Source: Blepharisma japonicum (Eukaryota; Ciliophora; Heterotrichea; Heterotrichida; Blepharismidae). Taken from it: a DNA stretch of 64,000 nucleotides. The notes under the pieces were generated by a model. That model made no database searches and was not told where the DNA came from. It worked only from the letters and a program-made list of their open reading frames with translations. The position numbers and the translations under genes are program-made. The stretch covers positions 744,001 to 808,000 of the forward strand of contig CATKHK010000004.1 in assembly GCA_949751835.1 (NCBI GenBank), in the 5' to 3' direction. This document shows positions 1 to 64,000 of this stretch, piece after piece (positions within the stretch are counted from its first letter, which is position 1; the number at the start of each line of letters is the position of its first letter).

Positions 1-36
1 TCAATTATTTTTATATAAAACAGAAAACTCATATCT

Positions 37-798
37 CTACATACAGCCTACGCTTAATCTTTTTGCAATTCAGTGTGATTTTCCTTCATAAGCTATTTTA
101 CACTTCAAAATTTTTTCAGAATCTGGGTTTTCATCATATACACTATTTAGCGTCAAGTTTCTGGCGTTAACAATTTTATGGAGTCTTTTATTTAATTTCA
201 TTCCGGAATTCACAATGGTTCTCAGCTTTTTTTCTCCCTGATTATCTTTTACAAGGCAAGCTTCATAAATATCTCCTGTGATATTATCAAGCACCCATTG
301 CTTATTTTTATAAGCAGAAAAACTGTCAACGTTCACTTCTTCAATATTTTTTAGCGGGCTGCCTGCTCTATTTATTATAGTGCTTTCTCTATCATTTTTT
401 CATATAGGCTCTGTCGCTAACATATAGGCAAAACAAGCAGGGCCCATTCCTTCTAAAAAACATGGTTTATTAGTTTTTCTTATAAGGCTTAAAAGTGCCA
501 AAACTTGCTTACATTTGGCTTCTCATGGCCGAATATCAGCTTCAATCCCTATAAAAATAAGTGACAAAGAGTCAAAATTTGAAATGGCTTGATGGTTATC
601 AAATCCTAGCTCAGGATGGTAAATAAAATCACATAGGTCTCGCTTATCTTTTGTTATGAATTTCAGAGAGGAGTAATTTTCACTGCACAATATAAACCCC
701 TATGTATTTTTTACGTCTTTTATAGTGGTTTCAAACTCATTAAAGTACCCAAAAGAACGGACACTTGTACCGAATCCATTAACAATTAGAATTTTCAT
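37..798 (-). CDS. hypothetical protein, one 15-nt intron
   Basis: I do not recognise this protein of about 248 residues. The start is the ATG at 796-798. Exon 1 encodes 28 residues opening MKILIVNGFG; a 15-nt intron lies at 700-714; the frame then stays open to the TAG at 37-39, passing three TGA codons that must be Trp. The segment with GMGPACFAYM sits in a position that loosely recalls the nucleophile elbow of class I glutamine-amidotransferase-like folds, but no Gly-x-Cys-x-Gly motif or catalytic triad can be assigned. No signal peptide or membrane segment is evident. It lies downstream of the STPGR gene on the same strand. Gene and intron are well supported; the function is unknown. Confidence 0.7.
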
Positions 799-813
799 TA
801 TAGAAATTTATTA

Positions 814-1530
814 CTAATATTTGGATAAATAGTGCCTGAGAGGGTAATAGTCAAGAGGCCCAGGGGTGTCTGCTTTAGCAAAATCAATTCTTTTGCCACC
901 CTGAGGAATGACAGCTTTAGGGGATTTTTTTCTTAGATATTCTGGGTCAGTTTCATAAGACCCAGGACCAGGGCTGATTTCTCTGATATCGTTAAGCCTT
1001 CTTCTTTCTCTATTAAATGTGGCTGCACCTGCTGGATAAGAAAAATCTGAAAGCAAGTTTAAATCTTCCCCTTTCAATGAGCTGAAAACGCTGCTTTCAT
1101 TTTTCTTTCTTTTTAAATTCGCATAAGACAGCCTGTATTTCCCTAAATCATATTCGCCTGAACTCATTGGCTTATAAGATGACACTTTTATAGGCTTCTT
1201 TTCAGCTTTAGGAGAGTTATTCAAGTCAATTGTTGCTATTTTTGGCTGTTCTAACCTTTCGTATGAGTTATAGGGAGATGTAAAAGGTGAATTCAAGGTA
1301 TTTGCGGTCGTCAGTTCTATCGACTGGCTCCAAATGACGTTAATCATGTTTTCAATGATCACCTTTAAATTTTCTTTGAAGCTTTCTTTCTGGACGTTCG
1401 GCTTATTTTCATACACTTTGGATAAAAGGCTGAAAATTGCGTCATAGTGCCCATCGGTTTCTAGTTCTTTTAAAGTCTGCATGATACTTGCATAACCATT
1501 AAGCTGGGAATATAACTTAGTTTTCGACAT
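814..1530 (-). CDS. STPGR (sperm-tail PG-rich repeat) protein
   Basis: 238 residues, ending at TAG. The C-terminal third has two PG-rich repeats of the SHIPPO/ODF3 type (SPGPGSYETD near residue 190 and TPGPLDYYP near residue 225). In this family such repeats mark proteins associated with axonemal or cortical microtubules. The N-terminal 90 residues look helical and have no recognisable domain. The start codon is only 24 nt downstream of the SECIS-like hairpin of the thioredoxin reductase gene on the same strand, so its promoter must overlap that gene's 3' UTR. A second STPGR gene lies at 56.0 kb. Confidence 0.75.
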   Translation of the reverse strand: MSKTKLYSQLNGYASIMQTLKELETDGHYDAIFSLLSKVYENKPNVQKESFKENLKVIIENMINVIWSQSIELTTANTLNSPFTSPYNSYERLEQPKIATIDLNNSPKAEKKPIKVSSYKPMSSGEYDLGKYRLSYANLKRKKNESSVFSSLKGEDLNLLSDFSYPAGAATFNRERRRLNDIREISPGPGSYETDPEYLRKKSPKAVIPQGGKRIDFAKADTPGPLDYYPLRHYLSKY

Positions 1531-1554
1531 TTATTAAAATTGATTTATTATTAT

Positions 1555-1614
1555 AAAAAGCTCAGACATTAATTCCTCTATGAGGTTTGAAAAATGCCGT
1601 CACATGCTTTTTTT
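1555..1614 (-). promoter_or_regulatory. SECIS-like hairpin in the 3' UTR of thioredoxin reductase
   Basis: Read on the minus strand: a lower helix AAAAAGC (1606-1612) pairs with GCTTTTT (1555-1561). Then come a short internal loop and the quartet TGAC (1599-1602) opposite TGA (1562-1564). An upper stem starts GGCATT opposite AATGTC (G-U wobble allowed). An AAA (1586-1588) sits ten bases above the quartet. A mini-helix CCTC/GAGG with an ATA loop (1575-1585) closes the top. This is the order of parts of a type II eukaryotic SECIS: helix, K-turn quartet, about 11 bp, unpaired AA, mini-stem. It begins 22 nt past the TGA of the reductase, shorter than the spacing known for mammalian SECIS elements. 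Confidence 0.72.
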
Positions 1615-1630
1615 CGATCAATCTTTTGAT

Positions 1631-3244
1631 CTAGCCTCAGCATCCGGTCTTTTCTGCAGTCCTTCCTGATCTCTTGGTGACTTCTATTTTTGTCAATTCT
1701 TCTGCACAAGTTGGATGAATTCCAACTGTCTGATCGAGGATTTCTTTTGTAAGGCCACACTTCATAGCAGCTGCGAAGCCTTGTAAAACTTCTCCTGCGT
1801 TGGGTCCTAAATAGTGTAATCCTATAACTTTTTCATTTTCAAGCTTGTTTGTCACTATTTTTCCGAAGCAATATTTTCCTTCTCTTGACTCTAAATAATT
1901 CCACTCCAGTGGCTTGAACATTGAATGGTACACTTCTACGTTATCGTCTCCATAAATTTCTATGGCTTTTTCCTCACTAAGTCCACAGCATCCATACTCA
2001 AGAGGTGTGAAAACTGTTGTAGGGACATTTACATAGTCCATTATATGTGTAGACCCTCCAAATAGCCTTTTAGCTAAATAGTTTCCTGCTTGAATTGCAG
2101 ATGGGGTAAGCTCAGGTCTTCCATCTGATACGTCGCCTATTGAAAAAATATGAGGCACACTTGATCTGTCTCCTTCATCTACAATGATTTTATTATTTCT
2201 AGGGTTTATAATAATTCCTGCATTCTCAGGCTTTATTCCCTTCGTGAGGGCTATACGGCCAATTGCTAAAAATACGGCTCCATAAATTTCTACTTTTGTT
2301 TCTCCGTTTTGCTCGTATTCTACCCTTACTTTCCCATCTTCAGTCTTAGAAAACTGGATAGGGACTGCGCCTTTTATGAAGATCATGCCTAAGCCTTCCA
2401 TGAAGCTGCCTATTTTTTCAGCGATCTCTTGGTCAAACCCTCTAAGCAAAATAGACCTGACCATAATAGTGACATGTTTTCCTAACGAATGCAAAAATCC
2501 GGCACATTCTAAACTGATATAGGATGCTCCGATACAAAGAATGTTATCAGGAACACTTTTCATTGAAAATAAATCATCACTTGTAAAGCAGCACTCTTCT
2601 GCTCCAGGGTATCCTCCATAAGAAGGACGCAATCCTACTGCTACAACAAAATTCTCACTTGTGACGTTTTTCACGAATTTTCCTGTTTTATCATGCAGTG
2701 CAACTGTGTGACTATCTACAAAACTTGCATAATGATTGAAATAAGTAATTTCTTTATCAATTAATTGGACTCGGTACCCCCAATTGAGAACTTGTATGTG
2801 TTTTTGTACATTAGCTACCATTCTCTCCCAGTTATGAGGAACATTTGCTGGCAATTCCCATCCGCATTCTCTTTGGTCGCCTTGGTAGTCTCCAAAGATT
2901 CCGGCAAAATGCATAAGCTTTTTTGGGATGCAGCCAACATTTACGCATGTCCCTCCTAGTCCCCAAGTTGTGCCGATTGGCGTAGGCGGCACAAAGTCAG
3001 CAAGTGCTACTTTTGCGCCTAAATTGGCAGCTTCCTTGGCACATGATAGACCTCCTGATCCACCACCGATCACAAACAGATCAAATTGATATGGGGATTT
3101 TCGGACTGGAACTTCCTCTTCTCCGCCTCCAGGATCTAGCATATTAAAGGACATAACTGGAGCTTCCTCTTCTTGGCCACCGAATCCGACCATATCCATA
3201 ACCATCTCCATCTCTTCGCCTTGGTCGGGCTGATTGCTCTCCAT
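1631..3244 (-). CDS. TXNRD: thioredoxin reductase, probable selenoprotein (C-terminal Gly-Cys-Sec-Gly)
   Basis: 537 residues if TGA at 1637-1639 is decoded. It transfers electrons from NADPH via FAD to thioredoxin. It has an N-terminal acidic, Met-rich extension of about 50 residues, an FAD-binding GGGSGG near residue 60, the redox disulfide CVNVGC followed by IPKKLM, an NAD-binding segment, and the dimer-interface HPTCAEEL. The frame ends Gly-Cys-TGA-Gly-TAG, the hallmark of large selenoprotein thioredoxin reductases. All five tryptophans in the body are TGG, so the only TGA falls exactly at the Sec site. A SECIS-like hairpin follows at once. No introns. Reading the TGA as Trp would give Gly-Cys-Trp-Gly, which is not a known active centre. 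Confidence 0.93.
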
Positions 3245-3698
3245 TTATATACAAATTTTGGCATTTGTGATCGTCACAAATTTACGAGAAATTATATCAA
3301 TAAATTGGTTGGATTTTGTGAATAATAAGAGTGTGGAATTTATTAATTAGAAAATTTTTCATAGTAATGGAAAAGATGAAAATCAGTTATAAAAAATTAC
3401 TGGATAAATGATAGGGATTTTTAAGGGCAAAGGTAGCTAAGATAAAGTTAGTTTTAAGGGAAACTTAGGATATATGGATGAATGTCAGTTAATAAAAAAA
3501 AACAAATATGAAAGGGCAAGATCGACTTGAAAATGATATTTAGCTGTTAAAACATACATTAGAAGGTTGGGATAAATGAAATGGGATAGTTGAAAGTAGC
3601 ATCAGGCAATTGAAAAATAATATTTAATGCTAAATCAATCATTAATATATGACTCTTATATAATTAGTAAATATATAAAAAGCTTAATACTTGAAATC
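3245..3698. other. AT-rich intergenic region
   Basis: Contains the 5' flank of thioredoxin reductase and the 3' flank of copine. I see no open frame, repeat or RNA structure worth naming. Confidence 0.7.
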
Positions 3699-5369
3699 TT
3701 ATTTGTCGACAATATATGGCTGATGCTTTTTTAAAGGGTGATTACCAGAGGCTCGCGAAACAATTTCAGGACGATTAGGCATAATTCCTCTTCTACTGAA
3801 AAATTTTACAACTTCGCCAGGCAATTTGCTAAGAATTTCTTGACATAAAGCAGCAGGAGAATGATCAACTTCTCTATAATAAATAAATTTTACAATATCC
3901 CTTTCCTCCTGCCTCCCATCACTATCTATAAGTGGCTCTTTATCGTCTGCCCCTAAAATTGATACATTTTCAAAATATTCACTGCCAATCCCAACAATAA
4001 TAATCGACAATGGACAAAAAGACCCTCTTACAATCCAATCAGTCGTTTCTTGCATATCATAAGGGTCTCCATCAGTTAAAATAAGCAAAACATCATAGAT
4101 TTGGCAGGTCTGGGTCTCATGAATTCTTTCAGATTCCATAACAATTTCACTAATTATTGGTGCAAAAAGTGTAGGGCCACTAAGAATTATATTTGATAAA
4201 GCGTTTTTGTAGGCACTCATAATTCCGTCTAAGCCATGGACGTTAGGATTTCCTGCATCAAAAGTTAGGTGAAAACAGTGGTTTATTTCTCCATCAATTT
4301 CTCCACCAAAACCGTACATTGGAATTAATTGATCTGAGTCATAATTTAATAAAATTTCGGAAATTGCAAATAAAGCAGATTCATAATGGTTGTAGCCATA
4401 TGGGTCACTGTAATGTAAGGAGTTTGGGTTTCTAGGGTCTCCATTTGAGCTTGTAAAATCTATTGCAATATTCAATCTAATTTCTAAGCCGCCAGCTATA
4501 TATTCAAGAAAACTTGGAATTTTTATTCTTTGAAATTTTTCAATTATAATTTTTCCATGGCTTTTCTGAGAATTGCTATGAGGATTTAATAATATAAGTT
4601 CTTGGGTTTGCCTATGCAGCACATTATATAATGTAAATGTAGCAGATCCAATAAATTTATGATTCCCACTACGATGATAATCATAAACTTCTAATAAAAG
4701 TTCTCTATGTAAATCGCCGTTGCAATATTCATGGATTGTTTTTTCGACAGGCTTTCATTCACCGTTTCTATTTCTTACTTCACTTTTATAGAATTTCTGG
4801 AATGCTCCATTACTCATATGTTTCCCTAAATAAAACAGCGGAGTTAGATGGCCAAAAGTGCTAGAAACATCATCAAGCTTTTCACATCTAAATTGGACTG
4901 TTAATTGATCATTATTTTCTTTGACTTCTTCTACTCTTAATATAATCACTCCTAAATTATCATCCCTATGGTGAAAATTTCGTACAAGATCCTTCATAAT
5001 CTGTTTTCCTGGTGAAGCTACAAGCTTTCCCAAATTGCATTCAAAAATCCCTATAAAATCATCATCATGAATCTCAGGGTGTCCGTGCCTTGAATGATGA
5101 ATATCATTTACCTTGACTTTTATATAAGTCTGTTCTTCAAATGAAAAACTCAATACAAAGCTCGTCAAAAATTCTGGATTTTGAGTGTCATCAATCATTT
5201 CAGTTTGTCCATGCTTTATTCATTCACCATCTGCTGAATGCTTTATAAAGAGTTCGGCTAGAGGATGAGATTTTCCAAATGTGTGAAGGTCTTTTAGGTC
5301 ACGGCAGCTTATAAATAACTCAACTTGGGCTATATGAATCGATGTCCTTGAGGTTTTAGAAATCAGCAT
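3699..5369 (-). CDS. copine (two C2 domains plus copine vWA domain)
   Basis: 556 residues in one frame from the ATG at 5367-5369 to TAA, with two TGA codons read as Trp (in DGEWIKHG and NGEWKPVE). Residues about 1-150 form the first C2 domain, opening with a phospholipid-binding-like RDLKDLHTFGKSHP stretch. Residues about 150-260 form the second, and the rest is the copine/vWA domain with the family signature IAIDFTSSNGDP and LILTDGDPYDM. Copines bind membranes in a Ca2+-dependent way and act in membrane traffic and signalling. No intron. It is divergent from LETM1, with about 220 bp between the two starts. Confidence 0.93.
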
Positions 5370-5590
5370 ATTATATAACTTATGAAAATGCAGAAGGAAT
5401 TAATAATGTTTTCTATTTGATTCGCAAGAATTTAAGGCTTTATGGCTTTTAATATACTAAAAATCTTATTCAAACTTATAACCCACCCACAATAATCAGT
5501 AAATTTGTAAACCTATTTCTCCAGTTTTTCAGTATTTTTGAATCATCTATTTAACCCCTAATATTTGCTGATAAAGCCAACATATTTATT

Positions 5591-7177
5591 ATGCTTAGAC
5601 TTCAATCTAAAGGTCTCCTATATGCTTCAAGACACACGAGAAGCGTGCGGCATTTCTCTGAAGGACCAAGCAGAGTTTCTAGGTACTGGGAAATAATAAA
5701 AAAAGAGTGCAAAAAAGTCTGGCACGGTTGCAAACTTCTTTATCACGATGGAAAGTTCATGGTAAAAACTAAATACCGCACTTCTTTTTATGAGGACAAC
5801 TGCACTTTTGAGGAAATGAAAAACATGTCTGCGACAACTTCTGACCTACTAAAAATGATCCCTTTCAGCTTTTTCATTGTGATACCTTTTGCTGAGTTTA
5901 CTCTTCCGTTTTTCCTTTACATCTTTCCGAATATGATACCATCAGCATTCCTAGGGAAAACCAAAAGAGATGAAGTTTGAAAAGCAATGATAGAAGCAAG
6001 AAGCACGCATGCTAACAAGCTGCATATCTATATGTTAGAAAGGATGAAAGCGCTTCAAAATCCACAATACGCCAATTTTCTTGAAAAACTAAGAACTAAG
6101 CCTCAAGGGATCAAAATAGAAGATTTGACCAAAAGTTATGAAATTTTCAACAAAACACTAAACTTTGGGAATATGGACACAGACCTGCTCAAGGCAACAT
6201 GTAGATTCCTAGGGATGGAACCTTGAACCGGTTTCAATACGGTCAGTAAGATTTTGCTTGCCCCAACATCAAAGCTTCTAAGCTACGCAGGGATAAATAT
6301 TCCAAGAATTTATGACCCTAAGATTTTCCCATTTAAGCAAATCCAGAGAAATATTGTTATGTACCAGCTTCGAAGCTTAGTAAGAAATCTTAGGGAAGAA
6401 GACATCCTCCTTTTGGCTGAAGACATCGATACTATGAAGCCAGAACTTCTGCTTATCTGCTGCCGTGAAAGAGGGATCGACACTCTACATACCACAGAGC
6501 CCAAAATGCGAAAGCAGCTAAAAGAATGGATTTACTATTCCACACATCCACTAACCAAAGGTCCTGTTAAAAATGAAATTTTGGTTTTTAGCCAAATTTT
6601 CAAATACTTTGAAGATACAATAGAAATAGAAGAGCATGCTGAAGAGCCTGCAGAAGTTGTAGAAAAAGCAATACAAATGATATTTGAAGAGTCTATGGAC
6701 AGAATTTTGCATTATGATAAAAAGACTGTAGCGAAAATACTAGAGCAGACAGAAGCTGCAAATATTTCACAGATAACTGATGAGGAAAGAAAAGTTATTA
6801 AAGATAAGCTAGAAGAAGCATTAGATGAGCAACTATTTGTAGAAGACCATGATAGGATTGAGACAACTCTTAAGAGACTAGAAGATGTTCCAGTTGAACC
6901 AGTAGTGTCAAAAGCTGCAGAAGTCCCAAGCTCAGCTGGAGAAGAGCCAAAGCCGGAAACTAGTGCAGATGGTGAAGCTTCAACTACACCTAAACCTGAC
7001 ATCCCTACTGTAGAAAAGCCTAAATCTGATATACCTACAGTAGAAAAGCCTAAACCTGATATCCCTACTGTTGAGAATGCACCTAAAATAGAAATCCCTA
7101 CAGTCGAAAATGCTCCAAAACCAGTAGCAGAAAACCCACAAAATACATCCAAAGATGCATCAGAAAATAAACATTAA
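5591..7177 (+). CDS. LETM1: LETM1 family mitochondrial cation/proton exchanger
   Basis: 528 residues ending at TAA. Two TGA codons (5978-5980 and 6224-6226) fall inside the conserved LETM1 domain and must be Trp. The N-terminus is basic and hydroxylated, fitting a mitochondrial presequence. Residues about 95-125 carry the single membrane segment and family motif (PFSFFIVIPFAEF, LFxNMIPSAF-like). The ribosome-binding-like LETM1 domain follows. LETM1 proteins exchange K+ or Ca2+ for H+ across the inner membrane. The C-terminus holds four imperfect repeats of about 12 residues built on IPTVEKPKPD, then a low-complexity tail. This repeat block is probably species-specific. Confidence 0.93.
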
Positions 7178-7285
7178 AAATTTCTTATCATCTAGTTTTT
7201 TAATTAAATAAACCATTTTCCCTCATTTTCGTATTAATTTACCTAAATTATCATAAGCCAGCCTAATATTCAATATTATATCTAA

Positions 7286-8284
7286 TTATGCTTGCAACAG
7301 TTGATCTACAGGGACCGGTTTTTCATTTATCACATATTGTTCATACATTTCTTCTATTCTTTTCCAATTCACAATGCTCCACATTTTTTGGACATACTCT
7401 AATCTTCTGTTCTGGTATTGCAAATAATAGGCATGCTCCCACAAGTCAAGGGTGAGAAAAGGAATTGATGGATTTTTTATGATACCTTTCATAAGTGGAT
7501 TATCCTGGTTAGGGGTATCTACGATTTCTAGTCTTCCTTGATGGTTTAAACATAGCCAAGTCCAGCCAGACCCAAAAACTTCAGTTGCGTGGGTAGAAAA
7601 TTCTTTTATGAAATTTTCGAGGCCGCCGAATTCTCTGTTGATGTCGGCTAAGAGTCGGCCAGTTGGGGCTTCTTTGGCGGTGCCAAGACAAAGCCAGAAT
7701 AAACAATGGTTGTAATGGCCTCCACCATTATTTCTTAATGAGACTGATTGTTGAGCTCTATTTTGTATAATTTCTAATAAAGGTAAATCAGACTCAGATT
7801 TATGAGATTCTTCCTGAGAGTGTTTTACTTGTTCTTTAAGAAAATTAGGTGAATAGTCTCCCATAGCTTCATCAAGCTTATGAAGAACTTTATCTTTGAG
7901 CCCTTCAGCATCTTTGACTGTTTCCTGCATTTTTTCTTTAGTTTGCTTCATTGCTTCGTCTGCTTTATGTGAAGATTTTTCATCAATAGGTGGGTGTGGC
8001 TGAGATCCTGGGGCACTTGCTGCCTGCTCCATTGGTTTTTGGAGCTTTTCTTTCAGCATTGAAGGAGAAGCTCTGCCGAGCGCTTCATTGAGTTTGTTAA
8101 TCATACCTTCACCGAGATGGGATGGGGAAGGATGAAGCAGAGCATTGTTTAAATTGTCAACATAGGTCTGATGATGTTTTCCCCAATGATATGAGATTGT
8201 GTTATCGTCATAAATTGGGGCTAATTCTCTTGTCCCAAACGGAAGCTTTGGAAGGCTGAAGGAAAAAAATCGTCTGATCATCAT
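7286..8284 (-). CDS. Fe/Mn superoxide dismutase with a 140-residue insertion
   Basis: 332 residues, ending at TAA. It converts superoxide to peroxide; the basic N-terminus (MMIRRFFSFSLPKLPF) suggests mitochondrial import. The first helix carries HWGKHHQTYVDNLN (metal ligand His), and the C-terminal part has HYNHCLFW and DLWEHAYYLQYQNRR (remaining His, Asp and His ligands). Between the two lie about 140 extra residues, rich in Lys, Glu, Ser and Pro, with internal repeats of the form HKLDEAMG and SPxxLKEQ. The normal family length is about 200. All Trp codons are TGG. The insert falls in the loop between the first two helices, a tolerant place, so activity may be kept. Confidence 0.92.
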   Translation of the reverse strand: MMIRRFFSFSLPKLPFGTRELAPIYDDNTISYHWGKHHQTYVDNLNNALLHPSPSHLGEGMINKLNEALGRASPSMLKEKLQKPMEQAASAPGSQPHPPIDEKSSHKADEAMKQTKEKMQETVKDAEGLKDKVLHKLDEAMGDYSPNFLKEQVKHSQEESHKSESDLPLLEIIQNRAQQSVSLRNNGGGHYNHCLFWLCLGTAKEAPTGRLLADINREFGGLENFIKEFSTHATEVFGSGWTWLCLNHQGRLEIVDTPNQDNPLMKGIIKNPSIPFLTLDLWEHAYYLQYQNRRLEYVQKMWSIVNWKRIEEMYEQYVINEKPVPVDQLLQA

Positions 8285-8856
8285 TATTTTTTTAGTTATT
8301 TATGTCTAATATTCAATCCATATTTTAATTTGGATGATCCAAAATTGTTAAAATTAAATAGAAATTTGTGGTTAGGCAGAATGGGAAGACATTTTAAATC
8401 TGCAGGATTAATGCAATTTCTGAGTGGATTATTTTTAGATTATTTTGAATAACGAGATGATTTATAACGAAAATAAAAGAATGTAAAATAGAATTAAGTT
8501 TAATATAAAGCAAATAGAGTATATGAATTCGGCCTAGAAATGATGCATTTTTGTTAAATTTATTAATTGATATAGATTTTCTTTATTAATTTTTACCATA
8601 TTTTGTAATAGAAAATTTCCAATAAATGTTTCTGTTCAATAAAAGATTAAATTTATATATTTTGTTCTAAGCAGAAGTAATCGTAAAATCACAATTACTA
8701 TCATAATTTGGTAATTGTTATTTGCATTTTTCTAAATTAATTATTTATTGATCAAATTGCATATATAATTAATTTGATTTTTGATTAAATCTTCTCTTCA
8801 AACTCTAGCCTTTAGAAACTAAATATTTCAAATGCCATTTTCCATATTAATTTAGA
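8285..8856. other. AT-rich intergenic region between divergent genes
   Basis: Shared 5' flank of the superoxide dismutase and RSPH9 genes. Homopolymer-rich, with no open frame or structure I can support. Confidence 0.7.
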
Positions 8857-9744
8857 ATGCTCTCAGAGAAGTTTCCTCAAGACCTATCCAACCTCTGGCC
8901 AACAGGTGTCACGCTCAATCTTGAAGAGCGCATGAATCTACAACTTTCCTTTTACAAAATCTTCGAACAAGAAGACTTCGAAGAAGTTTTATTCTGGGGG
9001 AAAATCAAGGGAGTTACGAAGGATTATTACATAGCGATGGCGCTCAACTACAAAGGCCACTACGAATTTCCCAACAAACGATTTTTCTGGTGCACCTCTC
9101 AGAATTGGACATTTGCTGAGCTGAGTGCTATTAACCCTAATGATAAAGAACACGTTGAAAAATTCAATACGTTTTTCAGTGGAGAGCATGATAAAATTCT
9201 TGTCCCAGCTCCTGAGCCTGAGCAGCAAGAAGGAGGAGCTGAAGAGCAAGGAGAAGAGCATGAAAAAGATTCTTTAGCATCTACCGAAGAAGAAAAAATC
9301 CCAGCAAAAAATTTTACGGAGCTTGACAGACTAGCCTACGTCGTCAGAGCTATTGAGCAAGATTGCTCTGTTGTCCCTGAAGGCTCTTTTAGAATGACCC
9401 CAAGCCACGAACTGATCAGAAATAAAGCGTTCGAAGGCTTATCAAGACAAGACATCAGAGACATTAAAAAGTATTTCCACTTCAGAAATGTGCAGCTACC
9501 AGAAAAAAGAGAACAGCTAGACAGAGACGACGCCCTTTTTACCTATGATTTCTTAGACCCTGTTGAAAAAGACCTGCCTAAAGGCACTTGGAGCTTACAA
9601 GTGGACCACTCAGGGAACCTTGCTACTTTGAGAAGCTTCTTATGGCCTGGATATTTTGCCTTCCATAAGGCAAATTCTGACGTATTTGGAGGCGTTTATA
9701 TTGGAGAAGGGGTAAAGAACGCAGATTTACCATTTATGCTTTAA
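8857..9744 (+). CDS. RSPH9: radial spoke head protein 9
   Basis: 295 residues, ending at TAA. It is part of the radial spoke head of motile cilia, which relays signals between the central pair and dynein arms. Family features are the N-terminal helical segment, LFWGKIKGVTKDYYIAMAL near residue 45, FPNKRFFWCTSQNWTFAEL near residue 72, and the C-terminal FLWPGYFAFHKANSDVFGGVYIG. A Glu-rich linker (about residues 120-150) breaks the domain as in other RSPH9 proteins. All six Trp are TGG. It converges on the PIG-X gene, whose stop is 19 nt away. Confidence 0.92.
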   Translation: MLSEKFPQDLSNLWPTGVTLNLEERMNLQLSFYKIFEQEDFEEVLFWGKIKGVTKDYYIAMALNYKGHYEFPNKRFFWCTSQNWTFAELSAINPNDKEHVEKFNTFFSGEHDKILVPAPEPEQQEGGAEEQGEEHEKDSLASTEEEKIPAKNFTELDRLAYVVRAIEQDCSVVPEGSFRMTPSHELIRNKAFEGLSRQDIRDIKKYFHFRNVQLPEKREQLDRDDALFTYDFLDPVEKDLPKGTWSLQVDHSGNLATLRSFLWPGYFAFHKANSDVFGGVYIGEGVKNADLPFML

Positions 9745-9763
9745 CTTAATTCTTATAGAGAAA

Positions 9764-10363
9764 TTAGTGTTTAGATATATGATGGGTAAATTTGTTGGCA
9801 GCGAAAATTATAGTGCAGACGACTATAAGCTCAAAGATAATAGTTCCCATAACCACAATTGGGATGTGCTTGATTTGGCCTACTGGGACTTGGGCTTGTA
9901 TTTCACCATTTACTGTAAAAACTTGGCCTTCGTTATATTGTATTTGAGGGCCAGGAAGACTGATCGTTTTATAAAGAACATCATAGCTAGGATCATCATA
10001 TCTCATATGAATTGGATATGAAAATTCATATTTTCCATAAAATTCAATGTTAATCGTAAATGTATGATTTGTTGAGTCAGATGATGGGCTTTCAGTATCT
10101 ATTAAAGAATTAAATTCAGGATTCAAGGACTTTGGGATATCTTCTTTATCAATCCACCATTTATAAGGGATAAACTCAGTCAAAGTTAATGAGGCTTTTT
10201 CAGTAGGGTTTTTCATTATTATTTGTGTGTGGAGCTGCTTAATGAAGCCGATTCCGATAAGTTCTCGAGAAAATGAGAATATAGAATTTTCTAAGGTGAG
10301 GATATTAGTATTCTGAGAGAGTGCCAAGGAAAATAAGAGAGCTAAAAGGAAATGCATGATCAT
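9764..10363 (-). CDS. PIGX: PIG-X-like subunit of GPI mannosyltransferase I
   Basis: 199 residues, ending at TAA. PIG-X/Pbn1 stabilises PIG-M, which adds the first mannose to GPI anchors in the ER. It has an N-terminal signal peptide (MIMHFLLALLFSLALS), a luminal beta-rich domain with the family motif YPIHMRYDDPSYD near residue 120, an N-glycosylation sequon (NHTF), and one C-terminal membrane helix (about residues 168-188) with a short basic tail. The length fits PIG-X. The family is weakly conserved, so this rests mainly on the motif and topology. All Trp are TGG. Confidence 0.75.
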   Translation of the reverse strand: MIMHFLLALLFSLALSQNTNILTLENSIFSFSRELIGIGFIKQLHTQIIMKNPTEKASLTLTEFIPYKWWIDKEDIPKSLNPEFNSLIDTESPSSDSTNHTFTINIEFYGKYEFSYPIHMRYDDPSYDVLYKTISLPGPQIQYNEGQVFTVNGEIQAQVPVGQIKHIPIVVMGTIIFELIVVCTIIFAANKFTHHISKH

Positions 10364-10824
10364 TTTAAGGCGGAATTTTTATGATCGATTTAATATGACA
10401 GTGAAATTCGACATTTTTAGTATTTTGATAGCAGTTATTAAGAAAAACTTTAGATGAAAATGAAAATTTAGGGAAATATAATAGAATATCAACTTTTTTA
10501 GCGATTATAATCTTACAAAAATTATTTTGTTTGCATCGAAAAAATCTATTTGAAAATTTTAATTTTACTGTAATTAGAAAACTTTTATTGGGAAATTAAG
10601 ATTGCTTTCATATAAGTGAGTATGTTGCTTAAAATTTTTATTTAAATTACTATTAAAATCAGTCCCTTTTAAAGCAAGCTAACAGTTTTATAATTTGTAT
10701 AATTTTAAGCATAAGGCTTTTTATTGTTAATATTATACCATTTAATTATAACTAAAATTATTGCAATATCTGCTTTCCTATAAAATTAGTCTCCATATTA
10801 AATAAAATCTTTATAATAATATTA
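10364..10824. other. AT-rich intergenic region
   Basis: Between the starts of two divergent genes. Long A and T runs only; nothing else seen. Confidence 0.7.
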
Positions 10825-13044
10825 ATGGTTTCCATTCAGGCATTTGACAGCAACCCAGCTACAATTTTCAACCCTACAGTCTCAGAACAGCTTCACCCTT
10901 CATCTAAGTACCTTGATTATTTGAATAAACGTGCAGACTCAATTGAAGACTGTGATCTCAAGAAGCAATATTTTAAAGAAATCCTCAACATCTACAAAAA
11001 CTTTAAAGCGCAAATCAGCCTCAAAGCCCTTCCTTCAATTGCCCAGATGATTAATATTGATGATGAAGGAATCGTTATAGAAGCAATCGATATTCTTAGC
11101 CACATGCTTCAAAATAACAATGAATCCATTAATGTTATGATTTATAATGGAGTGCTTCTAGATTTACTCAAATTGTGTTGAAATAAGTCCTCAGAAAAAA
11201 TTATTGAAGCTGCGATCAGTTTTTTAATAAAGATCACAGAAATTAGTGAGCAAGCAAGATTTCTTTTGTACTTTTCAGAGGCAAAAGAAGCATTTGCAAA
11301 GTTAATAATGGCTGAAAACCAATTAATAAGTACAATAGCTATTGACATTATTTATAAAGTCTATTATCCAAATGAAGATGCCATTCGAAAGCTATTTTCA
11401 TTTGAAAAATTATCCATTTCTAAAGAAACAAGTGAATCAAAAAGATGGATAAATAAATACTCCTTAGCAATAATATTAAGCAAAATTATAGAAAGTTTGC
11501 CAAATGAAGAAGTGGAAAGAATTGTTGAACTGAAAATTATTGATTCTTTATTAGAATCCTTAGGAGAGCATTCAATTATCATTGTAAATACTTCACTAAT
11601 GTGTTTGTCACATATGATTAGATCAGTAGAAATTAAAGATACATTGGAAAAACCTTTTCTAGAAGCTTGCAAAAGCTCTGAATATTTTATTTTCTTAGAG
11701 CAATTAGCTGAAAAAAATTCTCTTGCGAAATCAATCTGTGAGCAGTCCTTAGAAAACGAAGAAGCGATGAGCTCTGTTTATATGGAAGATGTTGAAATGA
11801 TCCGAAAATCTGAAAAAATGGCACTCAGAGAAGGGGTACCATCTGTAGATGGAGGAGAAAAAGTAGAAGAAGAATTTATTATCAATAAAGAATTCAATTT
11901 GATATTTAAGCCAGAAGAATACGATGGAGAATGTTCTAGTGAAAAAGATGCTGAGGAATTTGAATTTGAGACCTCATTGAACAACAATTTTATTAAAAAT
12001 GACAATAAAAAAGCAGTTTTAAATGCGTCAAATAAGTCTATCAATAATAAAGACGAAGATTGTATATGCTTAAAGGAAGTCAATACTGTAAAGCCAATTT
12101 CTATATCCATTGAATCTCCTAATTCTACTATAAAATTTGAAGAAAAAGGAGAAGCAAGCAACACAACTACAAAAAATATTGCTCTGATGTCAAATAATCA
12201 TAAATTCGACATATCTTTAAGCACTTTAACAGAGTCTCCTTCAATATCAATCAAAATTACAAATGAAAAAATATCAGAAAATGCTCAAACAATGACTGAG
12301 AATACACCTCTTATTAGCGAAAAACAGTCAATACCTATAGAAATAAAGCCAAATCCTAAGGATGAGCTTTCAGTCGATGATTCATTGTTTTATATAGAAA
12401 TCAAGCCTTGTCCTAAAGATGAACTTTCTTTAGAAAAATCGTTATTTTCTATAAATGTTAAGCCAATTTTAAAAAAGGAAAAATTCTCCATTGAAAAATC
12501 ACAATCATCAGTATCAATCAAGCCAAACCTAAAATGCCAACAATTTTTAATTCAGAACCAGCCATCTTCAATTAGCATTTCACCAATAAAGACTAAAGTG
12601 ACTAATGTAATTTCCAGCAAACCTGCTTTAGAATCCTCCCCATCTTCTGCAAAAAGCACTGAAAAGATCGAAAAGCAAGTAGAAGAAGTGAAAACTCCAA
12701 AAACCAGCCAAGTCTCTAGCAAATCTTCAACTCTGACTAGTATAATATCATCACCAAATACTCCAAATACAGCATCATCATCTCCTGAAAAATATAAAGA
12801 AAGTAGTTTTTCCTATTCACAGACCTCTACAACTCCATCATACACTAGCTTTACGCTACCCAGCTCTTATCAAGCTTCAGTCTCGAGATCTTCTACTTAT
12901 TCAGATTATTCTTATAGTAGTAGCACCCCAAGCTGGGCAAGTAGCTTTACAGGAAGCCCAACAAGGTCATGGAATGGAAATTTATATGGGCCGAAAAAGG
13001 CAGATGGGACTCCAGATATGAGATACAAAGCAAACTATGCTTAA
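10825..13044 (+). CDS. ARM-like repeat protein with long Ser/Thr-rich tail
   Basis: 739 residues ending at TAA, with a TGA read as Trp (11179-11181) inside a helical repeat. Residues about 15-310 are armadillo/HEAT-like helices and align with the next gene over their full length (shared AIDIIYKVYYPNE and ENNSLAK-like blocks). Residues about 360-620 hold loose repeats such as SIxIKPNPKDELS. The last 100 are Ser/Tyr-rich and end in a distinct motif, ADGTPDMRYKANYA. No catalytic motif, signal peptide or membrane segment. Probably a scaffold; the function is unknown. It is the first of a tandem family whose other members lie downstream. Confidence 0.8.
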
Positions 13045-13126
13045 TTAACTAAATTAATAACTAAAAAGGAAAATGACATAAATTTTAAGCTCAATTTTAT
13101 TAGAAACTTATTAGCAGATAATAAAA

Positions 13127-14167
13127 ATGGGCTCTTCGCAATCTTATGGTAAAAACCCGGGAGATACTTCTTACCAAAAACACCCTGAAGACACTAATTT
13201 ACAATGAAAAAACATAGAAAATCTCATTAATCAAATAAAAGCATCTCATATCAAAGAACATAAGCTGCAAGCATTCGCAGAAATTTTAACTATTTGTAGT
13301 AGCCCCAATTTTCTATCAGCCTCACAAATTCTTCCATCATTTGAGCTTTTGTTTAATTTTGATGACGAAGAATTGATTTTAGATGTAATAGACCTTCTAT
13401 TAAATCACATACAAAGTCACCCTGAATCCATAAATTTCCTTATAAACCATGGACTCCTTCAAGATCTCTCTAAGCTATGCACAACTGGATCAGAAGAAAT
13501 AGCTGAGGCTTCAATTAAATTTTTAAAAGAAATCACAGAAAATAATGAAGATGCAAGGCTCATCCTGTATTTTTCTGGTACCATTGAAATTTTATCGAAA
13601 CTAATAATTTCCGAAAATTTAGAAATCAGAACTAATGCAATTGATATTATATACAAAGTATACTATCCTAATGAAATTACATTGGGAAAGCTCATTTCTT
13701 CAGAAACGCTTACAAATTTAATTACCACTGCAAAATCAAGCTACTGGATAGACAGGTTTTCTATTGCTATAATCCTGGACAAAACTATTGAAGTAGGATC
13801 CGAAGAGCAAATAGAAAAAGTCATTGAGCTTGGAATCCTTGATTCCTTATTGGAAAATTTAGCTAGTGAGTCTGTATTTTTAATAAACTCCTCATTAAAT
13901 TGCCTTGGGAGGATCCTAGAAATTGGTGAAAAGGACAGAATGGAAAATCCTTATAAAATTTTATGCAAAAAGTCTTCCTATTTTGGAAACATAGAGAAGC
14001 TGGCTGAGAACAATTCTTTAGCCAAAACATTTTGTGAGAGATACTTTTCGAATAAAAAAATGATAAAATTAGACGATTTTGTGAATTTTGTAATATTAGA
14101 GTCTAGCATCAGAGAAGAGGAATCTGATGGAGACTTTTCAAGCACAGATGAAAGTATTAAAGATTAA
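13127..14167 (+). CDS. ARM-like repeat protein, paralogue of the gene upstream
   Basis: 346 residues from ATG 13127 to TAA, with one TGA read as Trp near residue 24. It is made almost wholly of ARM/HEAT-like helices and matches the first 300 residues of the preceding gene (for example IDIIYKVYYPNE). It lacks that gene's long Ser/Thr-rich tail and instead ends in a short acidic stretch. The N-terminus MGSSQ would permit N-myristoylation, an inference only. Only 82 nt separate the two genes. Broken copies of this gene's start and end lie at 14.5, 15.2 and 15.8 kb. Confidence 0.8.
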
Positions 14168-14315
14168 TAATATTTCAATCCTTAAATCTATAATCCAAAT
14201 TATATATTCAACTTTAGATGGTAATCACAAGAAATAATAAATTATGAAAAGTTAATCTTAGATAAATACTTGAAAAATATTTATTTTAAGCTAAAATAAT
14301 TGTAATACAAGGACA

Positions 14316-14476
14316 CTGTGATAGTGTTCTCGATCACTTTATGTGAAAAGAAAGATCTTCATGATTAAGATTAGGTAAAGATCATGATTTATGAATCATA
14401 AGTAAGAGTGAGATCGTTGGTAGCTCTCTGCTGGACGTTTATCTTTAAAGTAAGAATAAGACTTAAACGCGATCTA
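14316..14476. ncRNA. cluster of perfect stems, possible structured RNA (strand unknown)
   Basis: In a region with no gene I see several exact stems in order: GTGAT/ATCAC (14318-14322 with 14333-14337), TCATGAT/ATCATGA (14359-14365 with 14381-14387), and AGATCG/CGATCT (14411-14416 with 14470-14475) enclosing CGTTTA/TAAACG (14436-14441 with 14464-14469) and a small AGC/GCT hairpin. The last two long stems abut exactly, as in a three-way junction. It could be an RNA gene or a captured piece of organelle rRNA; it matches no family I know. Confidence 0.3.
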
Positions 14477-14536
14477 AGCAGTTGAAAAAATTAGATTAAA
14501 AGCCAGAAATTTAAAGGGGGTATCTAAAAATAATTT

Positions 14537-14618
14537 ATTGAAATAAAGACATCCTTCAGCACTGATGATGAGCAGCATAATCTCAACGAATTGCTCAACC
14601 AAATCATCTATTCTGCAA
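14537..14618 (+). pseudogene. broken copy of the ARM-family 5' end (repeat copy A)
   Basis: About 80 bp nearly identical to 15181-15262. It encodes the same residues, opening EIKTSFSTDDEQHNL, but the ATG of the other copy is ATT here. The block resembles the N-terminal helix of the ARM genes upstream. The frame does not continue into an ARM domain; it runs into a helicase-like fragment in another frame. Confidence 0.6.
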
Positions 14619-14634
14619 GAACCAATACTCCTAT

Positions 14635-14895
14635 TTGAAGGAGTCAATTATGAGATCACACTCAGAATTAATTGTCCTTTATAGTTTCTTGCCAAGACAA
14701 TCAAGCTCTAATTTACTTAAAGCTCTCGAGAGCAACCCTTTAAAGGAATTCCACATCCTTAATCAGCTAGAAAGTGATTTCTTCTTAATGATATATGAGC
14801 AATACCGAATGTCAGACATAATTTGAAGGTGACCATCTTTACAAATTTATAATGAAAGACTTGTTAGAGCAAAATATTGACATAAGAAAAGCTAG
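14635..14895 (+). pseudogene. fragment of a UPF1-like SF1 helicase
   Basis: About 85 codons ending at TAG, with three TGA codons read as Trp. The segment FLMIYEQYRMSDIIWRWPSL followed by QIYNERL matches the SF1 helicase motif around QYRMHPEI..WPS..FYNG of UPF1/IGHMBP2/ZNFX1-type enzymes. The Walker A and B motifs upstream and motifs V and VI downstream are absent, and the key His-Pro is replaced by Ser-Asp. It is an isolated relic joined to an ARM-family piece. Confidence 0.5.
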
Positions 14896-15180
14896 AATGG
14901 TTGCTAAAAGGAAAAAACTGTTATTTTTAATTTGGTTATTTCCTCAGAATCTTTAATAAGATGCAGTAGGTTTTGCATGCAAAAGATTCGCTCAATAAGA
15001 GTTTTAGTACATAAGCTTAAAATTTAAACTCAGATATTAGCATTCCAAGTATTAGAAATAAAGATAATTTATTAAAAAAATAACCCAATCAGCTACTTTG
15101 GAAAAAATATTCGATTAATTATATTAAGCAAAAGGGCCTCATTTTTCAACAAATTCAAGAAGAATATTGGCAAGTAATTA

Positions 15181-15342
15181 ATGGAAATAAAGACATCCTT
15201 CAGCACTGATGATGAGCAGCATAATCTCGACGAATTGCTCAACCAAATTATCGATTCAGCAAACATTAAGAATTTTTATAAGGGACTTTACACCAAAAAA
15301 AATCAAGCAAGGCTCAAAATTGGGGATATATTGCAGTACTAG
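15181..15342 (+). pseudogene. truncated ARM-family gene start (repeat copy B)
   Basis: An ATG-initiated frame of 53 codons (MEIKTSFSTDDEQHNLDELL and onward) ends at TAG where an unrelated, less AT-rich block begins. It is the better preserved of two copies of this 5' end and still has a start codon. The matching 3' end of the same family is found about 480 bp further on, so the middle of the gene has been lost and replaced. Confidence 0.6.
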
Positions 15343-15800
15343 AGGTTAGTGGTTATTGTGTGAGGCCTTCTAAATACTGCCGAGGCTAGTATAATTGAAG
15401 TTTAAGGACTTCGACTGCATAAGCCTCCACTGATATTCTTTGGCCTTAATTGAATGGGGAGTGTGCTAGTATCTGATAATAATAGGAACCTATGGCTTTT
15501 GCAATCTTATCTTTGGTTTTTAGGAGGTATAAGTTTCTACTTGACCTAGAAGGAGAGAAAGACCCTTAGACGGAGCACATGTTGGAGTTAGGCTGTTGGC
15601 GTCTGGCGAAAGAAAACTTGATTGCTATGGCTTGTCAAATATGGCCCGGTAATATCATAAATGGGTGAATAAGGGAAGACTAGTTTATATTGTGGCGGTA
15701 GTAATGGGTTTAGAAACGATAAGTGTAATACACACTGGGGTTATTTAATGCAGCTTATGGATTTGAAGTATTTCAGCTTGGGCATTCGTGCATGAATACA
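15325..15800 (+). other. mitochondrial-LSU-rRNA-like block (possible NUMT)
   Basis: Visibly richer in G+C than its surroundings and without open frames. It has exact nested stems: GCAGTA/TACTGC (15333-15338 with 15375-15380) and GAGGCT/AGCCTC (15382-15387 with 15422-15427), the latter enclosing GAAGT/ACTTC. From memory, the order of pieces follows the 5' domain of bacterial 23S rRNA: GAGGC..GAAG..GGAC..ATAAGC, then GAATGGGG, then GGCGTCTGG..AAAG, then ATGGG..GGGAAGACTAG. It looks like mitochondrial LSU rRNA DNA captured inside a dead ARM-family copy. The identification is not verified by alignment. Confidence 0.45.
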
Positions 15801-15814
15801 AATTTTTAGAAGAT

Positions 15815-15945
15815 TTTATTGAAATTTGGTTAATATTAGCTAGAATTAGAGAAGATAAAACTGATGGAGATTTTAAGGCATAATGAAAGTATTAATGATT
15901 AATAATATTTTAATCATTAAATCTCTAATCAAAATTACATACTTT
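15815..15945 (+). pseudogene. decayed 3' end of the ARM-family gene
   Basis: Matches 14085-14210, the last 25 codons and 3' flank of the intact 346-residue ARM gene, including AGAGAAGA, TGATGGAGA, TGAAAGTATTAA and the following TTAATAATATTT. The frame is broken. With the 5' piece at 15181 it brackets the LSU-like block. Confidence 0.65.
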
Positions 15946-16757
15946 GAGAAATAAAATAAAATAATAAAAATTAATATTAATAAATATTTGAAGAGTTATT
16001 AAATATAACAAATTTGAAACTTAGCACATATCAAGCTTATTAATATAATGCTTTAAAAATATATTTATAACGATTTATAAATTTGAATATATCTGCAGAA
16101 ATTTATATAGGATACTAATAATCTGACAAATTTAAAAACTATTGCGGTATAGAGGGATATAATTTCATTTAATATATAAAATGCTAAAATAGAATGGATA
16201 AAATAAAATTCTACATTTGATTGATAAGAAAACCAATAATATCAAAGTTGAATAAAGCAAAAATCAAAAAAATTAATATCAAAATAATGTAAAATTAATT
16301 TAACATTATTTAATATTTTTTTATCCTTAAGCTATCTTGCATAAAACTTAAAGGGAAAAAGTAAAAGATATAGTAAAATTATTAGAAGGGCTACATTTTC
16401 TGCTTATTCTTACATTAATTAAAGCATGATCTTTAAGCAAATGGGGTGCTTCCACGTGTGCTAAGAGCAGCTTTTTGATGTAGCTTTTGTAAATGGTTTG
16501 AGTGACTCATAAGCATCAATTTGGTGTAATTTTTAAAAGAGTTAGCTGGAATTTGATAATTAAAATTTAAAATTAACCTAAAATACAGTATAAAATAACT
16601 TAACTTTAATATTCATGACTTAAATAATAAATGTCACAGATGTTCTACAATTTAAAATAAAATAATCATTAAATTTAATATTTTTAATTATAAATTAAAA
16701 TAATTTTTCATTAGATGGGATAATTGAATATTAAAACATTATTTAGCATTAGCATAT
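15946..16757. other. very AT-rich region without genes
   Basis: About 800 bp of A/T runs. One short less AT-rich patch at 16440-16510 has no open frame. I see nothing supportable. Confidence 0.65.
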
Positions 16758-17228
16758 CTAAAAATATATGTCTTTGAGAGGATTTCTTAAAATAGAGTTT
16801 CTTCCACATTGAGCCTCCAGACTAGCAATAATGATAAACTGATCACACTCACGCAATCCATTTAATTTATAATTAGAGCACAGTCCTTCGGTATTATGAA
16901 TCAGATCTTTCAATTCTCTTCTTATTCGGGAATCTTCCAATAATAAAACTTTCTTTATTTCCCTTAATTCTTCATAAAGCATTTCAGATTCAGGATAAAT
17001 TTCTCCAGACTCTTTTACAAGTGAATAAATAGTCGCTGCGATTATTTCGATATCGGAATCACTCAAACTCTTTATATCATAACTTTTGTATTTATCAATT
17101 TCTTTCATAATAGCTAAATGGCGCCGATTTAAGTAGTCATCATCTTTTTTGAGATTTACATTGGAATTGGTCGCATTGCTAAAAATATTTCGGATATTCA
17201 GGCTTTGAAAAATACTTCAAAAGCTCAT
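16758..17228 (-). CDS. hypothetical protein
   Basis: 156 residues from the ATG at 17226-17228 to TAG. The fourth codon is TGA (Trp), which hides the true start from a standard-code search. The protein is charged and mainly helical, with Cys residues near the C-terminus (LCSNYKLNGLREC, EAQCGRNS) but no clear zinc pattern, signal peptide or membrane segment. It stands alone between the ARM graveyard and the methyltransferases. I do not recognise it. Confidence 0.6.
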
Positions 17229-17615
17229 TTTATTTATTATAACTATAATAAATGGAAATTTAGTTAATTATTTTGGCAAGTCCTGAGTGTCCAAAAAATG
17301 TCTCGGTGATTAAATGTTTTCAAATATCAACCTTATTAAGTAATTCCTAAAGTATAAAAAGCTTTAGTAAGGATTACACCTAATACCTAGGTCTGCAAAT
17401 CTTCAAAAAATTCAAAAATAGCTTAATTCTTCAATATCAAGGTAAGCCAAATTTAGCTTTAATTTCTAATTTTGATATTAGCCTTTTTCTTTTTCACTTA
17501 TTTTGCATAAATTATATTAATTAATTTATCCAAAATCATCTCTATTTTAATTTTCAGTTTTGCCGACCTCGGGAGTTTTACATCCATTTTAGCAAAGAAT
17601 TTATCTGGCTATAAA
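17229..17615. other. intergenic region between divergent genes
   Basis: 5' flanks of the small unknown gene and of the first methyltransferase. AT-rich, with no RNA or frame seen. Confidence 0.65.
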
Positions 17616-18659
17616 ATGGAACATAAAGAAGCACTATCAAAAATTTATAAAGCAGTCTACGCCCCATTTTTTGGTATAATGCTATATACAGCTTTAGACT
17701 TAAATCTCCCTTCACTTCTCCAACAACCCAAAACAATTTCCGAACTTGCAGAGTTAACATCAGCAATACCCAACAAACTTGAGCGTCTTCTTATGGCACT
17801 CGAAGTTGATGGCTATTTCAGCTATAATCCAGACACAAACCAATGGTCAAACAGTCCAACAACAGCCGTTTTAATTGATGAGCAGCTGAAAAAATTAACA
17901 AAATATTTATTTTGGCCTCATAAATATGACTATTTATATTCCTATCCAGATTTTATTAAAAGCGAAAAATCTTGCCCTGAGCTTAGATTTGGCGACCAAA
18001 ATTATAATTGTTTTAAAAATAATCCAAGCTTGTTAAAGGTGTTCCAAGAAGGAATGCAAAGTATGACTACTCTTTGAAATAGCGGATCTAAAGATATAGG
18101 GCTGGGAGAATGTGAAAGGGTTTTGGAGCTTGCAGGAGGAGATGGAAGCTTGATGATATACCTTGCAAATCAATACCCTAATATAGCTGGGACTATTTTA
18201 GAGATCCCTGAAGTCGTGCCTATTTGTAGGAAAAATATAGAAAGCCATAATTTGCAAGACAGGATTACAGTTATTGAGGGAAATGTATTTGAATTTGTCC
18301 CTACAGGCTATGATTGTGCTGTGATTAAGCATGCATTAACTGGATGGGATGATGAGAAATCTAAAATTGTTCTTTCTAATATTAGAGCAGCTTTAAGGCC
18401 TGGAGATAAACTTAAGTGGCTTGATATTTTTGGAGGAAGAGCACAAAAGAATTATTTTTGGAGCAGAATTATGGATATCCATTTGTCGACCTGCTACAAT
18501 GGAATTGTGAGGTCTTTAGAAGAGGTAGAAAAATTATTGACAGAAACTGGGTTTAGGGTAGAAAAAATTGAAATTTTACCAAGGGACGAATTTGTCAATA
18601 TTAATATGGAAGTAAATCCAGAGGCCTCAGAATATGTAGCACATGCAGTTGCAATTTAA
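17616..18659 (+). CDS. SAM-dependent O-methyltransferase (COMT/ASMT type), copy 1
   Basis: 347 residues ending at TAA, with one TGA read as Trp at 18075-18077. The N-terminal dimerisation/winged-helix part (LYTALDLNLPSLL, then PNKLERLLMALEVDGYF) is followed by a class I Rossmann fold with the SAM loop LELAGGDGSL near residue 170 and the acidic strand end (ILEIPEVV). In the family motif that normally reads LHDW this copy has LTGW, so the catalytic His is absent. It transfers methyl groups to hydroxyls of small molecules; the substrate is unknown. A tandem duplicate follows 127 bp downstream. Confidence 0.87.
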
Positions 18660-18786
18660 TAATTTAATATTTAAATTTATTATGATTGTAGATACTAATC
18701 TAAATGTTTTGTCTATTTTTAAATATTTTAAAATATATTTTTATGAAAACCGATAATATTTATAATGTGTAAACATTTGATTATAA

Positions 18787-19869
18787 ATGGCAATTCTCTC
18801 CACATTTAATTTTTGTCAGACTAAAATGGAACAAACAGAAGCATTGTCGAAAATTTATAAAGCTGCTTATGCACCTTTTTTAGGAATAATGCTATATACA
18901 GCTTTAGATTTAAATCTCCCTTCACTTCTTCAACAGCCAAAAACTGTTTCTGAACTTGCAGAATTAACATCAACTCTTCCCAATAAGCTCGACCGACTTC
19001 TTTTGGCACTAGAAGTTGACGGTTATTTCAGCTTTAACCCAGAAACAAACCAATGGTCAAACAACCCGACAACAGCGGTTTTAAGTGAGGAATCCTTGAA
19101 AAAACTGATAAAATATTTATTTTGGCCTTTTAAATATGACATTTTATGCTCCTTCCCAGAGTGGGTCAAGTCTGAAAAATCTTGTCCAGAGCTAAGATTC
19201 GGGTGCCATTATTATGAAGCATTTAAAAATAATCCCGAGCTCTTAAAAACCTTCCAAGGCGGAATGCAAAGTATGACGGCTGTCTGAAATAGTGGGTCAA
19301 AAGATATAGGTATTGGCAACTGTGAGCGTGTTTTAGAAGTCGCTGGAGGTAATGGTAGCTTTATGATATATTTTGCTAACCAATACCCTAAAATAACAGG
19401 AACTGTTTTAGAACGCTCTGAAGTCGTCCCTATTTGTAGGAGAAATATAGAAAATCATAATTTGCAAGACAGAATCTCTGTTATAGAAGGAGACATGTTT
19501 GAAATTATCCCGTCAGGCTATGATTGTATCATAATAAAGCATGCACTTATTGACTGGGAAAATGATAAAGTCAAAATAATTCTGGCGAATATTAGGTCAG
19601 CATTAAATGTAGGAGGGAAGCTTAAGTGGTTTGATGTTTTTGGAGGAAGAAATACTAGGAATTATTTCTGGAGTAGGATTATGGATATGCACTTGGGGAC
19701 GATTCTGAATGGAAGAGTAAGAACATTGGAAGAAGTAGAGAAACTGTTAACAGAAAGTGGGTTTAGAACAGAAAATATTGAAATTTTTACTAGAGATGAG
19801 CTTGCTAATGAAGATATGGAGGTAAATCCTGAAGCCTCTGAATATGTGGCACATGCAGTGGCAATATAA
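18787..19869 (+). CDS. SAM-dependent O-methyltransferase (COMT/ASMT type), copy 2
   Basis: 360 residues from ATG 18787, or 347 from the in-frame ATG 18826, which aligns with the start of copy 1 and is the likelier one. One TGA is read as Trp (19285-19287). It is closely similar to copy 1 throughout. The SAM loop is VAGGNGSF, where copy 1 has LAGGDGSL. The LHDW position reads LIDW, so this copy too lacks the catalytic His. Both copies keep GGRNTRNYFWSR-like and LEEVEKLLTE segments. A recent tandem duplication is likely. Confidence 0.87.
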
Positions 19870-20242
19870 AAAATAAATTTATAATAAGCATAAATAAGTA
19901 ATATAAGAGTTATAGCAAATGGAAGCTTATTAAACTCAAAATGAAGCCTTTGTCTATAATTTATATTAATATTTCTTCTAAGCTTGTGAGATTATTAATC
20001 TGCTTGATTTCTAAAGTCAGAATTTGTTAAAAATTCTTAAAGCAGCAGATCAGAAATATTAGAAGGATTTATAATATTGATTATCCCGAAAATTATTATT
20101 GATTTCAATCATCAAAATGCTGTATTCCATTAAAAATTCTACTTATATTTCAAATCTTAAAGACATATCAAGATTGCATTTATTACTAGTTTATTTCCTT
20201 ATGACACTTAAATGAATTCACTTGCTGTATAAATCGTTAAAA
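19870..20242. other. intergenic region between convergent genes
   Basis: 3' flanks of methyltransferase copy 2 and SEM1. AT-rich, with nothing further seen. Confidence 0.65.
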
Positions 20243-20461
20243 TTAATTGTGGGTTTTCAATTCATTTCTCAATGCAGCAGCAAAATCATCTTCTATGACG
20301 TCGTCTTCCCATTCTTCTTCCCATTCTTTTAGGGTTTCTTGATTTATTTCTTCTCGGTTCTTATACAGTTCAAACTCTTCAAATTCTTCGTCTTCTTCAA
20401 TGATCAGCTGTGCATCTTCTTTTTTAGGTGAAGGCTGAGTCTCGATTTCCATAGCAGACAT
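20243..20461 (-). CDS. SEM1: 26S proteasome lid subunit SEM1/DSS1
   Basis: 72 residues, ending at TAA, the normal size for this tiny acidic protein. The diagnostic features are the acidic EEDEEFEEFEL segment, then WEEEWEDDVIEDDF with spaced Trp and acidic residues, then LRNELK at the C-terminus. SEM1 tethers lid subunits of the 26S proteasome and also binds BRCA2-like and TREX-2 complexes. All Trp are TGG. It lies downstream of PP4R3 on the same strand, 110 bp away. Confidence 0.93.
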   Translation of the reverse strand: MSAMEIETQPSPKKEDAQLIIEEDEEFEEFELYKNREEINQETLKEWEEEWEDDVIEDDFAAALRNELKTHN

Positions 20462-20571
20462 TTTGGTAAAATTATTAATTTAATTTTGGAATAATAAATG
20501 AGGTTATTTTATAAATATCAAAATCTGCTATCCTAATTATAAAATAGATTATTTATCTGATATTTCATTAT

Positions 20572-22545
20572 TTATATCATAAATTCTTCACTGATTTCTC
20601 CTTTAAATCTTTTCTGAATCTCATCTTCACTCCCTTCAAATTTTCGCTTCATTGGCTTGAATTCTTTTTCATTCTCTTCATCACTTTCAAAGCTTAGAGG
20701 ACTTGAAAATTGTTCATCACTTGCAAGTTCTGTTGAAGTATTTAATTTTTGACTATTAGGAGATGAAATCCCTTGGCTTTTTTGCTTGTCTAGAGCATAT
20801 ATCAAATCCTCAAAATAAATCCTCAGCTTTGCATTCTCTATATTTTCTACATGTTTTGTTATGACATGCTCTATTAAACTAGGGGAATTTGTTTTTCTTA
20901 TAGATTCAAGTAAAGCCAAAATTGAATGAAAAACCATGTTTTCTTTTTCACCATTATCTACAAAAACTTGGAAAACTTTAGCGAAGCAGTTCCGAGAGAT
21001 AATAAAGCGATTTATGAATTGGTCATTTTTCTCTATAACTGTGCGGAAAAATTTTAAAACAGTGATTTTCAAGGGATTGTCTGGGATTTCTAAGAGGCTC
21101 ACAACTTTTTGTATGACTTCGTGGAAAATTAAAAAATATCGAATTCGGCAGCTATGGCTTTGGACGCATTGGCTTAAAATAGACAAAATTTCAAAAATAC
21201 TGTCTTTTGAAGAAACAATGATGCTTGAATCGGCTGAGAACTTTTTGATGAATTCATATAAAACAGTATCATATAAAATTTCATAAAGGGAGTTTGAGCT
21301 TTGATCTTCATCTCCATCTAATAAATTTCGTAGAAATTCACCCACAAGCTGCAATGGGCTAATTTCCGAAGAATTTATTATTTCTTTACAAAAAACAGCA
21401 AGAAAAGGGATATCTGATGATTTTTTGCAAGACTCATAGAAAAATTGCTTCATAATAGAAGGTGACACTTGCATAATTTCTAAAAAAAATTCCGCAACAA
21501 TTCCTTTAAATTTTAATTTTTGCTCTTCATTCCATTCATTTTTGCTTCAATTTTCTTCAATTATTTCTAAAATATCATCTCCTACAATTGTATCATAAAA
21601 TTTTGATCTAATCGCAATATTAGCTGATTTTGCAATATTAGTAAGTTCATAAAAGAATAAAACTGAGTTAAAATCTTTTGCTTTAAGTTTCAATATAAGG
21701 CTAGCCCGGATATTTCCTGATTCTATAAAATGGCTAACAATTTCATTGAACTCATATATTTGGTAAGTTGACAAGAAATAGACAGTTGACTCTTCAAGCC
21801 CTCTAGAAGACTGAGACTCCTTTAAAAATCCAAGCCTAAAAGCAGCATGAATTTTAGCCAAAAATTCATTATCAGTTATATTGAGTGGGTTAATAAATTT
21901 TACATCATTTTTAAACATTTGTAAATATTTTGTGCATTTTACAGATGGGTCATAGTCCATTGCTCCAATAAATGAGAAAAAATTCTCATCAGAAAGCAGG
22001 TCTTCTAATATAGAATTATCTGAAAATTGTAATAGGATTTTGTATACCAAAAAGAACTTTTCCATAATTTCTTTGTTTTCTTTGCCTTTTGACAGTTGAA
22101 ACTCTTGGCTAAGCTTCTTAATAAACCCATCATTTATTATAGCTTGAATATTATTGGCTCGATTTGATGTATTGATATCGCTTAAAATCTCAATAACTTC
22201 ATCCAAATTCTCCTCATTTGGCTGTGGCAATGCTTGAATTTTCTGAATATTTGGATCCCGCCCTTGTATAGATAAAAAATTTTCTCATGTTGTTTGGGCT
22301 CCAAGAGGGTCTTGGAAACTTACAGCATAAGTGCAATGACCATTGCCAGCGATTGTAATAATTGATTCATCCTGTCTGCTATAAACTTCATCACCAATTT
22401 GGTAGCCAAGCAGAAATGTGTTGTCGTCCTCGCTGAAAATTTCGAAAAAATTGTCTGTGATTTTGGCTTCGCCGATTCCCAGATCTTCCCATTGGCTTTC
22501 ACTGGTAAGCTCATATAGCTTGACTCTCCAAATTTTATCGTTCAT
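20572..22545 (-). CDS. PPP4R3: protein phosphatase 4 regulatory subunit 3 (SMEK/Psy2)
   Basis: 657 residues in one frame, ending at TAA, with two TGA codons read as Trp. The N-terminal EVH1/PH-like domain opens RVKLYELTSESQWEDLGIG and ends SFQDPLGAQTTWENFLSIQGRDP, diagnostic for PP4R3. The helical SMK-1 domain (about residues 150-340) and further ARM/HEAT helices follow. The C-terminus is acidic and Ser-rich with basic patches (SDEENEKEFKPMKRKF), fitting nuclear localisation. PP4R3 targets PP4 to DNA-repair and centromere substrates. Confidence 0.93.
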
Positions 22546-22999
22546 TTTAAAATGTTTAATAAGTTTGGCTTTCAGCTAAAATATATAAAGTTAATAGAAT
22601 ATTTAAGAAGGACTTTAAATATAACGAAAAATAATTAAGGTTGTGAATATCTTGGCAAGTATTTCTTAAAATAATTAGAATAGTGATAAAAAGAGCTTTT
22701 AAATATATCCGAGAAATGCTAAACCCTATCAAATAAATAAAAATTTCTTAAAAGCGTGAAACTTCTATTTGCAGAGTTTCTTCTCCATAATCTTTAATTA
22801 TAAATAAACACTATAAACTGATTATTTTTCATTTATGCTAATCAGCTACTTCGATCTTAATTACCTATAAAAACTCATATATTTCTAGCATAATTTTCAC
22901 TTTCTCATATAAACTGAAATAAGTTCAGCAGCCAAAGATCCCATATTTTGCATTTCAGACAAGCCTAAATATTCTCTCCACTAAATTCCGAATTAAATA
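22546..22999. other. intergenic region between divergent PP4R3 and VPS35
   Basis: AT-rich shared 5' flank with no frame, RNA or repeat recognised. Confidence 0.65.
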
Positions 23000-25291
23000 A
23001 TGGACGAAGAGCAGGAAAAGTACCTTGAAGAGTCAGTCACCATCGTTAAGCAAGAAGCTTTCCAAATGCAAAAAGCACTAGACTCATCAAATATGCCAGA
23101 GGTTCTTAAGCATGCAGCGATTATGATATCAGAACTCCGAACCTCTCTGCTCTCACCTAAAGCGTATTTCGAGCTTTATATGCAGGTTTTCGACCAGATG
23201 AGCAGACTTGAGTCTTATTTCATGGAAGAGCACCGTAGGACTGGAAAAATTGCAGAAATTTACGAAAAAATCCAGCACACTACAAATATTTTGCCAAGAC
23301 TGTACTTATTGGTGGCAGCTGGATCAGTTTACATTAAAACAAGAGAATTGACTGCCAAAGATGTGCTGAAAGACTTAATAGAAATGATTAAAGGAGTCCA
23401 ACACCCTATGAGAGGGCTGTTTTTAAGATATTATCTTAATAAAGTCTGCAAGGACAAATTGCCTGACAAAGGCTCAGAATATGAAGACTCTGGAGACGTG
23501 ACTGACTCAGTCGATTTTCTCTTACAAAATCTCTCAGAAATGAACAGACTCTGGGTAAGAATGCAGCATACAGGCACTGTTAGGGACAAAACCAAGCGTG
23601 AAAAAGAAAGAAGTGACTTAAAAGTTACGGTCGGAGAAAATATTGTCAGACTTTCTAACCTTCAAGGCGTCAATTTAGAGCTGTACCAAAGTGTAGTTTT
23701 GCCAAGAATCATAGAAATCGTAACTTCCAGCAAGGATGCGATTTCACAGCAGTATTTAATGGATTGTATAATCCAAGCTTTCCCTGATGATTATCATCTG
23801 CACACTCTTGAGCTTTTGTTAGAAGCCTGCACGCAGCTACAGCCAGCTGTCGAAATTAAAGGAATTTTCATCAACCTGTTAACAAGAATTGCAGATTTTG
23901 CAAAAGAGGCTGATTTGGAGATAGTTCAGAGGGTAAATATTTTTGACCTGGTTAAAACTTATATCGATAAAATAATTCAAGAACAAAGCAACCCAGCCGA
24001 CACTGCTAAGTTTTTAGAACTAAATGCTGCATTTTTACGTTTATCATTAAGGTGTTATCCAGATAACATTAATTATGTCAATTTGATTTTGGATTCCTGT
24101 GTTACTTTAATTGACAAAAATCAGTCTGACGGAAGACTTGATCAAGAATCATTGAAAACTATAGTGAAATTGCTATCACATCCATTAGAATCTTTATCCT
24201 TAGCAATCTTATCAATGAGCAACTATCCTAAACTGATGAACTACTTGCAGTTCCAATCTAGAAAACAAGTAGCCTTCAAAATAGTAAAAGCTGTCGTTGC
24301 AAATAAGGTAGAATTAGCAGACGCAGATACCGTTGAAAAATTAATCAGCTATATTTCGTCATTGCTAGTTGATGCTAATGATACAACGGAATCAGAAGCT
24401 TATGAGTTTGAAGATGAACAGCAAGGCGTCGCAAAAGTAATTTTCTTAATAAAAGGACCTGATGTGAAAACCCATTTCCATCTTCTTCATATATTTAGAA
24501 CTAAACTTGCACAAGGAGGAAACAGAAGAATTAAATTCACCTATCCAGCCCTTTTATTCAAATATATCAAGCTGGTTCCTAATCTTGACAGCAGCGACTC
24601 TGAAATTACTTTTCACCATGTCCTGAAAATTTTATTACAACTTGTGAATAAAATCATAGAAGTCGACCCAGAACTCGGCCTAAAATTAAGCTTACAATGT
24701 GCCCTCTGCATTCACAACCATGACCCTGAAAAGAATCACGAAGAAATCGCTTATGAATTCATATCTCAAGCCCTCATTTTATACCAAGACGAGCTTTCTG
24801 ATGCCGCCGCAAAATCCCATGCAATTACTCTAGCATTATCCACATTAGCCTACGTAAGTTGCTTTGAAGAAGATAATTCAGAAACTCTCGTGCACAATAC
24901 AGCTCAATACGCCCACAAGCAGTCTACCAAAACTGCTGAAGTCCGTGGCGCTTTACAAGCTACAGAGCTGTTTTGGACTGAAGCAGTCAAAAATGACCAA
25001 AGAGTTTTGCATTACCTTAAAAGGGCAGAAAAATGTGCTGAAAATATTGGAAGTACCAATGAAAGCGTCCTGCTGCTTATTGACACTTTGAATAAATATA
25101 TCAGTTTCTTACTTAGAGATGTGTCAACAATAGAAATTGACTCAATAAACAACTTGATTTCTAATATCAACAATGGAGTGAAAAAATTAGGAGGTGACAC
25201 GAGTCAAGATGTCAAAGTTTATTTAGCGAATACAAATAAATATATTCGCACAAGACAAGAGGAAGGCAAACTTAAAGGCATAAAGCTCTAA
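23000..25291 (+). CDS. VPS35: retromer subunit VPS35
   Basis: 763 residues, ending at TAA, a normal length. It is the alpha-solenoid core of retromer, which recycles cargo from endosomes. The N-terminus holds the VPS26-binding PRLYLL motif near residue 98 and the conserved QHPMRGLFLRYYL segment near residue 134. The remainder is HEAT-like helices to the VPS29-binding C-terminal part. No introns and no TGA codons in frame. The mitochondrial RRF gene begins only 13 nt after its stop, on the same strand. Confidence 0.96.
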   Translation: MDEEQEKYLEESVTIVKQEAFQMQKALDSSNMPEVLKHAAIMISELRTSLLSPKAYFELYMQVFDQMSRLESYFMEEHRRTGKIAEIYEKIQHTTNILPRLYLLVAAGSVYIKTRELTAKDVLKDLIEMIKGVQHPMRGLFLRYYLNKVCKDKLPDKGSEYEDSGDVTDSVDFLLQNLSEMNRLWVRMQHTGTVRDKTKREKERSDLKVTVGENIVRLSNLQGVNLELYQSVVLPRIIEIVTSSKDAISQQYLMDCIIQAFPDDYHLHTLELLLEACTQLQPAVEIKGIFINLLTRIADFAKEADLEIVQRVNIFDLVKTYIDKIIQEQSNPADTAKFLELNAAFLRLSLRCYPDNINYVNLILDSCVTLIDKNQSDGRLDQESLKTIVKLLSHPLESLSLAILSMSNYPKLMNYLQFQSRKQVAFKIVKAVVANKVELADADTVEKLISYISSLLVDANDTTESEAYEFEDEQQGVAKVIFLIKGPDVKTHFHLLHIFRTKLAQGGNRRIKFTYPALLFKYIKLVPNLDSSDSEITFHHVLKILLQLVNKIIEVDPELGLKLSLQCALCIHNHDPEKNHEEIAYEFISQALILYQDELSDAAAKSHAITLALSTLAYVSCFEEDNSETLVHNTAQYAHKQSTKTAEVRGALQATELFWTEAVKNDQRVLHYLKRAEKCAENIGSTNESVLLLIDTLNKYISFLLRDVSTIEIDSINNLISNINNGVKKLGGDTSQDVKVYLANTNKYIRTRQEEGKLKGIKL

Positions 25292-25304
25292 TTTATCTTA
25301 ATAA

Positions 25305-26024
25305 ATGGCATTTCGCTTAGCACGACTTTTTAGAACTTTCAGCTTTTCTTACCCTCTGCACAGACTCCCGCCACTTCCATATCAGCCAGTCCGATTTTTC
25401 GCTAGCAAAAAGAAGGGAAAAGATAATGACAAGAAAGGTAAAGGAAAGAATAAAAATAATCAATCTGACGAAGAAGTTGACGTAGAATTCGACATTGAGC
25501 CTATAAAAAGAGACATGGCAAAACCATTAAAACATTTAGAAGAATGCTTACAAAAAGTCACTATTGCTAGAGGTGACCCAAGGATTTTTGATGAGCTCTA
25601 TGTGACTTCTAAGCGCGATAATTTGTCAAATCTAGCCCAAGTTGCTATGAGAAATGCTAGTGAAGTTACAATAAAACCATTTGATGCTACAAATACAGAT
25701 GCAATAATTACAGCTATACAAGCTGCAAATCTGAATGTTAATTGCAGAAAAGAAGGCTCTGGGACTATTTCAGTGACCATTCCAAAGCCTACTAAAGAGA
25801 TGAGAAATGAACTTATAAAACAAGCTAAACAGTACTTAGAAGAGACCAAAAATTCAATTAGGAATCGCCGCACAAATGCTATAAGCCAAGTCAAAGAAAT
25901 CACAGGGATTGGAGAAGATGACATAAAAAACTTGCAAAAAGAAGTCCAAAAAATCCATGACAGCACTATAAAAAAAGCTGAAGAAATGCTTGCGGCTAAA
26001 GAAAAAGCTATAAATCAAGGATAA
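25305..26024 (+). CDS. MRRF: mitochondrial ribosome recycling factor
   Basis: 239 residues, ending at TAA. The N-terminus (MAFRLARLFRTFSFSYP) is a typical presequence, followed by a Lys-rich linker. The RRF domain occupies about residues 65-239, with MRNASEVTIKPFDATN-type and IPKPTKEMRNELIKQAKQ-type blocks, and ends in the long helical arm. It splits post-termination mitoribosomes together with EF-G2. No introns, no in-frame TGA. It converges on the RWD-GTPase gene, with 14 nt between the stops. Confidence 0.92.
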   Translation: MAFRLARLFRTFSFSYPLHRLPPLPYQPVRFFASKKKGKDNDKKGKGKNKNNQSDEEVDVEFDIEPIKRDMAKPLKHLEECLQKVTIARGDPRIFDELYVTSKRDNLSNLAQVAMRNASEVTIKPFDATNTDAIITAIQAANLNVNCRKEGSGTISVTIPKPTKEMRNELIKQAKQYLEETKNSIRNRRTNAISQVKEITGIGEDDIKNLQKEVQKIHDSTIKKAEEMLAAKEKAINQG

Positions 26025-26038
26025 ACTTAATAAATAAT

Positions 26039-28093
26039 CTACCTATCTTCTTCAGCCTCTGTATCTTCTACGTCTACAACTTTTCCTAACCCAATTGTCT
26101 TTCCTCTATCCCTTAAAATGAATTTTCCCATCTGATTGTTTTTTGAGCTTAATTCTATAGCTATTTCATCATCTATTCTTATCCTCATAATTACCCTTTG
26201 GTTAGAATACGCATAAGGAATTCTCAGCTTTTTTCCTCTTTTTTCATCAATTTTGGCTATAACTTCAGAAATTTCGCATTCCTCAAATGCAGCGTGGGTA
26301 TGAATTAAGCATCGGTAGCCTGAAGAAATCAATGGTTTGTCATCTAAAAGGTCTAAAAGCTGTACATCTCCAATGATTTCGTCTGTAGATTTAGAGTAAT
26401 CATGGATATCACATATAATAAAGCCACGCTGGACATTGATTTCTTCTGAGAGTTTTAGCTTGATTTTGACGACTTCTCCAGAATTAGCATACATAAGGTA
26501 ATTCTCGTCAGGGCCAATAATATCAATGATTTCTCCTTTTGCTCTTATAGGCATGACCATCACTTTTAAGCCTTTTACTACCTGCCCGCTTTCAATTCTT
26601 CCAAAAACAGTTATGCCTTGATCCTTTGTCCTGTCTAAAATAGGTATCCTTAGAGTATCTCCATTTGCTCTTTCAGGGATATTTAAAGATTCAAGGCTCT
26701 GAAAAAGAGTCGGGCCTTGATATCAATCATTTATTTTTTCTACAATATTTAGTCCTGAAATCCCTGCAGTCGGAATCCAGCTTAAATTTTCAGGCTCATA
26801 TTTACATTTTTCTATCAAAAATTGAGACATTGCAGACTTTATTTGGGAAAAGCGTTCCTGAGACCAATTTACGGAGGGGTCGTCCATTTTGTTGATAAGG
26901 ATAATTAATTTGTTAATTCCAAGCCATTTTGCGATATAGGAATGTTCTCGGGTTTGCCCAGATTTGTCGAAGTCATTTTCAAACTCTTGGATTCTGGCTG
27001 AAATTACAAGGACGGCATAATCAGAGTGAATGGCACCTTCTATCATGTTGGGAATAAAAGCTTTGTGACCTGGTGCGTCAAGGATAGAAAGACGCTTGGT
27101 AGAAGTTTCAATAGAAGCTTTGCCAACTTCGATAGTAAGATCACGCTGTCGCTCTTCTGGGTTTTGGTCCATTATATAAGCGGGGCATCAGGCGTCTCGG
27201 CCATATTCTTTTGCTTCTTGCTCATAGGCTTCTATGGTTCTTTGATCAATATTTCCAGTCATTAATAATAAATTCCCACAAATAGTAGACTTGCCTGAAT
27301 CTAAATGTCCTATAAATAAAACATTAATAGCTGGCTTTGGACTTGGCTCAGCTAATTCTGAGGCTTCTTTCAATTTCAAAATCAGAGCTTCTTTATCAAT
27401 TGGCTTTTCAGTGACTATTTTTGGTGTCCTTTTGGCTTTTGTCACAACTTTTTCTTCTTCAACTTCTTGATTTTCATTGACTTCTTTTATCTCAGCCCCA
27501 ATTTTCAACATTTTAAAGCCAAGTTTTGGCTTTGGTTTAGGAGGTGCTTTCTTTTTATTTCTGTTTTTTCTATATTCTTTTCTTTCAAAATCACTAAAAC
27601 TGATGCATGTTAAGTCCTGCACATTTCTTGCAATAGGCTTTGATTTGTCTTTTGATTTTTCCTTGTATTTTCTTCTATATCTTGATTTTTCTTTGGTTTT
27701 TTCTTTCGGTTTTGCAGGACTCTCAATGGGTTCAGCTTCGCTAGCAGGCTTATAGCTGTTTAGTCATTCTCTAGTGCCATCTATAATATCAAACATCATA
27801 GGATTTCCTAAGTCTCGGTCTATTATATCTTTGACAATTTGTGTTAGAGATGAAAGAGCTTTTGCATCCAGCTTGTAGAGAGAAACTAATGAGTATTTTG
27901 GAGGCTTTTGAGGATATGTAGGGGTTAAGTCTATGGACAGCTTGACCCCACATGGGAATTCTTCATTAGAATCAGACTCTATTGTGATATCAAAAGAGGT
28001 GTCATTTATCTTCGTAATGATATCTGGATATATCAGTTGGAGAGTGTCATACTCTTCAAGCTGCTCTTGATTCATCTTTATTTGTAAAAACAA
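26039..28093 (-). CDS. RWD domain fused to an eRF3-like translational GTPase
   Basis: 684 residues (678 from the in-frame ATG at 28073-28075) in one uninterrupted frame ending at TAG, with three TGA codons read as Trp. Residues about 8-115 are an RWD domain (EEYDTLQLIYPD, TPTYPQKPPKYSL, DLGNPMMFDIIDGTREWL). A Lys-rich linker follows, then the G domain: G1 GHLDSGKST, G3 DAPGHK, G4 NKMDDPSVNWSQERF, and domains 2-3 ending GKFILRDRGKTIGLGKV. The NKMDD and DRGKT forms favour eRF3 over HBS1 or EF1A, but the usual eRF3 N-terminus is absent. RWD domains elsewhere (GCN2, IMPACT, GIR2, RNF14) dock on GCN1 at stalled ribosomes. The fusion is clear in the sequence; its role is inferred. Confidence 0.85.
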
Positions 28094-28267
28094 TGATATA
28101 ATAGGTGATTAACTATGTGAAAATAAATGGGTTGAGGAAATAATATACTCAGATATATCTTGCATTTGGTAAAAATAGGTTTTAAGCTATTAATTAATGA
28201 AGAATTTTAGCTACCAAAATATTAAAATATTACTACATATAGATTACGATAAAATATTAAAATAATT

Positions 28268-28798
28268 ATGAATAAGCCAAGCAGTCTAGTCGATTCAGCA
28301 TGACCTTCCATGGGCTATTCAAGATACACTTACAATGACACTCAAATAATTGCAGCAGTCTACGGCCCATACGAGTCCCGCTTTTCTCAGAAAAGTGATT
28401 TCCAATCTGCAATCATCGACGTAGTCCTTTCAGACTGCTTATTTAGCATTGACACTTCTTCTCACGAGCAAACCTTAAAGACTTTTTTTTCTTCAATTAT
28501 TGACACATCAAAATACCCATACTTATCCATCATGTTGAATTTCCAAATTTTGTCCCATGGTAGCAATTTGCTGTCATCTTGCATGAACGCAGGGCTTGAA
28601 GCACTGAAATTCTCAAATATCGAGCTTAAAACAGAGTTCCTAGCAAGGGAGTATTCTATATCGAGCTCACAAATAGCACTAGCAATAATCCCAAAAACTG
28701 ATATGATCCTGTTCAGTTTCTGCTCAGTCCCTTTAAGTTTTAGTGACTATAAGAAATGTGTGGAAGATCTTTACAAAGAAAGTTTAAATTTAATATAA
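28268..28798 (+). CDS. exosome RNase PH-like subunit (RRP46/EXOSC5 type)
   Basis: 176 residues from ATG 28268 to TAA; codon 12 is TGA (Trp). It is a short single RNase PH domain: the opening DSAWPSMGYSRYTYNDTQII, AAVYGPYE near residue 35, then DVVLSD, FQILSHGSNLLSSCMNAGLEAL near residue 100, and a final helix. In this family that pattern fits the inactive ring subunit RRP46 better than RRP41, RRP42 or MTR3. It is divergent from the RWD-GTPase gene (about 175 bp) and 22 nt upstream of the phosphatase gene. Confidence 0.8.
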
Positions 28799-28820
28799 AA
28801 ATTAAATCCATATTTTTAAC

Positions 28821-29258
28821 ATGCATGAGATAGAATCTAACTTATACCTAGGGAGCTTACAAGATGCTGATAATGAAAGATTAATCAGGAAAACTGGGAT
28901 AAAAAATATTGTCCAAGTCTTAGACAACCCTACTTACAACAAAAGATTTAGAGGCATTAAGTATTACTATGTAAGACTGAGGGATGACGAAGATGAGAAT
29001 TTAATTGACGAGCTACCAGACGCTATTTATTTTATAAATAGACAGATATTAAAAGGAGAAAAAGTGTTAGTACACTGTGTAGCAGGAGTTTCAAGGAGCC
29101 CAGCCATTGTTATTGCATACTTGATGGCTAAACATAATATCTTGTATGAAGAAGCATATGGGTTTGTTAAAAGCAAACGACACTTTATCCAGCCAAATTT
29201 GGGGTTTGAGAAGCAATTGATTGAGTATGGGTATGAGAGATTAGAAGAGTACTTGTAA
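28821..29258 (+). CDS. atypical dual-specificity protein phosphatase
   Basis: 145 residues, ending at TAA, a complete minimal DUSP domain. It opens with the family motif HEIESNLYLGSLQDA and has a general-acid region RLRDDEDENL. The P-loop HCVAGVSRSP near residue 83 supplies Cys and Arg of CX5R, followed by AYLMAKHNI and a C-terminal PNLGFEKQL helix. It removes phosphate from Ser/Thr and Tyr residues of unknown partners. No extra domains, no TGA codons. Confidence 0.94.
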   Translation: MHEIESNLYLGSLQDADNERLIRKTGIKNIVQVLDNPTYNKRFRGIKYYYVRLRDDEDENLIDELPDAIYFINRQILKGEKVLVHCVAGVSRSPAIVIAYLMAKHNILYEEAYGFVKSKRHFIQPNLGFEKQLIEYGYERLEEYL

Positions 29259-29613
29259 GTATTTAATTATCTTTTAATTATTTTATTAAATTTATGAGGA
29301 GTTTATTCTAAAAATAACTGTTATAAATCACTATTGATGCTCCATTTTCCTATTAAAAAAGATATAATAAATATAAATTAGGATAATTTCTTTGAAATTA
29401 AATTAGTTTTTTTATTTATTTTGGCTCTTTTAAAAAATATGGCAATTCAATTATCATTTTAATTAACAAAGCCTAAGTTTTCATTAAAAATTTTGAAAGC
29501 TAGAGATAGTTCTAATATTTTAGTCAAAAATTGCGAATAAATGTAACCGTCTAGACTAAGCACTATAAGATATGAAAAGCAATTATATCAAAACCGCTAT
29601 ATGAAAAGGCATT
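29259..29613. other. AT-rich intergenic region
   Basis: Between the phosphatase gene and a Rab-like relic. Nothing supportable seen. Confidence 0.65.
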
Positions 29614-29892
29614 CTATTTATACATAATTGCTCCAGGCGTTCGTCTTATGCAAAGAGCATTTATGGGACGATACTTTTCAGTGCCTGCTGTATCCCACAA
29701 ATGAAGTACAATGTCTTTATCGAAAACTCTTAACCGCTTGGGCAGATCAGATAAACCACGAGTTTCTGGAACTGTCACAGAAAATGTGTCATTGCATAGC
29801 CTCCTGAGAAGACTGGTCTTGCCTACACCATGAGAACTCATTAGACCGACCTTAAATCGGTGTTTGCAGTCGTCTTAATTATCTGACATCAT
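29614..29892 (-). pseudogene. broken Rab/Ras-like small GTPase fragment
   Basis: It opens MMSDN, then an in-frame TAA, then KHRFKVGLMSSHGVGKTSLL (P-loop) and HLWDTAGTEKYRPI (switch II). It ends at TAG right after a PGAIMYK segment, before the NKxD and SAK motifs. The normal family length is about 200 residues, so at least half is missing. The early TAA probably replaced a Gln codon. A dead 5' fragment of a Rab gene. Confidence 0.65.
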
Positions 29893-29969
29893 TTAATTTA
29901 TTCAACTAAAGCTAGGCAAAGTTGGATTATTTCAAATCTATATAGAAAATAATAATATTTGTAGTGGTT

Positions 29970-30070
29970 TTGCTAAGGATTTTATTTATATATTTAAAAA
30001 TTATAATATCTTAGTCTCTTAAATAAAGATTATTTAATATACTTATTATATAAAAGATCTCTTATAAATA
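29970..30070. repeat. direct repeat, copy 1 (5' flank of the 185-residue gene)
   Basis: Shares a long near-identical run with 32090-32185, including TAAATAAAGATTATTTAATA and the preceding TTTAGTCTC-like block. In copy 1 it is the upstream region of a gene. In copy 2 it overlaps the 3' end of the SET-domain gene on the other strand. Confidence 0.75.
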
Positions 30071-30072
30071 AA

Positions 30073-30630
30073 ATGACAACCATTATTAGCTTTATTTCAA
30101 GCTTTTTTGCAAAAACTCCAACCGATACTCAAATTATCGAGCCTAAAAAGAAAGGACAAGCATCAAGAGATCCATATCCGAAGTTTACAATCAGCAGCGA
30201 TTATACAAAAATCGAGCTTACTGAAGAGTTCATTAATAAAATGAAGAGCGACGAAGACTTTCAGCCAAAATTTCATGAAGAATTTATGGAATTCATTTCA
30301 AGGTATGAAGGTGCTAGATTTTCTTATTTTCCAGATGAAGAAGCTTGACAGCTAGCCAATGAGATTTTTGACAGATGAATCATCTCAATAAAAATTTACC
30401 CTTTATCTACCGAATATTTCGCAGAAAGAAAAGCCATATGCACAATAATCAGTTCTAACGCATATCTATTCCGAGATCTGTTTAAAGCAAGATTTTTTCC
30501 TATTTTTAGAAATCGAAGACTCTTTGAAGATCCAGAAAAAACTGCTATACATAGATCATATGTTATTTGGGGTACAAAATCTGGTGTTGATTGCGATGAA
30601 CTTGAAAAACGTACTAATATCCCCTTATAA
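30073..30630 (+). CDS. hypothetical protein with decayed tandem copy
   Basis: 185 residues from ATG to TAA, passing two TGA codons read as Trp. The N-terminus has a hydrophobic start (MTTIISFISSFFAK) that might be an anchor or targeting signal. The rest is charged and mixed alpha/beta, with blocks FHEEFMEFISRYEGARFSYF and RKAICTIISSNAYLF and a C-terminal ISGVDCDE-like turn. No family recognised. A broken copy of its 3' half lies at 31.84-32.06 kb, so the gene was once part of a small array. Confidence 0.6.
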
Positions 30631-31186
30631 TTAAATGTTTTTTAAATGCATTGAGCTGATATAATGAGGAAAACCTGCATAGAATTGAGCTGAAAGCAAA
30701 ACGTTTTTCAAAGATAAAAATAAAATGTCAGGCATAATTTTCATAGATGATTTTAAGTTAAGCCTCAGCTGGTGACATCATGCTTTAGATTAAAAATTAT
30801 TGCAGCTAATTGTTTTTATAAATGGACTATCCTGATCTTTGTTGTTTGAATTTTAATTCTTTTAAATGAAGCAAAAAAACCAAATCTCTCACTTCAAGTC
30901 TGCTAAAGCATAAGACATCCAGCTCTGCCAAAACATAGAAAAATTTAACCTTTGATATTTAGTGAATTCACTGAAAGGGAATAGGAGCTAAGCAATAATA
31001 GATAATTTTAAAATATTTTTTAATGAGAAATGTTTAATTAGGGTGTTAATAGTTCCACATCCCTATGAGAACCAAGATGATACGGAAGAAAAAGATATTA
31101 CCCAATTGGTAATATATGTTATTCTGACCCCACATGGATCAGCACATACCATAAATACCCATAAAAATTCCTGTCGTTATAATTCT
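30631..31186. other. intergenic region
   Basis: AT-rich, with the 3' flanks of two convergent genes. No structure or frame worth naming. Confidence 0.6.
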
Positions 31187-31765
31187 TTATAGAAGCGATC
31201 TTGGCGGCACAGTAAATTCAATGTTGTATATAATCGGCTGAGGAGGACCTTGCGTAGGTAGAGCTTGCTGAGGAGCAACTTGTGCAAATTGCTGTGAGGG
31301 AGCTTGCGGTAGTGTAAACCGTATGGTATACACAACTGGCTGTGGAGGGCCTTGTGCATTTAAAGGTTGTTGAGGAGGAGCTGCCATCATAGAAGTTTGG
31401 GGAGCTTGCGCTGCTTGGGTTGGGACTGAAAGAGTTCGTGTGTTCTGCAAGCTACTCTGATCCTTTAAGTAGTTTATCAGGCATCGCTTTAGTTTTAGCA
31501 GAGAATCTGTTAACGGCAGATTAGATATTAGATCTAATAAGTCTGTATCTGAGTTCATTCCGAAATCGTTGAAAATGAGTCTTATCATCGCTTCAAGAAC
31601 TCTGGTATCTTCTTTATGATAAAACTCATAGGCGTATAAGATTATAATTTTTTCTTGAAGACTGGAAGCTTGAAACTAGCTTGGAATGTCTTCTTTTGGC
31701 ATTTCTTGGATTGCCTGAAAAGCGTTTGCAATCATTCTTTCTGTATTAGATACGGTGCTCTCCAT
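31187..31765 (-). pseudogene. Gln/Pro-rich hypothetical gene with an internal TAG
   Basis: From ATG 31763-31765 the frame runs 29 codons to a TAG (31676-31678), then stays open for another 162 codons to TAA. No 15-nt intron with GT..AG ends can remove the TAG, and a C-to-T change from CAG would create it. The downstream part is helical (LEAMIRLIFNDFGMNSDTDL), then Gln/Pro/Ala-rich with two repeats of QGPPQPxxYxIxFTxP. Either a young pseudogene or a gene that starts at the later ATG (31586-31588 region). Family unknown. Confidence 0.5.
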
Positions 31766-31839
31766 ATTTATTATTAAAAATGTTTGAATGGCTTAGTAAT
31801 TTTGGGGGCTAGTTATTGGTTTAGTAAGCTAATAATCTC

Positions 31840-32065
31840 AATTAAATTCACGCTTTGTCTTCTGAATATTTTAAAGGAAAAAAATATATCTATAGAGTTT
31901 CCATTATGCATAATCATTTGAGAGCGATTTAAAGCGAGATTTTTATATATATCTAGAAATTAACACTCCAGAAAAAACTGCTTTGCATAGATCATGGGTT
32001 ATTTGGATACAAAAATTTGGAATTAATTCTGATGAACTTCAAAAATAGAGATCAATCTCCTAAGA
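31840..32065 (+). pseudogene. decayed 3' half of the 185-residue hypothetical gene
   Basis: Aligns with 30430-30635, with shared stretches such as CCAGAAAAAACTGCT and CATAGATCAT, but short deletions and frame changes break the reading frame. It is followed by copy 2 of the direct repeat, so the order matches a collapsed tandem array. Confidence 0.65.
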
Positions 32066-32089
32066 TATAAAGAATTAAGCCCCTTATTA

Positions 32090-32185
32090 TTGAGGATTTT
32101 ATTGCTATATTTAAAAATTAAAATATTTTAGTCTCTTAAATAAAGATTATTTAATATACTTATTATGCGCAAGATCTCTTTGCTA
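32090..32185. repeat. direct repeat, copy 2
   Basis: Near-identical to 29970-30070. Here it lies over the 3' end of the SET-domain gene, on the opposite strand, and no intact gene follows it on the plus strand. Confidence 0.75.
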
Positions 32186-33959
32186 AGGAGATTTTCTATT
32201 GAAATGTTTTTATCACCTTTGAAAATTGCCTCCAATCGACTTTTTATTGAAAAATCCTTGTTTCCTCATAAATAATCTAAAATCTCATCATCATCTAAGA
32301 TACAAATTGGAGAGTGCAAATGATCATCTATATTTTGAATTATATATTTTATTTGTTCATCGTTATCATTAAATCCTTTCTCAGCACACAATAAAATTTT
32401 TGTACTTCCTCGTCAATATCTGTTGAGCCCATCTCTTTAAGTTTTTCTTTTTTATAACCACATAGGGCTTCAATATTCTTTAGAGTTAAATAAACTCAGC
32501 AATTTAGCCATTTTTGGCAATTAAAAAGCAAAGATGTATTTAGATTATATTTCCTTATGTAATCTTCCATAGATGATGAATACTCGGTCTGTCATAAAAG
32601 ACATAGGATATAAAAACTCCCAGAAAAATGCACTTGGCCAGTTTCGGCATTATTTAAATAGAGGTAAAATCCATTGCAATTAGATTGTGAGCATAAGCAT
32701 ATACTGTTTTTATGTTCTTCATCAATTTCCGTATAAGATCCATAATTTCAACAAAGTTCTTCTCTTGGATTTATATTATCTATTGCGTATAGAGCCATTT
32801 TATACTGTCCACATGAGATAATTGTTCTAAGCTCACAATTGGGCTTACAAGAATGGTTTATTTTTGGTATTCAGTTTAATTTGACGCTGCTGCCTATTAA
32901 AAATATTTCATAGCCTTTCATATCATCAGCTTCCCTTTCAAGCTCAACGTTGTAAAAATTTTTAAAAGGTTGAGTTTCTCCATATATACTTTTGACAATT
33001 TGCTTTATTATCATATCTTTCTCATAAAATTGAGCGGGGTTAAAAATCTGTCCAATGTATTCTGCTAAGAATGCATTTTTTGAAATACTTTCTGGGCCAT
33101 TATTAAATATTCCAAATCCTTTTTGGTAAACTATGAATTTTTTTAGTATATTTTCTATTCCAAATATTGTTCCAAGAGAATAAATCACATTAAGCAAAGT
33201 TTTTTCAAAATTTTTCTCTTCGACATTGAAATCATTTACTTCAATAATTGTTGACAGACAGTGAATAAGATCTTTGCTATAGTTGAAGCCAATCCAATTT
33301 ATTGCATTAAGCAAACTTTTGCTTATAAACAGCTTTGCTTTTTTGGTATTTCCTAAAATATAGCACAGCATCATTGCAGTTCGTTTGTCAAATCCAAAAG
33401 AGAGCCTTTCACTAAGATTTATTCCACATACATAATTCTCGTTTCTCTTTGAAACTTCTCGATTGAAGCAATTTGTATCAGAGCATCCAAAATTGAATGA
33501 GCATTCAAAATTTTGAGCGTAGCATGAATTATTATAAAGGCTTTCAAATCTAAAGCAATTGATACCATCGCACTTGCTTTTTTTATCTGTATATATTTCT
33601 GAAATTGAAAAGTCTCCATAACCTATTTCCATTTCCTGAATTTCTTTAGTATAATGCCTTACAATTTTCTGATTATGCTCAGTGCCATTCATGCTTGGCA
33701 AATGTTTGAGATGCTTTTTAAGCTTTTTTCATAAGCTGCACAAAGAATCAACTATCGGTTGATTAAAGAAATCTAAGTATTGAGATATAGTTTCTTGGAG
33801 CAGCTGAAACTTTGATTTTATTTTATTATCAGTAAATTTTAAAGCACAATTTTGAATAACTTCATCTATATCGGTTTTAATTTGGGAAATTGAAAAATAG
33901 AAATGAGTTTCGTCATTTAAAAATTTGATTACAACAAAGAAAGCAATTGTTTTTGTCAT
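32128..33959 (-). CDS. SET-domain protein (putative lysine methyltransferase), frame broken near its 3' end
   Basis: The frame opens at ATG 33957-33959 and passes five TGA codons read as Trp. A Cys-rich pre-SET-like stretch lies near residues 110-170 (KCDGINCFRF, CSFNFGCSDTNC). The SET domain includes FLAEYIGQIFNP, the hallmark INHSCKPNCEL, REELCWNYG, and a post-SET-like CLCSQSNCNG. Such proteins use SAM to methylate lysines. That frame stops at TAA 32349-32351, but a shifted frame beginning around 32385 (at a GTGTG) continues about 80 codons in matching style to TAA 32128. The gene may be newly broken, or the shift may be an assembly indel. Confidence 0.7.
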
Positions 33960-33974
33960 CAATTAAATTATCAT

Positions 33975-34452
33975 AATTCCTTAGAAGAATTAAAATCACT
34001 GAAATCTACTCCTATGAGATGCTACACAATAGATGAGGACTTTAGTTTTTGCCCATCAATAGTAGATGAAATTACTGGGTTTTACAAAAATGGAACTTGT
34101 GGATGTGGATTGAATGAAAATGCTTATGGCTACTGCTTCCTGCATTTTGGAGATCCTTTATATGTTAAATATAAAAAACAAATAAGCAAATGACTTAATA
34201 GTGAAGCTATCAAAAATTGCAATATAGGCAGAAGGTTTGCCTTATCCTGCGCTCAAGATTATTGGAATAAAGACGACTATGCAACTTTAAGCTATTATGC
34301 TGCCTATATTAGCAACTATGCAGCATTGCAAGATGCAGACAAATGCGTTATTTCTCTATGTATCCTCAGTATATGGAGATTAAGAAAGAATACGACAAAG
34401 TAAATTTTGGAAACTTTTTAGTACTATCAAGCTTATTCTTTTTATATGGCTA
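33975..34452 (+). pseudogene. orphan 3' part of the secreted cysteine-rich gene family
   Basis: Strongly similar to the C-terminal third of the cysteine-rich genes at 42.95 and 47.83 kb: LKSLKSTPMRCY, ITGFYKNGTCGCGLNENAYG, LSCAQDYWNKDDYATLSYY. The 5' two thirds and the signal peptide are absent, and the frame breaks near the end. It lies 8-14 kb from its relatives with no protease partner beside it. Confidence 0.75.
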
Positions 34453-34704
34453 ATAATTATTAAATTTAAGGATTAATTATCATGAGTTTACTTAGAGACT
34501 TTGAGTGTTAATTTGCTCGATGCAAGAGGACAATTACATTTTGAAACAGCTTGAAGGTATTGAAAATGAAGTGAAAGTTACTTAGATTTGGATAACTGAA
34601 GGCTTAAAAGATAAATATTAATTATTTTTATTAAAATTTAACATGAATTCCCTTCAAAAATTAATTTTTTTCGATTGCTGGCAAATTGATATATATTTTT
34701 AATT

Positions 34705-35652
34705 ATGGAAATTCGAATCTGTGGAAAATATAGGTTAGGAAGAAAAATAGGTAACGGGAGTTTCGGGGAAATTTATCTAGGCACAAATATCCAAACTAAT
34801 GAAGAAGTCGCAATAAAATTAGAAAACGTAAAAACTCGCCATCCTCAATTATTATATGAGTCAAGGATATATCGCATCATTCAAGGAGGTCCAGGAATTC
34901 CAGCAATCCACTGATTTGGGGTTGAAGGAGAATTTAATGTCCTTATAATTGATTTACTTGGCCCATCTCTTGAAGATTTATTTAATTATTGCCAAAGACG
35001 TTTTTCGCTCAAAACAACCTTAATGATTGCTGACCAAATGATCTCACGCATCGAATACATGCATGCTAAAAATTTCCTACATAGAGATGTGAAGCCAGAC
35101 AACTTTTTAATCGGACTCGGCCGAAAATGCAATTTATTACACATAATTGATTTTGGATTAGCCAAAAAATACAGAGATCCGAAGACAAACCAGCATATTC
35201 AATATGTTGAAGGGAAAAATCTAACCGGAACTGCTAGATATGCATCAATAAATACCCATATGGGAATTGAGCAGTCCCGAAGAGACGATTTAGAAGGGTT
35301 GGGATATGTTTTTATGTATTTTTTAAGAGGATCTTTACCTTGACAAGGACTAGCAGGGTCTAATAAAAAGGAAAAATATGATAGAATATTAGAAAGAAAA
35401 GTTGGGACAAGTACAGAAGCTTTATGCAGAGGGTTTCCTGTAGAATTCCAAACTTATATCACTTATTGTAAATCTTTGGGATTTGAAGATAGGCCTGATT
35501 ATCCTTATATCAAAAGGCTGTTTAAAGATTTGTATAATAAAGAATTCAGGGAGGTGGATTTTATTTTTGATTGAATTTTGATAGGACCGAAGAAAAGAAA
35601 GGAAGTGGAAGAAGAGAAAAAAAGTGAAAATATAGGGCAAAGTAAAAAATAG
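34705..35652 (+). CDS. casein kinase 1 family Ser/Thr kinase
   Basis: 315 residues, ending at TAG, with TGA codons read as Trp inside conserved kinase subdomains (for example IPAIHWFG and LPWQGL). Seen in order: Gly loop [18 protein letters not shown] lysine, [14 protein letters not shown], catalytic [22 protein letters not shown] (DFG), the CK1 hallmark GTARYASIN, and [16 protein letters not shown]. The short, charged C-terminal tail is rich in Lys and Glu. A complete CK1 of minimal size; ciliates have many paralogues. Confidence 0.94.
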
Positions 35653-35821
35653 CGCGATGTTTAGGGTATTACACTAAAATATATCCAATAAGCAATTTTT
35701 ATATAAGAATGGAAATAATTTATAGTGAAATTAACATAAAAATGATATGAAATATTTATATAGGCAGCAAAAATTGCATTTTTATAGTAAATTCACATAA
35801 ATAGCAAAAAATAAAACTGAA

Positions 35822-36385
35822 TTAGATTAAGGAAACGATTTCTTCGTCATTAAAGTCTTCTGAAAGTGTAATTTCATGATAACCTCTATCTGTTCCTTTA
35901 TGCTTTTTAGGTTTTCCTTCTGAATTGACAGCCCCATAAGCCCATATGAAGCCAACATTGGCACCTTGTGATAAAACCATATCTTTTTGATCACCTGTAT
36001 TCATCATTTTAATCCATGTATAAACCTTATAATCATCGACAGCATTAACTGATTTTTCTGTTAAACTATCAGAGCCTTCTACTTCAATATCAGGATCAGG
36101 CCTTCCATTCATGCTGTTCCAGCAGTCTTCTATTCTATCATCATTAAGATATATAATAGTTATGTCTGAATTTTTCATGCTGCTTATCTTGGATATCTCT
36201 TTCAAGCCAAAACCAGTCCAGTCATATTCTTCGGCAAAAGAATTTGGCACATATAATTCAAATTTAACAGAATTTTCATCAGGGAAGCTTCAGTATAGAT
36301 GTTGGTCTTGTGGCAGATGGGTAACTCCTTTTCCATAAGTGGCTAGAGCGAGAACAGCTATTAACAGGATGATTTGTTTAACCAT
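35822..36385 (-). CDS. secreted DOMON-domain protein, copy 1
   Basis: 187 residues from the ATG at 36383-36385 to TAA, with TGA read as Trp in the segment LYWSFPDENSV. The signal peptide MVKQIILLIAVLALATYGKG is followed by a DOMON-like beta-sandwich (YDWTGFGLKEI, DITIIYLNDDRIEDCW, VGFIWAYGAVNSEGKPKKHK). DOMON domains bind haem or sugars in extracellular or lumenal settings. It is strongly similar to the gene at 39161, which faces the other way across the 598-residue gene, so the pair arose by an inverted duplication. Confidence 0.75.
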
Positions 36386-36875
36386 ATTTAATTTAAAAAT
36401 TAACGGAATGTTTTGTTTCAAGTTGATTTGAGTTTAATGATGAAAAGTTTTGTAGTCTAAAATTAAAAAAAATATTCTAGGAAATTTTGCGAAGAAAACC
36501 AAAAGATGAAGAAGATTTAATGCAATTTATTTGAAAAATAAGATAATGCTACAATAAAAACTTAATCTAACTTTATTTCTTTATAACCTAATAATTCTAC
36601 CAAGGAATTGCTGGTGTTAATAAAATTATGCCAACAAAGCTGTAATATTACTTTGTTATTGAAATTAGTCTATATTCTGAGATAGATTAATTAAAATATA
36701 AAATTGATTGATTATATCACTTCTATAGCGCTATATAGCATAATTTGAATAATTTCTATTTACTTCACTATTTATTTAGCTATTAAATCTAATTAAATTA
36801 ATTATTTATAATCATTTCTGCTAGTAGAGTATATAAATATCATTTAGACTTTAAATAGAATTCTACATATTTAAA
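36386..36875. other. AT-rich intergenic region
   Basis: 5' flank of the DOMON copy 1 gene and 3' flank of the next gene. Nothing further seen. Confidence 0.65.
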
Positions 36876-38687
36876 TTATATTTCATTTTTATTTGCACCC
36901 TTTTTACCTTCTTCAGCTTGCTTTTTTCTCTTGTCAAAATGTTTAGCGATTTTATCGATAGATTTTGACATTATTTCTGTATACTTTATAGGAGATATTT
37001 GGTCGCTACCTATTCAAAATAAATTTTTTGATCTTTCTTTATGCTTGAGCGGTTTTAGTGCTGGCTCTTTTTGTTTTTCTATAAAAGAAATCAGTTGATT
37101 TGTCTTATTGTGTGGCATAATTCCTATAATATTATAAGGAATTCTTCCAAGTTTGTCAGACTTTCTTTGGACTAAATAATTATCTTTATTTAATTCTGAA
37201 ATTTCCTCCAAGCTTAAATTTATATCTCTTTTTATTTCCATTTCTGAGCTTTTTTGCTCTATCATGGACTGTGCTTGGTCAATACTAATTGCTTCTTTAT
37301 GCGCAGTCATCCTCGCTTTCTGTAATTTTTCTTCCATTTCCCTATCTCTTCCAGGAGTTGTTTGCTCAGAAATGTTGTTTATCACAATATCTGGAAAAGC
37401 AACCTTAAAATTGGATTTTGAAGAATCTTTTTTAGTAGAAAAAACCTCACGAGGCTGCTCTCCTTTTACTTTATAGCGTTTGCAAGATAAAAACACGAAC
37501 TTTTCTTTGGAGTCTTTAATAAAATCAATTAAAAGTTCATCTAAATAATTTTGTTTTTTTAGCATAAAAGTATTTATTAAGCTTGTAATCGTTTTAAGCT
37601 CATGGTTTATCTCTGGAATAGGCTGTGAACTAATAACTACATTAACTTGGCTGTAGTTATCAGATTTTACTATAAATTTACTATAGTCAATTTCTTGAGG
37701 ATTCTGATCAATGATATTATTTGTGTTAAAATCTCCGACACTAAAAACTCGCTTATGACCTTTCCTAACCTTGGGAAAAAATGAGGTATTAGTCTCATCA
37801 GGACTATTATCTGAATCTTTGAAAATCATACTGTGTGGAGATGATTGCCTGGTTTTTGATATATTTCTTCTGATTGCTTTAAATGGCATAGATAATGAAA
37901 TTGACGTTTCTAAAAGTTTTTCACTGTAAGTATGGCTTATGATAATGGGTTTCCTGATCTTACACATTGGAGGAGGTGGAATTTTTGATTTATACTGCTT
38001 CGAAATAATTTGTGTCGTATTTGACATAAAAAACATTTTGGACGTTTTGTTTCCAGATGTCCAATGAACTCTAATTTTTGATGCAAAATTCGTTGAAGGT
38101 GGAATGAATCTTTGCAGTCTGTGAGTATAATGAGGACAATTCATAAATAATTCTTTAGCTTCTGATTTAGAAAAGCATAGGCGAACTCTATCATTCATTG
38201 CTATATGTATAAAAATTGGGTAATTCTTATTGCCATGATAATTATTTGAAATATTTTCAACTTTATCAAAAAAGCTGTCAATTGAGTTATCTGATATTTC
38301 AGAATAAACGTAACCTTTATTTGTATATAAAAATATTGGATATTGAATTGAAGAAATAAATAATAAAGTTTCTGGAATATTTAGAGGAATTTTGTAACTT
38401 GTACACAAATTTGCGAGGAGAGAATAAATCTGAGGACCTTTTGAATATTGCAATAAAATTTCATGAATATTTTCAGTAGAGGATAAATGCTTTGCCTGAG
38501 ATTGATTTGGCAAATTTTGGGTGCTGAAACTCTGTAAAGCCTTAGTAGGATGGCGCCTTTTAGCTTTGTCCATTAGTTCTTTTAGATTTTCAAGCTCTCT
38601 TCTTATTTCTACAGTGCGGACAGATGCCTAATTGATTTTTACTTCTTCATCATCTGAGGATAGGCTTTGGAAATTTGTCGATTCCAT
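36876..38687 (-). CDS. hypothetical basic protein, one 15-nt intron
   Basis: 598 residues from the ATG at 38685-38687 to TAA. Exon 1 encodes the acidic start MESTNFQSLSSDDEE; the intron at 38628-38642 (15 nt) removes an in-frame TAG. A TGA near the C-terminus is Trp. It opens with a short coiled-coil stretch (EIRRELENLKELMDKAKRR). A globular mid part follows (IYSLLANLCTSYKIPLNIPE, LLFISSIQYPIFLYTNKGYV), then a Ser/Lys-rich region, and it ends KHFDKRKKQAEEGKKGANKN. No family recognised. Confidence 0.7.
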
Positions 38688-39160
38688 TATTAAATGCAAT
38701 TATTAATCTATTAAAAAGTAGTAGAATATGGTATTAAAAAAGTTGCTTTTCTTTATAGACACTATGGCTTTAATAAATATTTTTATGTTTTAATGGCTAA
38801 ATAATTTTTGATAGTTTTCAAATAAAAAATTGTTTTTTATCTGATAATTTTAGGAACATTTTATAAATAATTAATCTTTTCTGGTAAAAGTATTGCATAT
38901 ATGGTAAACATATATTCTCCATCTTTATTTTAATTATATTGAAAGCAAGGTTTTGAATTGTATATAATTCTTTCCATTTTTCAACTTATCTAAATGATGA
39001 ATTCTATTTATTAATACTTTTAATTATTTCCTACAATCTAATTTCAAACTAAAAAATATTCAAAGATTTTAAGATTTTTGAAAAAAACAATTTAGCATCT
39101 TATAACTATTCCGTTAATTCTCTTATTTATGTAAAAAATTCCGTTAATATTCAAATTAAA
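38688..39160. other. AT-rich intergenic region between divergent genes
   Basis: 5' flanks of the 598-residue gene and of DOMON copy 2. No other feature seen. Confidence 0.65.
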
Positions 39161-39730
39161 ATGGCTAAACAAATCACTTTGCTCTTGCTTTCTCTGACAA
39201 TCCTAGCTTATGGTAAAGGCACTATCCATATGCCACGCGATCAAATGTTATATTGGAGTTTTCCAGATGAGAACTCTGTGAAATTTGAGTACCATTGCCC
39301 CATGTCTTTAATGGAAGACGACTATGACTGGGTCGGTATTGGTTTTAAAGATATCGCTGATGGAGGCGACATGAAAAACGCAGATATAGTTATGATAAAT
39401 CTACATGACGGCCGAATCGATGACTACTGGTCCTTTATGAACTCCAGACCACAAGCTGACACGGAATATAAAGATGGAGTTGATAGTTTCGCTGAAAAGT
39501 CTGTAAATGAAGCAGATAAACATAAAATGTTTTCTTGGAGCAGAGCACTTAATTCTGGGGATAAGTATGACAATATGCTAGCAAAAGATGCAAAAATGAG
39601 TTTCATTTGGGCATATGGAAGAATGAACTCTGAAGGAAACCCTAAAAAGCATTTAGATGAGAATAAAGGGTCTTGGGAAATCGTTTTATCTGAAGATTAC
39701 ACTGACGAAGAAGAAATTTTTTTAATCTAA
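39161..39730 (+). CDS. secreted DOMON-domain protein, copy 2
   Basis: 189 residues, ending at TAA. The signal peptide MAKQITLLLLSLTILAYGKG is followed by the same DOMON-like fold as copy 1, sharing YWSFPDENSVKFE, VNEADKHKMFSW-type and FIWAYGRMNSEGNPKKH blocks. All Trp are TGG here, whereas copy 1 uses TGA in YWSFPDENS. It is convergent with the alpha-amylase gene (42 nt between stops). A haem- or carbohydrate-binding role is inferred from the family only. Confidence 0.75.
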   Translation: MAKQITLLLLSLTILAYGKGTIHMPRDQMLYWSFPDENSVKFEYHCPMSLMEDDYDWVGIGFKDIADGGDMKNADIVMINLHDGRIDDYWSFMNSRPQADTEYKDGVDSFAEKSVNEADKHKMFSWSRALNSGDKYDNMLAKDAKMSFIWAYGRMNSEGNPKKHLDENKGSWEIVLSEDYTDEEEIFLI

Positions 39731-39772
39731 TTGATTTTGCATAATTTTTTATTATAAGGAGATTAAGTAAGC

Positions 39773-41164
39773 TTATATCTCAGTAGGAGTTTCTTTAGAC
39801 TGAAGCTGATAAAGCTTGGTCTCTCCCTGGTTTAAGTAAACAGGCACACCAGTTGACAATACAGTCACACAGTCTGTTGAATAGAAAATATTGCAAAGAA
39901 CTTGGCCAACTTGATAAGGATGATAAGTGACGTTGTACTGCAGGTTGTTATTGGTGTTACTGAAAGCCATCATTGCCATTCCTCTGGTATAACAGTAGAA
40001 ATTATCGTCTGCGTATCTTTCAACCCATGGATAGTTCCAGACTTGGTTGGCTTTTCTATATTGAACAACTTTGGTCACAAATGTGTACATTTGGGAACCA
40101 GTGTTTCCGAGGTTTGGCCAAAGAATTTCTCTATTATAAGGGTCGTTTCCACCTGCGTAGGCTTGTTCGTCACCGTAGTATAAAATTCCTATGCCTGGCC
40201 AGGTCATGCTCCATGCGATTGCATTTTGGAATCTATTTATCATGTTGTACTGATATAAAAATCTAGGATTATCGTGATTATCTACGAAGTTTCCTAGATA
40301 ATTCAGATTGGAAAAGGCTGCTGATGCTTGCTGCATAAATGATCTTGCATTATACATTGACTGTCCTTGTTGGAATAAATCCCTTATCAAGTAAAACAAA
40401 GGATAGTTCAAAGTCCCATCCACAATTCCTTGGTATCCTGCATTTGTGCTGATGCTTGGGTTGTCGACTTCACAAACTGTATAAACTCCAGATGCTTTTG
40501 CGAACTGTGACCAGAACCATGTAGGAACTTCCATACATGTGTCAATTCTTAGACCATCAATACTATAAGTGGTCACAATCCAACTAATCCAGCTTAAAAG
40601 AGTCTGCCCCACATATGGCACTGTCTGGTTCAAATCAGGCAAGCTCGCAAGCCAACAGTTTTCAATACTGTATTGATTATTCCAATCAATATTACAAAAC
40701 GGGTGGTAATATGACGACTGGTTGAATGGAGAAATCACATTAGTGTTATCAAGATTGGTATCAACAGTCGGCCCAGCGTGGTTTGCCACCACATCTAGCA
40801 TAATCCACATGCCTCTAGAGTGTAAGGCAGATACCAAGTTAATGAAGTCTTGCTCTGAGCCAAAATTTGAATTCAAGGTAAAGAAATTTTGAGCCCAGTA
40901 TCCGTGGTAACCATTTGGAGTATTTGTCACGACTGGGGAAACCCAGATGGCATCAAAGCCCATGTTTTGGATATAGCCAAGATTGTTGGTAATTCCAGCC
41001 CAACCTCCGCCACAGTAGTTGGAAAGGTTAGGACAGCCACTTGTATCGCCGTCTGGGCGGGCCATGCGGTCTGTTAAAACTTGGTAAATGGTGCGTGAGG
41101 CCCATTCTGATGCCGTGTGGGAGAGGGCAAGGCTGAGGAGACACAATAAAATTAAAGCCTTCAT
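39773..41164 (-). CDS. secreted alpha-amylase (GH13, Taka-amylase type)
   Basis: 463 residues from the ATG at 41162-41164, chosen because the signal peptide MKALILLCLLSLALS begins there; an in-frame ATG 12 codons earlier also exists. It hydrolyses alpha-1,4 glucans in food vacuoles or outside the cell. GH13 motifs: DVVANHAG, GLRIDTCMEVP (nucleophile Asp), VCEVDNPS (acid/base Glu) and FVDNHDNPRF (third Asp). The length suits a fungal-type enzyme with A, B and C domains. All of at least 16 Trp codons are TGG, a sharp contrast to neighbours rich in TGA. Confidence 0.95.
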   Translation of the reverse strand: MKALILLCLLSLALSHTASEWASRTIYQVLTDRMARPDGDTSGCPNLSNYCGGGWAGITNNLGYIQNMGFDAIWVSPVVTNTPNGYHGYWAQNFFTLNSNFGSEQDFINLVSALHSRGMWIMLDVVANHAGPTVDTNLDNTNVISPFNQSSYYHPFCNIDWNNQYSIENCWLASLPDLNQTVPYVGQTLLSWISWIVTTYSIDGLRIDTCMEVPTWFWSQFAKASGVYTVCEVDNPSISTNAGYQGIVDGTLNYPLFYLIRDLFQQGQSMYNARSFMQQASAAFSNLNYLGNFVDNHDNPRFLYQYNMINRFQNAIAWSMTWPGIGILYYGDEQAYAGGNDPYNREILWPNLGNTGSQMYTFVTKVVQYRKANQVWNYPWVERYADDNFYCYTRGMAMMAFSNTNNNLQYNVTYHPYQVGQVLCNIFYSTDCVTVLSTGVPVYLNQGETKLYQLQSKETPTEI

Positions 41165-41489
41165 TTTATTATGATAAATGGGAGACATTATTCTTGTCAA
41201 GGAAGTATTATAAAAGTGAGTATTTTTGATACGAAACTTATGGGAAGCGATACACTGACTTGGGAAGTTAAGTCAGTCCCAAGCTTTCCTATAAGAAAAA
41301 TGAGGAAAATAGGCAGGAATTCTTTTATTTCTGTAAAGGCCCCTCAAACACTAACTAAAATGCAAAGAATAATACCAAAAATTTTATTATTGAACCAAGC
41401 ATATTGTTTTGCTCTGGTCTGCTTATTAATTCAAGCCAATTAATGAATATTAAGCAAATTTAAGAATTTTGATAAAGAAAATTCTGAAA
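41165..41489. other. intergenic region between amylase and the tRNA-like gene
   Basis: No convincing gene. A 90-codon open frame at 41171-41443 has no homology or compositional support. Confidence 0.6.
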
Positions 41490-41561
41490 TCAGAGATAGT
41501 GTAATGGTAGCACAGCTGAGTTCCAAAGCAGCTAATTCAGGTTCAAGTCCTGATCTCTGAC
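41490..41561 (+). tRNA. tRNA-like gene with 4-bp anticodon stem (anticodon UCC or CCA)
   Basis: Perfect 7-bp acceptor (TCAGAGA/TCTCTGA), box A TAGTGTAATGG, a 4-bp D stem, and a T arm TCAGG-TTCAAGT-CCTGA containing box B GGTTCAAGTCC. The anticodon arm is odd: GCTG (41515-41518) pairs with CAGC (41529-41532), leaving ten bases, AGTTCCAAAG, in the loop. If A and G at its ends stack as a mismatch, the loop is 8 nt. The anticodon is then UCC (Gly) at 41522-41524 or CCA (Trp) at 41523-41525. The last base is C, unusual for either identity. It may be functional or a decayed copy. Confidence 0.65.
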
Positions 41562-41749
41562 ATTTTAGTATTTTAAAAATATGTCATAATTGTGCCTTTT
41601 CTAGCCTGATGCTTTTAATTTTACTGAATTTTTAAGAAAACGACTCTTAACTTTATTCAAAAAATCTACAATAAAATATATGGCATAGTTTTTTCTTCAG
41701 AATTATCATTTATCCTTTATTATGGACATTTATAATTATTTCCTCAACA

Positions 41750-42949
41750 ATGATGTTTCTTTATCTCTGCATTTCATTAGCTTTTGCATCCATTTCAATC
41801 GATCTCCACTCAAAATTCTCCAACAAAGAAGAGATGATACAAGACTGAATTATAAGAAAATCCAAACTTTCCCTTAAAGGCTCTTCAACAAAGCTCATAA
41901 ACCCTGACAATGTATTTTCTATTTAGATGATTTATTATGGTGCATTCTCAATAGGGACTCCTCCACAGACCTTTACTTGCCAGATTGACACTGGAAGTCT
42001 AGTTCTTTGGGTTGTAGAAAAAGGCTGCACTCAATGCCATAAATGCAATGACACCTTTAACAGTGCAGCTTCCTCTTCATTTGTTTCAACTAACAAAGCA
42101 GGTGAATTGTTTTACGGAAAAGGCTATGCAAACGGTACAATAGTTTCAGACGTTTTAAGTGCTGGTGATAAAACCTCATTTGCAGTCAACGGCTTTAAAT
42201 TTCTTTTGGTAAATTATGAAGAGGATAACGACAACTTCGAAAGTGATGGACTCATTGGATTTTCTTTAGATAATGCAGAACCAGGGTACATTTCCTTTGT
42301 GACTGCTTTAAAAAATCAAGGCAAAATAGCAAATAGACAATTTGCCTTATATTTGAATTTTGAAGGAGGAGATATTTCTTCAAATCTCATGATAGACGGC
42401 TACGACTTAAAGAAATACTCGACCGATAGCAAGTTTACCTATATTCCAACAGCTACTGATATTAATGGCTATTGGACCGTTTTGTGTAATAAAGTCACAA
42501 TGGATGGCACTCAAATTGATTTTAGCGTTCCAGCTGTTATTGATTCAGGCTCTAGCTTTATAATGGCTCCAGAAGAAATAGTAAGCAAGCTAAGATTGGC
42601 ATTCGAAAGCGAGTATGGATGCTCTATGAATCAAGGAGGAGATTTGATATGCTCTTGCAAGGCGCCGAAAGGGAAAAAATACCTAGATTTGATTTTTGAG
42701 TTAAATGGGAAAACGTTTGAAATAAACCCTGAAGATTATATGATGGAAATTGGTGACGAAAAATGTGCTGTTGCGATTGATGGTAACGGTAATGATGATT
42801 TCTGGATCTTAGGCGACGTTTTTATGAGAAAACATTACATCACCTTTGATATGGACAATAATAGAATCGGCTTTGCAAAGGCAAGGACCAGCTCAGCGTG
42901 GGTTTCTTACTTATGGAAACTCATGATAATTATTACTATAAATTTATAA
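41750..42949 (+). CDS. secreted pepsin-like aspartic protease A
   Basis: 394 residues: exon 1 41750-41911, a 15-nt intron 41912-41926, then exon 2 to TAA. One TGA is read as Trp in exon 1. The signal peptide MMFLYLCISFAFAS precedes a propeptide-like segment of about 40 residues. The mature enzyme opens YYGAFSIGTPPQTF with the first catalytic CQIDTGS and the second VIDSGSSF. The flap Tyr region is not the usual one. The C-terminal end FWILGDVFMRKHYITFDMDNNRIGFAKA is typical of family A1. The last 18 residues are hydrophobic. It converges on a cysteine-rich gene with 3 nt between stops. Confidence 0.93.
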
Positions 42950-42952
42950 TTA

Positions 42953-44131
42953 TTAACTTCATAAAAATAATAAGCTTGATAATGCTAAAAATCCTGCAGC
43001 GTCTACTTTCTCATATGCTTTTTTGGCTGCATAATATTCAGGGTATAATGCAGCCACAATGCACTTGTCAGCTCCTTGCAGGTCTGTAAAATAATCAACA
43101 TACAGTGCATAATAGCTTAAAATCGCATAATCGTCTTTATTTCAATAATTTTGGATGCAGGGCAAAGCAAACCTTCGGCCTGTATTGCAGTTTTGGACCT
43201 CTTTGCTATTAAGCCACTTTTGAAGCTGTTTTCTGTATCTAACAAATTCGGAATCTCCATGGTGCAGTGAGCAGTATCCATAAGCGTCTTCATTAGATCC
43301 ACATTCGCAAGTCCCATTCTGGAAATATCCAGTAGTCTTGTCTACTTGTGAAGGACAGAAATCAAAAGCTTCTGTATTGAAGCACCTCATAGGAGTAGAA
43401 TGCAATGATTTCAGTTCTCCTAAACAAATAGTATCATCATCCTCTGTTACTGCACAGTATCCAGAGCTGCAAAGTCGGCTTTTATTATCTATACAAGCCT
43501 CATCTTTAATTGTCTCACCAGGCTGGATTGACCCATATTCGACGCATAAATTGTAATAAGTATCATTAGGATGCGATATCTGGCAGCCAGCGTTATATAC
43601 ACAACTTGTGTCAGCTTCACAACCAAACTGACCAATTTGAAGCAGAGGGACACATGCTCCGTTGCTTTCTTCTCCTCCTTGGCATCATTCTCCATTTTTG
43701 CACTCATAGTCATAAGTGCAATTGGGATAAGATTTCCCTGGGCTGCAAGTGCCAGTTGTAGTATCACAGCCTGCTGAAAAATCTGGATTGCATTGGGAAT
43801 TTAACTTGCATTTTTCCATAGGCCAGAGCCAATCTTGAGGCACGGGCTGACAAGTAAATAAGTTGGTAGTGGTGTTTTTGGTACAGTAGTCGCCAGATAT
43901 ACAGCTGCTTACGTATACTGTATCATAGTCTACTTGATAAGTAGCGCATTGGTCTTTAGGCACAAGTCCTTTAGAGTCGCATTTAAATTTCTTGCAGCCT
44001 ACAGTTTCTTCTTTTAGAGAATTCAATGGAAAAAGGGTATTATGAAGAGAAAGCTCATGGATTGGGGAAAACTTAGAAAGGACAAGGGCAGGACCGAGGA
44101 GAGCAATTAAGCTGTAGAATAGAATAATCAT
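42953..44131 (-). CDS. secreted cysteine-rich protein A
   Basis: 392 residues, ending at TAA, with TGA codons read as Trp (NGEWCQGG, QNYWNKDD and near the end). A signal peptide (MIILFYSLIALLGPALVLS) is followed by about 30 Cys in loose repeats such as WPMEKCKLNSQCNP, CTYDYECKNGEW, CVYNAGC and CSSGYC. The C-terminal third has CGSNEDAYGYCSLHHGD and a hydrophobic end (FLALSSLLFL) that may be a GPI or membrane signal. I know no named family for it, though disulfide-rich surface proteins of this style are common in ciliates. It is always next to a pepsin-like protease in this window. Confidence 0.85.
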
Positions 44132-44642
44132 TATTTTGGAAATATGGATATAGAAATTATCGATTGTAGATTATTGTAAAAAAGTGGGAAATTTATAAAG
44201 AAAGAGTAGATGGGATTTTATATGTATAATTTAAAAGATTTTTGATTTTCTTAATAATTTGAGCTTAATAGCTTTTTTTAAGAAGTTTATTGCAAGTCTG
44301 TAAATTGGTCTTGCTTTGAAAGCAAGCTGCCAGATATGATCAGCCATTTTGGGTCTAGCAAAATAGAATCGATCTATTTATTGCTTGACATTTTATTATT
44401 TGAATTCAAGCATTCTAAAAAACAAAGAGTTATTTGCTAACTTTATATAATAACCTTTATGTTGCTAAGCCAAAATTCCAGCCCAAGCTCAGATCTCTAG
44501 TTATTTACAGATATAATTAATTAATATTTCATTCCTGTTCTTATCGAATATTTTACCAAAAAATCTACAATAAAACATTCTCTCATTTGACGAAAAATTA
44601 TTGATCATTATTTATAGCCATATTAATATTTTAGCATCTGCA
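44132..44642. other. intergenic region
   Basis: 5' flanks of cysteine-rich gene A and protease B. AT-rich, with a few partial matches to the flank upstream of protease A (near ACAATAAAAT); no gene. Confidence 0.6.
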
Positions 44643-46044
44643 ATGAGGCTGCTTTATCTCCTATTTCCTTTTGTTCTCGCATCTATTTCCATTGATCTTC
44701 ATTCAAAATACTCTAGCAAAGAAGAAATGTTTCAAGGCTGAATATCAAAAAAATCCAAGCGATTTCTTAAAGACCCATCTGCAAAGATTTCAAACATGAA
44801 CAACGTAATTTGCATTTAGCTTCTTTATTATGCTGATATATTTATAGGAACCCCTCCACAGAACTTTACTTGCCAAATTGATACCGGAAGCTTACGTCTT
44901 TGGGTTGACAACAAACACTGCAGTTGATGCCATAAATGCAACAATACTTTCAACCCTGCCGCTTCTTCAACATTTCTTAACACTAATCACTCTGAATATA
45001 CAGCATGATATCTAAATTGTTCTACTATCGAGTATCGAGTTTAGGCCCTTGCTCGGCAGGAGCTACCTTCGCAGTATTGCAAAATGTGAACCGACAAGTA
45101 AGCAGGGAGGCTTTAAGTGTGGAGATTATCCTTAGGAATTACAGTAGGCTTTTTTATAAATTTAATAAAAATAAGAATCTTTTTGGTACAACGGCTGTGA
45201 AATGTTAGGAAATATAGTTCAGGACAATGTTAGAATCGGCGATCAAGCTAATATTGAAGTTGATAAATTTAAGTTTTTTTTAGTATATAATGAAGATGAC
45301 AATGAAGAACCTGAAAGTGACGGAGTCATTGGATTTGCACTGGATAACAGGGATCCAGAGTTCATTTCCTTTGTCACTGCTTTAAAAAATAAAGCAGAAA
45401 TAGAGAACCGACAGTTTGCCTTATATTTGAATTTTGAAGGTGGGGAAATTTCTTCTAATCTGATGATAGATGGTTATGATTTGCAAAAATACTCAACTGA
45501 AAGCAAATTCACGTATATCCCAACAGCTACAAATTTTTACGGCTTTTGGACGCTTTTATGCAATAAAGTTATGCTTGGCGACCTTCTAATGGATTTTGAT
45601 GTTCCAGCTGTGATTGATTCTGGATCAAGTCTAATATTAGGTCCCCAAGTAGTTGTGGGTAACATAACTTTGGAATTTAAAAGTAAGTTTGGTTGTTCAA
45701 CCAACAAAGGGGGAAATTTAGTATGCCCCTGCAAGTCACCGAAAGGAAAAACTTACCCAGATTTGATTTTTGAATTAAATGAGAAGGCATTCCAAATACA
45801 TCCAGAAGATTATATGGCTGAGCTGGGAGATGGAATATGTTATATTGGTATTGAAGTTAATGATATTTTTGATGATGACGATCTTGAGGGGTGATTTTGG
45901 GTTTTAGGGGATGCTTTCTTAAGAAAATATTATACAACTTTTGATATGGATAATCAAAAAATTGGTTTTGCCAAAGCAAAGACTAGTTCAGCATGGATTT
46001 CTTACTTATGGAAATTCATGATAATTATTTCCTTAAATTTATAG
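44643..46044 (+). pseudogene. pepsin-like aspartic protease B, interrupted by a 180-bp insertion
   Basis: Exon 1 44643-44804 and a 15-nt intron 44805-44819 match copy A. The frame then covers [14 protein letters not shown] and IDTGSLRLW and is interrupted after about 44 codons of the second exon by foreign DNA (45006-45190). Beyond it the protein resumes (NGCEMLGNIVQDNVRIG) to the second catalytic VIDSGSSLIL and TAG 46042-46044. Both active-site Asp remain. Either a pseudogene or a gene carrying an unexcised germline segment. Its cysteine-rich partner is reduced to a remnant at 46045-46090. Confidence 0.75.
45006..45190. other. foreign insertion in protease B
   Basis: About 180 bp absent from copies A and C, with stops in all frames that matter and a visibly less AT-rich core (for example GCTCGGCAGGAGCTACC). 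TA dinucleotides occur at both junction regions, compatible with a TA-bounded IES. No transposon ends or RNA family recognised. Confidence 0.55.
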
Positions 46045-46631
46045 TTATTAATCATAAAAATATAATTGGCTTGATAATAATTTTAACTTCATTTTTCCTA
46101 ATTATTATTGAGCATTAACTTATCAATTGCATGGCTGGAAATTACTCATAGTCATAATCGAGCATATAATTCATAAAACATCCATTTTAGTAACATCAAG
46201 AATTTATCCACAATAACTTTTCTGCATTGCATTTAACTAAAATTTTCTTCTAATTGTCAAAAAACAATTCTAAGGCTTTTAAATTGCATGTTTAGCCTAT
46301 TTCTGAAGATATTTATTAATCATTGATTTAATTAAATTTTTTTGATAATTTATTTCTCTTTTCCCCTGCAGCTAACTGTTAAAATACCATACAAAGCTGA
46401 GATAATTAATAGGCAGATTAGTGAATTCTCAAAACAGCTAATTTATATCAAAATCCGATCTTTAAAATTTAATGAGATTTATGATGATCTTTTACTCTGA
46501 TGTATTCAATTTTTCCTTATTTAATCAGTAAATGGTTTTATTCAAAAAATCTATAAAATAAAAATCAATTGCAAAATTTTTGATTCCCAAATAATTACTA
46601 AATTATGGTCATTATAATTATTTAAAATACA
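46045..46631. other. intergenic region with a remnant of a cysteine-rich gene end
   Basis: The first 45 bp (through GGCTTGATAATA) match the 3' ends of cysteine-rich genes A and E, minus strand, directly after the protease stop. The rest is AT-rich with no gene. Confidence 0.55.
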
Positions 46632-47774
46632 ATGATGCTCATTTATCTTTGCATTTCGTTTGTTTTTGCATCTATTTCAATTGATCTTCATTCAAGATTC
46701 TCTAGTAAAGAGGAGATGGTAAAAGACTGAGTATCAAGAAGATCCAATCTTTCCTTTCAAGGATCGTCAACGGGGCTTACAAATATAGACAATGTATTTT
46801 CTACCTAGGCTATTTATTATGGTGAAATATCAATTGGAACCCCACCTCAACCTTTTAAATGCCAAATTGATACTGGAAGCTTGGCGCTTTGGGTTGTAGA
46901 ATTTAATTGCACTGATACTCCTAAAGGTACTCATACTTTTAACCCTGATGCCTCTACTACTTTTGTTCCGACTTATAAACAATTCAGTCAACATTTCAAT
47001 AATACCTATATTAGCGGTGTGCTAGTAAATGATACTATAGCAATTGGCGATGGACCGAAAATTTCAGCCAGCAGCTTTACATTTGCTTTGATTGAAGATG
47101 GTGACTTCAATAGTACCCTTACAGTTGATGGAGTCATTGGGCTTTCACTCGATGATTCATGAAATTATATTTCCCTTCTAACTGCTTTAAAAAAACAAGG
47201 AAAAATAGAAAACCGGCAATTTGCCTTATATTTGAATTTTGAAGGTGGAGAAATTTCTTCCAATCTAATGATAGATGGCTACGACTTAAAGAAATACTCA
47301 ACTGAGAAGAAGTTTACTTACATCCCAACAGCTACAGATCTTAAAGGTTATTGAACACTTTTATGCAATAAAGTTATGCTTGGAGACACTCTAATTGATT
47401 TTAGTGTGCCAGCTGTAATTGATTCAGGATCAAGCTTTATATTAGGTCCCACAAGAGGGCTAAAAAGTATATCTAAAGTTTTTCGTAAACTTGGGTGCTC
47501 AGTAGATAATAATTATAACATTGCTTGTCTTTGCAAGCCACCTGAAGGGAAAGTTTACCCAGATTTGATTTTTGACTTAACTGGAGAAAAATTTGAAATG
47601 AGCCCGGAAGATTATATGGGCAACTCAGGGAATGGACACTGTTTTATTGCTATTGGAATAAATGACGACAACTTCTGGGCATTAGGTGATGTTTTTATGA
47701 GAAAATATTACATAAATTTTGATATGGACAATAAAAATATTGGGTTCGCAAAAGCAAGGAAAACCTCAGATTAA
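46632..47774 (+). CDS. secreted pepsin-like aspartic protease C
   Basis: 375 residues: exon 1 46632-46793, 15-nt intron 46794-46808, exon 2 to TAA. TGA codons at three places are read as Trp (VKDWVSR, DDSWNY, KGYWTL). The signal peptide MMLIYLCISFVFAS, the propeptide, YYGEISIGTPPQPF, both catalytic triplets IDTGS and VIDSGSS, and FWALGDVFMRKYYINFD are all present. It lacks the hydrophobic C-terminal tail of copies A and B. It converges on cysteine-rich gene E (51 nt between stops). Confidence 0.93.
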
Positions 47775-47825
47775 GCATCTTAGCTAAGTAAACTCATTCT
47801 AATTAGCCCTTAAATTTAATTATTG

Positions 47826-48986
47826 TTAGCCATATAAAAAGAATAAGCTTGATAATACTAAAAAGCTTCCAAAATTTACTTTGAAGTATTCTTTCTTAAT
47901 CTCCATATACTGAGGATATATAGCTGAAATAACGCATTTGTCTGCATCTTGCAATGCTGCATAGTTGCTAATATAGCCAGCATAATAGCTTAAAGTTGCA
48001 TAGTCGTCTTTATTCCAAAAATCTTGAGCGCAGGATAAGGCAAACCTTCTGCCTGTATTGCAATTTTTGATAGCTTCACTATTAAGTCATTTTCTTAGTT
48101 GTTTTTTATATTTAACATATAAAGGATCTCCAAAATGTAGGGAGCAGTAGCCATAAGCATTTTCGTTCAATCCACATCTACAAGTTTCATTTTTGTAAAA
48201 CCCAGTAATTTCATCTACTTCTGATGGGCAAAAATTAAAGGCCCCATCTGTAGAGTAGCATCTCATAGGAGGAGATTTCAGTGATTTTAATTCTCCTAAA
48301 CAATAATAGTTGCCATCCCCAGCTTTTGCGCAATATCCGGAGCTGCATAGCATGCTTTGATTATCATCGCACGAGTTATGCCTAATTCTCTCCCCAGGTT
48401 GGATTGACCAATAAGGGACGCACAAGTTATAAAAGCCATCATTATTATCTTCAATCATGCAGCCTGCATTATAAACGCAGCTTGCATCAGACTTGCATCC
48501 AAATTGGCCAATCTCAAGCAAAGGTACACAAGAATAGCTTTGGCACCATTCTCCTTTAGAACACTGATAATTATAAGAACATTCAGGATATTCTTTCCCT
48601 GCGCTGCAGATGCCATTTACACAGCCTGCTGAGTAGCGTGGAATACATTGGGTAGATAATTTACATTTTTCCATAGGCCAGCTATATGATTGAAGAATGG
48701 ACTCGCATTCATATAATTCAGATGTATCGTTAAAAGTGCAATAATTTCCTTCTATGCAATTACCAACATAAACAGTATCATCATCTTCTTGGTAAACAGC
48801 GCATTGATTAGTAGGCACCAATTTTTTAGTAGCACATTTTCATTTCATGCAGCCTACAGTCTCATCATGTTTTTTTGATATCGACAGGATGTTTGTTTCT
48901 TGGAAATTGGATTCCATTGGGACAAATTGAGATAAGACAAGTGTAGGGCTGAGAAGGAGAACAAAATTGAAGGCTCTAATTACCAT
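47826..48986 (-). CDS. secreted cysteine-rich protein E
   Basis: 386 residues from the ATG at 48984-48986, where the signal peptide MVIRAFNFVLLLSPTLVLS begins, to TAA. TGA codons are read as Trp (CMKWKC and LRKWLN). Cys positions track those of gene A: WPMEKCKLSTQCIP, CSYNYQCSKGEWC, CVYNAGC, CSSGYC, NENAYGYCSLHFGD, LSCAQDFWNKDDY, and a hydrophobic end FLVLSSLFFL. It is the partner of protease C. An orphan 3' fragment of this gene is found at 34 kb on the other strand. Confidence 0.85.
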
Positions 48987-49616
48987 TATTGATGAAAAGG
49001 TATGAATATGGATATGATCATTTGTAGATAATGGGTAAGAATGCTTATATGTAAAAGTCAAATTTTTTCGGATGCATAAATTTGAAGATTTTTGAATTTC
49101 TTACTATAGGTAACTTTAATTAATTTCCATGCACCTTCAATTTAGCTTTGTTTACGAGATAAGATCAATAATATTGTATCTATAATTAAATATGAATTTA
49201 AAGTTTGAATTTTATGAAAGTTTAAGCTAATCAGGTAAATTTCTATTATTTATGCTTATTTATATCTTAAATTGCAAATATTCCATTCTATCATTAAAAA
49301 AGTTCATTAATTGTGTGAACCGAGCATTGGCAACGAAAACAAATAGCTAAATAAAATAATTGCTCAGAACTGATCAAATATTGAGTTTAATAAAACTATT
49401 TTAACATGTATTATTTCTTTTACTATTATTCATTTTAAGTTTGATTTTACTTGAGGTTCACTTTTATAGTAAATTATATTAGACAATTATATAAAATCTA
49501 ATTAAACAGTCTGCTAAATTTTTAAAATAATTTGAAGGGGCATAAACAAATAGAAAATAAGAATATTTGCTATGATTGCTATATAATTTCCCCTTTATAT
49601 CACAAAATTTCAAAAA
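48987..49616. other. AT-rich intergenic region between divergent genes
   Basis: 5' flanks of cysteine-rich gene E and the coiled-coil gene. No gene, RNA or repeat that I can support. Confidence 0.65.
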
Positions 49617-51107
49617 ATGGAATTCCGCAGTAGCTACGGAGAATTTAGCCCATCTCGCGCAACACAAAAATCTCTCGGAATAATTAAAGAAGAAGAGGAA
49701 GAAGACGACGAGACCCGTCGCGACCTACACCCTCCTCAGCGTAATGAAGGCAGCAAATCTCCATCTCGATTTATAGCTCATTCTGAAGATGGCCATTCCG
49801 AAAGTGCAGCAGCCGAAGAATCCCCAGTATCAGCTTCATCCTCGTCAAACTCCCCAGTTTTTCGACGTGCAAAGCGATCAAACTCTATCAAAAATTTTGT
49901 CCCTTCTATGGAATTCCCAGTTCTCGTGAGAGGAATTGACATGGATTCTCGAAAAACGTCAAATTTATCCTTCAAAGATGCAGACATTGGATTTCCTTTA
50001 AAAAAGCAAAATAATGAGAAAAATAGGTTTAGGCCACAGAATAAAACAGAAATTGAAGTAATTTCAATACCCAGTTCAAGGAGTATCAAAACGGAAGAAA
50101 ACACGATAAATTTTATTGAAAATGACTCATTTGAAGAAATTTCTGGGGATGAAAAAGGAGTTTCTCAGCAGCTTGAAGAGTCATATGGGATTAATGAAGC
50201 AATACCAGAGCTATTTAATACTGGGAATTTAAAAAGCATGTTTGAAAGGCCATGCAAGCCTGAAGAAATGGTTTTTCTTGCTATTAATGATCAAAATTTG
50301 CAGCTGCCAGAAAATAAAGCTGCCTTTTGAAACAAACTTGGGTATAAAGAGAAAAAGAATGACATGACACTTATGGAAGTCGCGCTAAAAGAATGGGAAA
50401 AATTAGAAAAACAGAAAAATGGCCTATTAAAACAAAATTTCGGGCTAAAAGCAGAATACGAGCATTTATTAAATCTCAAGAAAAAATGTATGGAAGACTA
50501 CAGGACCATCAGAATGGATATAAAATCAGTGCTGAGCAAGATCACTGAACAAAATGTCCAAGGAGTTCTAAGATATGATGAACTAGGAGCCCATCTAGAA
50601 GACGAAAAACTCACTCAAGAAGAATTAATGAATGAAGAAGAAATAATAAAAAATCACTATTTAATGAAGCTAGAAAGGTCAAGAGAATACGAAGAAATGT
50701 GAATGATGAAAATCGAAGACTTAAGATTTGGACTGGTAAATACTATGAGTGAGAGAATAAGATCACAAGCAAAATGTGAAAAAAATCAAATTTTGATAAA
50801 AAAATTAAAAACTGAAGAAGAATTGCAGAGATTCCAAAAAGAACAGATAGAGCTTGGGCTTGAGATGCTAGGAAAAACACTTGAATTTTTTTCTGAGTCG
50901 CAAGAGCATGTTCATTTTAACGTAATTTGTAGTTAGACTGCGTTTTGTGAAGCTTTGAAGAGACTGAGAGAAGCGAGCTTTGAGGCTATTGAAGCTGAAA
51001 AGCAGTTTGAAATGCAAGCAAATACAGATCCAAGAGAGCTCATTCCATATACGAGAGTGTCAGAAACTGGGCCTTCTAAAAAAGCAAACAGAATATCGAT
51101 GCTTTAA
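49617..51107 (+). CDS. coiled-coil protein, one 15-nt intron
   Basis: 491 residues: exon 1 49617-50921, 15-nt intron 50922-50936 (it removes an in-frame TAG), exon 2 to TAA. Two TGA codons are Trp. The N-terminal 230 residues are Ser/Glu-rich and disordered, with possible phosphosites. About residues 245-440 form long coiled coils (KEWEKLEKQKNGLLKQNFGL and onward). The end contains RISML. No motor, kinase or known centrosomal domain is visible. Probably structural; the function is unknown. Confidence 0.72.
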
Positions 51108-51510
51108 GATATTTAATCATGATAATGCTAAAAATTATTTTACAGCCAATCAAGAAGTATCACAAGTTTTCTTATAAATAATACATTAAGCAATGTTTAT
51201 TTTTTAAATAGGCTGAGATATTCCTTTATTAATTCTTTTTATAATGCAGATCTTACTTATTATTAAAAGCGCAGATGCATGCTTAAAATTAAAGAAAAAA
51301 ATGTTTAATAAGAAGCGGGTTCACTTTTTATTAAAGAGTCAGTCACCAATTTGAGTCATAAAGTATTTATCTAGCCAAAATTATTAACTTACTAGAATGC
51401 ATCTTCTATCAAGCAGATATCAATATCCTTAATAAAATTTTTTCTGGTGATTATTTTTAAACCATCTTATTATTTTATTATAATTATCAATTTGGCATTT
51501 CCTGCTTAAA
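51108..51510. other. AT-rich intergenic region
   Basis: Between two same-strand genes. Nothing supportable seen. Confidence 0.65.
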
Positions 51511-51840
51511 ATGAACATGAAAAATGCAAAAACGATGAAACTCCCAACTGTATTCCTAACTTAGCCTAAGCAAATCAAAGAAAGATTAGAAAAAGCAAGG
51601 AAACTGCGGCTACAAACAAAAGGTTGCTTACAAGCATCTCTAGAAAAAGACTCCACAAATAAGTCAACTATTTCTATTACATTAAGCATTGATAATCCAG
51701 CTGAAATATCAATCGAATCTACTCCAAAACACACAAAAGACTCCTCATTTTTTAAACTACTTCTAAAAAGGCTTTGTAAATGGGACTGCTTCTCAAACTC
51801 AAATGAAAATGCAAGATCTGACTTCAAGGCCAGATTTTAG
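51511..51840 (+). CDS. small basic hypothetical protein with one 15-nt intron
   Basis: 104 residues: exon 1 51511-51549 (MNMKNAKTMKLPT), a 15-nt intron 51550-51564 that ends TTAG and would otherwise stop the frame, exon 2 51565-51840 to TAG. It opens with a Lys/Arg/Leu-rich helix (PKQIKERLEKARKLRLQTKG) and ends with a Cys- and Lys-containing stretch. The exact intron match makes the gene credible though it is too short and split for a plain frame search. Unknown function. Confidence 0.5.
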
Positions 51841-52116
51841 CTTTTTTCTAGAATTCTTTTTAAAATTACACATTTAGGATTCTAACTTTTATATATAAGA
51901 AACAATAACACAAAAATTAGTGGATACTATTTACAATGGTCCTAAAAAACAAAATTATAATAAAAAAACTCATAAAATCATGAGATTATTTTTATATAGC
52001 AATATTAATGCATGTTTTTCAGTTTTATGCCAATTTAATTTTTAGAACATTTAGTTTCTTTATTTATTGTGATCAAATTTTGAATTATATTAAGTTTTCT
52101 GCGGCATCTCCGTCCC

Positions 52117-52674
52117 TTAATTACCTAAATGTCCTCCACATACCCACTGATTATCTCTCAGCACGACAGGCTCATTTACATTTCGCCACTGGCATTGGCA
52201 AAAATATGCACAAAAGCCATTAGCATCTGCAAGTGCAGGCTGAAGCATGTCATCTCTTGAATAATTATTTCTGAAAAACAAATAATTACACCCATCTTTC
52301 CAGATTTTATTTTGATACCTCTTGACTGATAAATCGCATTTTGTGCATCTCATTTTATTGCAGCACCTCAAAGAAGCTGAGCTAAAACAAATACCAACTT
52401 CTAAATTGCTTCCGCCTATACAGAGAGGATAACACTTCTGCAGCCTATTTGAGTTTGAAACTGGGATTTGGTAGCTAGGCACATAAGCCGGCTTTTCTGG
52501 CTCAGGAGAGTCAATATCATTTACAAGATCAAGCAAATCGTCAATTTCTCGATGCGAGGATTTATTTTTCTTTGTTTGGACAGCAAGAGGCTGCTGATTT
52601 CGCGTTTGGACTGGCTGAGGATGTTCGTCAATGTCATTAAGTTCATCTAAGAGGTCATCGAGTTTTGATCTCAT
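52117..52674 (-). CDS. CFAP418: CFAP418 (C8orf37-like) cilia-associated protein
   Basis: 185 residues from the ATG at 52672-52674, chosen because MRSKLDDLLDELNDI matches the family start; the frame is open 13 codons further. The C-terminal domain has the CFAP418 signature: CYPLCIGGSNLEVGICFS, RCCNKMRCTKCDLSV, WKDGCNYLFFRNNY, FCQCQWRNVNE and QWVCGGH. The protein is needed in photoreceptor cilia of animals and is conserved in ciliated protists. It lies next to other ciliary genes. All Trp are TGG. Confidence 0.9.
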   Translation of the reverse strand: MRSKLDDLLDELNDIDEHPQPVQTRNQQPLAVQTKKNKSSHREIDDLLDLVNDIDSPEPEKPAYVPSYQIPVSNSNRLQKCYPLCIGGSNLEVGICFSSASLRCCNKMRCTKCDLSVKRYQNKIWKDGCNYLFFRNNYSRDDMLQPALADANGFCAYFCQCQWRNVNEPVVLRDNQWVCGGHLGN

Positions 52675-52768
52675 TTTTAAATTATTGATTTTTTGAATAA
52701 AAGTTTGGCACAATTTTAATAAAAATTAGAATAAAATTAAGAGCAGATTTTTACAATGTGTAAGATAA

Positions 52769-53521
52769 TTAATTAATTGGGGGAGGAAGTGAAGGACGTA
52801 TAGGTGGTGGAGGCGGTGGTGGTGGAAATGATCTTGACTGACTTGGTATTGGTGGAGGCATAGAATTTTGAGGGACCTGCGGAGCTTTATAAGCTCCAGT
52901 CCACATAGGTCTATTATAAGGCCGATTAGCCGCTAAAATCCTTTCAGCCATAGACCCAAATTTTTCTCTTTTCGAGTCTCTTTTATACGCATAAGTCACT
53001 GTAATTGGCCTATTACACAAGAATTGTCCATTCATAGACTGTATCGCCCCATCTGAGCTTTCAAAATTATCAAAACTTACAAATCCATACCTATGTGAAG
53101 TCCCAGTCATATTATCTCTATTAATCCTCGCTGAAATCACATTTCCAAATATCGAAAAAGTCTCGAAAAGCTTTTTTTCGTCCACTTCTTCATCTAAGTT
53201 TCCCACAAAAATATTTGCCCCAATGTCTTGGCTCTTTTTGTCCTGAGAAGCCTTATTAGCTTTTATAGGTTTTCCATATAATTTGATCATATGCATAATT
53301 TTGATAGCATAATCCGCGTCTTCTTCATTGCGAAATTCTACGAAGCCGTATCCTTGATGCTCATTAGAGGTCTTGTCTCGAGGCATGTGGACGTTTACAA
53401 CAGGGCCGCATTGGATGAAAAGTTCTCATAAGAGCTCTTCATGGACTCTTTGGTCTAGATTTCCTACATAAATTGTCGCATCTTGATTCCTCTCATAAAT
53501 TGGTGTTAGATTAGAAGTCAT
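52769..53521 (-). CDS. SF3B4: splicing factor 3B subunit 4
   Basis: 250 residues from the ATG at 53519-53521 to TAA, with one TGA read as Trp in EELLWELF. Two RRM domains: RNP2 ATIYVGNLD and RNP1 HQGYGFVEF in the first, [11 protein letters not shown] and HRYGFVSF in the second. They are followed by [10 protein letters not shown] and a Pro-rich tail, as in SF3B4/Hsh49 of the U2 snRNP. It matters here because the spliceosome must handle 15-nt introns. Its ATG is only 2 nt after the stop of the upstream gene on the same strand. Confidence 0.92.
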
Positions 53522-53523
53522 AT

Positions 53524-55860
53524 TTATTTATTATCTAGATGCCCTATGACACTATTCAAAATCTCAAAGCCATGGAACCTTCGCAGCTCCTCTTTGGTTT
53601 CTTCATTATTCGCTAATTTTGATAGCCCAATCGCTACATTTTTTCTTGCAGGGCCTAGTTTTTCTTTAATTACAGAGACAAATCCTTCAATTAATGGCAT
53701 AAATTGAGTAGAAGTACTAGGTATTTTATCAGCAATTTTCCCGACGCATAAGCCTAAATTTCCCATCCTATCGTCAATTTTTTTTCCTGATAAAAATTCT
53801 GCTACTGATTTTTGTGTGATTTCTAATATTTTTGGGATAGGAATGGCTCTGCAGAAATTATACTGAGAAGAGCCAATAGTAATTATTTTAACTGAAATAT
53901 CAATTGTATCAGGGTTTTCTAGAGCTCTGAAAATCAATTCCATAACAGAAGAATTTTGACAGACTGTGTCAGAAAGCTCTGGCTTTGCGAATAAAAGTCT
54001 AAATAATAGTAAAAATGACCTATAAGTAATGCTTTGTATTCCTGTCTGAAGGTTTATAAGTCTTATTACTCCACTAATGAATTCTTGATAGAATTCTTCT
54101 AGTTTTTCCAATGGCGCTGGCAATGTTGCACAGTTTATTAAGAATCCTAAAGCGTTTTCTATTTGTAAAGAATTTGTGCCATTGTTAATTATTTCATTGC
54201 AAACAGTCATCAGACGGTGCTGGCCCATGCACAAAGATTTTATTTTCTGATCTGCAGCTAAATTGCACAACATACCTGTAGCTTCTCGCAGGCTTTCTGG
54301 GTTATCTAATAACCTTTGAAAGGCCGGGTAAAAGCTATTCCATTGATGCCTTACAATAGCTTTGATGTTTCCTGGGTTTGGCTTTCTTTCAAAGGAGCTT
54401 TTATAGGTAGACAAACTTAAATTTGTAATAATTGGTGAAAAAGATTTTGATGGCCTTTTAATAAATATCTCCACAGCATATCGGCAGAACTTCTTCCCTT
54501 TAGTCGTAGCTGAATGTTTTGCAATTTCTTCCCTAATTACTTTATTCTCTATAACCAAGCACAAAATCTTTGACAGTCTATGGAAAATTTCATCATTAAT
54601 ATACTTATCAATACTTTCCAGCATCACAATTGCCCCAATTCTTTTTTTATCATAAACCTTCGCAATAATTGGTTCCAGCTGTGCATATTTATTTTCATCA
54701 CTCATCAAAAACTCCAATAACTTTAACGCCTCAATGTCTTTACTTTCCAAAATCCTTTTAAAAAGCACGATATACCCTCCACTCTGCCTAAAACCCAATA
54801 TTTTTTCATCAGAATTAAGCTGCTCAATAATGGCTTCTGCTGACTGTATTTCCTCAACCTTTATTTCTTCTAGTTCTTGTCCAGCTATATTAGCCTCTTC
54901 TCTACACATATTTAAAATCCTTTCAATTTCTTCATCATCTTTTAAATCCAAGGCTTGTGTTAAATCTTTTATTGCTTCAGTATATTTTTTCTGCAGCCTT
55001 AAAGCTTCTCCTCTTCTAATTAATGCTTTGAAGCAGACGTCTTTGCTCTTTTCGTAGCCGTCTTCAAAAACTTCGTAATAGTCCAGGACTCGTGAGCAAT
55101 CTTTTATGGCTCCTTCATAGTCTTCTATTTTGATTCTTGCTATTGCTGAATTTGTGTAGAGAATCATCCAGTCTTTTTTGACGTTCTGGGCTTCCTCGTA
55201 TTTTAAGATTGCATTATTGTATTTTCCTTCTTTAAAAAAAGCATTTCCTTGCTCCCTCAGCTCTGTCGCAATGGCTAATTCTTGCTTTCTTTTTTCTGCC
55301 CTTTCTTTCATGTCCTGTTCTAGAGCTTTAAAATTTGGATCATTATCAGGAGGGATGAACTCAGGCTCAGCTTCTTCTTCGTAGTCATCAAAATAGTCCC
55401 ATTTCTTATAATTCGTTGCTGTTCTTTTATATAGCATTGCTTGGGTTTTTTGCCAGTTTTCCCAGCGGACTTTTTTTTCTGCCTTTTCTGCGCGTTCTTT
55501 TTTAAGCTCTTCTACCTTGGATAAAAGGTCTTGCTTTCTCTTTTCACTTGATATGCATTTCCTGCCGCATACATAGCACATTTCTCGCTCTCTCTCGAAT
55601 TCACGCTGGCAATTAGTACAATAGGATTTATATGTGTCAAATTTTATGCCTTTGCCTTTTTTGCCTCGTTTTTTTTCTTCTTCAGCTTTTTGTTTTTCTT
55701 CAAGCTCTCTAGCAATTTTTTGGGCTTCCAGGGCTTTTTGTTGTTCTTCAGATTTTTTGATTTGTTCAACGTCAATGTCGCCTTTTATGATGCCTTCGAC
55801 TTCAGATGAGACATACTCGATGTCTCGAAGAAATTCATCAAGCTCTTTTTCATTGAACAT
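53524..55860 (-). CDS. TPR and ARM-repeat protein, TTC12-like
   Basis: 778 residues, ending at TAA, no TGA codons. An N-terminal helical, Lys/Glu-rich part contains a zinc-ribbon-like pair (YCTNCQREF, MCYVCGRKC). Three TPR units lie near residues 200-310 (AIATELREQGNAFFKEGKYN, ILYTNSAIARIKIEDYEGAI, ALIRRGEALRLQKKYTEAI), and the rest is ARM/HEAT-like. The order TPR then ARM and the WDYFDDYEEE box fit TTC12, a cytoplasmic assembly factor for axonemal dyneins. The zinc ribbon is not part of human TTC12. UNC45-type chaperones are the alternative. Confidence 0.7.
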   Translation of the reverse strand: MFNEKELDEFLRDIEYVSSEVEGIIKGDIDVEQIKKSEEQQKALEAQKIARELEEKQKAEEEKKRGKKGKGIKFDTYKSYCTNCQREFEREREMCYVCGRKCISSEKRKQDLLSKVEELKKERAEKAEKKVRWENWQKTQAMLYKRTATNYKKWDYFDDYEEEAEPEFIPPDNDPNFKALEQDMKERAEKRKQELAIATELREQGNAFFKEGKYNNAILKYEEAQNVKKDWMILYTNSAIARIKIEDYEGAIKDCSRVLDYYEVFEDGYEKSKDVCFKALIRRGEALRLQKKYTEAIKDLTQALDLKDDEEIERILNMCREEANIAGQELEEIKVEEIQSAEAIIEQLNSDEKILGFRQSGGYIVLFKRILESKDIEALKLLEFLMSDENKYAQLEPIIAKVYDKKRIGAIVMLESIDKYINDEIFHRLSKILCLVIENKVIREEIAKHSATTKGKKFCRYAVEIFIKRPSKSFSPIITNLSLSTYKSSFERKPNPGNIKAIVRHQWNSFYPAFQRLLDNPESLREATGMLCNLAADQKIKSLCMGQHRLMTVCNEIINNGTNSLQIENALGFLINCATLPAPLEKLEEFYQEFISGVIRLINLQTGIQSITYRSFLLLFRLLFAKPELSDTVCQNSSVMELIFRALENPDTIDISVKIITIGSSQYNFCRAIPIPKILEITQKSVAEFLSGKKIDDRMGNLGLCVGKIADKIPSTSTQFMPLIEGFVSVIKEKLGPARKNVAIGLSKLANNEETKEELRRFHGFEILNSVIGHLDNK

Positions 55861-56012
55861 TTTCTGAAAAATAATTATGGAATAATAAGTTTAGCTTATT
55901 TATAAAGGTTATAATTTTAAAACTAATAATAAATAATTTAAATTTTAAGCTATTATATTTTATAAAATTTGAGTTAATTTGTATTAGAACACTCTGTTTA
56001 GATAAAAATATC

Positions 56013-56936
56013 ATGGAATACCAACCATCTCAAAAGCAAGAGAAACATTCAATCGAAGAACTTTATAAAATCACACGTGGCCAAAAAGATGAGTGGGGGA
56101 TAGAAGGCTACCGAGTCCCAACTGAAAACAACCTTTATTTAACTCGAGAGCACGCATTCCCAAAAAGTCCAAGAGCTGATTCATATGCAATTGCGAAAAA
56201 ACGGGCAACTGAGCCAGATCCAACGAAATATACGTTGGAGTACAAAGAAGCAAGCAAAATGAATTGGGAAAAGTCCAATGGAAAATTTTTATATTCAAAA
56301 CGTGAAACAGTTATTGATGAAGTAATGAGAAAAAGTGCATCAATGCCAGGTCCAGGCGCTTTCTGGCCTAAACCCACTTCTAAAAAAGCAAAAAAGCCAG
56401 AAGTGCCTACAGGTCACGTCGCACTTGGGAAGTTTTTGTAATTTTTATATAGATCAGGAGAAAGGCTCAGCTTTCTGACAACAACAGAGTTTTATGCTGA
56501 AGAAACCCCTTGCAGCTGGGCTTATAATCCACATAAAACTGAAATAAATAAAGAGCACGGATGGGCAAAACCAAAGGACAAAAGAGCAGCTACTGAGCAA
56601 GAACTAAAAGCCAGAGAGCGTGGACCTGGAAAATACTCAATTGATAAGCCAATCAAATTTGTGACACAAAGAGAACCTTTGTATTCGTTCCCCAAAGACA
56701 ACCCACCCAATGCAATAGAGCTAAAAGGCCACCAAACTAAAAATTTCCCAGGCGTTGGCACTTATAAAGAGATTGACAACGGGTATAAAGTGATTACCAA
56801 AAAAGGCTTAACTGCAAGAATATTCAATTATAAAGTGACAAGAACCACAGACGCACATATAAAAAGCAAGCAGTGGGTTCCTGGGCCTGGAACTTATGAT
56901 TGGCCACCTAATAAGCTTGATAAGAAAAAAGAATAA
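56013..56936 (+). CDS. STPGR (SHIPPO/ODF3-like) protein, one 15-nt intron
   Basis: 302 residues: exon 1 56013-56437, 15-nt intron 56438-56452 in phase 2, exon 2 to TAA. Joining the exons keeps one frame and removes the stop. Four PG-rich repeats: MPGPGAFWPKP, RGPGKYSIDKP, FPGVGTYKE and PGPGTYDWPP. Proteins of this class line axonemal microtubules. All Trp are TGG. It is the second STPGR gene in the window; the first (0.8-1.5 kb) is not a close copy. Confidence 0.88.
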
Positions 56937-57096
56937 AAAATATCCCCAATTAATAAATTCTTTTAATTAAAATATGAAAATTCATTATTTTCTTCGGAAA
57001 ATCCACATTAATTTTTCTTCTATCTCTTATTCATGTTGTAAATTTAAATCACCATCCTTTTTGATACATGACATACGAACAAATGGCTATATTAAT

Positions 57097-58911
57097 ATGT
57101 TAAGAAGTTTACGGCAGAGCATAGCTCTTGCTAAGAAAGCCTCATTGTTTGGCACCCAGCCTAGTCGAGGCTTATTTGGTTTAGGCAGTATCTATGACTC
57201 CTTGAAGGGACAATTTAAGCATGCTATCGAGCCAGGTCCTGGAAGACATAATACTCATACAATGGAAGCAACAGAGACCGAACTTTTCGACGAAGATGCT
57301 CACGAGGTCCAAGCCATGGTAACCAACAATCCTTTTGATCTAGAAATCATGATGGGCGACACTAACCCTCTGCGCAACTTCGGCACCCTCGACAACCCAG
57401 TTCTGTTGTTCTCAGCCAATGTTGGCTGGCGATATGTGATGTGTGCAGGCGCCAACGACGAAGAAGAAGGTCTCCAGCACCAGGGCATCTGGTTCATCCT
57501 CAGAGAAGGACCGATCCACAGATGTCACTCTTGTGGCCAATGCTTTAAACTGATTAACTTAAAAGACGAGATCAGTGCTGAAAATGACTACTACTTGGAG
57601 CACTACATGCCAATTTTAGAAGAAGAGATGGGAGATGACGACGATTTGGTCACCAGATGGTCCTTCCACAAGTTTGCTGAGCCTTATGCAGTTCTACATC
57701 CTCATCAGAACACCAATTATGCTTATATTTTGGTCAACCCAGATGACCATGACAGAATTCTCACAGACCCAGCTTATAGGATGCAGAAACTCCATGAAGG
57801 CCATGAGAAGCTGACTGACCTCCACAAAGCTTTGATTAATGTAGAAAACCAGATCTTGTGGGAAAATGGCGGCTATTACCCTAAGTACAACTATACAGTC
57901 CAAGACTACGAGGATCTTATTACCTCTGAGCTCGCCATTAGGAAGCTGGACAGGATTTTCCAAAAAGTCTCGCAGTTTGAAAAAAGAAGCATCTTAGAAC
58001 CAATAGACCACGAAAGGAGAGAAAAAAGAATGCTTGAAAGGGCAGCTGAAAGGACAGGCAAAAACTACGTCTTTTATTTGCATACTAATGAGCTGGAGCA
58101 GCAGTTTAACGACTACTATCAGACTGATCTGGATCCTGAAGAAGAACTTCAAAACATGCAAGACGACTATGAAGACCTTGTCGCCTCAGGAATTTTCAAC
58201 TTCAAGAACTACGAGTTCGTAGAAGAAGACTTGTATAACCCTGTTCCAGTCGTTATGGGGACATATGAGAAGAAAATGTTCAGGTTCAAGCACAGAAAGT
58301 GGAATGACGACCCTGCAACTCACTTTATTAGAGAAAATAGAATGATTAGAAGATATCTGGATAGACTCCAAAAAAAAGACCCTAAAGAGATAAACTATAA
58401 AGAAGCTGCAGAACAGGCCGAAGGAATGACCAGAGAAAACATTCTCAAGTCAGAAGGAATAAAAAAAACAATTTATGGAAAGGTTGATAATATCCAGAAA
58501 TTCATTATGGATGAGGCTGTACAACAGTATAAAGATTACTATGAAAGTGATGTAGAAGACTTAAAGGACTTTGATTATATGACCCCAGAAGATAAAGTCC
58601 AATTTGCAGGTGTGTTTAAGGACTATGCTAAGCCACTTGGAACTCAAAAATTAGTAGTAAAAGTGCCAAAAGAAGTGCAAGGAGCTACTTGGAGAGAACA
58701 ATTGAGCAAGCAGATCAGTATTGTGAAGACTCAGATTGCTTCTTATAATGCAGGTAATCATAGAATCAACACTAATTTCAAGTATGCCAGTGGCACGCGT
58801 ACTGTGAAGTCTATCAACCCAGAAACCTTGAAAGAAATATTTGCAGATATTCATAAAATTGAGCCAACTGGAGAAACCGGAAAATTCGAAGATTCTCGTA
58901 AACTTCACTAA
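57097..58911 (+). CDS. COX5B: mitochondrial COX5B-like protein, ciliate-expanded
   Basis: 604 residues from ATG 57097, chosen because MLRSLRQSIALAKKASLFGT is a classical presequence; the frame is open further upstream. The COX5B-like zinc domain is at about residues 85-150 (NPVLLFSANVGWRYVMCAGA, GIWFILREGPIHRCHSCGQCF), with CxxC ligands visible. About 430 more residues, charged and helical, have no counterpart in the 130-residue animal protein; large COX5B relatives are known from ciliate complex IV. Codons are notably richer in G/C than in neighbours and all Trp are TGG, suggesting high expression. Confidence 0.88.
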   Translation: MLRSLRQSIALAKKASLFGTQPSRGLFGLGSIYDSLKGQFKHAIEPGPGRHNTHTMEATETELFDEDAHEVQAMVTNNPFDLEIMMGDTNPLRNFGTLDNPVLLFSANVGWRYVMCAGANDEEEGLQHQGIWFILREGPIHRCHSCGQCFKLINLKDEISAENDYYLEHYMPILEEEMGDDDDLVTRWSFHKFAEPYAVLHPHQNTNYAYILVNPDDHDRILTDPAYRMQKLHEGHEKLTDLHKALINVENQILWENGGYYPKYNYTVQDYEDLITSELAIRKLDRIFQKVSQFEKRSILEPIDHERREKRMLERAAERTGKNYVFYLHTNELEQQFNDYYQTDLDPEEELQNMQDDYEDLVASGIFNFKNYEFVEEDLYNPVPVVMGTYEKKMFRFKHRKWNDDPATHFIRENRMIRRYLDRLQKKDPKEINYKEAAEQAEGMTRENILKSEGIKKTIYGKVDNIQKFIMDEAVQQYKDYYESDVEDLKDFDYMTPEDKVQFAGVFKDYAKPLGTQKLVVKVPKEVQGATWREQLSKQISIVKTQIASYNAGNHRINTNFKYASGTRTVKSINPETLKEIFADIHKIEPTGETGKFEDSRKLH

Positions 58912-59731
58912 CTAATCTTCCCGGTTTAATAAGAATTCTTTTTAATATTTAATTATAGACCCTAAAAGGCAATTTAGTATTTCACTTTATGATATGCTAG
59001 GAGATTGATTATTTAATTTCTCTTGGAAATAAATTTAACTATTATAACATATAATATCTTTGGATTTTAGTAATGGTTATAAATATAAATAACTCACCCT
59101 TCAAATTCTAATTTATTGGATACAGACAATATAGATGCATATGATGCTGTATCGTGCAACCTGCTAAATTCTAGTATCGTTTAAGCATATTACTAATATA
59201 ATAATTAGAAAAGCTCACGGAAAATGATCTTTAACTATTAAATATATTCTTTCAAACAGTACTAAAAATGCATGAAAATAAATTATTAATGAAAAAATTA
59301 TATAATTTAAATGTATATCATATTAATTACTTATTATATTTAAATCATTAATATCATTTTTTTAGATATAAAATATTATGCGTATAAAATTTTATATCTG
59401 ATAATAATTCTGTAGTCTATCGGCCTTTTATTGGTATGATCTGGCACGTCGGGACATCCCACAATTTTCAAATTCATTATATCTATGAATTCCATATAAT
59501 AAGGTAAAGTTTAAAGGTAGGCAGAGGAGCTAGGAGATAGATTTCATGCTTTCCAAATTGTTTTAAATATAATTATCATTTAAATTATATTTAGAATTGT
59601 ATTATCTTCTATCAAAAATATCATTTTATTATGTCACAATAAAGAATTAGCTCTGCACTCAGTAATTCTACTCATTAGAAAAATTATATTGATAAGTTAA
59701 ATTCCTTAATTTATGCTATCCAGCTTACAAA
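58912..59731. other. long AT-rich intergenic region
   Basis: About 820 bp between convergent genes. One small less AT-rich patch (CTGGCACGTCGGGACATCCC, near 59445) stands out but has no open frame or stem I can support. Confidence 0.6.
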
Positions 59732-61066
59732 TTAAAGTGAAACCCCGCTTAAAAATGAATTGATTATATGCCATGCTTGTGGACGCTTCCACTGTGGAAC
59801 CATATGTCCTCCTCCCTTCACCAGTACCCATGTAAGCCCTTCATACTCAGTATAAAACCCAGCCACTTGATCATCTACATATCATGAAGTATAGGGCTGC
59901 TTCACATTCAGATTTAAGCCAGTTATTCACTCTCGTGTACCAATAAAAGGAGTAGAACCATCAGCATCTCCTGAATAAATCCATATCCGTAAGCCAGAAC
60001 GAATAAGAAAAGGATATAAAAAGACTGACCCATGCTGATAATCTGTAATATAGTCAAGGAAAATGCAAAATGCCCAAGGCTGGACATTCTCTGGAATATT
60101 GAACGCTTTCCTTACTGTTTCGTTTAAAAAATAGTCATAAGCGCCCTCCCAAGCTGCACATGGTGGAATTATTCCTGGAGCTGCCATTGAATCTAATATA
60201 ACTCTGAGGAAAATATTGTTATCCTTTTGAGCTCTTGTATCATTTTGATATATGCAAGGCCCATAAATATTGTAAAAATTCAAATTATTGAGAAGCTCGC
60301 TTTGTATATAATTTGTGTCGTTTCCACAGGCTTCGCCATCTCATTCATTGAAATTGTCGCAGTCATTTACTAATTTATAATACCAGTTATAGTCAATTAA
60401 TGCATGAGTTCAGAGGAGTTTCATCAACGCTGGGGTAAAATCATATGTAAAATCTGTAGCTGGGCCTCCTATTATCATTCCTTTGAGGTTAATATAATGA
60501 GGACTATAGTTGTTGTACATTAGAATGTTATAGGCTAAGTAAGGTAAATACATTCCTGCATAGCTTTCCCCTGATATATAAAATTCATGATTTCTATACT
60601 CAGGAAATTTTCTAAAAAATTGTAAAATGGCAAGAAGATTATCATGTGCAACAATTTGATCATCGGTGTTGTTATTGGAAAGGTCTCCCAAAATAGAGAA
60701 GCCAACTCCTGCTGGTGATTCAAGGTATAAGACGCTGGCATTGGTATTCCAAGACCACTGATTCTTGAAAAGAGTTGTGCCTTCGTCAGGAAATACATAA
60801 GGACCGTGCTCATAAGCGAATCCGTCTAATGAAGAGCAGCCTGGACCTCCATTAAGTCAGAGCAGCAAAGGATCTATAGATGGGTTATTTTGGCTTTCAA
60901 CAAGAACATAGTGTAATGATTTTCCGTTAGAATTAGGGATATCAAGGTATCCAGAATACGTATCAAAATTAGGAGGAGAGTCTGATGGAAGTCCTGGCTG
61001 ATTTTTGACTAAATCAGCTAAAGGTGCACCTAAAACTGTTTCCACTAAAATTAGGAAACTCCACAT
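59732..61066 (-). CDS. serine carboxypeptidase (S10)
   Basis: 444 residues, ending at TAA, with at least five TGA codons read as Trp, among them the family motif LLLWLNGGPGCSS. A signal peptide (MWSFLILVETVLGAP) leads into the S10 fold: the oxyanion-hole segment above, catalytic Ser in ISGESYAGMYLP, Asp in YSGDADGSTPF, His in KGGGHMVPQWKRP. A lysosome- or food-vacuole-type acid peptidase that trims C-terminal residues. A decayed tandem copy lies upstream (higher coordinates). Confidence 0.95.
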
Positions 61067-61212
61067 TTATAATGTTCACCAAAATAATATCTTTCTCCTC
61101 AGCAATATATAGCTAAGATCATCAAAAATACCATTGCACTTTCAGTTTTTCTTTTTAATTCAAAAATTTTAAAAGATAGAGATAATTATATCCTCTTAAT
61201 AATATTTAAAAT

Positions 61213-62055
61213 TAATTATGGTAAAACCCCACTTAAGAAAGAATTAATCATATGCTAAGCTTGAGGCCTTTTCCATGGTGGAATTATATATCCAGCTTTT
61301 TTAACAGTTACTCATGTCAATCCTTCATATTTTATATAATATCCGGCAACTTGCTCATCAGCATACCAAGAAGCATAACTTTGTTTCACATCTAAATTTA
61401 AGCTGTTAATAAATTCTGTTGTCTTTTAAATTGCACTGAACCATCAATATCTCCGGAGTAAACAAGAATTCGCAGTCCTATACAATTCAAGAAAGGATAT
61501 ATATAGGCTGAGCCACGAAGATAAACGTCCTGATACTCCAAATTCAAACAAAAAATCCAATTTTGTACACTATTTATTTGATATAGTAAAAGTAGTCCTC
61601 ACAGCCTGGCTTTGGAAATACTGATAAGCGCCTTTCCACACACAGCACGGAGATTTTATTTCCAATTTTGGATTAAGATCTAATACAAATTTCAGGTGTC
61701 GATTATTTTCCAGTTGTGCATGTGCTGGATTATGATAAATGCATATGCCAAATACATAATAAATGTTGATATTACTTTGAAGAATGGCTTCTATATAATA
61801 AATATCATTATTGCACACATCACTGCTCCAATCATTGAGATTGTCACAATCAGTGACTAATTTATCATACTTATTCATACCCAATAAGAGCATGGGTTCA
61901 GATTATTTTCATAAAGGGATTGGTGAAAGTCTGCATTCCAATCTGTAATCCTATTTCTAGTCACGATGTCTTTTAGGTTAATGTTATTGTAAGGTCTATA
62001 GCTATTATATATTATGATGTTGCATGCTAGCATAAGGACATAGCTTTCTATTGAG
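61213..62055 (-). pseudogene. decayed serine carboxypeptidase copy
   Basis: The C-terminal two thirds of an S10 gene, recognisable from WKGAYQYFQSQAVRTTF, LVYSGDIDGSVQF and a final SGV-like end matching the intact gene, but the frame is broken several times. The segments with catalytic Ser and the GGPGCSS motif are absent. It lies head-to-tail with the intact gene, so it was a tandem duplicate. Confidence 0.8.
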
Positions 62056-62345
62056 ATTTAAAATCTCGATAAATCATTAATTAAAATACATTAAAGATAC
62101 TAAAAATGTATTTCGGAAACGATTCTCATCAATTATTTTCAATTATTTAGGAAATATTTTATTGATTCTCAGTAGGCTCAATAAATATCTTAATTAATTC
62201 ACATTTAATAAAAATAATCAATTTTTTATATACTCATCAGAAGAATTCCTCAATTCAAGATATTTAAGGTTAGCAAATAATTTATCGAAATTAAATTGGT
62301 TGTCATAATATATAAATGCTCCTCATAGAACACCTATTTTAAAAT

Positions 62346-63599
62346 TTATTTTAGCTTTAATATTTCAGCGGACCTTAGAGCTAAATTGAATTTATAAAGA
62401 GAAGTGCCAGAACCTATAAAATAAACAGAGTCTTTAAATTGCGTAATTTGAGATACAGAACCTCCAAAATATGAACACTTTCCAATGTATTTTAATTTAT
62501 TTGGATCATCAATATCTATTTCCAAAATATGTGAAGAGCTTTCAATTACATAAAACACACTGCTTTTTAAAAATAAAACTTTTCCTGAGCAAGATAATTT
62601 AGCTTGTATTTCTTTGTACGTATCTTGTATGGTATTATAAATATAAATGTTTTTATGCTCATTTCCAACAAAAAAAATTTGATCCTTATAGGTAAAACCA
62701 TTGCAGTAAATTGCTCCACAACTCATTTTTCGAATTTCTTTCCATTTATTTTCTGATATACTATATTTCTCTGGAGTTAATAATAATCCTTCTGAATTTT
62801 TACCACCAAAAGCATACACTTCGTCATTATACAAAATTGGGCAAACATACTTGCAAGCATGTAATCGATTAGGAATATAACTAATTTTACTGTCAGGATA
62901 TATAAAAAAGATAGTTGTATCGCATGAATTGACGTAACGGTTATCATTTCATAAAATACAGAAAAGACGATTATCTGAAAATTTGGATATTGCTAATTCT
63001 TCGGTTTCTTTTAACGATGGAATCTCCATTTTATTGTTCGTAAGATCATTGAGATTTACTCGAAATAGACTTCTAGGCTTATCTTTAAGAATATAAATTT
63101 CACTTCACTCATTTTGAAAATTACAAATATCAAAGCCACCAGAAAACTTATCTTTATTGATTCTGCGAAGATTAATTTCTAATTGCTTAATAGCTGCATC
63201 AGGGTCCAAAGCTAAAATTTTGCCTAACTCATCTTCTTTCTTCAAGAGTTCAGCAGAAGATATTTTTTCTATCAAGGAATTGCTTTCATTTTTTACTCTT
63301 TTTATTTCATCAATAGCAGTTTTTAGCTGAGAATTCAATTCCTTAATCTTTATGGATATATCGTTTATTAATTTTGATTGAAAACTATTAAGCTCTAATA
63401 TTCTTTTTGCAAGATAAATAACAAGAGCTTGCTTAGTTCCTGGATATGCACTAAAGCTTAAGAATTCTGGATTGTGAGCTTTATGAATGGATAGTCTGAA
63501 GTGTTCAATTATATGGTTTTCACATGAATAAATTCCTTCTTCAGAGCATAGGCAAAGCATTGCAGCTTTGTTAGTGCAATAGGATTTTCAGCAATTCAT
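62346..63599 (-). CDS. zinc-finger (B-box-like), coiled-coil and kelch-repeat protein
   Basis: 417 residues from the ATG at 63597-63599 to TAA. Codon 4 and a second site are TGA (Trp). Residues 1-45 are Cys/His-rich (CWKSYCTN, CLCSEEG, CENHIIEHF), like a B-box. A coiled coil follows (about residues 70-140), then kelch-like blades (EVYAFGGKNSEGLLLTPEKY, KWKEIRKM, YFIGSGTSLYKFNL). TRIM-style and kelch proteins of this layout are abundant in ciliates and often act as ubiquitin-ligase adaptors; no RING is seen. Confidence 0.7.
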
Positions 63600-64000
63600 G
63601 GCTTAATCAATTATAAAAATAAATGGATCATAAAAATTAATTTGGCCATTAAATTATTTTATAAATCCCGATATAAATTTTATATTTTTGCTTATGATTG
63701 TTCATTATTAGATTTATTTTTAATCAAATCTAGGTTCATAACACTCAATAAGAGTCCTATATACTAACTAACTCTAAGTTAGACAATATTATTATTCTGT
63801 TTTTGTCGATACCGATTGAAAATTTAAAAATATTAGCTGGCTCATATTTTCCTAACTACAAAAATTCTAAGATTAGCAAATCAAGCATTGAATACATTTT
63901 TATCAAAACAGATTATTATAGGCTATCTGATTGGTATGAGTATTTTATATTTTGAATAATTCTGGTTAAAAACTCGAATAAATTTGAATAATAGCCAGGA
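63600..64000. other. AT-rich region at the window edge
   Basis: No gene, RNA or repeat that I can support. Confidence 0.6.

What the first reader, a model, noticed from the sequence alone, without database searches (positions are those of the whole stretch)
1555..1650. UGA appears to have two meanings: Sec in thioredoxin reductase, Trp elsewhere
The enzyme ends Gly-Cys-TGA-Gly-TAG, the exact selenocysteine active-site tail of large thioredoxin reductases. Its Trp residues are all TGG, so the only TGA is at the Sec position. The 3' UTR folds into helix, TGAC/TGA quartet, upper stem, AAA and a CCTC/GAGG mini-stem, the plan of a type II SECIS. Many other genes here use TGA for Trp. Dual UGA use for Cys and Sec is established in Euplotes; a Trp/Sec pair in one nucleus would be a different case. 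The hairpin begins only 22 nt past the TGA, shorter than the known mammalian limit.
Basis: partly seen in the sequence, partly recalled or inferred. Interest (0 to 1): 0.92.

Follow-up and report, generated by a model that had tools for sequence, protein, structure and literature searches.

The report
Selenocysteine enzyme where UGA means tryptophan
A ciliate gene for the antioxidant enzyme thioredoxin reductase very likely inserts the rare amino acid selenocysteine at a codon that neighbouring genes read as tryptophan, helped by an RNA hairpin just behind it; this double use of one codon looks real here but has already been reported in a few other protists.

Summary
The gene at 3244..1631 (-) is a full-length thioredoxin reductase ending Gly-Cys-UGA-Gly-UAG; that UGA (1639-1637) is its only one. 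The other 36 ORFs read under code 4 hold 51 in-frame UGAs. Of 14 that align to solved homologues, 8 sit on Trp and none on Cys; of 11 that align to window paralogues, 5 face UGG. So UGA is Trp in this nucleus. The 100 nt after the stop hold a type-II SECIS-like element (1612-1555): 1 of 37 ORF 3' flanks and 11 of 20,000 shuffles match its grammar. Sec at residue 536 is the best explanation. Against it: no Rfam SECIS match, ordinary fold energy, a G at the quartet's last base, and no genome held, so the Sec machinery is untested. The novelty claim fails: Swart et al. 2016 describe Trp/stop/Sec UGA in Condylostoma and Parduczia, with thioredoxin reductase and a SECIS shortly after the UGA; Amoebophrya and Blastocrithidia add Trp/Sec. 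UGA=Trp, 15-nt introns and 67% AT point to Blepharisma. Verdict: real, probably functional, new member of a known kind.

The parts
1631..3244 (-). thioredoxin reductase (large, Sec type), 537 aa, one uninterrupted ORF
   Evidence: TIGR01438 661.2 bits; PDB 1h6v 594.3 bits over residues 51-537; Pyr_redox_2 and Pyr_redox_dim
1637..1639 (-). in-frame UGA, codon 536, predicted selenocysteine
   Evidence: only TGA of the ORF; aligns to the Sec/Cys column of TrxR tails
1631..1636 (-). last Gly codon and UAG stop
   Evidence: direct reading
1555..1612 (-). predicted type-II SECIS element: helix I, UGAC/UGAG quartet, helix II, AAA, mini-stem CCUC-AUA-GAGG
   Evidence: pairs and coordinates; grammar match 1 of 37 flanks, 11 of 20000 shuffles; no Rfam SECIS match
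1616..1631 (-). 6-bp hairpin starting 5 nt after the UGA; chance not excluded
   Evidence: 2452 of 20000 shuffles, and 8 of 37 ORF 3' flanks, have a hairpin of at least 6 bp starting within 12 nt
814..1530 (-). next gene on the same strand; its ATG follows 100 nt after the TrxR stop, so the SECIS fills a short gap
   Evidence: no Pfam match at 1e-4
34675..35652 (+). casein kinase 1; codons 80, 223, 300 are TGA on conserved Trp (a fourth TGA, codon 5, lies upstream of the aligned part and perhaps of the true start)
   Evidence: Trp in 3sv0 and 1cki
26039..28075 (-). eRF3-like GTPase with N-terminal RWD domain; two TGA on conserved Trp, a third not covered
59732..61066 (-). serine carboxypeptidase; TGA at the LWLNGGPGCSS Trp, four others facing Y, Y, F, K
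52769..53521 (-). SF3B4-like splicing factor; its one TGA on a conserved Trp
41912..41926 (+). 15-nt intron in aspartic protease A; paralogues B (44805) and C (46794) carry one at the same protein position

Best explanation
In this Blepharisma-like ciliate nucleus UGA is an ordinary Trp codon, and in the thioredoxin reductase mRNA one UGA is redefined as selenocysteine. Proposed steps: a type-II SECIS in the very short 3' UTR folds and binds SBP2 through its kink-turn core (UGAC/UGAG); SBP2 brings eEFSec with Sec-tRNA(Sec); with the UGA in the A site the SECIS stands just ahead of the ribosome, so Sec-tRNA out-competes the Trp-tRNA that reads UGA elsewhere; Gly and UAG follow. The codon, tail, UGA=Trp usage and SECIS sequence features are shown here; SBP2, eEFSec, tRNA(Sec), transcription of the element and the competition are inferred from known eukaryotic Sec decoding.
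For: GCUG tail on an otherwise well conserved large TrxR. UGA is Trp elsewhere: of 16 TGA in six ORFs, 14 are covered by the best PDB hit: Trp 8, Tyr 2, Phe 1, Lys 1, Thr 1, Ser 1, Cys 0 (read by eye); in window paralogues 11 sites: TGG 5, TGA 2 (one reciprocal pair), Tyr 2, Phe 1, Glu 1. 0 of 52 TGA codons lie in a GT-N11-AG 15-mer. SECIS grammar: 1 of 37 flanks; 11 of 20000 shuffles. 11 nt between quartet UGA and AAA. Precedent in a heterotrich and a karyorelict with the same gene and short spacing.
Against: No Rfam SECIS match at the gathering score or at E up to 10; automated search is known to miss some, since 11 ciliate Sec-GPx had no detectable SECIS in a SECISearch3 study. Fold z-score only -0.95. 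The SECIS reading (-10.7 kcal/mol) is 1.7 above the MFE (-12.4), which pairs part of the quartet. The 3' quartet UGAG departs from KGAW. 34 nt from UGA to core is below the 51 nt cited as the minimum for Sec insertion. Sec machinery not testable. No relative of the gene found to test conservation. No transcript data.
Confidence: 0.88

Rival explanations
1. UGA536 is now read as Trp: Sec decoding has been lost or never reaches this codon, and the SECIS-like hairpin is chance or a relic.
For: UGA is Trp at other sites; weak energy and no Rfam match. SECIS elements without Sec are reported in nine ciliate GPx.
Against: GCWG would lose the catalytic Sec/Cys (inference from TrxR chemistry); the rest of the enzyme is intact; the grammar match is rare; the other Trp codons of the gene are all TGG, though 5 are few.
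Confidence: 0.06
2. Mixed product (overlaps with the best explanation): both Sec-tRNA and Trp-tRNA decode UGA536, the ratio set by selenium supply; failed Sec insertion then gives full-length inactive enzyme rather than a truncated one.
For: Follows from UGA=Trp plus a SECIS; no direct evidence.
Against: No quantitative data; the SECIS may be efficient enough to exclude Trp. B. japonicum eRF1 is reported to recognise all three stop codons in assays, so release could compete as well; odds lowered from 0.25 for this.
Confidence: 0.2
3. UGA536 is read as Cys.
For: Cys replaces Sec in some TrxR (recalled); UGA=Cys exists in Euplotes; one review sentence assigns UGA=Cys to Blepharisma, another in the same review UGA=Trp.
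Against: No Cys at any of 22 distinct TGA sites aligned to PDB homologues or window paralogues.
Confidence: 0.02

Closest known systems
Condylostoma magnum and Parduczia sp. thioredoxin reductase (Swart et al. 2016, PMC4967479; passages and legends)
   Same: Same gene, Sec UGA as penultimate sense codon, UGA also Trp, SECIS shortly after the UGA; C. magnum has a tRNA-Sec gene
   Different: There UGA is also a stop and UAA/UAG also encode Gln; here ORFs were called with code 4, so UGA as a stop was not tested independently
Blepharisma japonicum TrxR transcript MMETSP1395 in Fig. S2E of the same paper; B. stoltei genome (PMC9942806, passages)
   Same: UGA=Trp; 66% AT and mostly 15-16 bp introns in B. 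stoltei; TrxR homologue aligned for B. japonicum
   Different: The legend states the SECIS position only for C. magnum and Parduczia; the figure was not seen, so whether Sec in Blepharisma is claimed is unknown. B. japonicum UGA usage 0.059% and UAA 91% of stops against 51 of 14,784 codons (0.34%) and 29 of 37 here
Blastocrithidia SelTryp/SelK/SelT (PMC12153298, passages)
   Same: UGA=Trp and predicted Sec in one nucleus, both within SelTryp
   Different: Trypanosomatid; other selenoproteins; UAA/UAG also sense
Amoebophrya sp. ex Karlodinium veneficum SelT/SelM/SelO (PMC6394959, passages)
   Same: UGA=Trp with predicted Sec sites; SECIS found for selT; tRNA-Sec
   Different: Syndinean dinoflagellate; apart from tRNA-Sec no tRNA for UGA found
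Euplotes crassus TR1/TR2 (PMC3737529, passages)
   Same: Ciliate TrxR with UGA for two amino acids and position-restricted Sec insertion
   Different: Other meaning is Cys; stop-to-SECIS-core distance 138 and 124 nt against 28 nt here (1630-1603)

Membership tests
Large Sec-containing thioredoxin reductase | Full-length TrxR with FAD/NADPH and dimerisation domains | tested here: met
   TIGR01438 661.2 bits over its whole length; Pfam domains
Large Sec-containing thioredoxin reductase | N-terminal CVNVGC redox pair | tested here: met
   GGTCVNVGC identical in 1h6v
Large Sec-containing thioredoxin reductase | C-terminal Gly-Cys-Sec-Gly with Sec codon UGA | tested here: met
   GC-UGA-G-UAG; the amino acid itself is not shown
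Eukaryotic type-II SECIS | 5' UGAN / 3' KGAW quartet (form taken from PMC7409322) | tested here: inconclusive
   5' UGAC fits; 3' UGAG fits K=U but has G at W
Eukaryotic type-II SECIS | helices I, II and mini-helix III with unpaired AA(A) 10-13 nt after the quartet UGA (spacing range recalled) | tested here: met
   6, 6 and 4 pairs; 11 nt
Eukaryotic type-II SECIS | match to the Rfam covariance model | tested here: not met
   no SECIS family at E up to 10; no ciliate positive control was at hand, so the model's sensitivity is unknown
Eukaryotic type-II SECIS | conservation or covariation in relatives | not testable with these tools
   no related loci found
Eukaryotic Sec decoding | tRNA-Sec, eEFSec, SBP2, SecS/PSTK, SPS2 in the genome | not testable with these tools
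   no genome held; none seen in the window among tRNA, Rfam and Pfam results (30 of 37 ORFs given to Pfam)
Nuclear code with UGA=Trp | TGA at conserved Trp in several nuclear genes | tested here: met
   8 of 14 sites, in 5 of 6 genes tested; 5 of 11 paralogue sites face TGG
Blepharisma (heterotrich) | 15-nt introns, about 66% AT, UGA=Trp, UAA/UAG stops | tested here: met
   same-position 15-nt introns in three paralogues; GC 0.297-0.379 per 4 kb; 29 TAA and 8 TAG stops under code 4. Genus is inferred, species not determined

The most novel reading that the evidence does not exclude
A Se-gated missense switch: because UGA is sense (Trp) in this nucleus, Sec competes mainly with a Trp-tRNA and not with release factor, so selenium shortage turns the C-terminus from GCUG to GCWG and yields full-length but inactive TrxR. 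A SECIS locked 24-34 nt behind the codon, at the edge of the ribosome's footprint, would make Sec insertion possible only at that one codon, much as bacterial SECIS elements act next to their UGA.
Probability: 0.2. Interest if true: 0.6.

Novelty: new member of a known kind. Interest (0 to 1): 0.36.

Why it matters
It is a clean example of one codon with two amino-acid meanings separated only by an adjacent RNA element. It suggests a culturable ciliate genus in which Sec-versus-Trp competition, and the lower limit of UGA-SECIS spacing, could be measured directly. As a code phenomenon it has precedents.

Tried and rejected
Whole-genome search for tRNA-Sec: no genome held. Related loci of TrxR in viral contigs and genome contigs: 7 and 21 pattern matches, none confirmed. 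Rfam for SECIS: none. Energy z-score as evidence: not significant. Window-wide grammar scan: at helix I>=5, helix II>=6 there are 6 sites on both strands including this one, against a mean of 0.85 per strand in 40 shuffles; by the ORF table the other five are 62725 and 54704 (-) and 23385 (+) in sense coding sequence, 21235 (+) antisense to an ORF, and 45198 (+), which begins 4 nt before ORF 45202..46044 and runs into it. At the loosest setting there are 17 sites (mean 4.4 per strand). A UGA-proximal hairpin as a redefinition element: unsupported (2452 of 20000 shuffles; 8 of 37 flanks). Intron-length spectrum as evidence for 15-nt introns: flat, so I rely on the three paralogues. That TGA 536 is intronic: not in a GT-N11-AG 15-mer, and no GT stands in the 13 nt before it. 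UGA=Cys: rejected (no Cys at 22 distinct aligned sites). ORF set: one search listed 45 ORFs of at least 150 aa; I kept 37 and dropped 8 that overlap others; some TGA near the 5' ends of TTG-started ORFs, and ORFs without homologues, may not be coding.

Full report
What is there. The minus-strand ORF 3244..1631 encodes 537 residues with a single in-frame TGA at codon 536 (1639-1637), followed by Gly and TAG. It scores 661.2 bits against TIGR01438 over the whole profile and aligns to thioredoxin reductase 1h6v from residue 51 to the last residue, 594.3 bits (U was passed to the program as C). GGTCVNVGC is identical and HPTCAE faces HPVCAE. Its five Trp codons are all TGG.

What UGA means in the other genes. 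One search listed 45 code-4 ORFs of at least 150 aa; I read 37 and dropped 8 that overlap others. The 37 have 14,784 sense codons, 52 TGA including the TrxR one, 125 TGG, and end 29 times with TAA and 8 times with TAG; 26 of 37 hold a TGA. Since code 4 was assumed, the absence of TGA stops is not independent evidence. Independent evidence comes from homologues. I gave six ORFs besides TrxR to PDB searches (casein kinase 1, serine carboxypeptidase, eRF3-like, SF3B4-like, O-methyltransferase, aspartic protease). They hold 16 TGA; reading the best hit by eye, 14 are covered: Trp 8, Tyr 2, Phe 1, Lys 1, Thr 1, Ser 1, Cys 0. In window paralogues 11 TGA sites align: TGG 5, TGA 2 (one reciprocal pair), Tyr 2, Phe 1, Glu 1. 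Three sites are in both sets, so 22 are distinct. None of the 52 TGA lies in a GT-N11-AG 15-mer (16-mers were not tested). UGA is therefore Trp in this nucleus.

Which organism. Three aspartic-protease paralogues each have a 15-nt intron (41912, 44805, 46794) at the same protein position, before a YY...IGTPPQ block. GC is 0.297-0.379 per 4 kb, mean 0.33. The B. stoltei genome paper (PMC9942806, passages) gives 66% AT, predominantly 15 and 16 bp introns and UGA=Trp. Blepharisma is my inference; the species is open. UGA makes up 0.34% of codons here (51 of 14,784) against 0.059% given for B. japonicum transcripts; a different species, expression bias or a few spurious ORFs could explain this.

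The SECIS. After the TAG there are 100 nt before the next ATG on the same strand. In it lie helix I (1612-1607 with 1560-1555), UGAC (1602-1599), helix II (1598-1593 with 1570-1565), AAA (1588-1586), a mini-stem CCUC/GAGG with an AUA loop, and UGAG (1564-1561). Between the quartet UGA and AAA are 11 nt; from the Sec codon to helix I 24 nt and to the quartet 34 nt. With a grammar of TGAN, NGAN, helix II of at least 6, helix I of at least 5 and AA 10-13 nt on, this flank is the only match among 37 ORF 3' flanks; 11 of 20,000 dinucleotide shuffles of the flank match, 5 with helix I of 6, 109 with the loosest setting. The grammar was written with the element in view, so these figures are optimistic. 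Against it: Rfam has no SECIS match even at E 10, the fold energy is ordinary, the best-energy structure pairs into the quartet and is 1.7 kcal/mol better than the SECIS reading (the parameters do not credit the non-Watson-Crick quartet), and the 3' quartet ends in G where KGAW is the canonical form (PMC7409322, passages). The same paper reports 11 ciliate Sec-GPx without a detectable SECIS, so a missed hit by a program is not rare in ciliates.

How it works. Most likely as in other eukaryotes: SBP2 on the kink-turn core, eEFSec, Sec-tRNA. Two things differ in setting. First, the main competitor of Sec-tRNA should be a Trp-tRNA, so failure gives GCWG and not a truncated protein (inference). 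Second, the spacing is short. A minimum of 51 nt for Sec insertion is cited in PMC3737529 (passages), and Euplotes TrxR has 138 and 124 nt from stop to core; here stop to core is 28 nt. Swart et al. made the same kind of remark on Condylostoma and Parduczia. Ribosome footprints ending 11-12 nt downstream of a stop codon in C. magnum would leave this SECIS just outside a ribosome that holds the UGA; that is inference. A paper on Euplotes (PMC10235951, passages) suggests that a SECIS may bring the stop codon near the poly(A) tail; the same could hold here. Short gaps between genes are a simple reason for the closeness.

What is known. The dual meaning Trp/Sec is in print for C. magnum and Parduczia, Amoebophrya and Blastocrithidia (whose discussion also credits ciliates and a dinoflagellate with Cys/Sec or Trp/Sec). 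For Blepharisma itself I found no explicit Sec statement in the passages seen: searches 'Blepharisma + selenocysteine' (4 papers), 'Blepharisma + selenoprotein' (1 paper) and 'heterotrich + selenocysteine' (4 papers) give six distinct papers, and I saw passages of all six (PMC4967479, PMC6879139, PMC10553269, PMC4695839, PMC7409322, PMC12153298). The two Blepharisma genome papers, looked at only for code, tRNA and intron terms, also show none in those passages. A B. japonicum TrxR is in the alignment of Swart Fig. S2E, a figure I could not see. The library lacks most subscription papers. Hence: new member of a known kind.

Noticed in passing
41490-41561 (+): A tRNA gene (49.5 bits, Rfam tRNA) whose anticodon loop looks too long: 8 nt with an A-G mismatch, or 10 nt on a 5-bp stem; ARAGORN prints a four-base anticodon 'tcca'. 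A/B-box-like sequences and a T run are present (motifs recalled). Could be a frameshift-type tRNA, an odd Gly(UCC) or Trp(CCA) tRNA, or a pseudogene.
   Followed up: partly
28075..26039 (-): An eRF3-family GTPase (best PDB hit eRF3a, 360.8 bits; Hbs1 261.4 bits) with an N-terminal RWD domain (65.8 bits, residues 3-105) in one uninterrupted ORF. A search for 'RWD domain' with 'eRF3' gave 3 papers whose listings concern other subjects; none was opened. Notable in an organism with changed stop-codon use.
   Followed up: partly
1616-1631 (-): Perfect 6-bp hairpin starting 5 nt after the Sec UGA and overlapping the last base of the UAG; position like a Sec redefinition element (recalled), but common by chance.
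   Followed up: yes
41912-47774 (+) and 42953-49061 (-): A cluster of duplicated genes in the order protease, Cys-rich, protease, protease, Cys-rich: three aspartic proteases on + and two cysteine-rich proteins on -. The cysteine-rich pair has no Pfam match at 1e-4.
   Followed up: partly
25305-26024 (+): A bacterial-type ribosome recycling factor gene (Pfam RRF 136.4 bits), probably organellar (inference), directly beside the eRF3-like gene.
   Followed up: no
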